Notes under the pieces: generated by a model | Seen by the model: only the letters and a program-made list of their open reading frames with translations | What the model was told of the DNA's origin: nothing | The model's database searches: none | Position numbers and translations under genes: made by a program | Shown: positions 1 to 64,000 of the stretch, one piece after another | Layout of the letters: every line of letters starts with the position of its first letter | How positions within the stretch are numbered: the first letter of the stretch is position 1 | Assembly: GCA_029204225.1 (NCBI GenBank) | Contig: CM055096.1 | Span: 34,425,143-34,489,142, forward strand | Source: Diphasiastrum complanatum | Lineage: Eukaryota > Streptophyta > Lycopodiopsida > Lycopodiales > Lycopodiaceae | Direction: 5' to 3' | Length of the DNA: 64,000 nt

Positions 1-339
1 ATCTTACTTACTGCAAACCTCCAGGTGCCGGTTAACCACAAGAGACCAAACGATTCATGTTTGACCCCGCCATAGGACCTAATCCGGGTCCACCCACCGT
101 GCCCTGGCCTGTGACCGTATCAAGCTGGATCCGACCTCCATCCCAGACGGCGTCCCATACCACCGCCTAGGCTCTCAGCCATCTCCTGCCTCACGCTAGC
201 AATACATCCTAGCTGTGCACACGCTCTCCATCCACCTCCTCCTAGGTAGATAGAATGGATGGCAAATGAGTCCTCCTCTCCTTGTATACCTCCAAGGAGA
301 GAGACTCCAAGCGATGTGCACTCCTGGATCATGACATGT

Positions 340-1990
340 GGCAACCATGCAGGTTCACGAGTCACCGGTCAAGTCTACAGGCCCAGTCATCGTCCAGTCT
401 CAAGTCTGGGTTTGGGACCCAAGGGAGTTGGGTCCCTAACACCCCCACTCTTTTTGGTTTATATATTGATGAGCTTGAGAGAGCTATCAACCAGGATGGT
501 AGTATTGGCTGCAGGCTGGGTGATATACTCATATCGATTTTGCTTTATGTTGATGATGTGGCCTTGCTTTCTGCTTTTGGCGAGGGGTTGCAACGGCACT
601 TGGATACATTATAGGTTTTTGGAGACTTATTCGGTTTTTACTGTGCATACCAAGAAAACCAATGTTATGATCTTTAATCCCTCCAGGACCTTTATGCAGC
701 GACATATGTTCACTCTAGGGGGACAACCCCTTGAGGTGGTATCCTCTTCCACCTATTTGGGGACTTCCTTCACTGAGACTACGTAACGGGCATGCTACGC
801 TGGTTAGTCTTGTCACTTGAGCGCTTTTGTTTCAAGAAGCACATTCGCGATGCCCCAAGTAAGTGCAACCGATTTGATACTATTGTTGCACCCACAATTA
901 TGTATGCAGCAGAGGCTTGGTGCACTGGGATTCCTGAGTTAGAGTGGACTAGCTTTTCTCGTCTACATATCAGTATGCTGGCATGCATGATCTGAGCCAA
1001 ACCATTTGTTCCTCACCAGGTTATACTTCGTAGTTTGTTGTCATTCCACTACGGGTTGAGGCTATTTTCAGGTTGATCACATACATCAAGGAGTGATGAG
1101 TCTTCCGGTTTCACGTTATCCACACACAGTTTTTCTCTCTTCTCAATAGCTTCATTTCTAGGGTCATCAGCTATCATGGTACTCCCAGGCTTCTCGTCTT
1201 CTACGCATATACGACATTGATATTTATGATCCACCAGTGGGTTCTCGTTAGTATATCAGGGGGTTTATTTATCGTGCATATTCTCGAGTGAGACTTGGCA
1301 CAGGCCCTTGGGGGTCAAACCGGACTTCTATCACTCCAATTTCCTAGAGCTAGACAGTGTTGGGGTCCTAGTTTTGCCTCGCTATTTAGATAGCGGACTT
1401 TCACATTGCCTCCATTTTACACTGGGCCAGCTCCGAGTTTCCTCACATCAGCTATATGGCGTGGTGCTTCCAGGGCATCCCTCATATGAGCAGACTTTGT
1501 CAGATGTGCACATTAGGGGAGGTGGAGTCAGAGGAGCATTTCATATTCAGATGGCATGTCTATGTTATCATTGTCTTTTCCGGGACTCTCTAGTCACACT
1601 TCGCTCACTCATTTCATATGTTGACCCTCGATGTGTAGCACTGATGCTTCGCGAGATGTTCCTGCTCCGTAGAGATATTTGTCAGAGAGATCAATATGGA
1701 TACCATGACTCCCAGCAGACCCAAATTACCTCCTTTTTCTCTAGGAGATGATCTAGAGCAGACGCCGACATTTTGTCAGAGGATGAGTCAGATATCTTAA
1801 CTCGAGATTCTCGTCGCGATCGCCAATAGCGTATTGCGTCCTGGCCACATGTTAGAGCTACCAGGAGACTTCAGAGACGTAGAGCTCATGGGCATAGGCC
1901 CACTGCTTCAACACCTGCATCTTCTTCTATCGTTGCTTTCTGCAACAATGTCCTTGTGGTGACATGATCTATCATACAGTTCGGATGGTT
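340..1990 (+). pseudogene. LINE fragment 1: reverse transcriptase 3' half and C-terminus
   Basis: Decayed non-LTR retrotransposon. The reading moves between frames but stays collinear with LINE pol. A reverse transcriptase block near 440-600 has the polymerase core YVDD preceded by a TLFGLYIDELE-type stretch. It is followed by a thumb-like block (640-790, containing STYLG), then a block near 860-1000 with IMYAAEAW. A C-terminal tail in shifting frames reaches about 1990. Several stops and frameshifts show it is dead. The endonuclease and first ORF are missing on the left. The family assignment rests on motif order; exact ends are not visible because no poly-A tail or target duplication was found. 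Confidence 0.75.
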
Positions 1991-2327
1991 ATTGTATAGA
2001 TATACGGGGTGGGTTCCCCCTGAGCCAAGCTAGCCCATCATTCTCTCTTTGCAAAATATGTGCCTCCTTCATTGCCTGTTACAGCCTCCATCACCCGCTT
2101 TTCTTTTGCTTTTTCGATTGTAACTTCCTTGTCGGTGCACCAAGGATCAAACAGTAATGCAGGTGAGAGTTTAGGAACATTCTGAAGCCAATGGAAGCAT
2201 CATGATTTTTACGTTTACATAATTCTAAGCATCATGACATTTTTGACATACGTCACATGTTTGTGATGATATTGTAAGCTTGTATATAACATCTTTATGT
2301 ACAATTTTGGCACTTAAAGCATCAATG

Positions 2328-2330
<3 letters not shown>

Positions 2331-2393
<63 letters not shown>
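2331..2393. repeat. (CT)n microsatellite
   Basis: About 31 uninterrupted CT dinucleotides between the two LINE fragments. The long SLSLSL and RERERE readings across it are artefacts of the dinucleotide repeat. Confidence 0.97.
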
Positions 2394-2397
<4 letters not shown>

Positions 2398-2499
2398 CAT
2401 CTTCTTCACCTATCTGCATTAATACTCCACAAACAAAGGCCATTACTCCTATCTCAGCAGGACTTGTACACTCCAACAAAAGCCTATGAAGGCTACTTG

Positions 2500-4794
2500 T
2501 AGACAGCAGTGGATGCTCTACGAACGGAGGTGTAGAATCTTGAAGTGGCCGTGATCATTTTAACCAAGGATAATGCAATTCTCAAAAAGAAAATCCAGAT
2601 ACTAGAAGCACTGCCGACTCCAATGACAAAGCAAGATTCATGAACTAGAGAAGAATCCGGTTGAACATAAAGATGCCACAAAGACCTGGGCTTCATTATT
2701 CAAAAAAGAAAGTACTTCTACTCAAATGTCTACTTTTATTTCTGCCACCATTTCAGAAGAGAAACTTAGAGATTTAAAAGCTCTAAATGTTCGAGTTCGA
2801 GGAATTCCTGATACTCAAGATGCATTGAAAGAAGCAACATCATTTCTATAAACTTCATCTTTTAATGTTGATAGAATGGATAATGCTTGGCGCACCAAGA
2901 AAGATAATTCCACCCTTATCATCCAGTTCAAATCAAAAGAGGAGAGAAGAAATGTATTGCGGCTCAAAATCAAGTTAAAGGGTACAAACATATTCCTAGA
3001 CGACGATCTCACATATATACAGGTGGAAGAACATAAGAAAGCTTTCCAAGAGGCCAAGGTGGAGTGGCATGTTTGTACCAAGGGACTCTACAATCTATTC
3101 TTGAGTTCATGGGTCATGATATACATGCACGCTATCTTTGGATTCGCCTACTGGGCCTGGACAGACATCTTTATGGCAATATGTTACTTTCCACCTATGA
3201 CATCCTCTTTTGCAGACGTTGACTCCATACATTGATCTATCACCAGACATTATCAGATATTCAGTGCGAGGTCATATACTCCTGACTGGTGATTTCAATG
3301 CCAAGACTGCCTCACGTCAAACAGAACTCCACGATGCTTCAGATCAATTTCGTGTGCAATCTATTGATTAGGTGGATAAGGGTATTTGCAGGACTTCTGT
3401 TGATACTCTTGGATCGGTCACTTCTTACGGTGAGTATCTTCTTCAATTTGGAGGTGCACATGATTTAGCCATTTTTAATGGCTTAGCTTGTTGGCCTGAC
3501 TCTATTGGATTTACTTGCCATCCCCATAGTGGCGGACATAGTGTGGTGGATTATCTCATGGGATCATCCTCTTTCATCTCATTCATCTCATATTTCCGTA
3601 TTTCCACCACTACTCTTTCATATCACTCGTGGCTCTCGTTCCACCTTGGACACACCATACCATCTACTCCACATCCCTCTTCCTCTACCTCTAATCGGGC
3701 ACCAAAATACAAGTTTGATGAGACTTATATTTTTTATACCAAGAAGCTCTTATGACTTTACTCCGTAATTTTCCCCATAATCTGCCTTTGGAATCCCAAG
3801 CTGCTTTCCTCACTGTTGCCTTACATGCAGTTGCCTCCATAGCTTTCCATCACGCAAATCCATCAACAAATCATCTATACACAATGTCATTCACCTCACT
3901 TCCTCTGTGACGTTCGTCATATATGCCACCGTGTTCTTCGCAATAAAAAAACGTACTTATGAATCAAATGAAGGCAAACATCTCATTAATCTCCTTGTCA
4001 GCTCCTCCACTGGTGCCTTTTGGCATGAGTTCTCTCCTTGGTCTCCACCTAGCTCACTCACAGATCTTCGTACTTGGACTAACTATGCCACCACTTTGTA
4101 CACTATCCCTACTGACATTCCCATTATCATTTCCCCACGACCCTTTGTTTTCCCTCTTTTTACATCTAATATGGTCCTTGCAGCCATCAACAAAATGAGA
4201 ACACACCGTACACAAGATGTTGAAGGTTCAGAATCTGAACTTCTTATCCATGCTCCTGATACACTGACACCCATGCTTGCCGATCTTCTTAACCACGCTG
4301 TCATCATTGGTTTCCCTTCCTCTTGGTGCACCAATATCATCCATCCTATCCACAAGACTGGTGATCCCATGAAATCTGATAATTACTGCACCATCATGAT
4401 TGGACATGTCATTGCAAAACTCTATGGTACCATCCTTCAGTCTGTGGTGAGTATAGATGTAGAGTCTAGGAGGCTTCATGCTATAAGTCAGGCGGGTTTC
4501 AAAGCTCATTACTCTACTATTGATCACGTCTTTACACTTATGACATTATGGTCACTCCTATAGATCGACACCGCAATTAGCGTGTATGTTGTATAGTACC
4601 TCACAGACCTCATATTTGGACATCTAGAGGGAGAGCTTTTGATAGAAGACGTCGTCCCAGTCAGCACAAGAGTATGAGACATAGTCATCGTCAGCGGATC
4701 GCTATTGTAGTAGATTCTCTTGTTTCATCGAGCACACATATCACATCCTTTTTTAGTCGTCTTAGTTGACAGAGTACACTTCTTCTCAACATGG
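2500..4794 (+). pseudogene. LINE fragment 2: ORF1-like, endonuclease and RT N-terminus
   Basis: A second LINE remnant, covering the 5' part of an element. About 2740-3080 encodes an ORF1-type RNA-binding protein remnant (RVRGIPDTQD, then a charged block). About 3235-3660 is the C-terminal half of an endonuclease/exonuclease/phosphatase domain: TGDFNA, then GGHSVVDYLMGS, then a serine/histidine-containing end. About 3907-4560 is the start of the reverse transcriptase: IIHPIHKTGDP, a GH-AKLYG block and QAGF followed by STIDHVFTL. The catalytic YxDD part is absent. A short basic tail lies at 4590-4790. Stops break every domain. The right end is cut by the copia-I insertion at 4795-4800. Confidence 0.75.
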
Positions 4795-4799
4795 ACATC

Positions 4800-5226
4800 T
4801 ATTAGGAATTAATGTTTATTTAATACCCCTTAATGATAGTTTGGCCATGCCTGCGTGTTATTATAGGGGTCATACTATTTATAGTAAATTTGTATTTTAT
4901 TGCTTATGCATGTACATGGGCGCACTACTACTAGATTAGGATCTGTTTTACTACTTAGAAACTCATCTTGGATCTTCGCCCAATATAGGTAGTAATTTTA
5001 GGAAATAGCTTTTGTTCTTTTGCTATTTGCTTTAGGCTTTTAGCTTTTCACATAGATTAGAGAAACTATACATATAAGTTGGCGCCCCACCACAATTCAT
5101 TCCAATGTTTTAGAGCTTTGCTGAATTCTTCTATAATCTGAATTCTCTTTAATCTCTATGCTTGGTTTGTGTGAGTGCTAGTAGGACTGGTAACTCCATT
5201 TAGAATTTGCATGACAAATTCTAACA
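4800..5226 (+). repeat. Copia-I 5' LTR
   Basis: 427 bp, ending in CTAACA. It starts TATTAGGAATT where the 3' LTR has TGTTAGGAATT, one substitution. The primer site TGGTATCAGAGC (5227-5238), complementary to the 3' end of initiator tRNA-Met, follows with no gap. Confidence 0.95.
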
Positions 5227-5752
5227 TGGTATCAGAGCAGGCTTTTTGGTGTGAGAGAGAGCTTGCTTTTGCAGGCGTGCAATCAGATTGGAGGAGCTGC
5301 GCTGGACTGCTGTTGGAAGTAGTCTAGATCATTGACTGCGGAATATTTGTATCTGCTGACTCCATCGGTGCTTATTGGCTGTTTACAGACCTGAATCAGA
5401 AATTTACAGATCTAATTCTACAATTGCAGCTCACAGGTGTTTGATGACTGATCGCTGCTTGACTGTTTGCTGGAACTGCACATTGTTCGCTGTCTCTGAC
5501 CTGATCGCTGTCTACTGGCACTGTTTCAGAACTGTTCATTGTCTACTGCTCTGTAGAACCTGTTTACTGCTGTCAGAACTGCAGACCTACTCTTCGCAGT
5601 GTGCTGTCTATTGAAATTTCTGATCACTAAAAACAGACACATTGTTGAAGAAAAACAGGCTGATTGCTTTTGGAACAGATCTACAGGGCCTAATTTTCTG
5701 AAAAGATACTGATTGCTGAAAACTCAGGCTATAAAAATCAGGTTGCTAAAAA

Positions 5753-6631
5753 TTGTTACAGATCAGAACAATGGCAGGATTCAACGATGATGTATTGTTG
5801 GAGTCTAGCAAGCTAGATGGAACGAATTACAGTATATGGAAGTTCAAGATGCAAAATATTCTCCAAGATCGAGAATATTGGCAGATTGTCACAGGCATCG
5901 ATATACGTCCTAACACTGACAGGGAGTTACGGGAGTATCAGAGGCGTAGAAGAAAAGCTCATCATATCATCAACTTGTCAGTTAGAGATATGATGATACC
6001 TCACGTCAGAGATGTTGCTGGACCCAAGGAGGCTTTGGATATACTAAAGAACTTCTATGAGACGGTGAATCAATCACGAATATTGTTCTTGACTAATAAG
6101 CTACACACATTGAAGATGAGTACGGGTGAATCAGCAACAAACTATTTTACTCGGGTGAAAGGTTTGAGAGGGCAACTTATTGCGGTTGGAGAAAGTGTTC
6201 AAGATTCAGTCTTAGTATCCATTGTGCTTAATAGTCTACCTTTGGCTTATCAGAACTTTGTAATGATGTTATCGTTACGGGAAACGAGGACTTCTTTCAA
6301 TGAGCTGAATGCCATATTACTATAGAAAGAAATGAGACGACAAAATATTGTCAACAGGGACGATTTCAAGGAACAGGCATTCCTGGCGAAGAAGCAAGAG
6401 CAAAGTTCCAAGAAGGGTGGCAAAGGGAAGAAGAAGAAGAAGAAGAAGCAGCTAAATACGGAGGAGATTCAATCAAATCGATCAGATGATGGAAAGAAAG
6501 GAGTTCGAAAAGGCAACTGCTTTGTTTGTGGAAAATCAGGGCATTATGCAAAGGAGTGTTGGCACAACAAGTTCAAAAGAAGCAGGATGGGAATTTTGTT
6601 GAAGAAGAAGAAGCATCTAATGCAAAATTAA
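5753..6631 (+). pseudogene. Copia-I gag (UBN2 type) with CCHC zinc knuckle
   Basis: Nucleocapsid precursor of the element. The first part (5753-6325) has the plant copia gag signature LDGTNYSIWKFKM near residue 20 and a helical UBN2-like body. A TAG at 6323-6325 interrupts it. Reading resumes at 6332 in the same frame with a lysine-rich stretch, then one CCHC knuckle (CFVCGKSGHYAKEC, about 6518-6560) that would bind RNA. Assembly into virus-like particles is known for the family; here the stop makes a full protein unlikely. Confidence 0.9.
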
Positions 6632-6699
6632 GTGTTTTGGATCTTGAAGACTATGAATTGTTTTTGGCATCGACATCTTCTGGTGCTGGCTTCTCAAAG

Positions 6700-7535
6700 G
6701 AATAAGACTATTGGTTTATTGATTCAGGAGCTTCAAAGCATATGACACCTAGGCGGGAGTGGCTATCTAATTTCAAAAATTAGATGATGGGTCAAATGTG
6801 AAGTTGGGAGACAACTACACATATGATATAAAAGGAGTTGGAAAAATACAAGTTCAACTACCTTCAAGGAAGATTGGTGAAATAAAGGACTTGCTTTATG
6901 TACCAGGAATTAAGAAAAACTTACTCTCAGTATCAGCTATTGCTAAGCAACACATGGTGGTGCAGTTTGATGATGAGCGGCTCATCAAGAGGAAGGATAA
7001 TGAAGTAGTAGCTGACAACATACTTGCAGGGCGGTTGTACAAACTTCAGGCTCAAGTGGTGGATCATCATGCAAGTGTTGCGGATATTGGATCAGTGAGT
7101 AAGCTATGGCACGAAAGGTTTGGACATCTGAATTATAAAAGTCTACAAGTCTTGAGGAAATACAACATGGTTACAGGTTTACCTCAAGTTGTTTCTGATC
7201 ACAAGGTTTGTGAAGGCTGTGTCTTAAGCAAGCATCATATGAAGAAATTTTCGCCTAGTACATTCAGGGCGAGAAATGTTCTAGAACTCGTTCATACAAA
7301 TTTGTGTGGTCCTATGAGAACTCAGTCCTATGGGGGAGCAAGTTACTTCATGGTGTTTGTGGATAACTATTCTAGGAAGACATGGATCTATCTTCTCAAG
7401 AATAAGGGTGAGCATTCAAGTATTTCACGTGGTTTAAGACATAGGCGGAGAAAGAAACAGATAGACAAATTAAAATACTACGCTCAGACAAAGGGGGAGA
7501 ATTTCTACGAAATTTCAGGTGTTTTGCAATGATCA
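6700..7535 (+). pseudogene. Copia-I protease remnant and integrase N-terminal half
   Basis: An aspartic protease active-site motif DSGASKHMT lies at about 6720-6750, in a different frame from the block that follows. 6798-7420 gives the gag-pre-integrase region ([16 protein letters not shown]) and the integrase zinc-binding HHCC module (H-ERFGHLNY, then CEGCVLSKHH). It continues into the first catalytic aspartate region, where the usual D in LVHTDLCGP is replaced by N (LVHTNLCGP). After about 7420 the frame is lost. Frameshifts plus the D-to-N change predict no active integrase. Confidence 0.88.
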
Positions 7536-7554
7536 TGGTATAAAGAGACAATTT

Positions 7555-7812
7555 TCAAACACGAACACGCCTCAACAAAATGGAGTTGCAGAAAGAAAGA
7601 ACCGGTCTATAGTGGAAACTGCGAGGAGTATGCTCAAGAGCAAAAATCTTCCAAATATGTTTTGAGGTGAAGCAATTAAGACGGCGGTTTATCTTTTGAG
7701 TCAAAGTCCTACAAAGGTTGTAGAGAATCGGACTCCAGAGGAAGCTTACACGGGTCGGAAACCAGATGTAAGTCATTTGAGAGTGTTTGGTAGTATTGCT
7801 TATGCTCACATG
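7555..7812 (+). pseudogene. Copia-I integrase fragment with catalytic glutamate region
   Basis: Plus-strand reading of the QQNGVAERKNR catalytic-glutamate block, followed by SPTKVVENRTPEEAYTGRKP and LRVFGSIAYAHM. In intact copia elements this continues into the integrase C-terminus; here it stops at 7812, where the inverted segment begins. One stop codon (near 7664) and a frameshift relative to the upstream block are present. Confidence 0.88.
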
Positions 7813-9992
7813 ATTGTCACACTAAAGTACCGTAGGTGAATCTTGTACCATATGTAGTAGAATCCTTCGTAACCATATTGCTTCACTTGCTACACTTGTA
7901 GGAGCTCGATATTCTGCCTCTGTAGATGATAATGCAATAGTATGTTGTTTCTTTGAACTCCCAGAGATAGCACCATAACCAGGACTAAAAACATAACCTG
8001 TAGTAGATCTTCGGTCTTCCGCATCTCTAGCCCAATCAACATCTACATAGCCCTGTAACTTCAAAATTTCATAGTTGCACTGCGTTTCAGAGAACACGAA
8101 TCTGAAAAGAAAAAACATTTAATTTTTTTTTGTGGGCAATATGGGTATGCAACAATGCCTGTTAGATTCTATCAAGGTTAAAAGTTTTCTATGGAAATGT
8201 GTTCCATTTCTTGTCAAATCACTGCATTGATAATGAGCAGTTATTATGCCAAGACCACCCTCCCCCCTTCTATCCTCCTGCGTTTCTGGAAAAAAAAAAT
8301 TCCTTTTTTTCTACGTTTCTATCCCGGAATGAGAAACGGGGAAACGTGTTTGCCCAAAAACGCGTTTCTGTGCAACTATGCTTCAAATCATCCTGTCTCC
8401 CATAAAGAATACCAAATCTCAAAGTACCCTGGATATATATGAGTATCCGCTTAGCAGCTCTCTAATGAATTTGCTTAGGCTTAGCCATAAACTGACTAAC
8501 CATACTCATAGCATAAGCAATATCTGGTCTCGTAGTAGTTCAATAGATTAAGCTGCCAACAAGCTTTTTGTATAATGTCTCATCTACATTCTGATCCTCC
8601 TCAACTTTAATAAGCTTACATCCACTATCATATGGTGTAGAAATAGGCTTGCACTCTAACATATTGAACTTTTCAAAGTTCATGAGCATACTTAGATTGA
8701 GAAATAAATAGCCCATGTGCTACTCTCCATACCTCAATCCCAAGAAAATATTGTAGTGAACCAAGATCTCTTATGTCAAACTCCGATGAGAGTTCTTTTT
8801 CTTGATACCCTGAATACTATGATCTGATCTTGTATTAACAAGGTCATCCACGTACATCACTACAATTACAATATGACCATCCCCGATCAAAACATAAAGT
8901 GTATGCTCCGAACTACTCCTCTGAAAGCCAAGCTCCTCAAAGTATGTGTCAATCCTCGTGTACCATGCCCTAGGTGCCTACTTAAGTCCATATAGTGCCT
9001 TGTCCAACTTGCAAACTTTGTCTTCATGTCCTTTTACTAGGTATCCCTCTGGCTGCTCCACGTAGACTTCCTCCTCTAGAAATCCATTCAAGAATGCACT
9101 CTTCACATCCAGTTGTTGAATATCCCATCCAAACTGAGCTGCCAATAATAAAACCGTCCTCACAGTAGTAGACTTAGCAACTGGTGCAAAAGTTTCTTCA
9201 TAGTCAATCCCTTTCTATTGAGCATAACCTTTTGCCACCAATCTTGCCTTATGTTTATCTATAGAACCCTCTAATTTGTACTTAGTTCTATAGACCCACT
9301 TGCATCCAATGGCCTTTTTACCTGTAGGTAACCGAACAAGTCTCCAAGTCTCGTTCTTAATAATTGAGTCGTACTCCTCATCCATAGCTTTCCTCCAAAT
9401 ATCCTCTTTTAGCTTGTTTGAAAGTAGATGGATCCTTGGTTTCCAATACTGTGGCCATATATGCAAAATGTACATCCCCATCTTTGTGATGATCTTCGTG
9501 ATGATCCTCCTGTTGATCCTCTTGTTGATCCTGATGTTCATGTTGCTTTTCAAGTCTAGCCGATCTCCTAGTCTCATGTGTACTGGACTCTCCCTGTTCC
9601 ATAATGGCACCATCCTTGAGTACCATCAGGCAATCTTCTAGCTTCTGATGTAGGATACTTCCTGCCTAGTGAAGTAGGAGGTGAATAAGTATCCCATATA
9701 CTTGATATCTCCTTCCTCTTTTCTTTCTCAACAAAGGTCACTCTAGGTATTTGGATTGGCATAGGCGATACATGTGTTGATTCGGGTCCCTGGGCCCCTG
9801 TAATAACTCGTCACACAATATAGGGATTCCTCCATCTTGATTCCTATCATAAGGTATCTCTGTATCTTTATGAGTTGCCTCCTCACCAAAGATTACATCT
9901 CTGTTTATGATGACTTTCTTACCCTCCAAGTCATACAACATGTATCCCTTCTCTTGACTATCGTATCCAAGGAATAAACGCTTGGTTGCCTA
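7801..9992 (-). pseudogene. Copia-I inverted pol segment: integrase C-terminus, RT, RNase H
   Basis: Read on the minus strand from 9990 leftward. TKRLFLGYDSQEKGYMLYD and the linker are followed by the RT start (WRKAMDEEYDSIIKNETW, CKWVYRTKYK, ARLVAKGYAQ at 9215-9430). Next come [10 protein letters not shown] and the KALYGLK block (8978-9120), then YVDD (about 8860), GSLIY and RPDIAYAMS (about 8520-8560), and finally RNase H (DVDWARD, SSTEAEYRAP) and CDNHVSI (to 7801). This is precisely the part missing from the plus-strand reading of the same element, so it is an internal inversion rather than a second element. Several stops are present. The reading is interrupted by the MITE at 8070-8380. 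Confidence 0.88.
8070..8380. mobile_element. Non-autonomous hAT-like MITE, copy 1
   Basis: A 311-bp insertion with terminal inverted repeats CATAGTTGCAC / GTGCAACTATG and many subterminal GAAACG/CGTTTC motifs. It splits the RNase H reading: the host sequence on both sides joins as DDLK-LQGYVDVDWA on the minus strand. An imperfect duplication of about 8 bp (CTTCAAAA left, CTTCAAAT right) flanks it, separated from the left terminus by two or three T. No transposase. The 8-bp duplication points to the hAT superfamily; the terminal sequence is shared with the element at 24850-25559. Confidence 0.8.
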
Positions 9993-9994
9993 AA

Positions 9995-10165
9995 TTGGCG
10001 AAAAATCCAATTTTTCACAGCAGGACAAAGCACATTGAAGTAAAACACTTCATCAGAGAGAAGATTCAGAGGGGTGAAGTGGAGCTTATCTATTGTCCTA
10101 CGGAAGAGCAAGTTGCAGATATCTTTACCAAAGGACTTGGCAAAGAAAATTTTTCAGAAGTTTAG
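9995..10165 (+). pseudogene. Copia-I RNase H 3' end
   Basis: Plus-strand continuation [19 protein letters not shown], then YCPTEEQVADIFTKGL, the canonical end of copia RNase H. A frameshift follows near 10145, before the final FRELLG stretch. The polypurine tract TCAAGGGGGAG lies at 10201-10211, directly before the 3' LTR. Confidence 0.92.
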
Positions 10166-10211
10166 AGAACTTCTAGGAGTAATAGATAACAAAGTAAACA
10201 TCAAGGGGGAG

Positions 10212-10611
10212 TGTTAGGAATTAATGTTTATTTAATACCCCTTAATGATAGTTTGGCCATGCCTATGTGCTATTATAGGGGCCATATAGTAAATTCGTTT
10301 TTTATTGCTTATGCATGTAGGTGGGTGCACTACTACTAGATTAGGATCTGTTTTACTACTTAGAAACTCATCTTGGGTCTTTGCCCAATATAGGTAGTAA
10401 TTTTAGCAATTAGATTTTGTTCTTTTGTTATTTGCTTTAGGCTTTTAGCATTTCACATAGATTAGATAAACTATATATGTACGCTAGCGCCTCACAAGAG
10501 CTTTGCTCAACTCTCCTATAATCCGAATTCTCGATAATCTCTATGCTTGGTTTGTGTGAGTGCTAGTAAAACTAGTAACGTCATATAGAATTTGTTTGAC
10601 AAATTCTAACA
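10212..10611 (+). repeat. Copia-I 3' LTR
   Basis: 400 bp, TGTTAGGAATT to CTAACA, clearly homologous to 4800-5226 with scattered substitutions and small indels that account for the length difference. It is flanked on the right by the ACATC target duplication. Confidence 0.95.
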
Positions 10612-10616
10612 ACATC

Positions 10617-11435
10617 TACACTTATTGTATCACCTCTCATATTTACTTACTATGAGAGTAGAGTACAGTAGAGGACTATCTACTGATCTTTCTTAACTAG
10701 TAGTTGTTTGTTTTACCGGAGATATTTTATATTTACAAGATTTAGATTATAGCTACTGATATGAGACATGGCGGAGTACATGGCAAGAAATAGTGAATAT
10801 TAGCAACTGCAAGACCATGAGAGTCACCTTGCGCGCTAGCTCTGATCTCGTATTTGGCGGTCGCAATCCTCGGACCAACGCTATGCGCTGACGACCACTC
10901 GCTCCCTGCGGCTGTGAAGCTACATCAGCTGGTTGCTTGAAGAAGATGTGAGAGTTAAAAGGAGAATTGCTTGAATCTAGAACACAAATGATGGCAATAA
11001 AAGCATGGATCGTTACAGGCAAGCGCTCCTGGATGCAGAATGGATTGCGATCTCTCTCTCTCTCTCTCTCCAACGACGCCGCTGCTTTCTATAGGAAATA
11101 CTACGCCTTCAACTCGGATATGACATAAAAGTACTACTAAACCTTAAACCCTAACCCCTATTGTAACATGCTTTTAGGGTGGTGCAATTAAGTGACATGT
11201 TATCTTATTTTTAGGGAGCTTTGTTACAATGAGTAGCGTCTCTGCTCTTAACGAATGAGAGTGTGCCACATCAACACTTTTCTTTTGCCATTGTAGATTA
11301 TGACAAAGCGCTCTTACACCCTAACCCACTATTGTAAGAGCGGCTGTGTGCTTTTAGGTCCGATGCAATCACAACTCGCCAAGTATTTTTTACTTGCAAA
11401 AGCACTTGATTCACATGTTTATCAAGTTGGCATGT
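10617..11435. other. Unassigned flank with possible gene 5' end and short repeats
   Basis: No recognised gene. The part 10753-11073 is less AT-rich than its surroundings and open on the minus strand for about 106 codons. It starts in a GA-rich tract (GAGA repeat at 11050-11070) and ends at a possible splice donor (GCAAG followed by GTGACT near 10820), so it could be the orphaned 5' exon of a lost gene. The evidence is weak. 11149-11358 holds two copies of a CCCTAACCC-type segment and a perfect 10-bp inverted repeat (11309-11318 / 11333-11342). Confidence 0.3.
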
Positions 11436-12628
11436 TGTAGCGCAGGCATCCCAAAGGGAACCGGGAACCACGACTTAGCTTCCCAGCTTTCAACTCGTGC
11501 CATCCAAACCCACTTGACATATAAGCAGCCAACTCGCCAACAACGATCAGACTTAACCAACTTGAAGTTCCGAAAACCAACATTGAGATCCAACCTGGCG
11601 CCATGCCAAATCGGGGGTCCCGATGTGGGTGACTTCCCTCCAAGCAAGCCGCCCGACATACATCAAACTTAACCTACTCGAAGCTTCGTTATAAACGAGT
11701 AACATCCATTCTAAGCAAGCGGTCTGACTTACATCAAACTTAACCAACTGAAAGCTTCGTCACGAGCGCTGGAAGCCAACCTGGCACGCCAGATTGGACA
11801 GCCATAAACAGGTAACTTCCACCCAAGCAAGCCATCCAACTCAGCCGACAAGTTAGAGCTCATTCCCCAAGAGCTTAACCCATTCACGTTCATGCAAGGA
11901 ACACTCAGAACCACAAGCCGCGACAGATATGGAGACAACCAATTCCTGGACCAAATGGTCCCGACAGCATACCGCTGCCGCCACGGACCGAATGGTCCCG
12001 ACGGCATACCATTGGCATCCCGGGATATGACCCTCAGTTATGTGCCAACTTAAAAATTTTGAAACAGCCTTACAACTAGCGCTTTTACCGAACACTGAAA
12101 CCCAGAAGGTAATCAGAGTCAGTTTGAGAAAAATCCCACTATATTGATAAATCTGAGAAGGTTACATTTCAAGTGTGTGACCGACCCTAGTCTCCGGGGT
12201 GCTAGCATGCCAAGGCGAGAGCCATGACAACGTTCCAGCAAGGGAGACCGAGACTTGGTTGGAGCTCGCCCTGAGTCGCAACCCGTACTCTCCTATAGTA
12301 TTGGTGGGATTCGGCACTCCCCCTCATAGCAAGCACTCTACCCAGGCTGGTAAAGCACATTTTTCTCTCTCTAAAATTTTCTCTCTCTAGAAAGTCATTT
12401 TATCTCTCTAGATTTTATTGATCCCCAGGCTTCCTTTAATCATGCCTAGATCGTGTGAGGTGTTGCACATCGATCTGAGCTCTCTGGACTTCGCTAGAAT
12501 CAATCAAAGATTTTCAGCCATAGGAACTTGGCGTCAACGCCGGGAGCAGCTGGGGCGCTGCTGGCGCCGGGGACAATGCTGGCGCCTGTGGCGCCGAAAG
12601 TAAAGCTTATAAAGGTAGCTTTACAACA
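11436..12628 (-). repeat. LARD 3' LTR (left copy)
   Basis: 1193 bp, nearly identical to 15314-16508. The clearest difference is near the right end, where this copy is rearranged in a GGCGC-rich tract (12530-12600). Confidence 0.92.
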
Positions 12629-14440
12629 TTCACCCCACCTTTAAAAAATCTGATGTCCTCATCATATGTCAGATTAAAGTAAAGGTGTCTCCCAATTGAA
12701 ATAAATATACATTTAAGCTACTTGGCACAGTACTCAATTTACTGGCCACTTTTTATTAACATTGAAGCTGACACAACACAAGTCGGGGGCTCAGCTCTTT
12801 GTACTGAAAAATTACATAACTTGAAAATATCTCTTTGTCTGGGAAAAGCGTAGATTTTATATCACTAATGTAAAACCCAAGAACCTTATTAACTGGTGAC
12901 AAAGGCGTTTCTGTGAAATGTTCGCCCCTGTCGCTTCTAACTTTTTGACTTTGGAATTCCTTTGAGCTCCTGATTTGTCCTTGATGCACTTTGTGTTGAG
13001 CTCCCTGAGCTCCAGATTTGATCAGTTCCGCACAGGTATCAAGGCTCCCTGAGCCAAAGGATTTATCGTTCGATTACCCACTTTATGGTCCACTCTGTGC
13101 CTTGTTGCTTCTGCACCTTGATTTCTCTCATTGTCCCAGCCTGATCTTGATACTTTTCCTTCTTGGCTCTTTAAGGTAGGCACAGATTGAGTACTCCGCA
13201 ATGCACCTCTCACTTAGCTTGAAGTAGACATTGACCTCGTGGAGAGCCAAAGGGTCGCACCAGTTTGATCCGCATACGAACTATCTCTTCGCGTTTGTTT
13301 GAAACACCATGTCCGTCGCGCAAAACTTGACTTTCACAATTCCATCACTGGTCAGTTGCCTCACAGTCAAAACAAGAAGTGTACATCGAGCTTGGCTTCA
13401 AGTAGCTCTCTTTGAATCAGACACATGCACCCAGAGTTTGCACTAGTCCGATCTCAATACGAACTGTCCCTTAGCGTCCGTTCGAAATACCAAGTCTCTC
13501 ATGCAAGACTCAACTTTCACAGTTCCTTCATTGATCAGCTGCCTTACACGTAACACAAGCCAGTGTACTCATATGTTTCCTCATCATTGTTGGTCCAGAG
13601 AAAGCCTATAACAAGCTTTCCTTTCCACAACAAAAACTTGTCAACTTATTAGGTCCAAAGTTCGCCAGTCTTCTCGTGTGAGTATGACTAGGTCACCTTG
13701 AATTTGTCCCCGTTTTGATCAACTTTCATTCAAAATTTGCCCCAAGAGAGAGGTGTGTGTGATAGTTCCCCTCTACTTATAAAATCAGCTGATCGGACTT
13801 AGAGTAGAGTTCTTCGGACAAAAAGCCTTTCCAACACTTTGCTTCCCATCTGCTAGGATTATGGCTTGATTCAACTTGTTGCCAATCTCTGAAGAGGATC
13901 CTAGTCTTTCCCCTTTGAGGAAAAATCCAACTGATACTGGATATCACCCATGCTCAGTGAGTTTCAGTTCCGAAGGTGGTCGTCCCAAAATGAAGACCAA
14001 CTGCTCCATAGAAGATCTCCCCTGAAATTGCCCTTTCCAACTTTTGACTTCCCGCTTGCGTCTGGTGGGCGTTGTCGCAAATGAAGCTAACCCAAGAAAC
14101 AGGCTAGCCATCCATCCTTTGCAAACATTGAGTCATTTCGTTGCCGTTCACGTGCGAGTACTTGAACTGCAAATCCGCCCCACAGATTCTGTAGTCTTCT
14201 TTGTTTAATGGTATCAGCCTTCAAAAGAAAGGTTCCTTCTCGAGCCATCAGCTCCTTGTATCACAAGCAATCATGCAAACTAGGCAAAGCACGAGTACTA
14301 AGACTCACCACGAATACATACAAGTAAGACACTCAGGCAGGTTTACTAACAAATAACAAAGACAAGGTCCACCTTTGAGATGGTCCTGCCAACGGACCTT
14401 TGCCTGGCCACGCCCATACAAATCGATTACAGAATCAGCC
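12629..14440. other. LARD interior, non-coding
   Basis: No protein similarity recognised in any frame. It contains a degenerate direct duplication: 13258-13382 resembles 13442-13566 (both run from a GATC..ATACGAACT-G start to an ACAAG...GTGTAC end, about 184 bp apart). Otherwise unstructured by eye. Confidence 0.6.
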
Positions 14441-14464
14441 CACATAGGACACCCCTCCAACTAT

Positions 14465-15235
14465 CCGTGCTTTCACCATTAAGCAGCACATTGCCTCAGT
14501 CACGCGCCACCACTTTTTGGTCGATAGCCCTTATAGTTAAATGATCGGCAGCTATCCTTGAATATACCACCCCCGTGCTTTCACCGTTAGGCAGCACATT
14601 GCCTTAGTAACGCCCCCCACCAAATCTAGTCGATAGCCCTTATAGCTAAACGATCGGCAGCATACCCCCCAATCGTGGACCCGTGCTTTCACCATTAGGC
14701 AGCACATTGCCTCAATAACGCCCCCACCAAATTTGGTCAATAGCCCTTATAGCTAAACGAACGGCAGCTACCCTTGAATATACCACCCCCGTGGACGCAC
14801 CCGTGCTTTCACTATTAGACAGCACATTGCCTCAGTAACGCCCCCACCAAATCTAGTCGATAGCCCTTATAGCTAAACGATCGGCAGCATACCACCCAAA
14901 TCGTGGACGCACCCGTGCTTTCACCGTTAGGCAGCACATTGCCTCAGTAACGCCCCCACCAAATTTGGTCGATAGCCCTTATAGCTAAACAAACGATGGC
15001 TATCGCGAATATGTCACCCCGCACCCCACAAGGCACAGACCGTGCTTACACCAACCTAATGGCAGCACATTGCCTCATCTGTCCTACGTGCAGACCGCGC
15101 CAGGCCCGAACCGCGGAAACTGACCGTGCTTACACCTCAAGGGCAACACCTTGACTCATCAAGCCCCCGTTCTACCGACCACCCCGACCGTGGACGCACC
15201 CGTGCTTACACTGTGGGCAACACCTTGCACAACAG
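14465..15235. repeat. LARD tandem repeat array beside the primer site
   Basis: At least eight starts of a related unit: 14465, 14573, 14681, 14801, 14913, 15040, 15124 and 15200. The first five are 108-127 bp apart and well conserved; the last three are shorter and degenerate. Each good unit opens with CCGTGCTTTCAC and carries the small hairpin AGGCA-gcacat-TGCCT, followed by a conserved GATAGCCCTTATAGCTAAA block. The array ends within 70 bp of the primer site, so in the element's RNA it would lie in the 5' leader. Confidence 0.9.
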
Positions 15236-15313
15236 TTGTCTTGATGAACCCCAAACAGTGGCCATTTTCGTGAGATCCGCATAGCTGACCGGCCAGTCGG
15301 CTCTGATACCACA

Positions 15314-16508
15314 TGTAGCGCAGGCATCCCAAAGGGAGCCGGGAACCACGACTTAGCTTTCCAACCTTCAACTCTTGCCATCCAAACCCACTTGACATAT
15401 AAGCAGCCAACTCGCCAACAACGATCAGACTTAACCAACTTGAAGTTCCGAAAACCAACATTGAGATCCAACCTGGCGCCATGCCAGATCGGGGGTCCCG
15501 ATATGGGTGACTTCCCTCCAAGCAAGCTGCCCGACATACATCAAACTTAACCAACTCGAAGCTTCATTACAAACGAGTAACATCCATTCCAAACAAGCGG
15601 TCTGACTTACATCAGACTTAACCAACTGAAAGCTTCGTCATGAGCGTTGGAAGCCAACCTGGCGCCACGCCAGACTGGACAGCCATAAACAGGTAACTTC
15701 CACCCAAGCAAGCCATCCAACTCAACCGACAGGTTAGAGCCCGTTCCCCAAGAGCTTAACCCATTCACGTTCATGCAAGGAACACTCAGAACCACAAGCC
15801 GCGACAGATATGGAGACAACCAGTTCCTGGACCAAATGGTCCCAACAGCATATCGCTGCCGCCACGGACCGAATGGTCCCGACGGCATACCGTTGGCGTC
15901 CCGGGATACGACCCTCAGCTATGTGCCAACTTAAAAATTTTGAAGCAGCCTTACAATTGGCGCTTTTACCAAACACTGAAACCCAGAAGGTAATCAGAGT
16001 CAGTTTGAGAAAAATCCCACTTTATTGATAAATCTGAGAAGGTTACATTTCAAGTGTGTGACCGACCCTAGTCTCCGGGGCGCTAGCATGCCAAGGCGAG
16101 AGCCATGACAACATTCCAGCAAGGGAGGCTGAGACTTGGTTGGAGCTCGCCCTGAGTCGCAACCCGCACTCCCCTATAGTATTGGTGGGATTCGGCACTC
16201 CCCCTCATAGCAAGCACTCTACCCAGGCTGGTAAAGCACATTTTTCTCTCTCTAGAAAGCCATTTTCTCTCTCTAGATTCTATTGATCCCCAGGCTTCCT
16301 TTAATCATGCCTAGATCGTGTGAGGTGATTGCACATCGATCTAAGCTCTCTGGACTTTGCTAGAACCGATCAAAGATTTTCAGCCATAGAAACTTGGCGT
16401 TGGCTGGATTCTGGTCACAGTGGCACTAGGAGCGGCGTCGGGAGCAACTGGGGCGCTGTTGGCGCCAGTGGCACCGGAAGTAAAGCTTATAAAGGTAGCT
16501 TTACAACA
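15314..16508 (-). repeat. LARD 5' LTR (right copy)
   Basis: 1195 bp pair of 11436-12628. The minus-strand primer site at 15299-15311 adjoins its left end, which makes it the 5' LTR of a minus-strand element. Confidence 0.92.
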
Positions 16509-19500
16509 CGTGAAGAACTAAACATGCAACTGGCTAAAAAATTCTTGCAAAAAAAGGGTCACCAAAAAGATAAAAAATCTTCGATGGCCCTTCCTTTGCC
16601 TAAAATCGGCATTGGTCGATTACCTAGGATGGATGACTTAGGAGCTCTTTCCATGCGACCCCCTCACTTGTTTAGGACGTCAACACATAAAATGGGTGAA
16701 GGCGTCGTTGTGCACGGGTTGTTGCAATGGGTGGGTCTTGCAATGTAGCGACCTATTGGACTAGTCTCTCAGCTCTTCTTCTTCATGTATTGACATGTTT
16801 TTTGATCCTTCGAGGCTACTTTCTCCTTTCACCATTTTGGGCTCCTCTTCTTTATCTATTCTTCTCAGCCTTCATGTGTAGTTTTTGAATCTTCCTTATG
16901 AGATGGTATGTATCTTCAAATGTTTAATCGATGAAAAGAGCTAGATGGAAAATATTCATAATAGAGTTCATATATTGATGATCATCTCCGCAAGGAGTGC
17001 TTGCTAATTTGATGAAAAAGCCTTGGTTGAATCGTTGGTGGGCTAGAAGAGATGTGGTTCAAAAATTGGAGGATAAGGGAAAGTTGAATCAGTGGAGAAG
17101 GTGGCATGTCTATTGATTGTACATTAAGTGACATCAGATGAATGAGTGCCCATTGCGAGAGGTGTCCAATAGGTGATGGGATGGTGATTAAATCCTCAAG
17201 CAAGCTACCCGAAATAACTATTGGGTTGCCCAATATGGGGTCACTAAATTTTGGGGTGCATCTTGGCCTGCAAGGGGAGCTTGAAATCGGAACCAAAGAA
17301 ACTTTCAATGCCAAGCTAACCAACTCAGCCAACGTTGTTTGATAATCTTGGGTCAATGAGGACGAGCCCTTGAATATGTTTTTTTTTGTACAACCTTGAG
17401 TTTCATCCACCCACAAATGGGCATGGAATCAAACTTGAGTGGGTTACCCAAACGATGATATCTGGACCAATAAGCATGATGTATATTACAAAATGAAAAA
17501 TTTGTGATTGAAAGGGGGTTTGATATATGCCCATCCAAATTGTTTTGCATCATATTCTTAGAGATAACATAACAAACTATCCATAACTCTTAAAAATACA
17601 TTCATAGCATTCATGAGTTATTCACATGCACTACATACCTTATACCTTCTATTGTTGTCTCAAGCTTTCTAAGCATTCAAACATGACTAACTTTAGCTTG
17701 GGATCCATGCCAGTGTATGCTTTAGGGATATATTGCAACTTATCTTCATGGTGTCCCACTTCACGTCCTTTCTATTCACCTTATGTTGTTGCTACTTTTG
17801 TGCTTATACCAATGTGCTTTTTATCTAGATGTCTTCATCCTTCGCATCTCTCACATGCTACTCTCCCTTCCTTTGTTATTCATATTTTTTCCATGGAGTT
17901 GTAATTATAATTTGCAATGCTACAGATCGTGCCTTTATTTTGTTCTCATCTTATGGTGGCACAATGTGTTTTCGCTTGGAGTCTCTTGGTTTTGGTGGCA
18001 GGTCAACTCTTCAGATAAGTATGTATATGGCTATTGTTGGGGCTTTCTTTCCACCAATATGAAGTTTGCCATCTGTTTGCCTCTTTTGGCTGTTGGTTTG
18101 CTTTTGTGCTCTCCCTGCTATTGTTGTGTGGTTCAACACTCCAAATTAGCATTTTTTTTAATCTCTCAGTGGCACTTGGTTTTTGGTGTGTACCTTGGCT
18201 ATGAACTGTTCTACTTGCCTCCTCATTGTGTCGTCGTTTGGATTTTATGCTCCTCCACAATGTTCTAATGATTAGTTGTGGCTTCTTCAACATAAGTTTT
18301 GGTTTGTTGGTGGTGTTGTCCTCTATTATGTTATAGTTGCTTGCTAATCTAGGGATACATGTGTTGTGATTATTTGCTCATTTTGTTTGGTATTGAAATT
18401 TTTTGCCAAATGGGCTATATTCCGAAAAGGCCATTTCATTTTTTTAGTGATATTTGCCAACATTTTCCTAACCACGTCCTCATTGCATTTTTTTAGCATA
18501 TCCTTCATAAATGTACCTAACTATGAGAAAGTTGATTTCAAAGCCTTACAACACTTTCTGTCAATCAATGGGATATATATGTATATATCTCTCTCTCAAT
18601 TCTTGAATCTTTTACAATAATTATCAAATGAGATCCCATAAGAGTTATTGAGACAACCTGGGGCCTTGTTTCCATGAGCGAGCAACTATTTTTCCAAGGA
18701 GGTCCTCGCACAATCCCAAAGCAAAATTTCTTGATTAGATAATGACTTGTTGGCTATCCATGCCTTCACATTCATGAGACACTCATATTTTGCAACTCAG
18801 GAAACTCGTCCGTATACAATGTTAATGTTTTTTTTCACCATACAACATGAGCTATTTCATTACACATCAAATTGACAATTTTTAAAGTAGGTTCAAATCT
18901 TTGGAATACATGCATAAAGCATATTAAGCCCAAGATAGTTGTATAAAATATATTAACCTCTAATTTCACCCAAAAAAACATTTTCATCACAAAATGTCAA
19001 ATCAAATTTGATTGATGTCACATGATAAAGAAGAATTGATGTCACATGAACAAGGTACTCTTGATTATTAGCAATGACATACTAATATTTACAATGTGCA
19101 AAAGCTAGATAAAACGTATTCTAGCATTTAGCCAAAGTGAATTGAGCCGCATAAACAGAGACATTACTTCACATGTTCATAATAACTTAGACAAAGACTT
19201 TCAATAAACAAAGACTGCTTCACGTGTTCATAATAACTTAAATTCAAATTCACCTCTATATAAATTCAAAAAAATAGAATTTCTAATCCAATCTCTCTAA
19301 CGTCATGGCAATTTTTCTTTGTTCATATTTTTTGCATTGTGAAATTTTTATGACACTTAATCTCTTGTATGGAAGACGCTACTTCATGTTTCAATCCAAA
19401 CAACAATCATTGCGAATAATAAATGGTCAACTAAAATTCTCAAATTAAACTTCTTAGCCTCCACTTTGAAGTTGAAGCTTGTGCAAATAACAATGTCAGT

Positions 19501-19734
19501 CAAATGATAAAAGTCTCTATAATGACATTTTTTGCAAAGAATACCTTCAACATATATTTAATTCATATTTTTTCGATGAAATGAGTAGCTTGTTCCAAAT
19601 TTTAAAACAAAAAAGGCACCGAAATAGGCATGTTTCTTAACAAAGTAAGTGCTAAGGTCCAAAATAAGTGCATCCTAATTTTTATGAATCACAAAAAGAA
19701 TGTTGCCTCTAAATTAAAACGTGGAAAATGGAAA
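16509..19734. other. Unassigned AT-rich region
   Basis: No gene, RNA or mobile-element motif recognised on either strand. A plus-strand reading 16503-16748 and minus-strand readings 16982-17553 are open but show no family signature. 17780-18300 is T-rich, giving hydrophobic-looking readings that are probably compositional. Short direct repeats occur, for example ACTTCAC-TGTTCATAATAACTTA near 19165 and 19214. Confidence 0.4.
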
Positions 19735-20064
19735 GAAGTGATTCCATCCTCACTTTCCACAATGAATAGTTGATTGAGATAAGCCTATCATTGCCTTTCA
19801 ACATGTATCCACTTGATGTAGCCATGTTGCAATGACTTGATCCTTCTCTTTCAACCTATTCCAATGCACAAAGCACTCTTTTGAAATACAACAAATGTTT
19901 TCAAAAAGAAATAACAAAGATACGAAACCTCTCAATTCTCTTCTAGCACTTATATCTATCAACACAGAATGTAGAAATCTTGATGAACCTATGATCTATC
20001 CTCAATCTAATGACTATTGCCACTTCCTAAGATTGAAACACACCCTAATGTCCCAATCTAGTCT
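19735..20064 (-). pseudogene. Copia-V family fragment: 5' leader and gag start
   Basis: Closely resembles 46998-47340 throughout its length, including leader sequence. The minus-strand reading near 19740-19800 is NYSLWKVRMESL, the start of a copia gag. No LTR or further coding sequence accompanies it. Confidence 0.8.
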
Positions 20065-20519
20065 AGCAAACAAACAAACAGGGCCGTAGGCAGATCCTCG
20101 ACAGGAAAATAGCCACAGTACTGGAGGCTAGACTGGTTGCCGTAGGCAGCGATTGAGGCCATGGATTGGACATAACGAAGGAAACTTCAAACTCATGGAG
20201 TTCACCTACATATAAGTCCAAAGAGCATTATTCCACTTGTAATTTGTGAAATGTGAAAATTCCACTAGGATGCCACCTAAGGAACTCTGTTGCTTATTTA
20301 AGAGAGTCCCTCTTTGTGAAGAGGAGCATTTTGTGTATCGTATCAACTCCATGCTAAAATGAGAAGAGCCTCCATGAGTTAAATGCACCCATTGAGCTCC
20401 TTGATCATAATGGTTTTCTTGAGTGATGCCCCTATGATCATGCCTTTCCATTCATATTGTCTGTGGTTGTGGATTTAGAGTGGATTAATTTTTTTGTTTT
20501 CCTAGTTGTGGATTAGTTT

Positions 20520-20531
20520 TCATTTCTTCTT
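20520..20531 (-). other. RPN10: RPN10 proposed terminal coding exon
   Basis: After exon 9 (ending ...TDDE in phase 0) the next plausible acceptor is TTAATTCAG at 20532-20540. It is followed by AAG AAG AAA TGA, giving a lysine-rich tail like that of other plant RPN10 proteins. If this acceptor is not used, retention of intron 9 would add only VLLLHK before a stop. Confidence 0.55.
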
Positions 20532-23500
20532 CTGAATTAATGTAGGAATCAGCATTCAAGTAAACTAAATAGACTAGAAATGTGACATAAATCTTGCATA
20601 TCCTCTAACATTCTAGTTCTTGCATAACGTGGATCAAATACTACGACATCCCAGTAGGTGCAAGTCACGACTTCAGACTCATGGAGTTCACCCACATATA
20701 AGTCTAAGACCATCAACTCATCATGCATAACGTGGAATGAAGGCTAGAAGTGAAGAACAAAGCCAATTAGATGAGATCCCTACTTCCTCATGGGAGAATA
20801 AGGCAAGCTTACACTTCATCTCTTCAGCTTGCTCAAAACCTGATCAAAGGGCAAAATGCACCACTAAAGATAGAAGAATTAGCACAAACTGCCTGCTTGT
20901 AACTTGGACGAAAATCTCAAATGGGAACTACATGTCCATCATTTATCAAAGTGAATTTCAGAGAATTTGTGACCATAAACTTATCATATACAGTTGGAAC
21001 AACGAAACTCAAAATAGCATACTCTGAGACTAAATGCTTGAGTCAAAATGATCATTCATATGCTTACAATCACATAAACTTGCCCCAACACCAAATGAAG
21101 ACATTGAATCTTTACAAAGCAAACCCACAAACAATTTTGATGTTATTTCTCTTCATCATCATTCAGCAACACATTGCTGCAAATAGAGCCGTGTCCTATA
21201 AAATCTGGATATCCACTTATATTTAAGAAAAAAGCTAGTTCGAACTTCGAAGTCTTTTCCATTAAAAGAATACAGCTTTCTTTTGAATCTTTACTTCAAG
21301 AACTGTGTAGTTGCCATGACCCCCATGTTCGATGATAAAAAATCAGTTCAAACAATCTTGAATGGGATGCGGCAAAAAACTTGTGCTGAAAGTCATATCA
21401 ACTTGTCTCCTCGTGATCTTTGTTCTTTGTATCTGTCTTTTGCTTTTTCTACATATAAAAAGGGATCAGTCAATGCCTGCACAAGTAAGCTGATAAAAAA
21501 TCCAACAGAGAAGAGAACACATCTTATAAATCTTACGTATCATAAGAGTATAGTAAAACTCCAAATCCCAGTCTAAGTCTTTACTTATGCAATAATAGTA
21601 CCTCATCATCAGTTTGCAAGGAGGCAAGAACTTCTCGCACAGATGGATCATTTGGATCAACCCCAGGAAGCTGAGATCATCAAAATCAACGATTACTATG
21701 GAACTACCCAACCAACCGTAATCAAGTATGATATGCAGAAAAATTCAAACCCTAAAAATACTTGCTATTCTCAGCATACTACAAGTGATTGATGTAACTA
21801 AACCAAACAAAAGACATGCTCAAAGCTAATGCATAGAAACGTAATTTACTCCATACAATAAGGTGCTTATTGAATAGAGAGGAGAACTGAAAAACAGGAA
21901 TAGAAAAGCCAGGCTTTCTCATGCAGGAAGACAGACCTATAGATGATGAGTCCATACAAGCATATGATAGATTATATATAAACTCTGCATATTATATTTT
22001 TTGCTAACTAGCATTTGACTGTTTCTCAGATGATCTAAAATGAAGGAATCGCCATACCGAAGCTAGAATTGAAGTTACAAAGCTTTGATCACCCAGCACT
22101 CTGCTCATATCCAGACTCGAACGAGAGGCAGCAGCATCACCTTCATGCATAGACATGCGAAGTGCTGCATTTGGACATCAATCAAAATAAGTCCCTACAC
22201 CAAGGCTGTGAAATTATTAAGCCTGTGAATATTGCAATGCCTAGAGAGAAATTCCAAAGTAACCTCATTGAACATTCAGTGACATTTTCCTTTTGTTCCT
22301 TTTATTCAACATTCATGACGGCTTGGGAATGTCATATCAGCTGCTTGGATTATTATGCTAGTGAAACTATGACATGTGAAAGGTATTTCTGAAATTCTTG
22401 CACTCAATATGCATGAATCATGTGCCTTTCTCACATCAGCTACTTTGAGAAGCTTTTTCAAAATTTCACAATGTGGAAAACTTCTGGATTGCTCTCTGTT
22501 GGTACAAGCATTCATAAAACTCAGGTTTTGGTTTTGAAGTGTTAATTCCAATTCTTATATTGACACCCTATTGCAATGCAACAAAGTGATAGGTCAGTTT
22601 ACCTTCCCCACTTGCGAAGTCTTTGTTGACTGGGTAAATAGTGATTGTATGATAAGTTAATAACATACAAAGATTTGAATCAAAGTATATAAAGTATAAA
22701 CTTCCAATGGTGAAATCATACCACACAGCCATTTCTCATCTAAGAAATACAATAGGCTCTGGAAAGCCATAAAACAAAAAATGAAACCAAGTGGAAGTAC
22801 TCGTAACAAATTCAACATCAATAAGAAATAATGGACTTCTAATCTGATATGTCAACAATGCATTGCTAAAGTTGGCATGCAAGAACGTTAGGCCCCATAA
22901 AAATCACTTGCAGACTGAACCTTCCAATCTAATCCACGTCTGAGAATATAGAGATCCAAACTTTTCAATCAAGATAAGCACGCATCATGAAGGGCCTGCA
23001 TGAATGTAAGTAAGGATGATAACTAGAGAGTACGGTTCCCAAACCCACCATAGGCAAGGTCTTGGTCATCTCCTATGGCTTCTGACATAGCAATATCCCC
23101 GGTAGAAGCCTGACCAGTTGCTGTACTTGTGTCTGCCATCGACATGGCCAATGCCTGCTCTAGCAATGATGTCTCGTCATCCTGCCATGAAGAGCAATTA
23201 CAGAGCTTATTAATACTGCTGCAAAGCATGCAAGTTTCACAGGCACCCAACAAACACATTCACCAAGGGAGTTATAAAAAAATTTCAACCACAAAACACG
23301 ATTCCTAAGATATTAGTGTAGGGTTTGAAAGCAGTATCATCTAAGCTGAAGCCATGATGAAATCTACAGCTCATGAAGTCTTTAACCATCAACTTCATCG
23401 TGCATAGTGTTGCCTAAATCCCTACTCACTTCATTAGCACCCAAAAGCAGGTGCAGCTCGGATACACAAACATATGCCAACATATTAGCTTTCATCCATC

Positions 23501-26500
23501 TGTACAAAGACCAACATATTGAGCATTTGTAAGGGCGGTTGAAAGGGTCAAATCAGAGTATATCTTCTACGTGAGATCATAAAGGATTGGTGAATGGCTT
23601 AAGCTTAAACGAGGATTGCTCTCAACACTCAATAAACAGATATGGAAGGGTTTGAAAATAACAAGCCATCAAGAACGTCTATTGTTGAGGTCTTTTCACG
23701 TGTAGAGGTATCAGTGATTGATGATCGATATCAAGTTCAAAATGAAATCGACAAAGATAGTATCTTCATGTTTTTAAGGCATAGAGAATGGCAAGCAGTT
23801 CTTTTTCATGGGTAGAATAATGAGATTTGAAAGAATGATATTTCTTGGATTTTTATGCAATGACACCTTGGTTTTGACATAAACACCAAGAGAATTGACA
23901 TCAGTCTCAAGTTTCAACAATCAAGGCTTTGATTTGGAGCTGATTTTGTAAGAGGAGCTAAAAAGTGACATCCAAGTGGGTGATATGGCCCCTCCCGAAA
24001 GAATCAGAAAAAAAAAATTGCATTTTTTTTATGTAATGCTAGAAAACATGTCAAAGTTATATCTATAATGTCCAAAATGTTTCTAAAATACTAGGTTGCT
24101 ACTGAATATATGCATTTGAAAATTTGTTGCTTGTAAAAAGCTGAAGCCTGAAAGGCACTGTTCATAGAAAATTAAACTTAGAATCATGATACCACCATCA
24201 ATGATCGCACATCAGTAGCATGCACATACTACAGTATAGGTAGTAATTACTAAGTTGTAGGTAGTGTCAGTGAGCAGTTACTAGTAAGCTAAGCGCATTG
24301 GATAAACGTTTGAACTTTGAATCGATTAAATCGAAATTTAAAACTTACAACTTACATAATACATTGAAAAGCAAAATCAAACAGCATCCGAGCAGACAAC
24401 GAAGTTATGAACTATATAGTGAAAACCGGATACCAGCTATACACATGTCACAAATAATACAGATGATATCAAAATGAGCTGAATAGTTAATGGAAAATGC
24501 TGAATCCAGAGCCATGACTCATGAGTCAATTGTAGTCTACTGTGTGTGCCATAATGATGCACTAGTAGAATCTAGGGAAACCGTGAAATATCGAGTCTTG
24601 ACCTAGATTCTAGACTATGAACTATAAATCTAGAGACTAGTTCCTCGTGTGAGTAGGTATACTCACATGTGAGATTGAACAAATTGATTATTGCAATGAG
24701 CATTGAATCTAGCATCAGATTTTAATTCAGCAACAACAGTCAACTCACGAGCATCAAAAACTAAAATAATTAAAATTCTAGTTAGCAATGAGCGTAAAAA
24801 TCCAACACATGTCATGAACTCGTTACTCACCTGAAACAATGGTGTTAGGCATAGTTGCATTCAAACGTATCAAACATCCATGTATGAAACGCGTTTAAAA
24901 CGTTTGAAACAAAACCCTAATTTTTTTTGGGTTTTGAACAATTTTAGAGCTAATTTAAGTGTTGGAATCTTAAATATAACATAAGAGTGGTTGAATAAGC
25001 ATTGTCAACAAATAAAAACATTCAATGTACAATGATTAGTCAAGGTCATTATTTCTTTTGTTAACAACCTTCCAGACATATATTTGGAATGCATAATTTA
25101 CGAATTGATCAACCATTGATAACCTACAACTATTCTTCACAGGAAATTCGGCCAAGCTAATGGGTATGTCCATAGCTAGGATGGGGCGCCCTAGAGGGTA
25201 GAAGACTGTCACCAAATCTTGCTGAAATCTGATCAATGGCCAAACAGAACCAATTGATTCTTTGAAGTGGCCTCAAAACTTGTTTTTTTGCACACACTGC
25301 TTGTAGCAGATAAACTGACCTTCGAAACTGTGATTTGCTGCTTTCGATCAATCCAACGTAGTCAAAAACCCTCATTTGCAAGAAATCTTGGCAAAGATGG
25401 AGAGGAGAAAGAGCTTCGATCAAGCACGTAAAGAGAGGAGGGCGCATTTTATTCCACAATAATCTACCAATCAATTAACTGTCAATAAAAAAAGGTTGGA
25501 AATGCCCACGTTTCAAACGCGTTTGAATCAAGATTCAAACGCGTTTGATTGCAACTATGGTGTTAGGTGCCAATGTGTCGATGGCTCTCAAGAACATGGT
25601 GCCCACGCAGGAACACACTAGAACATTAATGATATGTCACCTCCTGGTGTCACTCCAACCATCGGTCATGTTTTGGTGCACTCGAATTGTTTCCACGATT
25701 CACGAATGGGCTCCAATTCTTTGGTTACACCTTGAACAAATTCATGAAATGTGTGGTGCATAGGGACTCCATGCTAGGTCCAAAATATGTGGCCCCTATC
25801 GCAACAACACTCTCTATCATACCCCCCCAAGCAGGAGTCTTCGCTAGATGGAACGGGAGGTCACAACAGTAGAAGAGTCTTTTGATAGTCACATTTGCCC
25901 TATGCTTGTTGTCACCCCGAAATGATTGCACATAATATTCTCTACCGCTAACACCTCTGTGGGGGGGTCTAGAGGAAGAGGGACCAGCTACATCTACATG
26001 TGGCGTAGATGTGCCCTTTGGCTTAGAAAACCTTATTTGTTGTCATTTATGTCTATTGTTCATGATGTAATGCCACATTTGTGATGTGTGTTCATAACTC
26101 GAAGAATGGCTTCTTAGAGAATGATGAAATGATTATCTTGTAGTACACTTTCATAATGTTACATGGGCCCAAGTCATCATTGATTATTGGTTACGTTGGA
26201 AACCGCCCTCCCCCCAAACCACTCGAGCTACTACGGTAGGGACTCCAACTAGTAAATAATGACAACTACAACCCCGTAACCAATTGGATCATTCCTCCAC
26301 GTCCTCCACCCATAAGAGAGAACAAAAAGGGGCCCAGACTCCAGTTCATACTTTAGTTGAATGTGTACTTTACAAGTTATATGTACTTTCAAGAAAGTAT
26401 GGGTGGTCCATGAGTGTGCTCTTTGATATTCACATTTGTGTACCCTAATTCTAAGAGATAAGTAGAAAACTATCTCTTGAATCCTGTCAAATCCTAGTGC

Positions 26501-29500
26501 TTGCTCAGATCAATTTCCCAACATAGCTTGAAGGTAGTCCGCAACCTGAGGAGGAGCAACATATTTTGAAAAGGCTTGAAGAGGGAAAGAAGATTTTTCA
26601 CCTCTTGCTCACTAGCCCCCTGGGACAGTCCCCCCTCATGGATCTCCCCACACTGACTTCAAAATTTGTAGTTGTTGCTGTCTGCCATAAAATCTTAAAC
26701 TACTAACAAATGGCAGACACAAAGGCAGCCAGTACTACCTATCCAGTGGGCTGCAGCCATGGCTCTCTACAATGAACAGTCGATATTCTAATTGAAAACT
26801 GAGAAATCGATGGTCGGCAAGGAGAGTAAGAGGCCGGAAACTATCTGGTGAAATACTTCCAGGAGCTATTTGAATTATTATGAGTCAATTTAGGATATCC
26901 TCTGCTGCAATCAGTTACATTGGCTTGAATTAAGCTGCAACCAGTTTCCGTTAAGCTGGAGTCTCAGAAGAACGTCAGAAGGAAGCTCCATTATCTTTCA
27001 GGTTTTCTTAGGCTCAGATGCTAGTTATCAAGTTGATTGATTTCAAGCATAGTACCGTCATGGATCCAGAAGTGAAATGCTGAAAGAATTTCAAGACATT
27101 TTGTAACATTGGGCACATCCTAAAGATCCAGATTCTAATATTGATAATCTTCTTGTGATAGAATATTTGTTAAAATAACTGCGAAGGAAGAGGTCACCAC
27201 ATAATAGTTAATGACTTCTATGTAGTACGAGTGAGAGTTACAGGTGTTGGACTTGCCTATTAGTTACTTACAGTTAATGTCTTGTTTCTTAGCACATCAT
27301 CGCAAGGTATGCCTACACCAGGGCTCAAGAGTGCATTTGTATTCCTCATGCAAATCAGCTATAGCCTTGATTGATAACTGTCTTGCAAGAAGTGCAGGTT
27401 CTTAGAAGAGCAAGAAAATTTGACCTTTGACTTACCAATAACAGCTGGATTTACAATCAAACAAACCACAAACACATCTAGTGAAAACCAAAAAGTGTTT
27501 TCCCAAGATTCTGCCTTTATGCTTATTTTCTGAGTTGCTTCAAAATAAGCAAATTTTAACTTCTCTTCATCCAATAAATCCTGAGGTTTTATGAATACGT
27601 ACCATAAAATCTGGTCCCTTTTCCTGCTCTTGACCGGAGCTAATACTTACATCAGCCATCTGAGCATCCAAAACTGTGCCCGAGGTTTCACCTAAACCTT
27701 TTCCTTCTTGTGAGGAATTTGGTGCTTCTTCTGCAGCCTTTTTTGCAGCTGCTTCTTGTCTTGCACGCTCTTCTTCCATGGATACTCGGAGAGCAAGAGC
27801 CAACTCTGGATCCAAGTTTGGATCCACTCCAAATTCAAATGCTCCACCTCCACCTGCTGCAGCAGCTGCCGCAGCTGCCGCTCCTGCAGCTGCTGCTGCT
27901 GCAAAGCCACTGCCACCTTCCCCATCACCAGTGAAGATGGAAGAGCTGCAAGTACAAGGAAGGATCAAAATTGTCTTGACATGGTTCCAATCACATGTAA
28001 AAAACTTGATACATCAACTGTTTCAAGCAGAAATAGAGTTACCATCCAGTCTCCCATGAAAGACCACAGGAATACAAAGGAAACAGCAATCTTAAGGTGG
28101 CTCGAGCTTTTTGGACAGTATGACCTCAAAATGAAGTAAAACCAGATAATCAAAAACCCCAATAAATGCTCGGAATCATCGATTTTATGAGCCATGAATA
28201 GACAAAGTAGAAACAAGACCAGTCTCTGATAAATATGTCAGAAATGTCGGTGATAAATCATCTCCCAGCAGAGTAATGCAACGTTGACATGTTTTGGCAG
28301 TGCTACATACCTGATTAAGACATCAGAAAGAACACTAGGACCAGGTGGCACATGAACAATGTGACTATTATCATTACTGTTCACAGCAGATAAGAGAGCT
28401 TCCAGCTTGTCTGATTTGCCATCATCCGCCTCTCCAAAGTCCACAATATCAAGTGCTACATTATTCTTTTTGAGTTTCTTCCCAATAGACTCCAATGTTT
28501 TTTTATCAGCATTGACAGGACTGCAGCAGTTTATCAAAGCTGTTATTTTGATAAAGACTGCTTTGAGTACAGAGATATTCTAAGGTGTCAAAAACTATAC
28601 CTTCCGGCAAAAAGTACTATACGTTGTCGCTGGTGCTTATTTTGTCGATGCTTTAGAGCAAGTTGTGCCACCTGAACCCCTGAAGTCAAGTTCATGTTAC
28701 CACCAATTTCTAGACCTGCACCAAAGTGAATAAAACTCATATATGTAAGTCAAACTTCCTCTCTAATAAGCTACATCAGCATCATATGGCTCCTTGAATT
28801 CTTGAAATTTCTTGCAAATGATCAGTAAATGTAATATTTGTCTAGTCTTACCATGCATACAAGCAAGGATCTTCCCAAGGTCACTTGTTGGAGTTACAAG
28901 TACTCGCACTCCCTTGCCAGCCATGGTCAGTACACCCACTGTATTTTCTGGATTGGACTGCAACAGGATAGCTGCAATATGATTCCATTGAAAAATGCAG
29001 AGCCCTATTCTTCACGTCAACTACAACGTTTGAACTGTACAAATGCTGATGCATACCTGAGTCTTGGCACCACAGATAAGGTTCACAGCATCAGCCTGTG
29101 CTTGAAAGCGTGATGGAGCATAGTCCCCATTTCGCATCCACTCTGAATTGTCAATGCATATCATGGTCGCCTGTAATCATAAATAAAGCCACAAAGTGTG
29201 GGTAATAAGTACACACTCATGGATAAGAAGATTTTGAACGTCAAGAGGGGAAACACTTGTCCAGAGAAACAATTCAATTAATCAATGCAACCACCATCCA
29301 TCAAAATAAAACTGCATTTCAGAAAAATGGTAATCTATTTTGGGATAGAATAAGCGGGCTTGCATCATTTTCCAGAATGTACAAGCTGGTTTAGATCAAG
29401 TTCTTTCTGCATAATTAGTTTTCCTTGTATGGAATAGGGGATCTTAAGGCCCTTGCTTTTGCCTACAGCAATACCTCTTCCTTTTCCACTCTTTCTCGGT

Positions 29501-31183
29501 TCTACAGCCCATGCGACAAGCAGCACTTGCGTATGAAGTATTACCACCCATCACCTCGAACGCATGACACTTACCCACCTTGACGTACACGCCACAGACA
29601 TTCACCTCATCAGACAGCACCGCCCTCAGCTACCTTAGCTACCATCATGGCTTTCTTCATATCTTTACTCCAAGGTATCACTGGATGATTCCCGTTATAT
29701 TCAGCCAAGCAGAGTCACAAGACATCATTGTTGGCCAGCCACAAAGCTTTGTTATCGATTTTGATTTTACTGCTACACTGCTACATTCAGTTCTGAATTT
29801 GGTTCGATTTATATTATGATCCCACGTTATGAAACATACTTGAAATCTTCTCATTTAGTCTTATGTACCCTCAGGACTCAAAGACATTTGAATATCTTTT
29901 TTTCTTTCTTTCTTGCTATGGATCAACAACCTAAATCTTCTTCTTTTAATTTGATATTGAGGTTTCCACCGTTTGTTTTTCAAAAAAATTCAAAATGAGT
30001 ACAATTATCATTTTGCAATACACAATGTGAACTTTGAAAAAAAATTTGAATCAATTCAAATCGATTTGTAACTGTGCAAGCAAATAATAGGACAAGAGGA
30101 ATGAGTCAAACGTGCTAGCAAGACAGGCTCCCAATAGGAAGCCAGGTATGCAAGTTGCCTTTACACATAATAGAACCTTCATATGTGAGGAAGAAGATTG
30201 GACAAGGGTTGAACTTTTAATGCTCTACTTTCCAACAACACAAAGGGCCTGCAGCTGAATTTAATAGGCGACACCTCATGCATACCCACAAAGCATGTGC
30301 AACATGTGACCCCAAGATCTTTAGACTCTTGAGGGGTTTCCACACCCTCCCACTAATTGATTATTCACTTGTTGGAACACATCTCTCTTTATCAAGGAAC
30401 CAAAGCTTTGGTTTTTGCTAACTTTCTTGGTTCTCCATGCATTTGAATAATGTTTGCAATTGAAATGTTACTGTCATCTACCGTAGTTATGATGCTTGAT
30501 AGGATAATGTACAGATTTCAACATGGTATCAGAGCGTGATCAGATCCTTGAATAAGCACCTCATTCTTGAAAGTGGAATAACTACTTTAAATACAAATCT
30601 TTTCATCTTGTAGTTGGTACTAATGGAGAGCTATCAATATGAGGAGGACAGCCATAGCAAACAAAGAGGATACTAAGCAATTTTCCAAAAGCTATGGAGA
30701 GCAGCTTGTGGAGAATTAGAGCACACTTCTTCTGGGAGATCCTATGAAGGTGCCGACTGTATCTTGGACAAAAGGCCTAGGACAGCCATAGTGTGTGAAA
30801 TTCAAAGTTCAAAATTAAGGGTACTCATCAAGTGGCATAATTGTTAGAAATAAATGACTATGCTGAAGTTAATCCATAGGTTACTTTGACCCAAAAGGTC
30901 GAGATTTGTGTAACCATGGGTATTTAGTTATTTAGGCCATCTTAAGTTTGTCTTAAGTTCAGTTGGACCCAATTTTGGTCATGTACTGACTCGTGGGTTC
31001 TTAGGGGTCTAATTTTGTTTAGGGGCCCTATCTTGACTTTTGGGGGTGCCCTACATTTAGTAAGTGGTTAGCCTTAGGGTTTGGTGGGAATTGGCCACAT
31101 CCAAGTAGAGTACTTAGATGCTCATTGTGTATTCCATTTTGGACAGTTTGGCTAAGCATTGCTCTCCATTGCTCTTGCTGTTG

Positions 31184-31249
<66 letters not shown>

Positions 31250-34200
31250 TGGGCGCCCAGCCTCTTCTCTCTTGTTTCTTGTGGAGAATGATTGATAACT
31301 AGATCTTGGTGACTTGACTCTTGCTTTCCTACATGGTATCAGAGCTACCGGATCCGCAGCAAGCTTGTATGTTGACGCCCTACCAGAAGAGGAGCTTCTC
31401 TGCTTTTTGTTGTGAAATTTCAGCATCCTACTAATCTTTCCAAGTGGAGTTTGGATCAGCTTTTTTGTCTCTTTTCAGGTTGAAGGAGGGCGCCCATCGG
31501 AGATCTTGGAGGAGTAATTTGTGGCACCCAAAAATCAGAATCTCAAATCTGATTTTTATGCAACCAATTTTCAACAAGTTTTGTTCGGAGGAGGGAGCCC
31601 AAAAATCTGCTACTGATTTTTGGTTGTGGTGTCTCCTTATCTTGCTGTTTTTGTTTTCAGGTTTGCATTTGTGTAGGAGGGCGCCCAAAATTCAGTAAAC
31701 CCTATTCAAGGTTAGGTCAACTTGTGGCTAGAGATTTGCAGATTCTCAACAAGCAGTAGGGCACTTTCAATAGCCTGTGTTGATCACACTATTTGGCTTC
31801 CTAATTGGGCTTCGGTGTAGGCTTCAATCAAAGCTAACCTAATTTTCAAGAAGCTGGTTTTTTTGTGTAGAAAGACAGCCATCTTTCCATTATCTTTTGG
31901 GCACTTTGGATGCAGATTGAAAGACATCTAGTGCTCCTACTTTCAGCTCTTTGTTTGCTGCAAATTTTTGAGTAGATTTGGTTGTGGAAAGGCTCTCTTT
32001 CCTATCTACTACAAGCTGAAATTCTGTTGGAGTTAATGGCTAAAGAATCGGAAGCTACGGTTCTTTGTTTAGTGAAGATTGGCTGGAGGGCACAAATTAC
32101 TCCTTGTGGAGTTACATGATGAAGAAGCTTCTCATAACGAAAGGGCTGTGGGATTTGGTCAATGGTGATGAGGAAAGGCCTCTGTCTTTGGCACCTCCTA
32201 CACCTCGTGGATCATCATCAACATCATCTTCTCCATCTTCGCAAGAACAAAAGAAGTGGGATAGAAGGGATGCACAATCACATTCTATGGTTGCTCTTGC
32301 TGTGAAAAGATCTGTCTTACCTCATATTAGGTCTTGTAAGACATCTACAAGTGCATGGGATACACTTTATACTATGTATAGAGTCAAAAATCCAGCAAGA
32401 GTGGTGTATCTCAGAAATCAACTTTCTTTGTTGAAGATGCAAGAAGGGGATCAAGTGACCAATCACTTGACGAAGATCAAGGATCTTTGTGAGGAGCTTC
32501 TAAATATTGATGAGATAATTGAGGATGCTCAATTTGTTTCCATTACTCTCAACTCATTACCTTCATCTTATATTCCATTTGTTTCATCTTTGAGTATCTC
32601 TCTTAGGGGACAGCAGCTCTTCTTTGATGTACTTGTTGGGCTGCTTCTTCAAGAGGAGCAAACGAGGCAAAATTTTGCAGGTGACACTCAACAAGATCAA
32701 GCTTGCTTCACGAAAGGCAAGGGCAAAGGCAAGTCAAAAGGAAAGGGGAAGTCTCCTTCCAAGGATGAGCAAAAGCCCATTGGAGGTCAAGATGTCAACA
32801 CTCAAAAGAAGAAAGGGAAGTGCCTGTAGGAAATAGAAGCCTAAGGATCCAAAATCTTAACTATTCAATCACACAAGCATTCTCAAAAGAAAGAGAGAGA
32901 TGCCTAGAAACCCTCTTGTAGAAACTCGTGGACAGCCAAGGAGAAAAGTTAGTATTGCTTACAAAAGTGTCATATACAAATGGGATGCACACATATATAT
33001 AGTCCAAGATGACTATCTAACTTCATGACTATTGGCTATCCAACTACTTGATTATTGGCTTTCCAACTACTTGACTATTGACTATCCAACTTTCTATAGG
33101 TTACATAGAAAGAATAAGGTACCTCCAATATGTCAAGTTGGGGTACTTAATGTCACAATTAGGCCTAGTGGACCCATGAGTCCCTACCAAGTTAATTTCA
33201 TACTAACTTAGCTAACTCTAAGTTTAGTAAGCCTAATATAATAAATGACCATGGTTACACAACTCTCGACCTTTTGGGTCAAAGTAACGTATGGTAATGT
33301 AAGCGATTCCATTTACATTCCAACACCCTCCTTAAATGGAAATGTGTAACATAACATGAAGTAACTTCTCGAAAGAGAAAAATGCAACTTGCTGTCCGAA
33401 CTTCATGTCGCCAAATAAACTTCGCTCCGAAGTAGTCGAAATCTCATCCCCAATCATGTCCAACATATAAAAGGAATAGAATGCGTAATAATGAAGCATC
33501 AAGTCGAAGGGTGATGATTTGCATGCTCCATCCGAAGTAGGGAACCAACATAAACTCGGCAATAAGTCGAAACATGGACTTGTAATCCATCATAGGCTCC
33601 CACATTATTCGAAAATATTTCTTATCATAAGGACAATAAAAAAGAGTACCAAACTCTTTTGGCATCACATCCTCCCGAACCTTACCATCAATGACTTGCT
33701 CACATAGAACAGGCAATGTACAAACATCATGATGAAGAGTAAGTGTAGAACCAAAAAAATAAGCAAGAGGTGCTGATTTTAAAAAGGCATGTGCCTTCCT
33801 TTCGTAGTAAGACATATCTTCGTTGTCCTACAAAGTCTCCAATAGCCGACAAGGAATTGTTATGGGCTGTTCAACACTTTGCTGACCAAAGTGTTCCCAA
33901 CATGGACCATGTTGTCCATAATCTTCCGCAGGCTGTTCCTGAAGCATAATGGGCTGTAAATGACCAAAGGAAGATGGGAACCTGCTGTCCAACGTCTTCA
34001 TCATAAAAATTTGGCAAACTATCAAGAGATGCATAAACAATGGCGTCATCAAAGCTGTCCCTCGAAGAGGCATGGGATGACATAGAAGATTCTTCAAATA
34101 ATGAAAAATTCTCTCCAAACAAATGCTCACTCTTAACACTTTGAACAAAAGTACTAATTGGCACATGTTGACTCCCTCCTCGATTAGTACAAAAAGGTTC

Positions 34201-37200
34201 CAAAGAGTGTTTGAATTTTTAAACCTTTGCTAAACCATCAAATTGAAAAGGTTTCGCATGAAACTTTTCACTAATGCATCCATCATATGCATCAACTTGC
34301 GGTGACTTGAAAAAAGAAGATTGTTTCAACATCTGCTCAATGTATCGTTGTTGAGAGATGAAGATTCTACTGCCATGCTTTTGGTAAAGAAGGTCACTTT
34401 CTAATGTAATAGGTAATGTCTAAGTTTTGCAATGACGGAATGTGCTTGTGCATCTCGTCGATCCCACTTCTTTTGCTCATCTGAAGACACTTCCGTAGAT
34501 GATGAAGTAGTTGTTCTAGATGGTGTAATAGGTGCCAAGGTAGGCAGCCTCTCTTCGTCACCATTAACTACTTCCCACAAACCTTTTGCAATAAGAAGGT
34601 TCTTTATCATGTACCACCACAAGGAATAGTTTGTGCCATCCAGCCTATCTTCATTAAATAAAGAACCAATAGACTCTGATTCTTTAGCCATAACAGAAAA
34701 ATCAGCTTGTAGTAGATAGGAAATAGACTTTCCAAGACAAAATCTACTCAAAGGGCAGCAACCTCAAAGTTGAAATTATGAGCACAATAGATTGCAATAC
34801 TCCACATGCAATTTGCTCAACAAGTAATGAAATAGATGGTTGCTTTCTGCACAAAAAACAGAATGCTCACAAATAGGTAGACTTCGAATGAAGCCAAAAC
34901 CAAAACCAGAAATTTGTGGCTAAAAAGAGTGCACACTATGTGCATATAGAGCTGATGGTAGCATCCTACTCCAAGCTCACCAAGAGGAAAATTTCAGCAA
35001 GAAACGTGTCCAAAACACATGTATCTTCATTTACGAAGTAAATCTGAAATTTTCAGCATGTAATTGATCACATGCAATTGGTTTGAGCATGGGCGCCCTA
35101 CTCCTAGCTCTCAAATAGGTGAAGGTGCCCTGCAATTTCCTGCAAAAAAGCTATAAGAAGATGAACAGATTCTTCTCTTGCAAAAATCAGCAGCTTGATG
35201 ATTTTCTGCAACCAAAAGGGGAAGAAGATAGCTTCCTATTGGGCGCCCCTCCTACAAGCAATATGATCACCTAAAGGCTCTGATACCATGCAGGAAATAG
35301 AAGCCTAAGGATCCAGAATCTTAACTATTCAATCACACAAAGCATTCTCAAAAGAAAGAGAGAGATGGCTAGAAACCCTCTTGTAGAAACTCGTGGACAT
35401 CCAAGGAGAAAAGTTAGTATTGCTTACAAAAGTGTCATATACAAATGGGATGCACACATATATATAGTCCAAGATGACTATCTAACTTCATAACTATTGG
35501 CTATCCAACTACTTGACTATTGGCTTTCCAACTACTTGACTATTGACTATCCAACTTTCTGTAAGTTCCATAGAAAGAATAAGGTACCTCCAATATGTCA
35601 AGTTGGGATACTTAATGTCACAATTAGGCCTAGTGGACCCATGAGTCCCTACCAAGTTAATTTTATACTAACTTAGCTAACTCTAAGTTTAGTAGGCCTA
35701 ATATAATAAATGACCATGGTTACACAACTCTCGACCTTTTGGGTCAAAGTAACCTATGGTAATGTAAGCAATTCCATTTACATTCCAACAGTGCCATTAT
35801 TGCAAGAAGTATGGGCACTTCATCAAGGATTGTAAGAAGAAGCTTGCGAAAGAAGAGAGTAAAGGAATTGATACTAGTGCTTCACTTGCTACTTTGGAGC
35901 AAGAGCTTGAAGCTAGTGGTGATCTCTTCAACAAGACTATGCTTTTGTGTCTAATATTGCTTCTACTAGTACTTCTACATCTATGAGGAATTCATGTTCT
36001 GTTTTGCAAGTTGCTGATTTTCAGCCCATTGAATGGGTGATTGATAGTGGTGCTACTCGTCATATGACTTCTCACAAACTAAATTAGTGAAAGTGCAAAA
36101 TGGAAGTAAGGTACAATGTGTGGATGATGCATCTTATTCTATTCATGGAATTGGAATTGTAGCCATCATTCTACCTAATGGTGAAGAAAAGTACATTAAG
36201 AATGTGCTTTATGTTCCGGGAATCAAGAAGAATCTTCTTTCGGTTTCAACTATGTTGAAGCAAGGACTAGTTTTTGAGTTCAAAGAAGATAAGTGTCTTG
36301 TCAAGGATCCTAAAAGATCACTCTTGATTATTGTTTCGGGAACAATGCATGCTAACTTATTCATTATGGATACCTATGACCGACGAATTCCCTCTACATG
36401 TCTTGTTGCTTCTACATCACAATCATTGGAGTTGGCTGAATTGTTGCTTCTACATAAGCAATCGTAGTCCTACTAAAGCATTGAAAGTATTAACTCCTTG
36501 TGACGTTTGGTATGGGAAGAAGCCCAGAATCTCTCACTTTCGCATTTTTGGTTGTACGGCTTATGCTTTTGTTCCAGATAAACTTCGTACAAAGCTTGAG
36601 GATAAAGGAGTTAAATGCATTTTTGTTGGCTATAGTAGTGAAAGCAAAGGCTATAGGCTGTTCAATTTGAGCACTAACAAGATTATTGTTAGTCGTGATG
36701 TGCATTTTGATGAAAAGAATTCATTAGATGTGGCCCCAACTCATATCTTGAAGGGGGACAGCCCACATAGTGTGAATGTTGAAGTTTTTCCAGATTTGGT
36801 ACCATCTTCTATTGCTGGAGATAAGGGGCAGCAATCAACCAGTTTCGGACTGCCCAACACCTCATCAAGTTTAGAGCCTAATGTTCATCAAGAACCGCCC
36901 ATTGTTGCTCATAATCAGCCTGCAAGAACTGTTAGACAGGACCAATTTTGAAAAATCTTGGACAGCCAAGTGCGGTGTCGGAAGATCTTGGACAGCAAAT
37001 TGTAAGAAGAGACATGGCTGTTGGACAGGCCAAAACAGTCCTACGGTGGCTGTTGTCGACTCTGCGGGACAGCAAAGGAAGTTCATTTTATGATGGAAAG
37101 ACACGTGCCTCTACAAAATCAGTGGACTATGCTGATTTTTCAGATTTTGCTCTTACATCTCATGGAGATATTGTGGAAGAACCCGATTTTTATGAGTAGG

Positions 37201-40200
37201 CCAAGGGAGTAAAATGTTGGGAGGATGCGATGCAAGATGAGTATGACTCACTTATGAAAAACCAGATTTGGGTTCTTGTTGATCTTCCTCATGGGAAGAA
37301 GGCAATCGGTTCTAAATGGGTATACAAAATCAAGTATAAGGCAGATGGTACCATTGAAAGGTACAAGGCGATTGATGCCGTAATACTTGATCTTGGTATG
37401 GTTTTTGAAACCTCAGATTTAGGCCTATTGCATTTTTATCTTGGTCTTGAATTTGTACAAGAAGGGGCTGGAATTTTCATCTCTCAAGAACGCTACATTG
37501 GGCAGATTTTGAAGCGGTTCAAGATGGAAGATTGCAAGCCGGTTGCTACACCTATTGAGACAGGCCTGAAATTAAGTAGTCAAGGTGATGGTGAACCATT
37601 TGATACTACTTTATATTGTCAAGCTATTGGCTATCTCATTTACCTATGTAATTCAAGACCGGATATTTCTTATAGTGTCTCACTCATGAGTCAATTCATG
37701 CATGCCTCGATGACATCACATTGGAAAGCATTGAAGAGGATCTTTTGATATCTTCAAAGAACAAGAAGTCATGGACTGGTTTTTCCTGCTTGTGATGATG
37801 CATGTTTGGTTGGTTTTAGTGACTCGGATTGGGGTGAAGATCAAGACACTAGACGCTCTATAAGTGGACATTGCTTTTTCTATGGAAATTCTACAATTTC
37901 GTGGTCAAGTAAAAAGCAGCCCACTGTTGCTACTTCTTCTAGTGAGGCAAAATATAAAGCGATATTTTCAGCCACAACGGAGTGTTTATGGCTGAGAAGA
38001 CTACTTGTTGACATGAAGTTTGGCGAGCCCTCAGCCACTCTTATCTTGAGTGATAGTCAAAGTGCTACTACCAATGCACGGAATCCTGTTTTCCATGCGA
38101 GGACGAAGCACATCGAGATCCATTATCACTTTGTTCGGGAGAGACTTCATGATGGCGCCATTTTACTTGAATATTGTCCTACGAAGGATAATATTGCGGA
38201 CCTCTTCACTAAGGCGTTGCCTAGAGTCAGATTTGAAGCTTTATGCAAAGCTTTAAATTTGATACCACGTGTTGGTTTTGTTACATAGTGAAGATTTCAG
38301 TTTTTGCATTGTCATTTAAGGAGGGTGTTAGAAATAAATGACTATGCTGAAGTTAATCCATAGGTTACTTTAACCCAAAAGGTCGAGATCTTAAGTTTGT
38401 CTTAAGTTCAGTTGGACCCAATTTTGGTCATGTACTGACTCGTGGGTCCTTAGGGGTCTAATATTGTTTAAGACTTAGATGCTCATTGTGTATTCCATTT
38501 TGGACAGTTTGGCTAAGCATTGCTCTCCATTGCTCTTGTTGTTGTTTTCTCTCTCTCTCTCTCTCTCTCTCTTAGAGTTGGGCGCCCAGCCTCTTCTCTC
38601 TTGTTTCTTGTGGAGATTGATTGATAACTAGATCTTGGTGACTTGACTCTTGCTTTCCTACATGTTGGAATATCAATCCACACTCTAGAGAGAACTATCA
38701 AACAGGGCGGATAGCTCAGTGGTAGAGCATCCCATCCGGTATGAGGGAGGTCCAGGGTTTGAATCCTAGTCTATCCATCCATACTATGATTTATGGATTT
38801 CTAACATGGTATCAGAGCCAAGTTAGACCTAACAGTTCATGGTGTCAAGTTGTGGGGCAGGTGACAGCTAGGACCCCAACCAAGTGTGGCTTGAGGGGGG
38901 GTGTTGGAATATCAATCCACACTCTAGAGAGAACTATCAAACAGGGCGGATAGCTCAGTGGTAGAGCATCCCATTCGGTATGAGGGAGGTCCTGGGTTTG
39001 AATTCTAGTCTGTCCATCCATATTATGATTTATGGATTTCTAACAATAACACCCTAGTTGGGTTCCTAACCCTGGTTTACCTTCTTTCACTTTTATGAAT
39101 TTAACGATGTCTAATCTTTCTAAAAGCTTGCCTAATGAAGCTAGCTAGCTAGATGGCACTAACTATAGCGTTTGAAATTTCAACATGGAGAACATTTTTA
39201 AAGAAAGAGAATGTTGGGATAGTGACAAATAGAGAACCTGTTCCTACTTCAAAACCTAATCTCAAGGACTATATCAAGAGGGGCAAGAGAGCCTACCATT
39301 AATCTCTCAGTGAAAGATAGCATCATTCTTCACATTAAAGAGACAAGAGGACTCAATCAAGCTTGGGGAATTCTTAAATCTAAGTTTGATACAACCAACA
39401 TAGCAAAAATTTTTACTTGAAGAACAAGTGGAGAGTGTTGCTGAAAAGGATTGGGTGCCATTGGTTTTAAATAGCTTGTGGTATGCTTTTTAGGTTATGT
39501 ATTTATGATTTTTGCAAGGTATAGAATCCCCACTTTCACACACATTTGTATGGTCTTTTGAAACAAGAGGAAACAAGGAGCTTTGAGGGTGAATCTCACA
39601 TAGAGGGAGGATTACCAAGAAATACTTCTAAGAAGAAGTGGCAAATTTAAAGCTTTGGTGTAGAATCCAACAAGGAAGAGAATTAAGACACACAAGTCAA
39701 ATAGAGGTGGTGAGAACATTGCAAAAAAGCTTGTTGAGTTATGAAGGACAAATGATATTACGAGGCAACTTACTACCTCCACATACACCTCCATATAGTG
39801 TACTTGAGAAGAACCGAACAATAGTTGAGTGTGCGCGCAACATGCTCAAGGGAAAGGGGTTGCCAAACTCTTTCAGGGCCGAAGCACTTTATACAACTGT
39901 TTTTCTTTTGAATTGAAGTCCTCCAACAAAAGTTATGGAAGGAAAGACACCAAAGGAAGCATTTGTGGCATCGAGCCCAAAGTGGGAGCTTTGAGGTGTT
40001 TGTTTGTAACTTGTACGACATACACTCATATCCCCAAGGACGATAGGAAGAAGTTGGATGTGAAATATCCAAGTGTAAATACAATGAAGAGGAGAAGGCC
40101 TATAGACCATATAATCTTACAAATAACAGGATCATAAGTGAGGACGTGATCTTTCGTGAAGAAGTATACAATTAGGAGATGGGCACTAGCCCAGTTATGA

Positions 40201-41798
40201 GTATGAGCATGAGAATGAGACAGCATAAGAAAGCAGGATAGGAAAATTTCATGAAATACATGGTCACCATCTTCACTACATTCTCCTTCAAAGAGTTTAT
40301 CGAGGTGGTCTTGGCAAACAGTTAAAGGAGGAGAGATGCTAGAAGAAGGTCAGTGCATCAACCAAGGTGTAACATCTAAGGAAGGTGGGAAAAGGGTTGT
40401 GCAGACCATAGACAATATCGCACATCTTAGAAACACAATGACGACAACACCATCGGGAAATCATGTAAAGATTTGACACCGTGCATATCAAAGCGACTTT
40501 AAATGGCAACCTAACTACCAGGAAAAAAGTTTCTGGGAGGTTCAACATTTCTTCCAATTCTAGCTACATTCAAAGGCCAAGGAATACTAATAGTAAGTGA
40601 TGGTATAAAAGCACAAGGATCTCATAAGAAACTGAGCCCATTACACGTTTGGCCCAAAGTTTTGACTCATCTACTGAACAGCACATTCTCCAAATACAAG
40701 TACATGTTAGACATCCTCAGACATATTCTCTGCAATCTCTCATGTTTCATTTTAATTCAATCCTATTCTTGTCAACTATTTGGTCAGAGTTTGCAGCTTC
40801 AACTCAAATTGTGCAACAAGTAGACAAATCGACTGTAATTACTTCATTGAAACGAGCAACTTTTAAGACTGGAAACCTCAATCTTGATTTTCAAGTCCCA
40901 ATAACTCGAAACATATCTACCATCGATTACTGCTGACTGAGTTCTACCCTCCTAATGATTTAACAAGTCTGTAATATGTGTCAGCTTGAATCTTACAGTG
41001 GAAATTGAGTTTGTGAACCCTCCTACATGCAACTATTCTGCCCTGAGTTTTTTCCGTGCAATCTGTTTGGTTGTAATTTCGTTGCCCTAGAAATGCAGAG
41101 CACTCATGGACATAAAATGACAAAACCCTCTTGGATGGAACCTAAAGATATGCAGTCCTCTTTGATGGAAGCTAAAAATACACAGCCCTCTTGGATGGAA
41201 TCTTTCGATCCCTCTCGGGACCTAATTTTTGGTAATATTTAGGCCATTCCCATTAAGCTTAATAATGTGTGCTAATCGTCATACAGCAAAAATTAAGGCT
41301 CATGCTCTCATCGAGCTGTGGTCCTCTTGAATGGAATCTTTCGACCTCTGTGAGGATGCAATTTCTAGGAAATATTATCACGACACGTATAAAAGCTTGA
41401 AAATGTGCAGTTCTCGGCATATAATGGAATTTACAGCTCGTCCTGCTACTGCAGACTGGACACGAGGACTCACCAATAATTCTCAAAACCTGCCTCTAAA
41501 GGCACATTATAAGCTCATTTATGATATCTACATTAGGGGTTACGAATATTATCATATCTACAAAATTTTGAAACTACATTGTGCTGCCTTAAATGCTGTA
41601 AGCTTGTCGAAGAGCCTGCGGATGCATGAAAGGTAAAAGGAACGAACCTCTAAGTCATGTCAAGTAAAGCAAACCTAGTGATGAGCCTACTGATGCAAGC
41701 AAGCTGGGTATAAGCAAAAGTAAAAAAAAAGTTTGATCTCAGAATAAAACAAAAGTAATGCTCAGGCAACGCAAGCGATCCATTACCTCGAGAACCAT
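20520..41798 (-). CDS. RPN10: RPN10, 26S proteasome non-ATPase regulatory subunit (PSMD4 type)
   Basis: Polyubiquitin receptor at the base-lid interface of the 26S proteasome. Ten coding exons, all with GT/AG borders: 41798-41787 (MVLE), 29170-29057, 28957-28852, 28715-28601, 28520-28311, 27945-27603, 23181-23049, 22164-22058, 21670-21602 and 20531-20520. They sum to 1221 nt, about 406 residues plus stop; Arabidopsis RPN10 is of similar length (about 386). Exons 1-5 give the VWA domain ([41 protein letters not shown]). Exon 6 has an alanine/glycine-rich linker and UIM1 ([15 protein letters not shown]). Exon 7 has UIM2 ([12 protein letters not shown]), and exons 7-8 a third UIM-like motif (DDQDLAYALRMSM). 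Exon 9 has LPGVDPNDP. All internal phases agree and no stop or frameshift occurs, so the gene looks functional despite 12.6-kb and 4.4-kb introns full of transposons. The last exon (KKK-stop) is the least certain. Confidence 0.94.
23182..27602 (-). other. RPN10 intron 7
   Basis: A 4421-bp intron between the UIM1 and UIM2 exons, bounded by donor GTACGT and acceptor GGCAG. Apart from the hAT-type element it holds no recognised gene; 25560-27300 and 23260-24840 are unassigned AT-rich sequence. Confidence 0.85.
24850..25559. mobile_element. Non-autonomous hAT-type element, copy 2, in RPN10 intron 7
   Basis: A 710-bp insertion with a perfect 8-bp target duplication GTGTTAGG (24842-24849 and 25560-25567) and terminal inverted repeats CATAGTTGCA-TCAAACG. 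Subterminal AAACGCGTTT palindromes are repeated near both ends. The interior has one open minus-strand reading (25157-25474) that I do not recognise and no transposase signature. The 8-bp duplication is the hAT hallmark. It shares its outermost 10 bp with the 311-bp MITE at 8070-8380. Confidence 0.88.
29171..30369. other. RPN10 intron 1, 3' part, unassigned
   Basis: Intron sequence between exon 2 and the first LTR of the nest. AT-rich; no coding family or repeat recognised. Confidence 0.5.
30370..30523 (+). repeat. Copia-III 5' LTR (short)
   Basis: 154 bp, TGTTGGAACACATC to GATTTCAACA, followed at once by primer site TGGTATCAGAGC (30524-30535). The matching 3' LTR was not found. The right boundary is firm because of the primer site; the left boundary rests on TGTTGGAA mirroring TTTCAACA. 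Confidence 0.7.
30842..31333 (+). repeat. Copia-II 5' LTR
   Basis: 492 bp, TGTTAGAAATAA to TTTCCTACA. Contains a (TC)n run at 31187-31245 and the palindrome GGGCGCCC shortly after it. It is longer than the 3' LTR because of that run and a stretch deleted there. Confidence 0.95.
32038..32824 (+). pseudogene. Copia-II gag, interrupted in its zinc knuckle
   Basis: UBN2-type gag of about 255 residues: [16 protein letters not shown] near the start, a [20 protein letters not shown] block, and a lysine/glycine-rich C-terminal tail. The first two coding turns (MAKESE-like, 32038-32060) are in a different frame, so a frameshift lies near 32060. At 32824 the CCHC motif is cut after its first cysteine by element IV; the other cysteines and histidine ([13 protein letters not shown]) are at 35795-35832. 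Joining both sides across the 5-bp duplication restores a normal spacing. Confidence 0.9.
32825..33325 (-). repeat. Element IV 3' LTR
   Basis: 501 bp; plus-strand ends TGTAGGAAATAG and CATTCCAACA. About a dozen visible differences from 35289-35790. Confidence 0.95.
33330..34230 (-). other. Element IV interior of unknown origin
   Basis: Minus-strand readings 33871-34203 and 33444-33815 are open for 110 and 123 codons in different frames and show no copia domain I recognise. They could be a decayed integrase-RT linker or captured host sequence. No function assigned. Confidence 0.4.
35289..35790 (-). repeat. Element IV 5' LTR
   Basis: 502 bp pair of 32825-33325, directly beside the minus-strand primer site at 35277-35288. 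Confidence 0.95.
35795..36951 (+). pseudogene. Copia-II zinc knuckle, protease motif and integrase remnants
   Basis: Order: rest of the CCHC knuckle; protease active site [11 protein letters not shown] (about 36040-36075); gag-pre-integrase block with [16 protein letters not shown] (about 36200-36250). The reading then jumps near 36460 to the post-catalytic part of integrase ([49 protein letters not shown]). The HHCC module and all three catalytic acidic residues are absent, a loss of roughly 200 residues, with a frame change at the junction. Integrase is therefore inactive. Confidence 0.9.
37185..37748 (+). pseudogene. Copia-II reverse transcriptase lacking its catalytic core
   Basis: Starts [20 protein letters not shown] and [19 protein letters not shown], then passes in frame straight to [24 protein letters not shown]. 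The region normally carrying KTAFLNG, YGLKQ and YVDD is missing, so no polymerase activity is possible although the frame stays open. It continues to [15 protein letters not shown] and ends at a TGA where the family continues (R-Y). Confidence 0.9.
37752..38288 (+). pseudogene. Copia-II RNase H
   Basis: RNase H-type domain: [57 protein letters not shown] (shown in parts), [12 protein letters not shown]. It is fairly well preserved and ends about 35 bp before the polypurine tract of the 3' LTR. It is cut off from RT by a stop at 37746. Confidence 0.92.
38326..38662 (+). repeat. Copia-II 3' LTR
   Basis: 337 bp, TGTTAGAAATAA to TTTCCTACA. Shorter than the 5' LTR because of internal deletions and a shorter (TC)n run (38549-38572). 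It joins the TRIM LTR at 38663 with no intervening base. Confidence 0.95.
38663..38806 (+). repeat. TRIM 5' LTR
   Basis: 144 bp, TGTTGGAATATC to GATTTCTAACA. Differs from the 3' LTR at about five positions by eye, four of them inside the tRNA-like part. Confidence 0.95.
38705..38777 (+). ncRNA. tRNA-like sequence in TRIM 5' LTR
   Basis: 73 nt, exactly tRNA length. A box TAGCTCAGTGG (38712-38722) matches the Pol III consensus; B box GGTTTGAATCC (38756-38766) has one change from GGTTCGANNCC. The acceptor stem GGGCGGA/TCTATCC pairs except for one C-A. The D arm GCTC/GAGC is perfect. The anticodon arm pairs at three CCC/GGG positions only and lacks U33, so it is unlikely to be a working tRNA. 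From memory the D arm and variable region look most like plant tRNA-Cys. No T-run terminator follows directly. Confidence 0.72.
38902..39045 (+). repeat. TRIM 3' LTR
   Basis: 144 bp, same ends as the 5' LTR, immediately after the G-rich tract. Confidence 0.95.
38944..39016 (+). ncRNA. tRNA-like sequence in TRIM 3' LTR
   Basis: Second copy at the same offset (42 nt) inside its LTR. The acceptor stem GGGCGGA/TCTGTCC pairs at all seven positions, counting G-T wobbles, better than in the 5' copy. The A box is identical. The B box GGTTTGAATTC has one further change. Confidence 0.72.
40231..41786. other. RPN10 intron 1, 5' part, unassigned
   Basis: No coding family recognised. 41126-41218 contains three imperfect 31-bp tandem units around CCTCTTGGATGGAA, with a fourth related copy near 41326. 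Confidence 0.5.
41787..41798 (-). other. RPN10: RPN10 first coding exon (12 coding nt)
   Basis: Minus strand ATGGTTCTCGAG then donor GTAATG. It encodes MVLE, the near-invariant N-terminus of RPN10, and ends in phase 0, matching exon 2, which opens GCG ACC ATG (ATM). No MVLE followed by a donor was found nearer to exon 2. The distance to exon 2 is 12.6 kb. Confidence 0.88.
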
Positions 41799-41985
41799 GG
41801 CGCCTAGCAGCTGCTGCTCTGATAATTTTCCTTCCTTCCTTCACCTCTCTCGCCTGTTTCCCTTGTGGATTTTGCTTTGCAAGAGACGAAGGAAAAAGAA
41901 GCTCCTGCCTTTTATTTGGTCTGCAGAGGGATTCTTGGGCAAAACGCAAGGTTATACCTCAAAACTAAGGGCCCTTGCCCAGAGA
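41799..41985 (-). promoter_or_regulatory. RPN10 5' UTR and core promoter candidate
   Basis: Upstream of the ATG on the minus strand there is a purine-rich leader (GAAGGAAGGAAGG), and about 110 bp upstream a TATA-like AATAAAAGG (around 41909-41917). Further upstream is a palindromic AAGGGCCCTT (41967-41976). Placement suits a TATA-dependent start near 41880. This is inference from position and sequence only. Confidence 0.45.
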
Positions 41986-41998
41986 CCCACATGGATGG

Positions 41999-42814
41999 GA
42001 CCTGACCTCACCCCATAGGATATATATTATTTTGATTTTTTTTATTATTGAGTATATGGAGCCATGCTACTAATGTCACTGGAGGAGGTTACGTATGTAA
42101 CCTCTGATGTAGTGCCCATGTTGGTTACGGCCTAACTTGCTTATACTAAAACTTTTGTACAATAATCAAATCGCCACTACGTTGTCGGACCTATTGAGAT
42201 TCGTTATCGGGCTCAACAATTACATTCAGATGTAGCTTGTAACCCTTGGCTATAATTGGCCGTGCGACCCTACCTCAAGGCACTGCCATTAAGTTTTTGA
42301 ATTTGCACAGACCAACTTGATCACCAATTATGCTCAATATTTAACATAGCCTCAAATTGTCCTAGTATGTTTGTTCATGTTCCATGTCATTCATTCAATC
42401 ATCACCTTACTATTGATGATTGCTAGGTACCCACGGGGGAGACTCAACAGTGTATCCCGACATTAACGAATCTTACTTTGACGTTTCCTGATGACGAGAT
42501 GTATACTCAGGACGGTAACCTAATGATTGCAAGGTTTGGGAAAGCACCCTAGACAAGGCTTAATGTGACTAGAAACAGTTCGTTTTTGTGATAGATTTGC
42601 TTGATGCGACCTAAAATCCCTGATTATGCACGTTGTTCTACATGTTGTGGCATGTCCAGCTTGTTTATGAGGTAGATATGTTGGCAACGACCTAATATCA
42701 ATGTTTGTGCACATTTTTCTACATATTACGACACCTGTCACAGCTCGTGTTTTGGAGCCTCTTTACTTATGCATAGATCACACTTTACATCACACTCAAA
42801 TTTGCCAAAATCTG
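41999..42814. other. Unassigned region upstream of RPN10
   Basis: No gene recognised. A degenerate direct repeat about 86 bp apart (near 42604 and 42690) shares CGACCTAA-ATC and TGCAC-TTGTTCTACAT-type segments. Confidence 0.4.
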
Positions 42815-43045
42815 AATAATGCCAAATGATTGATCATCTATATAAGATACATAGTATTTTGCACCTCCATTAGATTATTGAGAGAAGCTATGCACATCCG
42901 AATGTATGATCTCAAGAGGAGTGTTTGCTCTTGTGCAGATGGATCTTGAAAATGGAAGCTTATGAGCCTTTGAGAGGCTACAAGCCTCGCAATGCTTGCC
43001 ACATCTTGACAAATTCTTGGGGAGGCCAAGTCAGTGATCGGGAAA
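42815..43045 (-). pseudogene. Copia integrase fragment
   Basis: The minus-strand reading gives the second half of the zinc-binding module (CGKHCEACSLSKAHKLPF) and the first catalytic aspartate block (PLEIIHSDVHSFS), then YYVSYIDDQS. An in-frame stop lies in the middle. No LTR is attached; it is an isolated relic between RPN10 and the WWE-like exon. Confidence 0.82.
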
Positions 43046-43633
43046 GCGCCATCTCTTGAGAATGGAACCGGCAACTTTGATGAAAAATCGATATAAGGAA
43101 AATTTCATAGGATCAAAAAGTCTTCAAAGCTGGGTGATTTTGAAATATGTAGGATTTTAGATGGTTAAATTTGTTTTTACAAGAGAATCTGCCTCCAACA
43201 TTTATACATTGCAGGATATAATCCTCCAATCTTTTAAAAATACAGGGAATTTTAGGATAGAATTTTTAAAAAGTCGATTATTTTAGGGCACTATTTAGGT
43301 AATGCCAGCTATAATTTGAAGGTTAAGGCATGCAACATTCTTCATGCTTTGAGGCTTCAACCAAAGTGAAGGTAGCTTGAAGCCCTGAAACGCTACAATC
43401 AAGAGGCTCTTGCCACCTGCGTATACAACCAGGGTCCAGCTCCATTGCAGCCACTTACCATTGTATGTACAGTAAGTAACTCTCTCTCTCTCTCTCTCGT
43501 TTACTTTTTTTTTTTTTTTTTGTAAACCATATTCTAGCAGAGATTGAGAATCAGTTGGCCAGCCCAAGCCTTGTAAGATCACAAAAGCAATTGTTTCTGG
43601 ATTCCATGGGACCCGAATAACGATTTTTTCTTG

Positions 43634-43840
43634 TTATTGGGTGATGCAATTCACGTGCTTCATTGTTGTCAGATCTATTGATACTTCTTGCTCTGTGACT
43701 CCAGTTTTCAAAGAAGGCTGCCGCCTCAGAATTGCTTGGTGAATGGCACTTGCAGTGCTACGTTCATAGGGCACCATTGGACCGTCCTCTTTCCTGTGGT
43801 ATACCATCACCTGATCATTGAATGAGAAAGTCGGAATGTC
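43634..43840 (-). CDS. WWE-domain-like exon or gene fragment
   Basis: 68 codons open from a good acceptor (AACTTGTAG, then GACATT) to TAA. The translation resembles a WWE domain: a Y-H-R strand, DGPMVPYERSTASAIHQAIL (the usual W-x-P-Y..S..IE.A pattern with W replaced by M), then VSIDLTTMKHVN (the usual IDF..M.Q.N). WWE domains bind ADP-ribose-type ligands or mediate contacts in ubiquitin ligases and PARP-like proteins. No phase-compatible upstream exon was found; 44340-44540 contains exon-like sequence that does not join cleanly. It may be a gene relic or the last exon of a gene whose other exons I cannot see. Confidence 0.45.
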   Translation of the reverse strand, partial: DIPTFSFNDQVMVYHRKEDGPMVPYERSTASAIHQAILRRQPSLKTGVTEQEVSIDLTTMKHVNCITQ

Positions 43841-44589
43841 CTACAAGTTACCAGCACAGTTCGTCAGAGTATGCATGCACTTCATCAATTAACAAGGAAA
43901 TACACCAATTAACAAAGGAATACAGTTTAAACTTTATGGTCTTTCCATCACTAAGCACTTATGTTTTCTCATGATTTCCATTACTTTTACAAACGAAAGG
44001 TAGGCAGCTAAGAACTCTAGACTCATTAAATGTATGTACTTAAGCATTTAAGTATACGTCTATAAGATGCAACTAATGCTCTTTCCATGGTACTTTAGTT
44101 TTATATAAAAGAAACGTAGAAGGCTGGACTCTGGCAGAAGTGAAGCTTAGCATTCAAGATATGGCACTTTGTGTAAATGATTTAAGATTAATTTGTAGCT
44201 CTTATGATCAACAGGACGCTTCGGTTCAGCCTTCGAGTCTTTGACATTGAATGAAGACTTTTTAGACAAGCAAGAAAGCTGCAGGCAGGTACCTAATTGT
44301 GTATCATGAGTGTTAGAATGCGAGACGTGATGATCCATTTTTTGAGGGATCTAGCCGCTGGGACCCTGGGAGCGATGGTGTGAGCCTTGATGTTTGAGCA
44401 GCTGAGGCGCGAGGAAGGCTGAGAGTCCGAAGAGTGATAGTACCTACATGCACCATCTTTCAGGCTTTGCAGCACTCTAGCAATGAGCAGCCCTTGAGTC
44501 TCCACTTCGTTGATCTCTAGTGTCCAGGGCTCTTGCCACAATCCTCCAGTACACTCTCAAATCTCTGTTGCAAGCAAAGTTCTCAACGA

Positions 44590-44721
44590 AGAAGTCAAAT
44601 TGCAGTAACACAAGATATGACAGCAGATATTTTTACCAAAGCATTAAGTTTGGAAGCACACAGAAGATTATGTGTCGAACTAAGTTTGAAGGTCAAGGCA
44701 TTCAAGTATTCAGATTAAGGG
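44590..44721 (+). pseudogene. Copia RNase H 3' end
   Basis: Reading TADIFTKALSLEAHRRLCVELSLK, the usual end of copia RNase H, closed by TAA and a purine tract (TTAAGGGGTAG) immediately before an LTR. Everything upstream in the element is missing. Confidence 0.85.
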
Positions 44722-44723
44722 GT

Positions 44724-45770
44724 AGTGTTGGATTATTCTCCTTCTTACTAATCGACTAATTGGTTTTAATCATCATCCATTGTTTATCCAGTTTTGCGAA
44801 TTTTCCTGTGTCTTTACACAGTCTGCAGATTTACAAGTGTTTTTACACAGTCTGCAAAATTACAGGAGTTTGACAACAGTGTCGCATTTTTTGCCTGTCA
44901 GGAATCTCATGTAAATATGCAAAGTTGTATTTTTTTCGCTTTTTTCAAAGTGTCTCAAATGTTAAGGAAATGACTCTAGCAAAGTGTAGGGCTACCCTAG
45001 TTAATAAGATTTTAAGGCATTGTCAGATTTTTTGCAAAAAGCCAACACTGTCGTCTTTTTGCGACACTGTTGCCTGTGGTAGTTTTAGTAAATTTTTACA
45101 GAGCTATAGTTTTAGTTCATTTATGCAGATGGACTGTTTACGGCCAATTTCCACCTCTTATCAACAATCAATGAGAAGGAACTGGATGAATGCTAGCGGA
45201 CACCAACCAACTGGCAATCGCATTTGACGACCTAATTACTTAGTATAAATCAGCTGTTCATACATCTCTTTTCAAGATCTGAAATGTTATTGTGAATTGT
45301 GAAGGGGTTGTGTGTTATTACACAATGTTTGTTGCGCTCTTATCAAGCAGATCATTCACAATCAAAAAATATTCATGTTAGCTCTCTATCAAGATTTCAA
45401 GCTTGAACTCTCTTGAGAATTCTAGCCTCAGTCTTTTAGAGATTTATTTTAGAGTTGCTATAGTGTTACTACTTATCAGTAGAGCTGCTTATTATCAGAC
45501 TTATTCTCAGTTACTCAGAGACAGCTTAGAGTGCGCAGTTTCTACCAACTATTGTTTTTGCGCTCATTAGCATCTGATTATGTTTCTTCTGAATCAATAC
45601 TATCTTCTTATTGTGTTCAGTATATGTCAAAATGCATGCATCTTTGTATTGCTTTTGTAACTGATAGAAATTGTCTGAGAATTCAATACTTTATGTTTGG
45701 CTACGTAATCACTTAGTATCTAGCGATGTCAAAGTTAGTTGCTAAATATCTATCCTATTTTCTGACACCA
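44724..45770 (+). repeat. 3' LTR of a truncated copia element
   Basis: Starts TGTTGGATTATTC just after the polypurine tract. The right end is inferred at about 45770 (TTTCTGACACCA) and is uncertain. No partner LTR in the window. Confidence 0.6.
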
Positions 45771-45825
45771 TCCTTTTATGCAAAACCTCTTGACTAGGTA
45801 TTTGCTCTCTTGCAACACATCCAAC

Positions 45826-47120
45826 TTAGTTAGCAATAACACAAGCATCTAGTTTGAGCAACTTCCCTTGCCTTTTACCTTTTCCAATCATGGCATCCTT
45901 CATTTTGATCATACAAGCATCTCCATCAAGCTCAACCTTGAGGCCTTCACTTAGCATTTGACTCACACTAAGCAAATTCTTGGTAATAGATGGAATAAAC
46001 AAGACATCCTCCAAATGAACATTCCTATTTGTAGAGAGAGAAATAGGAATTGTGCCAATCCCTTTGATTGCACACTCACCATCATTGGCCGTGTAGATCA
46101 CCCTCTTGTCATCTCCATATGCCAACAAAGAAGTGAAGTACTCTTTGTGAAAGGTCATGTGTGAACTTGCTCCACTATCAATACACCAAGGATCTAGATC
46201 TCCATCATTAGCAAGCATACATGAAGACATCACAAAAGCATCATCATTTGCATCTTGCACATCCAAACCATCCTCATCAAGAGTAATATCATCTTGCTTG
46301 TCTCCTTGATCTCTCTTCTTCTTGTAGCACTCACTTGCAAAGTGTCCTTTGATGCCACAATAGAAGCACTTGAGATTTGATCTATTCTTCTTTTTGCCAT
46401 TTGAATAAGCATCCACTTGATCTTGCCCTTTAGATCACTTACTTTTGATTTTGTCCTTGAATTTGCCCTTTGTGAACATAGCCTCTTCTTGAAGTGTCGA
46501 TGTAGATCCACCTCTTGTTTGAAGCCTATATTTTTCATCAAGATCTCTTGAAGACCCATCAAACTTGGCAAAGTCTTTTTAATAGCAATACTTTGAACAA
46601 TGTTAGCATCAACAACCAACAATCCATTAAGAATAACTTGAACAAGCTCTCCTTCCTTAATGCTTTCATCAAAGCAAGCCAACTCATCATCCAATGCTTT
46701 CATCCTCAAAACAAAAGTACTTGGACTTTTTTCATTCTTTTGCAAACAAGAAAAGATTTGTCTTCTTAGATTCAACACTCTAGAAGTAGACTTGGATTCA
46801 TAAAGCTTCTTCAATGAATCCCAAGCGTCTTTAGATGAAGTACACTTACCAACTTCCTTGAGAAGCTCATTGGTAACATTCATCTTGATAATGTATAGAG
46901 CCCTTTTGGCCCTCTTATCATACCTCATTTGATCTTGTTGTGTTGTTGGTCTCTCCTCGAACCTACAACAATATCCAAAACATCATTCATCTCAAGAAGT
47001 GATTCCATCCTCACTTTTCACAATGAATAGTTACTTGAGGTAAGCCTATCATTGGTTTCCAACATGACTCCACTTGATGTTGTCATGTAGCAATGACCTG
47101 GCTTCTTTTTCAACATGTTT
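45826..47120 (-). pseudogene. Copia-V gag and protease region
   Basis: The start near 47060 reads NYSL-KVRMESLLEMNDVLDIV with a stop where W is expected. The gag body is 46928-46500 (YDKRAKRALYIIKMNV, DAWDSLKKLYESKS). After a frameshift near 46430 come the CCHC knuckle CFYCGIKGHFASEC and protease motif IDSGASSHMTF (about 46160-46200), then VLFIPSITKNLLSVSQML. It ends at a stop at 45826. At least two inactivating changes. Confidence 0.88.
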
Positions 47121-48280
47121 TAATGCACAAAGCACTCATTTGAACAACAACAAATGTTTTTAAAAAGAAATCACAAAGATTTGAAATTATCTCACGAATT
47201 CTCTTCTAGCACTTATACCAAGCAAATCAACACATAGAATCATGAAATCTTGATCAAACTATGATCTTTTTTCAATCTAATGACTTTTGCCACTTCCTAA
47301 GATTGAAAAACACTCAAGTGAAGTATAGCAATCTCACTATCTAGAGATCCAATCAAAATTAGGGTTTTGACAAAATCACAAAAAATTGATCATTCCAAAT
47401 CTACATGCAAATGCTGCAAATCTGATATGCAATCTATTAGCTACCACTTAGGTTATTCCAATAATCCAAAAATCGACCGAATCCAGTATGTGACTTCAAA
47501 TATCCAAATTTATCAAGTTTATGAATCTATATAGGGTTTTGATATACAAAAGATCCAATTTACAAAAGCAAAAAACTTGATTTTGGTGCAAAATCCTCTC
47601 TACCATGCTCTAGTCTTGATATCTTTACCAAATCATTGATAGATATAATTTCCTCCTTCATAACCTGAAACACAAACTCTGATACCATGTGAAGGATTTC
47701 AGATCAATGATGATCCAATCCACAAAAAGATCTTGGATTACAAAAGAAGCTACTCTACCAATCTCACAAATGTAAAAAAATCAGCATCTACACACAAAAT
47801 GAGACGAAAACTCTAATAGAACTTGATCAAACATGAATCAAAAGATAAAGTACTGTTGTTTTCCGTACAAAACTGACAAGCTACTATATTTCACACATGT
47901 GGATCCAAAAATAACAAATATAGATCATTCTACACATAGAATTGCATGCAATCACAAGTATAGTGCATAATGGATAGTAGAACCCAAGAGAACTATGTAT
48001 AAGCATGAAATGAGATAAAGAAGAGAGAAGATATGTCTCTCCATGAGTTACATCTTTTTATAGTAGGTTCAAACCATATTTGGCCACTTGGCTTTCCCAC
48101 CAAAATGCAAACTCTATTATTTTTGGGTCTAGATTCAAAGTATCCAACATTCAAATTTGAATTTACTCAAACTCGACTTCTAACTTTCCCACACTTTCAA
48201 AAAGTGTTTATTCAAATAAAATTTAGACTAATGAACTTAAAAAGTCAAACTCTAAGCTAAAACAAAGTTGGCCTCAATTT
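45826..48280 (-). mobile_element. Copia-V, 5' half of a copia element
   Basis: Minus-strand element with LTR from 47690 rightward to about 48280 (outer end uncertain). Its primer site (complement of 47676-47687, TGGTATCAGAGT) is two bases from the LTR and differs by one base from the usual site. A leader of about 550 bp, gag, zinc knuckle and protease motif follow. Pol beyond about 45826 is absent. Confidence 0.8.
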
Positions 48281-48539
48281 GTCAAATATAAAAATGTAGC
48301 AAATATGATCAAACTAGTTGAATCTATTACATGCATAATGTATTTTAAAGGTACATGGTAAAAAAGGTAATTCTTCTTTCCCTATTATGTAATCCAGAAA
48401 ATTATTAGCAAATGTACATTTTATAATTATCATAGCATTCTTAGTGGTATTACTACTTTCCTCTAGAAAAGAGACAAAATCTGAACTAGATAATCTCTGT
48501 AAGGCCAAGCTCCTAACAAAATAGATGCACATGAAACAA

Positions 48540-50310
48540 GGATTATGTTGGGACTAATTCACTCCATTTACATATAAGTTGGTAGTAATTCAATTACGTT
48601 CATCAATGACATCCTTTAAATTGTTTCTTGTCATGCCATTACCGTGTAGCCATCTAGTCTTTTTTAAGAAGTTTGTTACAGCTTGCTTGTAAATTAGAGC
48701 ATGTTCTATAATGTAATCATGATCAACGTTCTGATAAATGGGCAAAAAATTTAGCCAATTTATACCATCCTTGGTAAAGTTTAAAAGCAACCTCATTAAT
48801 ATTGGATTAACGTAAGAGAATACGGTTTAGTCCTTTGTTCAGAGCATTTTTTAGAAATTTGCTTCTAATAATATTAGTATTCATAGAAATAACATGCCCA
48901 AATTTCTCATCAATAAACTCTTTACATCGTTTGGTATTGGAGTAGGTACAAGGAGGGATATCCTCAACATTGAACTCACAAAAAACTTGAAAGGAATTAT
49001 ACTATTCATGCTTCACATGGGAAAAAAGTCTAGCCAAACACAATTTGCTCAAAGATATCATCAATATGACCAAATATATTAAGTAATGTCTCGAAATAAA
49101 GCTATTTAACATTTATACTCTCAAAGCATCTATTGTAATAACGTAAATGCAAAAACATCTTTCCTTTATCTCTTTTAATCAGAAGTCATCGCCTACCAGT
49201 TGCACCAACCTCCAGTATTTTTATTTCTTCTATTTCTTTCTGCACATGGATCAATCACAGTAAAAGTTCAGCTTTCTGATAGGAAGATCTTCTTTGCCAC
49301 CACTGCTTTGCCCCTCATTGCCTTTACTAGGAAAATATTTTCTCTTATTGTTGTCACTGTCTAATACGACCGAACTTGGATTGTTCAGGTTGAAGGATCC
49401 TGTTTTTTTACTTGTATTCTGGAAGTATTTATCTTGTAAGGTAGAGAAACTAGGCTTTTTTAGGAAGCATTCAATTTCGTGGATATTCTCGGCATCGCCA
49501 AGCTGTGTTAGGCGTTTAACAATGGGATTAATGGAAAGTTCAATGGCAACATCATTCATGTGTTGTCTGATATAAAGAAAGGCAGTTGGCCTTTAACGAC
49601 ACTCTAGCAGGTTTATGCAACCAAAGAAAAAATACATCTAGTTGGTTTTGTAGAGAGGCACCAGGGAAGAACTTGGCAAAGTTATTCATCATAAACCAGA
49701 TTGCGCAGTCAAACCATATAATCGAAGAGTTGTTTTTATACTTATCACCACATCTACACTTAAAGAAATGTCTTTTCCAGTTCCAGATTCTGGCAAGCTG
49801 TATAAAGTCTTACAGTAAAGAGTATCATAAAGCGAAGCAAGTTTTAGGACACCCAGCTATTACCTGCCACCATCCCACAAAACACAACCGCACGAGTTAT
49901 TACGTGAGCAAGAGAGGCGTCATAGCTGAGCATAAGTTGTTATCCATGTCCAAAACAAGATTCACTATCTTATCAGCTCGAATGCAAATAAAAAAAATAC
50001 GTCCAATCTTCCCTATCATGAAATATATTCTTAGCAATATTTCTACCCTATAACGTAACCGTATCAGGGTAGAAGCCTGATCAGTGCAAGAGCAAAAAAA
50101 ATGTATTAAGTTCATATTAACATTCAACACATAAGAAGCTATCTTGCAATATGCAGTTAAAAAGAGACTTGACTTTGGCTTCAATGCAAGATACTAGAGC
50201 AGATCCGTGCCATGCTAGCCCCAAGGACCTCCCAAACAGACTGTTGGGAGTCCAAACATCATTTGGCTTGGGCAAGTCCATGCCATACAAGCCTATCAAG
50301 GTCAAACCCT
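48540..50310 (-). pseudogene. Unidentified decayed coding sequence
   Basis: A series of minus-strand readings looks coding but shifts frame repeatedly: 50305-50117, 49559-49251 (lysine/asparagine-rich, 102 codons), then a block near 48790-48960 including KRCKEFIDEKFGHVISMN and LNKGLNRI, then 48796-48590 (KTRWLHGNGMTRNNLKDVIDERN in part). The LNKGLN block recalls the N-terminal reverse transcriptase region of Penelope-like elements, but no YxDD or GIY-YIG motif was seen, so I do not assign a family. Confidence 0.35.
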
Positions 50311-50649
50311 ATACAAGTCTATAGCTTACTTACAATAACCGCTTTTTAAGCAATGTAAATCCTAACCCTGCTATTAGTTTAGCACATCCAAAAAATAGAA
50401 AGATCACTTTGGTTATCAATGTGCTCACAGCCGATACTTTTTAGTATTATCTCACACAACCTCTTCAAGCTATAACCTGAGACATTCATTGTTAGAAGAT
50501 TTTGATGAAGATTCTTCTAACGGATGATTTTGGTAAAGATTTTTCTAACAAATTACAAGATATTTATGTGAGCTATGGTGAGACTGTATCATTCAATTCG
50601 AATATGGAGGAATCAAAACTTCGAAAGAGGATTTTACCATTGCTCCACT

Positions 50650-51627
50650 TGTTGGGGTGCTCTCGAATAGATTAGATGCGGAAGAAGAGACACGACTCCA
50701 ACATAGAGAAATTTACAAGATCTTTATCAAAACTACAATATCAATATTGACTTAGATCGAATGGAGGAATGTCTTGGTAGGTGTCAGAGACGACCATGAA
50801 GGGAGCGAATAATTAGGCGTCTAAAACAACCATGCTTCCTTCAAGATTAGACATTCCGAATTGAGTGAGTGTCAATAGAGAAAGAAAACTATCAAAGAGC
50901 ATTCGTAGTGCAATACACATAAGAAGAATAGAGTCTGAATTAATGGGTTGTGAGTACAACGATCAAATCACAATCTTGTGCCCAAGAATGGTTCACAATA
51001 ATGGTGCACTATAATGTGTAGTGATCTTACTTGACTAGTTACAAATTAAATAATTATCTCTATCTTTTGAATGGCTTTCACTCTTTCTAAGATCTCTGAT
51101 CTTATGGAATCAGGTAATTGAGACACAATGGAGTTCACGCAAGAACTCTAACTCTTTTCCACTTGTATGTATATTCATCACATATTGTCTCATCATCGTT
51201 TACGTGATTTGCCATTATGTATATATGTACATGGAGCAGTTACATGACTACGTGGGCAACGAGCATGAAATAGTGCAGTTACTGAAAAAGTGAACTGTGA
51301 CGTGGTATGCGTTTGGACAGGGCAGTGTGGATGACGTGGATCTCGAACTCGAAGACTTTGAGTTCATAGGTGATCGAAGAGGATGTAGTCGAACTCAGTG
51401 TGGATGACGTGGATCTCGAACTCGAAGTGTTCGTCGTCGATCCCGCTTCTTCTCCAGTTGATTAAAGCACAAACGTTTCACTTCAGAGAGTAAAACTGCA
51501 AAGCTGTCATAGAGAAGAGAGAGTGTGTGTGTATTTACATAATGTATTGTTGCTTAGGACGAACTTGAATGATTTGTGTTATGATGACACAAATTTTGGT
51601 GAGTTGGAGTAATGCTTAATTCCAACA
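50650..51627 (-). repeat. Copia-A 3' LTR
   Basis: 978 bp; ends TGTTGGGG and TTCCAACA on the plus strand. Contains an internal near-duplicate of GTGTGGATGACGTGGATCTC (51327 and 51400 area). Confidence 0.92.
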
Positions 51628-51948
51628 CCCCCCTTTAAGCTTAACTCCTAGGATCCTAAATGAAATTGAGCAAGCTACATAATGTAACCTGCTTTTCTCT
51701 TGACAGAGGCTTAGTCAAGATATCAGCCAACATACTGGTCGTAGGATAGTAACTTAATTCGACATTCTTATTCTAAACTTTCTCTCTAAGAAAATGAAAT
51801 TGGACTTCAATATGTTTAGTTCTAGAGTGACTTCGTGGATTCAGAGATAGAGCAATGCGGCTCTGATTGTCGCAATAGAGTATACTCGGACTTATTTAAA
51901 CGATCATAAGATCCTGAAGCAATCTTTTGAGCCAGATGATTTTCTTCA

Positions 51949-53100
51949 CTACAGAGGTAGCTGTGACATATTATGATTATGTGGAGGACAAAGAAATGAA
52001 TTGTTCCATGAAATGGGTCCTCCTGCTAGAAAGCAAAGATAGCCATAAGTGGATTTTCTTGTGTCCACATTACCAGCCCAATCAGAGTCAAAATAAGTAA
52101 GTAATGTCAAAGTTGCATCCTCTGTATTTCCATTATAACACAAAGCATAATGCTTAGTGGCTTGAATGTATCTTAGTACTCTGAGTAGAGCCTTCTAGTG
52201 AGGTAGGCCAGGATTGGGGGACATAAACTGTGACAATGTGCTGACCATAAATGCTAGATCATGTCTGGTGCAGACCATGGCTTACATTATTAATCCTACT
52301 ACTATCGACTGATAGGGGTATTTGCATATCTCTTTCTTCTCTGCATCAGTTTTCGAACACATATCCTTTGACAATTTGAATCCTGGGTCCATGGGCAAGT
52401 CTATCGACCTGCAGTTTTCCATGCCATACTTGTAGAGTACACTGGTTAGATACCTTTCTTGATTTAGTATGATACTTTTCCTTGCTTTGTCTCTGTTTAT
52501 CTCAATTCTCAGAAGTAGTTCATAGGGCCTGAATTAGTCATTTTGAATTTCTTCGACACAAGGTTCTTCGTCTCATGAAGTAGTTGATTCGAATTGCTGA
52601 TGATCAGTGAGTCAACATATAGAGCTATTATGACATAGAGCCTCTATGTTTGAGATAAACATTAGAGTCAGCAGAGTTCGGGATGAAGTCATGCTGCAAC
52701 AAGAATCGATTGATTCTATCAAATCAAGCCCTTGGAGCTTGCTTTAGCCCGTAGAGAGCTTTATGTAGCTTACATACTTTGTGTTCTTGGCCTTGAAGGA
52801 TGCAACCTTCAGGTTGACATAAGTTTGTTCGTATCCTTTGATGACTAGACGAGCTTTCCCTCTGGTTGTCGAACCATCTGGATTGAGCTTCAGCTTGAAG
52901 ATCCACTTGGTGTCGATGATCTTTGCATCTACAGGAGCTTCGACAAGATGCCAGGTCTTGTTCTTCATCAATGAATTATACTCAGCATGCATGGCAGAAC
53001 GCCAGGTCTGCATTTGAGCTTGACAATGCTTTTGTTATTGAAGTGGGTTCATCATAGTTAATGAATTCCTGAGGGACAAAACGATCAGGTTCTTGTCAAT
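51949..53100 (-). pseudogene. Copia-A reverse transcriptase and RNase H remnants
   Basis: The RT start is at 53013-52800 (WRSAMHAEYNSLMKNKTWHL, TKWIFKLKLNPDGST, ARLVIKGYEQTY). A deletion follows, leading to QPEGCILQGQEHKVCKLHKALYGLKQAPRA near 52724-52810. Broken readings then run to RPD-like CTRHDLAFMVSTLSQFM (about 52240) and RNase H (TYFDSDWAGNVDTRKSTYGYL, ending at 51949). The first catalytic aspartate region and YVDD are lost or unreadable. Several stops sit where Q codons are expected. Confidence 0.85.
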
Positions 53101-54139
53101 GTCTTGCAGATCTTCGAACAATAGTCGGTTGCTGAGATGATAATTTTCCTCGCTGTGTGACAGGAATATCTTCGATGTCCGTCGGAACAGTCGTAGGTCA
53201 AGGCCTGTCGATGGTGATGGGAGTCGTTGGGACGAACTCTTGCATTGGCTGCTTCTGCTTGAAGTTGAAAAATTTATCTTAAGGAAGACAACATCTCGAC
53301 CAACTGAGATTCGGCTCGATTCGACATCAAAAATTCTATATGCCTTGTGTGATGTCGAGTATCCAATGAAGGTACTCGTGCAGCTAACACGGTCAAGCTT
53401 CTTTCTTAAGTCAGAGGGGATGTGTACATAGCAAAGACAGCCAAATACTTGGAGGTGTCGTAGACTCAGTTAGTAGCCATAGAAGGCTTCAAAGAGAGTT
53501 ATTGAGTCGATTACTTTGGTACTCAAATAGTTCTATAGATAGAAAGCTGTTGAAATAGCTTCAGCCCAAAAAAAATTTGGTGAGCTAAGCATTAGACATC
53601 ATCAATCGTGTTGCATTTAGCAATGTTTAGTTCTTCCTTTCGGCTACTCCATTCTGTTGTAGCGTGTAGCTGGTGGTGAACTGATGATGAATGCCAAATG
53701 ATGCCAGATAGTCAAACATTTAATTTGACATAAACTCTCCACCGCTGTCAATACGAAGTGTTTTGAGTCATTGACCAGTCTGTGTCTCAACAAACTGTTT
53801 GAAGTCTTTGAAACAGTTAAATTCCTCTGACTTGTTCTTGATGAACATAATGCTGGTGAATCTAGAATAATTATCAATAAAAGTGATGAAATATAGTGCA
53901 AAACTCATAGAAGGAATATTCCTAGGCCCGCACAAATCACTATGTATTAATTCTAGAATGGACTTAGCTCTAGTGGCTTGTCCCTTTGGGAATCTTGATC
54001 TAGGCTATTTGCCTAGTAGGCACATCTCACAGACATGTCGTATGTCAGTGGAGTCACCATTAAAGTTTAAGTCCTTGATCGTAGAATTATGATGCATATA
54101 AAAGATTGATCTCATGTTTAGATGTCCTAATCTTTGATG
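53101..54139 (-). pseudogene. Copia-A integrase
   Basis: Collinear but stop-ridden integrase: ending of the zinc module (CEMCLLGK), LELIHSDLCGP (first catalytic D), LRIDSGGEFMS (second catalytic D), QQNGVAERKN (catalytic E), VFGCLCYVHIP and the C-terminal FIGYSTSHKAYRIFD. All three acidic residues are visible. Stops occur at Q, R or W positions throughout. Confidence 0.87.
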
Positions 54140-54751
54140 TCATAATTGGGCATTTGAAGTATTCACATTTGTGAAAAGTGCATATTTGTGACCCAGAATG
54201 TACAAAGTACCTTCTATGTTTGCAGAGAAGATTTTTTTATCATGCTTGTCTCCCAGAATGGTACACTGCTTTGAATCGAACGAGGCTTTGCAGCCCTGAT
54301 CAATAAACTTGTTGACTGACAATAAATTTTTGGTCAGTTTGGGTACGTATAGTACATCCTTGAGCAAGGTCAGCTTACCAATAGGAAGATAGAGACGTAT
54401 AGATCCTTTGCCTCCAATCTGTAGTGCACTTGAGTCACCCAAGTAGACATGCTTCAAATCTGTTGGTGTGAGGTCTTCGAATAAGGACTTACATGTTGTC
54501 ATGGGATGAGAAGCACCAGAATCGAGATACCAATCCATTGTATCTCTGATGGGTCAATCTTGTATCATTAGCAGAGTTGGTTCATCTTGAGAGGTTCTGA
54601 CAGAATCAAATCCTCTGTCCTGTTGCATCTTCTTCTTGGCTTCGTTATGCTTGAGAACTCGACAATTCTTGACGTCGTGGTTGGTTCTTTTGTAATACTT
54701 GCAGAAGAGTCTGGTCTTAGGCGAACTGTTGCTTATTCGAATAGAGAGCAA
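54140..54751 (-). pseudogene. Copia-A zinc knuckle and protease
   Basis: 54751-54554 gives a knuckle-like CKYYKRTNHDVKNC in which the second cysteine of CCHC is Y. 54538-54140 gives the protease start WYLDSGASHPMTTCKSLF, with the catalytic DSGA intact, and a VLYVPKLTKNLLSVNKF block leading into integrase. Confidence 0.87.
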
Positions 54752-54966
54752 CTGTCTTCGTATTCGACATGGATAAACTTTTCTTTCTTACTTCTTTCTA
54801 CAATAGGTTTGTTGTCACCTTTTGGAGAGATATGTCAGGAGTATTATTGAGTAGCAATACTAAATTGCCGTAAGAGGGAGGAAGGCGAGACATGTTAGCA
54901 TCTTCGTCTGATATTGGCAAACCTACTATAGCTACTTAACTAATTGAGTAGTTGTTTGAAATTCGC

Positions 54967-55239
54967 AGGTGATCGAAGATGATGTAGTCGAACTCAGTGT
55001 GGATGACGTGGATCTCAAACTCGAAGTGTTCATCGTTGACCCTACTTCTGCTCCAGTTGATTATTGCACAGACGTTCCACTTCAGAGAGTAAGACTACAA
55101 AGTTGTCGTAGAGAAGAGAGAGTATGTGTATTTACATAATGTGCTGGTGCTCAGGACGAACTCGAATGATTCGTGTTCGGATGACATGAATTTTGGTGAT
55201 TCGAATTTTAGTGAGTTGGAGTGATGCTTAATTCCAACA
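54967..55239 (-). repeat. Copia-A 5' LTR remnant
   Basis: Matches the right-hand third of the 3' LTR (about 51350-51627), ending TTCCAACA beside the CCACT duplication. The inner break at about 54967 joins directly to gag sequence. Confidence 0.88.
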
Positions 55240-55323
55240 CCACTCACAACACATTCAAAAGCTAAAGAGAGTGCATTAACTGTTGGTTCGTTAAATGGAA
55301 ATTATCAGCTCTGATACCAACTT

Positions 55324-56456
55324 TGTTGGTGTAATGGAAGCTCCTGAACGAAGTCCCAACCAACAAGAGAAAGAAAATGAATACTATGATCATGAAAGAA
55401 CAATCATAATTGTATTTAATAGGATCATGAATTACTTGGAAAACGGAGGTTGTGAGTTGTTCTTTTGTGTTGGAAAAAAACTATCAGTGTAGGAGTCTCA
55501 GACTGCCATGAAAGAGAGATTGCAAAAATGATTAGGCATCTGAGACAGCCATGCGATTCTCTAATCCTGATAATTTGATTAAGAAGAGAATGTAGAAATA
55601 ATTTAGGCGTTAGAGACAACCATACATTTCTCTTTATGCTAATGTTTCCGTAAGAGGAGTGAGAGTTAATTTCATTCAACAAGAATGCAAAAAGGGGTGT
55701 AGAACAGTAGCAAATTTGTATAATAAAGTTATAGTAACAACGATCAGACCACAATACAATTGCGTTGGTAAGCGTGTGATCCTAATTACAAATTCAAAGC
55801 AATTGCTAAAGTTTTGAATATATATATATCTCTCTCTCTCTATAATCACTAACTCTTAGGAGTCAGCTATTGAAAGACTCATTCTGGTTGTTTAATCTCT
55901 GTCAACAGATCATCCTCTGATGCTAATCTCTGATCTATCAGATGTGTGCTATCTTCAATCGCTCATTTACATTAGTAGCAACTAGAAGGTCTTGCATTAT
56001 TCTAGCTTTACATTTACAAGATCTCTTAACAGCTGATTAACTGACTAATTAGAATAGTTGTTATTGGAGCGTGAAGACATAGATAGTCGTGAGGAATCCT
56101 GTGAATTTTTGCAGAGTGTCGGATTTTTTTTTCCTGTGTAGAAACCCATGTAAAACTGCAGTGTCGGATTTTTCGCCTTTTGTCGCCTGTCAGAAACTGC
56201 ATGTAAAAATGCAGTGTCACATTTTTCCCATTTCTTGAAGTGTTTAAAATGGCCTAAAAACTGAGTAACACAAGTGTCACAAAAATAAAGATGACAATGT
56301 CAGGTATTTCGCCTGTCAAAAATTGTGAGAAAAAATGCAGATTGTAGCGACAATTAGACTAAAAATGCAAATTGTTGAAAAACAGTTCAACAAGTTTCAT
56401 TTGAGAGAAGGAAGGAGGGCAGTTAGAAAGAGTAGGAGTAAGAATAAATTCCAACA
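55324..56456 (-). repeat. LTR of element B
   Basis: 1133 bp, TGTTGGTGTAATGG to AATTCCAACA on the plus strand. A minus-strand primer site (complement of 55308-55319, TGGTATCAGAGC) lies four bases from its left end, so it is the 5' LTR of an older minus-strand element whose interior was invaded by copia-A. Short related motifs with TGTCGGATTTTT and GTAAAA-TGCAG recur at 56110-56330. Confidence 0.75.
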
Positions 56457-56589
56457 GAAATTCTGTCAAATGAGCTAGCAGGGAAAGTTGGTTTCTCCTC
56501 ACCAAATTGGTATGAAGAAAATTCAACCTTTGATCTTATAGCAAGTGCCAAAAGTGCCCAACGAATATCGCATGTTATCATGCCACTGA

Positions 56590-57806
56590 ACTACATCAAG
56601 GAATGTTGACGAACAACCAAAAAGGAATTCCAGAATCTAGATTCACCAAGAATGCCAATATCAGAAGGTCAACAAGTTGCAGACCGGCCAATGAGCATAA
56701 ACAAAGCCCAGTGCCTCCCCAACAGATCTTATAGCGACGAGAATAACAATTTTCCTTGAAGATCGAGTTCATACGCCAAAGAACCAATTCTACGTACAAT
56801 TCTGAAAGGTCCACAATAACGGGTAGACAACTTATAATGCTTCCTTGCATGTAATGTGTTAGAATCTTTTGGAATCCTAAGATATACCCACTCATCAACT
56901 TTAAAATTTCTTGGAGATCTCTTAAGATCGGTATAGTGTTTAGCTCTATCCTGAGCACTTCGGATACTATCCTTAGCCACTTGCAACATTTCTTGCATAT
57001 CATGCAAAAAATCAGCAACTTTTTGGATCTTAATAGACTTCGTCTCAACATTTACTAGAGATCTAGGTTGAAAACCGTACATAAGCATAAAAGGACTGTA
57101 ACCTATAGCAGAATGTTTTCTACTATTATATGCAAACTCAACCAGTGGGAGATAATCTTTCCAATGAGATTGCCTTGAGAAACATACGTCCTCAAAATAT
57201 CTTTTATAGTTTGATTAGTCCTTTATGTCTGGCCATCTGATTCAGGATGATCAGAAGAACTTAAACTCAAAGAAGTTTCCAGTTTATGGAATATTGCTGA
57301 CCAAAAGTGACCTGTGAACTTAGGATCTCTATCATTAACAATGTCACTTGGTAGATCATACAACCGAAATATATCTGGGCTAAATCAGAAGCCTTTATAG
57401 TTGACTTGACTGGTATAAATGGTATGAATGCAGCTAACTTAGTTAACCGATCCACTACAACCCAAATAGATTCATTTTGCCATTGGGTCTTTGAAAGTCC
57501 AACTACAAAATCCATAGATATGCTTTCCCATTTCTTATCTGGGATATCTAACGGATGCAACAAACCACCAGCCTTTGCTAGTTGACAGGGTTTGCATTTA
57601 ACAATATATGACTCGACATATGGCTTGAGCTTTGGCCAATAAAATTCTCTTTTAACCAAGTCAAGAGTCCTGTGTATACCGGGATGTCCTGCACAGGGTA
57701 TGCCATGACATTCAAACAAAATCTTACGTTTGAGCTCATCATCCCCAAGTACACAAACTTTCTCATTCCGAAATAGTAATCCATCTCGAATGGTAAACTG
57801 TTCCAC
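56590..57806 (-). pseudogene. Gypsy integrase remnant
   Basis: Ty3/gypsy integrase on the minus strand. 57806-57450 shows the zinc module (ECHGIPCAGHPGIHRT, CKPCQLAK), then SMDFVVGLSKT with the first catalytic D and VVDRLTKLAAFIP. A frameshift near 57340 breaks the second catalytic region. 57088-56729 is the integrase C-terminal region (RSPRNFKVDEWVYLRI, YCGPFRIVRRIG). The remainder to about 56590 is frame-shifted. No LTR can be tied to it with confidence. Confidence 0.85.
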
Positions 57807-58129
57807 AATCTTCTTATCTTTCTAAGTTAGTTGAGTCCCATGTGTTTCTGACTCAACAATGTCCACATTTCTTCCGGCCTGAACAATTTTCCAAATGTGA
57901 CCAAAATGGAAATCTGATTCAAATTTTCCTCTTAGCGAAAGATATATTTATCCGTAGAAGTCTGGGTGAATGACAACTCGTTCAGTTCACCGATTTGACT
58001 AAGAGCATCTGCAACTTGATTAAAGCTGCCTCTAATGTAACGGATTTCATGATCGGATTCTTGCATCAATTCAGCCCATCGAGCTTTTCTCCCCTGAAGA
58101 TCATGTTGATTACAAAAATACTTAAGAGG

Positions 58130-59011
58130 CTACTGGTCCATATACACCATAGACTTACTACCATACAAGTAGTGTCTCCAGGTTTTAAGTGCATGGATTA
58201 CAGCAAACAATTCCTTTCCTGCGTAGTATAACGCAACTGAGGACCAATCAAACGCTAGTGGCCTATCCATTTGTAATAGAACCGGTCCAACTGCAACATC
58301 ACTTGCGTCCATTTTCACGACGTAAGGTAAATCTGGATATGCAATTTGTAACACGGGAGCTGAAACAATCATTGTTTTAAGTTTCTCAGAACATTGATTC
58401 AATTCCTCGTTCCAAACAACAGGCGAAGTAGGGTGATTCCTCTTTTTATTTTTATTAACAATTCCTTTTGCAATCCGAAATGCATCCTCGAGGTTTTGAA
58501 GCACATTTCACCTGCATTCGTTCTGATAGTCGGCTGGCAAACCTAGGACAAATTGCCAAAGTGCCAATTTCGCATTGAATGATGGAACCCAATTCCATAG
58601 GTGCATGAATTCCTGGATATAAGAGTCTAAACTCTTTGTACCCATCTTGCAGTTCACGAACTTCAGGTAGTAGTCCACATCATCAACAACTACAAAAGCT
58701 TTCTTGAAAACTTTTGCAAACGCCACCCAAGTAGTTGGCTTCACCAGTAAATCTTGCCAACACGATGACGCTTTGCTGTGTAAAAACAACACAACATTTT
58801 CAATTTTCTTCTCATCCGCATAAACCTCCGGCTGAAATCCGAGATTGGGTGAAGACATCAATTTGACTTGATTCAACAAAACCTCCATTTGTTGATCTCT
58901 CATCTGATTACGATTATTCATATCATTGAGCGCCGTACTCAACTGCTGACAAATCACCATATAAGACGGCGCACCTGGATTCGCAACTTGATTTGAAGTT
59001 TCTTCGGCCAT
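58130..59011 (-). pseudogene. Gypsy gag joined to RNase H, protease and RT missing
   Basis: 59011-58508 is a Ty3-type gag (MAEETSNQVANPG start, CWQDLLVKPTTWVAFAKVFKKAF, LDSYIQEFMHLWNWVPS). It stops at TGA (58508), and right after comes 58504-58130, an RT-RNase H piece: WNEELNQCSEKLKTMIVSAPVL, VVKMDASDVAVGPVLLQ, GKELFAVIHALKTWRHYLYG. Protease and the RT catalytic core are absent. The neighbouring integrase at 57806 is in the same order and strand and is part of the same element. Confidence 0.85.
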
Positions 59012-59814
59012 CTCGATATATCTATCCTAAAAATTACTAAATTTAGTTAATATCAGATTAACTCATAGTGAAGTATAGTTGACTAAAAATCTGATTGACT
59101 CCAACATGGTCAAATCACTATTTTTAGTCAATTTCATAGATATTACAAGAAACTGGAAAAAACTAAAAATTTTGAGTTTTCGCACTGTTAATTTTTTTTA
59201 AGATTTTTCACGTTTTCTAAAAATTCATAAAAAACCACTGTTAACTATTAAGCAATCGAAATCAAAAATTCGATTTACTGTTCGATTCTTAATTTTACTT
59301 CATTAATGTCCATTAGGCATGCAAGACATGCGACATCTTCACATTTACGAAATTTTACGTCAAATCAAGTTCTACGAAAATTGTCAGCTATAAAACCCAA
59401 TTTTGCATCTAACAGTTAGAGTACATGCGTATAACCACTCAAAACAGATCTAAACCACTCATGCATGTCAGAATCAATCTGAGAATCTGTCAGAAATGGT
59501 GAACTCCTGCAACTTTGCCACAACACGAACACGAAGCGAAGGTCGTCGAACGAGAACAAATCGAGAAAGTCAACGTCCCTTGACTCGAAGGACGAACGAT
59601 TCGCGAATCGTAAACATACCTTCAGGACCGCAAACCGCAAACCGCAAAGGGACGCAAAACGAAAGGTTACGAAAGAAACGAAAAGAACGAAAGCAAACGA
59701 ATGAAACGAAACAAATGAAGGGGAACCTTTCGCGTTGCCAGCTGGCAGCTCAACGGGCTTGGAGTCGTAAACTTCACGCCCAAGTGAAACGAGTGGCAAC
59801 GACGGAGAGTAACT
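59012..59814. other. Unassigned spacer
   Basis: 59040-59460 is AT-rich. 59500-59720 is rich in ACGAA/GAAACG-type oligomers, including three CGCAAA-C repeats. It may include the start of the copia-VI LTR or the end of the gypsy leader. No gene recognised. Confidence 0.4.
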
Positions 59815-60317
59815 GATTAGTTGATTAGCGTTAACTAGTCTTGTGAATTCTGCGTTTAGCCATCTTGTAAACTCCACATTGTGGGAATATAAACTATCCT
59901 TTCTGATTCATACAGAAAGAAGAGAATAGATAGAATTTTTGTAAGAGACAGAGAGAGAGACGTAGCGAGTAGAGCAGAAAAAAAACTAAAGAGCTGTGCA
60001 TGAAAGTCTGCCAACGAGCAGAACATAACGAAAGCGTAGAGTGTCATTCCGCCAACGAGCGAGACACTAACGATCTCGTTCTAAAATTAAACTGATAAGA
60101 CAATCACTCTATTTCGTGCATCTCCTTGTCTTGTGCTGTATATCTTGATTGCTAGAATGAAATGTGTTCTGTGATGTGCAATTGCGTGTCTAGGTTCCTG
60201 TGAAGCTTCCGCGCAAAAAAAAATTCAAAGACACAAAATCGTTCGCGAATATGAAAATGAAAACGAAAAAGAAACAGTTTCGCTTTCGTGACACCGAACA
60301 GTTTCACTTCCGCGACA
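59815..60317 (+). repeat. Copia-VI 5' LTR (left end approximate)
   Basis: The right end is firm: CCGCGACA then primer site TGGTATCAGAGC (60318-60329). A TATA-like GGAATATAAAC is at about 59884-59894. The left end is uncertain (TGATTAGTTGATTAG near 59815 is one candidate) because the 3' LTR lies beyond the window. Confidence 0.55.
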
Positions 60318-60382
60318 TGGTATCAGAGCTTCCAGGTTTTCACTACTATTATCCCAACATTGATTCTTCCAGACAACATAAT

Positions 60383-60960
60383 ATGGCTACAACAATCCAG
60401 ACAAGAGTAGCAATCAGTCTTGATGGCGCAAATTACAAAATCTGGAAACTCAAAATCAAAACACTTCTGAAGAGCGAAGGCATCTGGTCGGTGACCGAAC
60501 TCTCAGCGGTGTAGTCTCTAGAGGGAAATCCGAACTGAATGGATCAGAAAAGATGAGCGTGCAATGGCGATCATCGTTTCGTCCATAAATGAAAATCTAC
60601 TCATGCAAATTGAAGACTGTGAAAGCAACCATGCAGCGTAGGAAAGATTAAAACAGAAGTATGAAGTGAGGACTGCAGCTTCAGTCATGCACCTTCACAA
60701 TCAGCTGCAATCCACATGATGGGATGGCGACCAGTTGGATCAGCACGTTGAGAAGATTAGAACGATCTTCGCTTAGCTCGCTGCATCAGGACAGGAGCAC
60801 CAGGTCCCAGCACCACAACAGCTGGTGTACTTCATAAAATCTCTACCGACGTCCTATCAGCCACTGAGAATGCTCATATTGAGTCTACCATATATGACAT
60901 TTGACAAATCAGCTTGTCGCTGATGAGAGACTGATGAGAGACGAAGAAGAGAGAAGCAGT
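60383..60960 (+). pseudogene. Copia-VI gag, degraded
   Basis: Starts MATTIQTRVAISLDGANYKIWKLKI, shown in part by LDGANYKIWKLKI at residues 13-25. A stop follows after about 44 codons (60512-60514), and more stops and shifts follow to about 60900. It is the weakest part of the element. Confidence 0.82.
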
Positions 60961-61656
60961 GATCAAGAGAAGGCTCTCTTTACGAAAGGAAAGAAGAAGA
61001 ACGAGAACAGGCCAAAATTCGGGAAGACGAAGTCCTCTATTCAACAATCTTCTTCTTGCAATCATTGTCACAAACCAGGCCATACGGCCAACAAATGCTG
61101 GTTCAATCTAGCAATACTTTGCATGCACTGCAAGAAGAAAGGGCATTCTGCATACGATTGCGTATTCAACCCAAAAAGAAATAACAAAGTTGAAAAAGCT
61201 AATGTTGCAGAGTCATCAAAAGATGCAGATAGTGGTGACGAAGCTTTCACGATACTCAATGAAGCTTCAACGAGCTACATTGAACACGATTATGATGTAG
61301 TCATTGATTTAGGAGCTACATCACACATCACCTGCAACAAGAAGATCTTGATCGACTTCATAGAGCTCGAAAACAACAGAGCAGTGATTCTAGGTGATGG
61401 GAGCAGACACGATGTCAAAGGCATCGACACTTTACAACTGCAAACACTGTCAGACCAAGCAGAGTTGCCAAGAGTGACTCTATGTGCCCTCACTCAGAAA
61501 AGATTTGCTATCTATCTCCAAGATGGCAGATTTTGGCATTCGAGCTTTGTTCGACGGCAACACATGCCGCATGATCGAGAAAACGACAAACAAGTTGCTG
61601 ATGGTCGGATGCAGAGAAGGAAACATCTACGAGGCCAAAATAATCAGCAACTCTGA
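60901..61656 (+). pseudogene. Copia-VI double zinc knuckle and protease
   Basis: Two CCHC knuckles in tandem (CNHCHKPGHTANKC and CMHCKKKGHSAYDC, about 61057-61170), then the protease active site, which reads VIDLGATSHIT instead of IDSGATSHIT: the serine after the catalytic aspartate is leucine. A frame change near 61490 leads to the integrase reading. Confidence 0.88.
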
Positions 61657-62620
61657 TAGCATATTAAATGCATCAGAAAATAAAGATCAGCTCTGGCATA
61701 GGAGAATTTATCATCTGAACATGCGGAGCCTGTACGACATGAGCAAAAAAGACATAGTCACAGGTCTCAAGATTTCAAGGCCCGAAACTGAGTTCTGCCA
61801 AGCCTGTCAGAAAGGCAAGCAACATTGGAATCCATTCACACATGAGGGAAGAAGAGCCAAGGAAGTTCTTGAGCTCATCTACTCTGATGTCTGTGGACCG
61901 ATGAAGATGGATTTGCTCTCAGGTTCGAAACATTTTCTGACGTTCATAGATGGTTACAGCCGGATGACCACGATCTACTACCTAAAGAAGAAATCCGAAG
62001 TGTTTGATTCCTTCAAGAAGTTCGTGGCATTTGCAGAGTGACACACCTTGAAAAGGATACAGATCCTTAGATCTGACAACAGAGGTGAATACAAAAGCAA
62101 AAAATTCTCAAGATTTTGCGAAGAACAGAGGATCGAACACCAGTTCATTCCTACATACACACCAGAATACAATGGTGTAGCTGAAAGAAGAAACATAACG
62201 CTAGTCGAAGGAGCTAGATGCATGATGGCACAGACTCAGTTGCAAAGTCAATTGTGGGCTGAGGCAATAGCTGCAGTTGTACACCTACAGAACAGATCAA
62301 CAACGAAAGCGCTGGATAACAAGACACCGTACAAAATGTGGACAGGTAGAAAGCTTGATCTGTCATACGTACGTGTGTTCGGATGTGCAGCATATAAACA
62401 CATTCCAAAAGAAAAAAGAAAAAAGCTCGATGACAAATCAGAGCAAACAATCATGGTTGGCCATTCGAACAGAATGTACAGGCTCTACGATCCAACCACG
62501 AAGAAGGCTGTTTCGAATAGAGATGTGAAGTTCGATGAGTCCACATTCCCTGGACTGAAAGACGAAAGAGGCCATGATATCTTCACATTGCTGCCTATTC
62601 AAGAGGGAGATCGAGAATAG
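61484..62620 (+). pseudogene. Copia-VI integrase, one in-frame stop
   Basis: Gag-pre-integrase (LLSISKMADFGIRALF), zinc module (H-RIYHLNM, CQACQKGKQH), LELIYSDVCGP, LRSDNRGEYKS and YNGVAERRN: all three catalytic acidic residues are present. After FVAFAE a TGA (62039-62041) interrupts; reading continues in the same frame through VFGCAAYKHIPKEKRKKLDDK and YRLYDPTTKKAVSNRDV to 62620. Confidence 0.92.
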
Positions 62621-62689
62621 GCATCAAATCAGAATGCAAAGCCGCAGACTACAGAGCAGCAGGAAGCAGAGGATCAACCCCACAAATAA

Positions 62690-63835
62690 GAAATGTTCGA
62701 GCAGCGACAAAACGAACCTAAAACGAGACAAAGACCTCCAGACCGTTACTCTGACAATCTTCAGTGGAGCGAAGATACACAGTTCGAATACTATAGCTTC
62801 ACTGAAGAGCCAACAACATATCAAGAAGCTATCCAAAGTCCAGAGGGAGAATTCTGGAAGCAGGCAATGTCAGAGGAGATCACGTCGATGAGGCGAAATG
62901 AGGCATGGACATTGGAGCCACTGCCAAAAAACAGGAAAATAGTCGACTGCAAGTGGGTGTACAAGAAAAAGATGAAATCAGATGGCACCATTGGCCGCTT
63001 CAAAGCAAGGCTTGTCGCAAAGGGCTACACACAGAGATATGGTGTTGATTATTTCGACACATATTCGTCGATGCTCAAAATGACAAGCATACGACTACTC
63101 CTTGCATACGCCACACAACACAATCTGGAAATTTACCAGGTTGATGTGAAAACAGCCTTTCTCCACGGAGATCTAGAGGAGGAAATCTTCATGAAGCAGC
63201 CTGAAGGTTTTGAAGGCCTCGACAATAAACAATATGTCTGTCGGTTGCAGAGATGCATCTATGGTCTAAAATAGGCATCACGAGCTTGGTACAAGAAGCT
63301 CGATGGTCTTCTGAAGTCTCTAGACTTTAATCCTACACAACCAGACTGCAATGTCTATATTAAAAGAGTAGGAAAAGATTTTGTGATACTAACTATCTTC
63401 GTAGATGATTCCGTAATGATAGGAAATTCTTTGATGCTGATAAAAGACACGAAGATTCAGATTTTTGAAAACTATGAAATCACAGACCTTGGAGAAACAA
63501 CAAAATGCTTCGGGCTGGAGATCAGAAGAGATCGAACAAAGGGCAAAATGCACTTGAGTCAATCAGAATACGCCAGAAAGGTGCTCAAGCAGTACCACAT
63601 GATGGACCGCAAAGAAAAGGCCACGCCAATGATAGCTGGAGCCAAGCTCACGAAGCAGGATTGCCCAAAAACGGAAGGTGAAGAACAGAAGATGGCAGGT
63701 ATACCCTACCAAAACTTAATCGGTAGTCTGATGTACCTCACAATTTGTACCAGACCCGATCTAGCTTTCTTTGTTTACGCCTTGAGCCAATTCTCTTCCA
63801 ATCCTGGCCTGGCACATTGGCAAATGACAAAATGA
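62690..63835 (+). pseudogene. Copia-VI reverse transcriptase, one in-frame stop
   Basis: Full RT: WKQAMSEEITSMRRNEAWTL, CKWVYKKKMKSDGTI, ARLVAKGYTQ, VDVKTAFLHGDLEEEIFM, then a TAG in place of Q in YGLKQASRAW (63272-63274). Downstream come the catalytic FVDD (usually YVDD), NYEITDLGE and RPDLAFFVYALSQF. A frame change at about 63830 separates it from RNase H. Confidence 0.92.
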
Positions 63836-63837
63836 AT

Positions 63838-64000
63838 CTACAGTATCTGAAGGGTACCCAGAATATGGGATTAACCTACAGAGCTGAAAACGAAAAAAAA
63901 GGATTCAAGTTGCACCACTACAGTGATGCAAGCTGGGCAAGCTGCAAAGATGACAACAAGTCCATTACTGGAGGATGTACAATAGCGTGTGGAGCTGCAA
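63838..64000 (+). pseudogene. Copia-VI RNase H, partial at window edge
   Basis: Reads NLQYLKGTQNMGLTY, then HYSDASWASCKDDNKSITGG; the first catalytic D of RNase H (YSDASWA) is present. Cut by the end of the window. Confidence 0.88.

Follow-up and report, generated by a model that had tools for sequence, protein, structure and literature searches.

A Helenus-type TRIM family with tRNA-like sequence in its LTRs in Diphasiastrum complanatum and its fusions with a Copia element as a candidate helper

It is an open question by what route TRIM retrotransposons, especially those that carry Pol III promoters, reach the proteins needed for their copying. It is raised in concrete form by a locus of the lycopod Diphasiastrum complanatum, at which a Copia element is joined to a TRIM that has a tRNA-like sequence in both LTRs. 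The locus lies in a window of 64,000 nucleotides (the whole stretch of DNA that was analysed) on a 77.9-Mb contig, and the genome searched comprises 1.745 Gb in 23 contigs of 42-102 Mb. Feature coordinates refer to positions in the window unless another locus is named, and all features given lie on the + strand. The abbreviations tLTR and tINT denote the LTR and internal region of the TRIM, and cLTR and cINT those of the partner Copia.

The TRIM occupies 38663..39045 (383 bp) and consists of two 144-bp LTRs flanking a 95-nt internal region (38807-38901). Comparison of the LTRs delimits a 5' LTR (TGTTGG...CTAACA, 38663..38806) and a 3' LTR (38902..39045), which differ by 5 substitutions and no indel. 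Directly after the 5' LTR lies the primer binding site (PBS, 38807..38824), complementary at 17 of 18 nt to plant initiator tRNA-Met. The polypurine tract (PPT), GAGGGGGGG, is found at 38893..38901. The longest ORF overlapping the element is 70 aa, and the element carries no transposition genes. The two LTRs, the primer site and the polypurine tract were found where the preliminary description had placed them; the tract, given there as 11 nt, measures 9 nt.

Each LTR contains a tRNA-like sequence of 73 nt at the identical LTR offset (43-115), located at 38705..38777 in the 5' LTR and at 38944..39016 in the 3' LTR. ARAGORN calls both as Thr GGT, with C, not U, before the anticodon in the 5' copy, and the Rfam tRNA profile exceeds its gathering score of 29 in both LTRs (35.9 and 42.5 bits). 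In the 3' copy the acceptor, D and T stems pair at 7/7, 4/4 and 5/5 positions counting G-U, and in the 5' copy the acceptor stem pairs at 6/7 and the D stem at 4/4. The A box, TAGCTCAGTGG, lies at 38712..38722 and again at 38951-38961. The B box, GGTTTGAATCC, at 38756..38766 and 38995-39005, is one base off the commonest form in the family, GGTTCGAATCC. A CAA, the plant Pol III start motif, stands at -6 to -4 relative to the tRNA-like part (38699..38701; second copy 38938-38940). A chance match was rejected: ARAGORN made no call in 5000 dinucleotide-shuffled LTRs or in 20 shuffled windows, and a spaced A-box/B-box pair, found in the window only at 38712 and 38951, occurs in none of 30 shuffled windows (one strand). 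The 73-nt sequence, the boxes and the stems of the preliminary description are confirmed. An origin from a SINE, also raised earlier, was considered and is no more than a possibility: only 29 nt of LTR lie 3' of the tRNA-like part, and the longest repeat in its flanks is 5 nt.

The tRNA-bearing LTR is a trait of a whole family. The 383-bp element as query gave at least 49 matches (40 scored of 1204 first-look candidates). Thirty loci were reduced to 21 distinct insertions, including that of the window, by dropping nine that were copies of, or overlapped, another locus, and 47 LTRs were compared, with LTR matches not over about 130 nt left out. The tRNA-like part is present in 47/47 of them, with small deletions in a few. 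When the tRNA-free internal region was used as query, 22 stretches outside the first list were obtained; all 20 that were read have a tRNA-like LTR by BLAST, and they represent 17 distinct loci after removal of three duplicate or overlapping ones. The preliminary description had named absence of the tRNA-like part from most members as the outcome that would speak against it; the part is there in every LTR compared and every stretch read. ARAGORN calls a tRNA in all 29 loci examined of the first set and in 16/20 of the internal-region set, and the family must consequently mislead tRNA annotation in the D. complanatum genome.

The family also has a 5-bp target-site duplication (TSD), a feature unmentioned in the preliminary description. 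Of the 20 distinct insertions besides that of the window, 15 have an exact one, two more match at 4/5 and three are out of register. At L005 it is exact after counting a Copia piece at the left end of the TRIM; L015 is a chimeric insertion, and the TSD of L030 matches only with a one-base shift. Three LTRs in tandem are present in 7/21 distinct insertions. Pattern searches in viral contigs and in genome contigs, sets that may lack records of the host, matched at 0 places. Among the 38 distinct TRIM loci (21 plus 17), which were collected with queries free of Copia sequence, six are chimeric with an LTR of the partner Copia (L001, L005, L015, L057, L059 and L061) and one with an A-like Copia LTR (L065/L066). 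L013 and L074 sit inside internal sequence of the partner, and L013, having its own TSD, is an ordinary nested insertion.

The partner Copia of the window, about 7.8 kb long (30842..38662), abuts the TRIM at its 3' end with no base between. This junction on the left of the TRIM, which recurs together with related ones elsewhere in the genome, is the most informative trait of the locus and had been overlooked in the preliminary description. The 5' LTR of the Copia (30842..31333) and its 3' LTR (38326..38662) differ by 6 substitutions in 336 aligned sites. The Copia PBS, from 31334, has the same 12 nt as that of the TRIM, and blastn finds only this primer-site region in common between the two elements. 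The window copy holds a nested element and just part of the RT domain; a partner copy at L100 encodes gag and, in a pol ORF of 1112 aa, the integrase and RT domains. As regards the flanks of the unit, a primer site is found upstream at 30524, and downstream there is a match to the gag start of another Copia, at 5768-6082, so that both flanks appear to continue one older Copia.

Single insertions in which TRIM and Copia are interleaved occur elsewhere in the genome. L101 (C6) was read throughout and has the structure tLTR-cINT-cLTR-tINT-tLTR-tINT-tLTR-tINT-tLTR within the TSD TAAGT/TAAGT (5/5); its last LTR has a 10-nt deletion near its end. Three further heterodimers were read at their ends and junctions, excluding the Copia middle. 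Two have the layout cLTR-tINT-tLTR-cINT-cLTR: C4 L106+L122 (71314189-71319984; TSD GACTG/GACTG, 5/5) and C2 L124+L110+L123 (58587241-58593466; TSD ATGCC/ATGCC, 5/5). The third, C4 L108+L121, has the reverse layout tLTR-cINT-cLTR-tINT-tLTR (TSD TATCT/TATCT, 5/5). C2 L124+L110+L123 and C4 L108+L121 carry a change at the second base of the 5' LTR. Each of the four heterodimers has outer LTRs of the same kind, with differences at 8/438 and 11/385 positions for cLTR and at 8/141 and 2/130 for tLTR.

With the tLTR|cINT junction of L101 as query, 40 of 1222 candidates were scored, and all 40 span it. Seventeen of these loci were read upstream (14 together with L101, L102 and L106; the set may include duplicates): six show cLTR-tINT-tLTR, seven have tLTR first in the stretch read, three show tLTR-tINT-tLTR, and one, L113, is odd, with an inverted TRIM piece. 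A joined control query with the Copia at 30524 matched both halves at 0/40 places, and it is a weak control, because only the window's copy of that half was among the matches listed. A joined query of the Copia internal 3' end and tLTR had 0/40 scored places matching both halves, which agrees with outer LTRs that are both of the same kind; its longest partial runs, 1-105 and 85-180, would be expected, since LTR starts and purine tracts are similar. This count, taken on the 3' side, led to rejection of a full Copia flanked on both sides by tRNA-bearing LTRs.

The repeated fusions point to the partner Copia as the helper of the TRIM. Quite probably, Copia elements copy this Helenus-type TRIM in trans, those of the adjoining partner's family above all, with co-packaging of the RNAs and switching at the primer site. 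The steps can be reconstructed from the structure of the insertions. TRIM RNA and Copia RNA would be packaged together in one particle. The minus strand at the end of its template, that is, at the primer site, would pair with the identical primer site of the second RNA. Once extended, it would copy U5-R of the second RNA, followed by U3 and the internal part. Plus-strand transfer would then place the LTR of the first element on the free end, giving a heterodimer with matching outer LTRs. Each of the two observed layouts, with its matching outer LTRs, is what switching at the primer site predicts. The partner is a non-exclusive helper in this scheme, given the chimera with the A-like Copia at L065/L066: L066 reads A-like Copia LTR-tINT-tLTR within the TSD GCTAG/GCTAG, with an LTR about 70% like Copia A, and may reflect second-strand transfer from that other Copia via the same primer site.

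An appreciable, if lesser, possibility is that a single ancestral heterodimer gave rise to most of the chimeras, having spread with cLTR ends in the manner of an ordinary Copia-like element. The form cLTR-tINT-tLTR-cINT-cLTR has a complete LTR-PBS-PPT-LTR anatomy, two of the TSD-bearing examples have this layout, and it could represent one event amplified later. However, exact TSDs also surround two units of the opposite layout, with TRIM LTRs outermost, the length of the internal region differs between L102 and L106, and layouts vary among the 17 loci read, which suggests more than one event.

Which polymerase makes the TRIM RNA is a separate matter. Transcription by Pol III from the predicted internal promoter is plausible, and in this case the tRNA-like part would drive synthesis of the genomic RNA rather than function as a tRNA. 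Base 33, before the anticodon, is C in 47/47 LTRs; the tRNA-like part is therefore no working tRNA, and a working tRNA gene was rejected. It is somewhat unlikely that the tRNA-like part is a fossil and that Pol II transcribes the TRIM, as it does the helper. The part is present in every family member looked at, the A box has its commonest form, TAGCTCAGTGG, in 34/47 LTRs and the B box its commonest form, GGTTCGAATCC, in 29/47, CAA stands at -6 in 44/47, and the 20 named cloverleaf pairs (one anticodon-stem mismatch being left out) are formed in 97.3% of cells. The GGT anticodon is kept in 39/47 LTRs. An internal Pol III promoter is favoured by the CAA and by boxes kept family-wide. Starts of Arabidopsis tRNA genes usually lie at a CAA within 10 nt upstream, according to the available text of PMC11700998. 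Within the window, a CAA is found within 10 nt upstream at 21% of random positions.

On the other side, and in favour of a fossil, the boxes show no extra conservation: their mean majority is 0.973 (A) and 0.959 (B), versus 0.991 in LTR positions 1-42, 0.969 in the remainder of the tRNA-like part and 0.976 in positions 116-144. The window copy has no T4 terminator (four Ts), and the cloverleaf is not the best fold of the tRNA-like strands (z 0.21 and -0.87). These three points count against a firm claim of Pol III transcription. An absence of T4 is found in 49.5% of shuffles, and it was rejected as evidence for Pol III. A small hairpin (38778..38797, z -2.15) precedes TTTCT at the 3' end of the LTR and is a possible weak terminator. 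Covariation is weak, the observed measures being reached by 20 to 67 of 500 shuffles, and compensatory changes were rejected as proof of structure.

A more speculative extension, which is considered rather unlikely, connects promoter and helper. A Pol III TRIM RNA would lack matching terminal repeats, its first-strand transfer would often fail, and copying would be completed by a primer-site-guided switch onto co-packaged Copia RNA. If so, mixed Copia/Helenus cDNAs would be a regular product, and cLTR-tINT-tLTR-cINT-cLTR would be an amplifying compound retrotransposon whose leader contains a Pol III promoter.

The window unit itself belongs to a second type of joint insertion, in which the elements stand end to end. 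A query of 180 nt that straddles the Copia|TRIM junction gave 2600 candidates, and among the 40 scored the junction is spanned at no fewer than five sites besides the window (L097 to L101). L097, an independent site, has the same exact junction as the window with a different TRIM variant, within a perfect shared TSD (GTTAT/GTTAT). The LTRs there differ at 7/257 positions in the Copia and 4/144 in the TRIM, and part of the 5' Copia LTR and of the leader is deleted. At L098 and L100 the junction has 3 extra or 6 missing bases, and the right end of the TRIM is lost. L005 is read as a deleted form of an end-to-end unit, with the TSD GTTAT/GTTAT. Such four-LTR units (the window with ATAAT/ATAAC, L097 and L005) may arise from finished cDNAs joined before integration.

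That the abutment in the window arose by chance nested insertion, with one 5-bp duplication later lost by slippage, is improbable. The LTR ages are alike, with no difference in divergence between TRIM and Copia (5/144 versus 6/336, p 0.32), by inspection the junctions before such a loss would have 3-4 nt direct repeats 5 nt apart, and independent insertions close together do occur. At L099, Copia and TRIM lie 8 bp apart, each with its own exact TSD and with the TSDs overlapping, which marks two separate insertions and offers a useful contrast. Against chance nesting, the sequences flanking the window unit, ATAAT (30837..30841) on the left and ATAAC (39046..39050) on the right, match at 4/5 for the pair (chance of at least 4: 1.9%), versus 0/5 for the Copia alone and 2/5 for the TRIM alone, and the same exact junction recurs at L097. 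An accidental abutment was rejected on the latter ground.

Formation of the chimeras after insertion, by recombination of TRIM and Copia copies, near or far, via short common sequences, is very improbable: ends are lost or TSDs unmatched at L098, L100, L103 and L105, and the Triticeae sample in the available text of PMC1950507 has 20 recombinant complexes as against 2 of the template-switch type, but exact 5-bp TSDs surround the four heterodimers, L097, L005 and L066, which recombination of separate insertions is not expected to leave, and in the window blastn finds no more than the primer-site region in common between TRIM and partner Copia.

Copying in trans by Copia, the preferred reading, bears directly on the initial question. 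Where the duplications are intact, mixed insertions resemble fossil records of a replication complex that contained two RNAs, and as such they allow a helper to be proposed from the genome alone. The same junction search is applicable to Cassandra and other TRIMs.

Among known systems, the closest is Helenus, the TRIMs with tRNA-bearing LTRs reported from fungi, animals and one plant, Selaginella moellendorffii (Kojima 2024, PMC10886601). By architecture, and set beside Helenus by description, the window TRIM is a member of a Helenus-type family. Both are short and without transposition genes, with boxes A and B in each LTR, a PBS and a PPT; the 5-bp TSD is that of plant and fungal Helenus, and the Helenus tRNA is likewise mostly nonfunctional (PMC10886601). 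The LTR and internal region measure 144 and 95 nt here versus 120 and 85 nt in Helenus-1_SMo, the only plant family listed (PMC10886601). Consequently, the preliminary description is right that both LTRs of the TRIM contain a tRNA-like sequence, which holds for the family, and wrong as to the novelty of this architecture, which is that of Helenus (PMC10886601). A search of titles and abstract beginnings returned no TRIM with tRNA-bearing LTRs beyond Helenus. Fungal Helenus families have a Copia-type PBS, and Helenus helpers were inferred from the PBS and, once, from internal similarity (PMC10886601), whereas here both elements are found in single insertions. After a limited literature search on TRIM-Copia heterodimers, this fusion with the Copia partner in single insertions is the new part.

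Cassandra resembles the present family in carrying Pol III gene sequence inside its LTRs and in forming tandem arrays (7/21 insertions here have three LTRs). It differs in that its LTRs hold 5S rRNA sequence in place of the tRNA-like one; the window gave no 5S rRNA match, only tRNA matches at gathering score (Rfam). For Cassandra, no helper is indicated (PMC10886601). Other plant TRIMs (Gao 2016, PMC4717578) are similar in size class and tandem arrays as far as the available text goes, and the term 'tRNA' occurs 0 times in the main text of that survey.

The template-switching complexes of Sabot and Schulman (2007, PMC1950507) are known here from the available text of that paper. They resemble the mixed loci in having three LTRs, two internal regions and a shared exact TSD, the features by which such complexes are recognised, and in having outer LTRs of one kind; L101 has extra TRIM units. 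The window unit, with four LTRs end to end and no shared internal LTR, is not classed among them. For those complexes, switching between RNAs after co-packaging was proposed, at R and between similar elements (PMC1950507), whereas here the LTRs are unrelated, the sequence shared at the presumed switch point is the primer site and one partner is a TRIM. Such complexes are few in that text, with 2 in about 7 Mb of Triticeae sequence and 2 of 4704 elements in rice and maize (PMC1950507). In D. complanatum, by contrast, the tLTR|Copia junction is present in 40 of 40 scored places.

The Copia+TRIM unit, in which the partner Copia adjoins the TRIM within one target-site duplication (TSD), has both received an insertion and apparently been one itself. 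An LTR element is nested inside the partner Copia at 32825-35790; it lies on the minus strand, as determined from its primer site at 35288, is bounded by the TSD GTGCC, and shows 14 differences in 501 positions between its LTRs. The unit itself seems to have been inserted into an older, decayed Copia (30524-30841 and 39046-39700), which is recognized by a primer site at 30524 and by gag remnants downstream of the unit.

Two other LTR elements of the window have short stretches in common with the TRIM. In Copia A (4802-10611), whose LTRs are 85% identical, the LTR end and primer site are identical to those of the TRIM (20/20 nt). For the LTR pair at 51368-55241 on the minus strand, the agreement concerns the purine tract and LTR start (20 of 22 nt), and this pair is a possible further helper copying the TRIM in trans.

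Elsewhere in the genome, near-identical loci occur as pairs (L002/L003, L014/L017, L025/L026, and L006/L007), 99.0-99.6% identical across 3.4 kb. In the first three, one member is located on a chromosome-size contig and the other on a small contig, while C9 carries both L006 and L007. These pairs represent either haplotypes or duplications.

Chimeric and altered forms are also found. The chimera L065/L066 (C831, C8:59552050-59552950) consists of an A-like Copia LTR, the TRIM internal region, and a TRIM LTR; its TSD, GCTAG, is exact, and a single insertion holds LTRs of mixed kind. At L097, which shares the exact Copia/TRIM junction of the window, the TRIM internal region is a variant with its middle part replaced by 69 nt of different sequence (9003-9071, reversed strand). 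At L113 (C6:14185230-14185920), an inverted TRIM piece stands head to head with a junction between TRIM LTR and Copia. This inverted part comprises two directly joined TRIM LTRs, with about 12 nt missing, and resembles end-joined or autointegrated cDNA.
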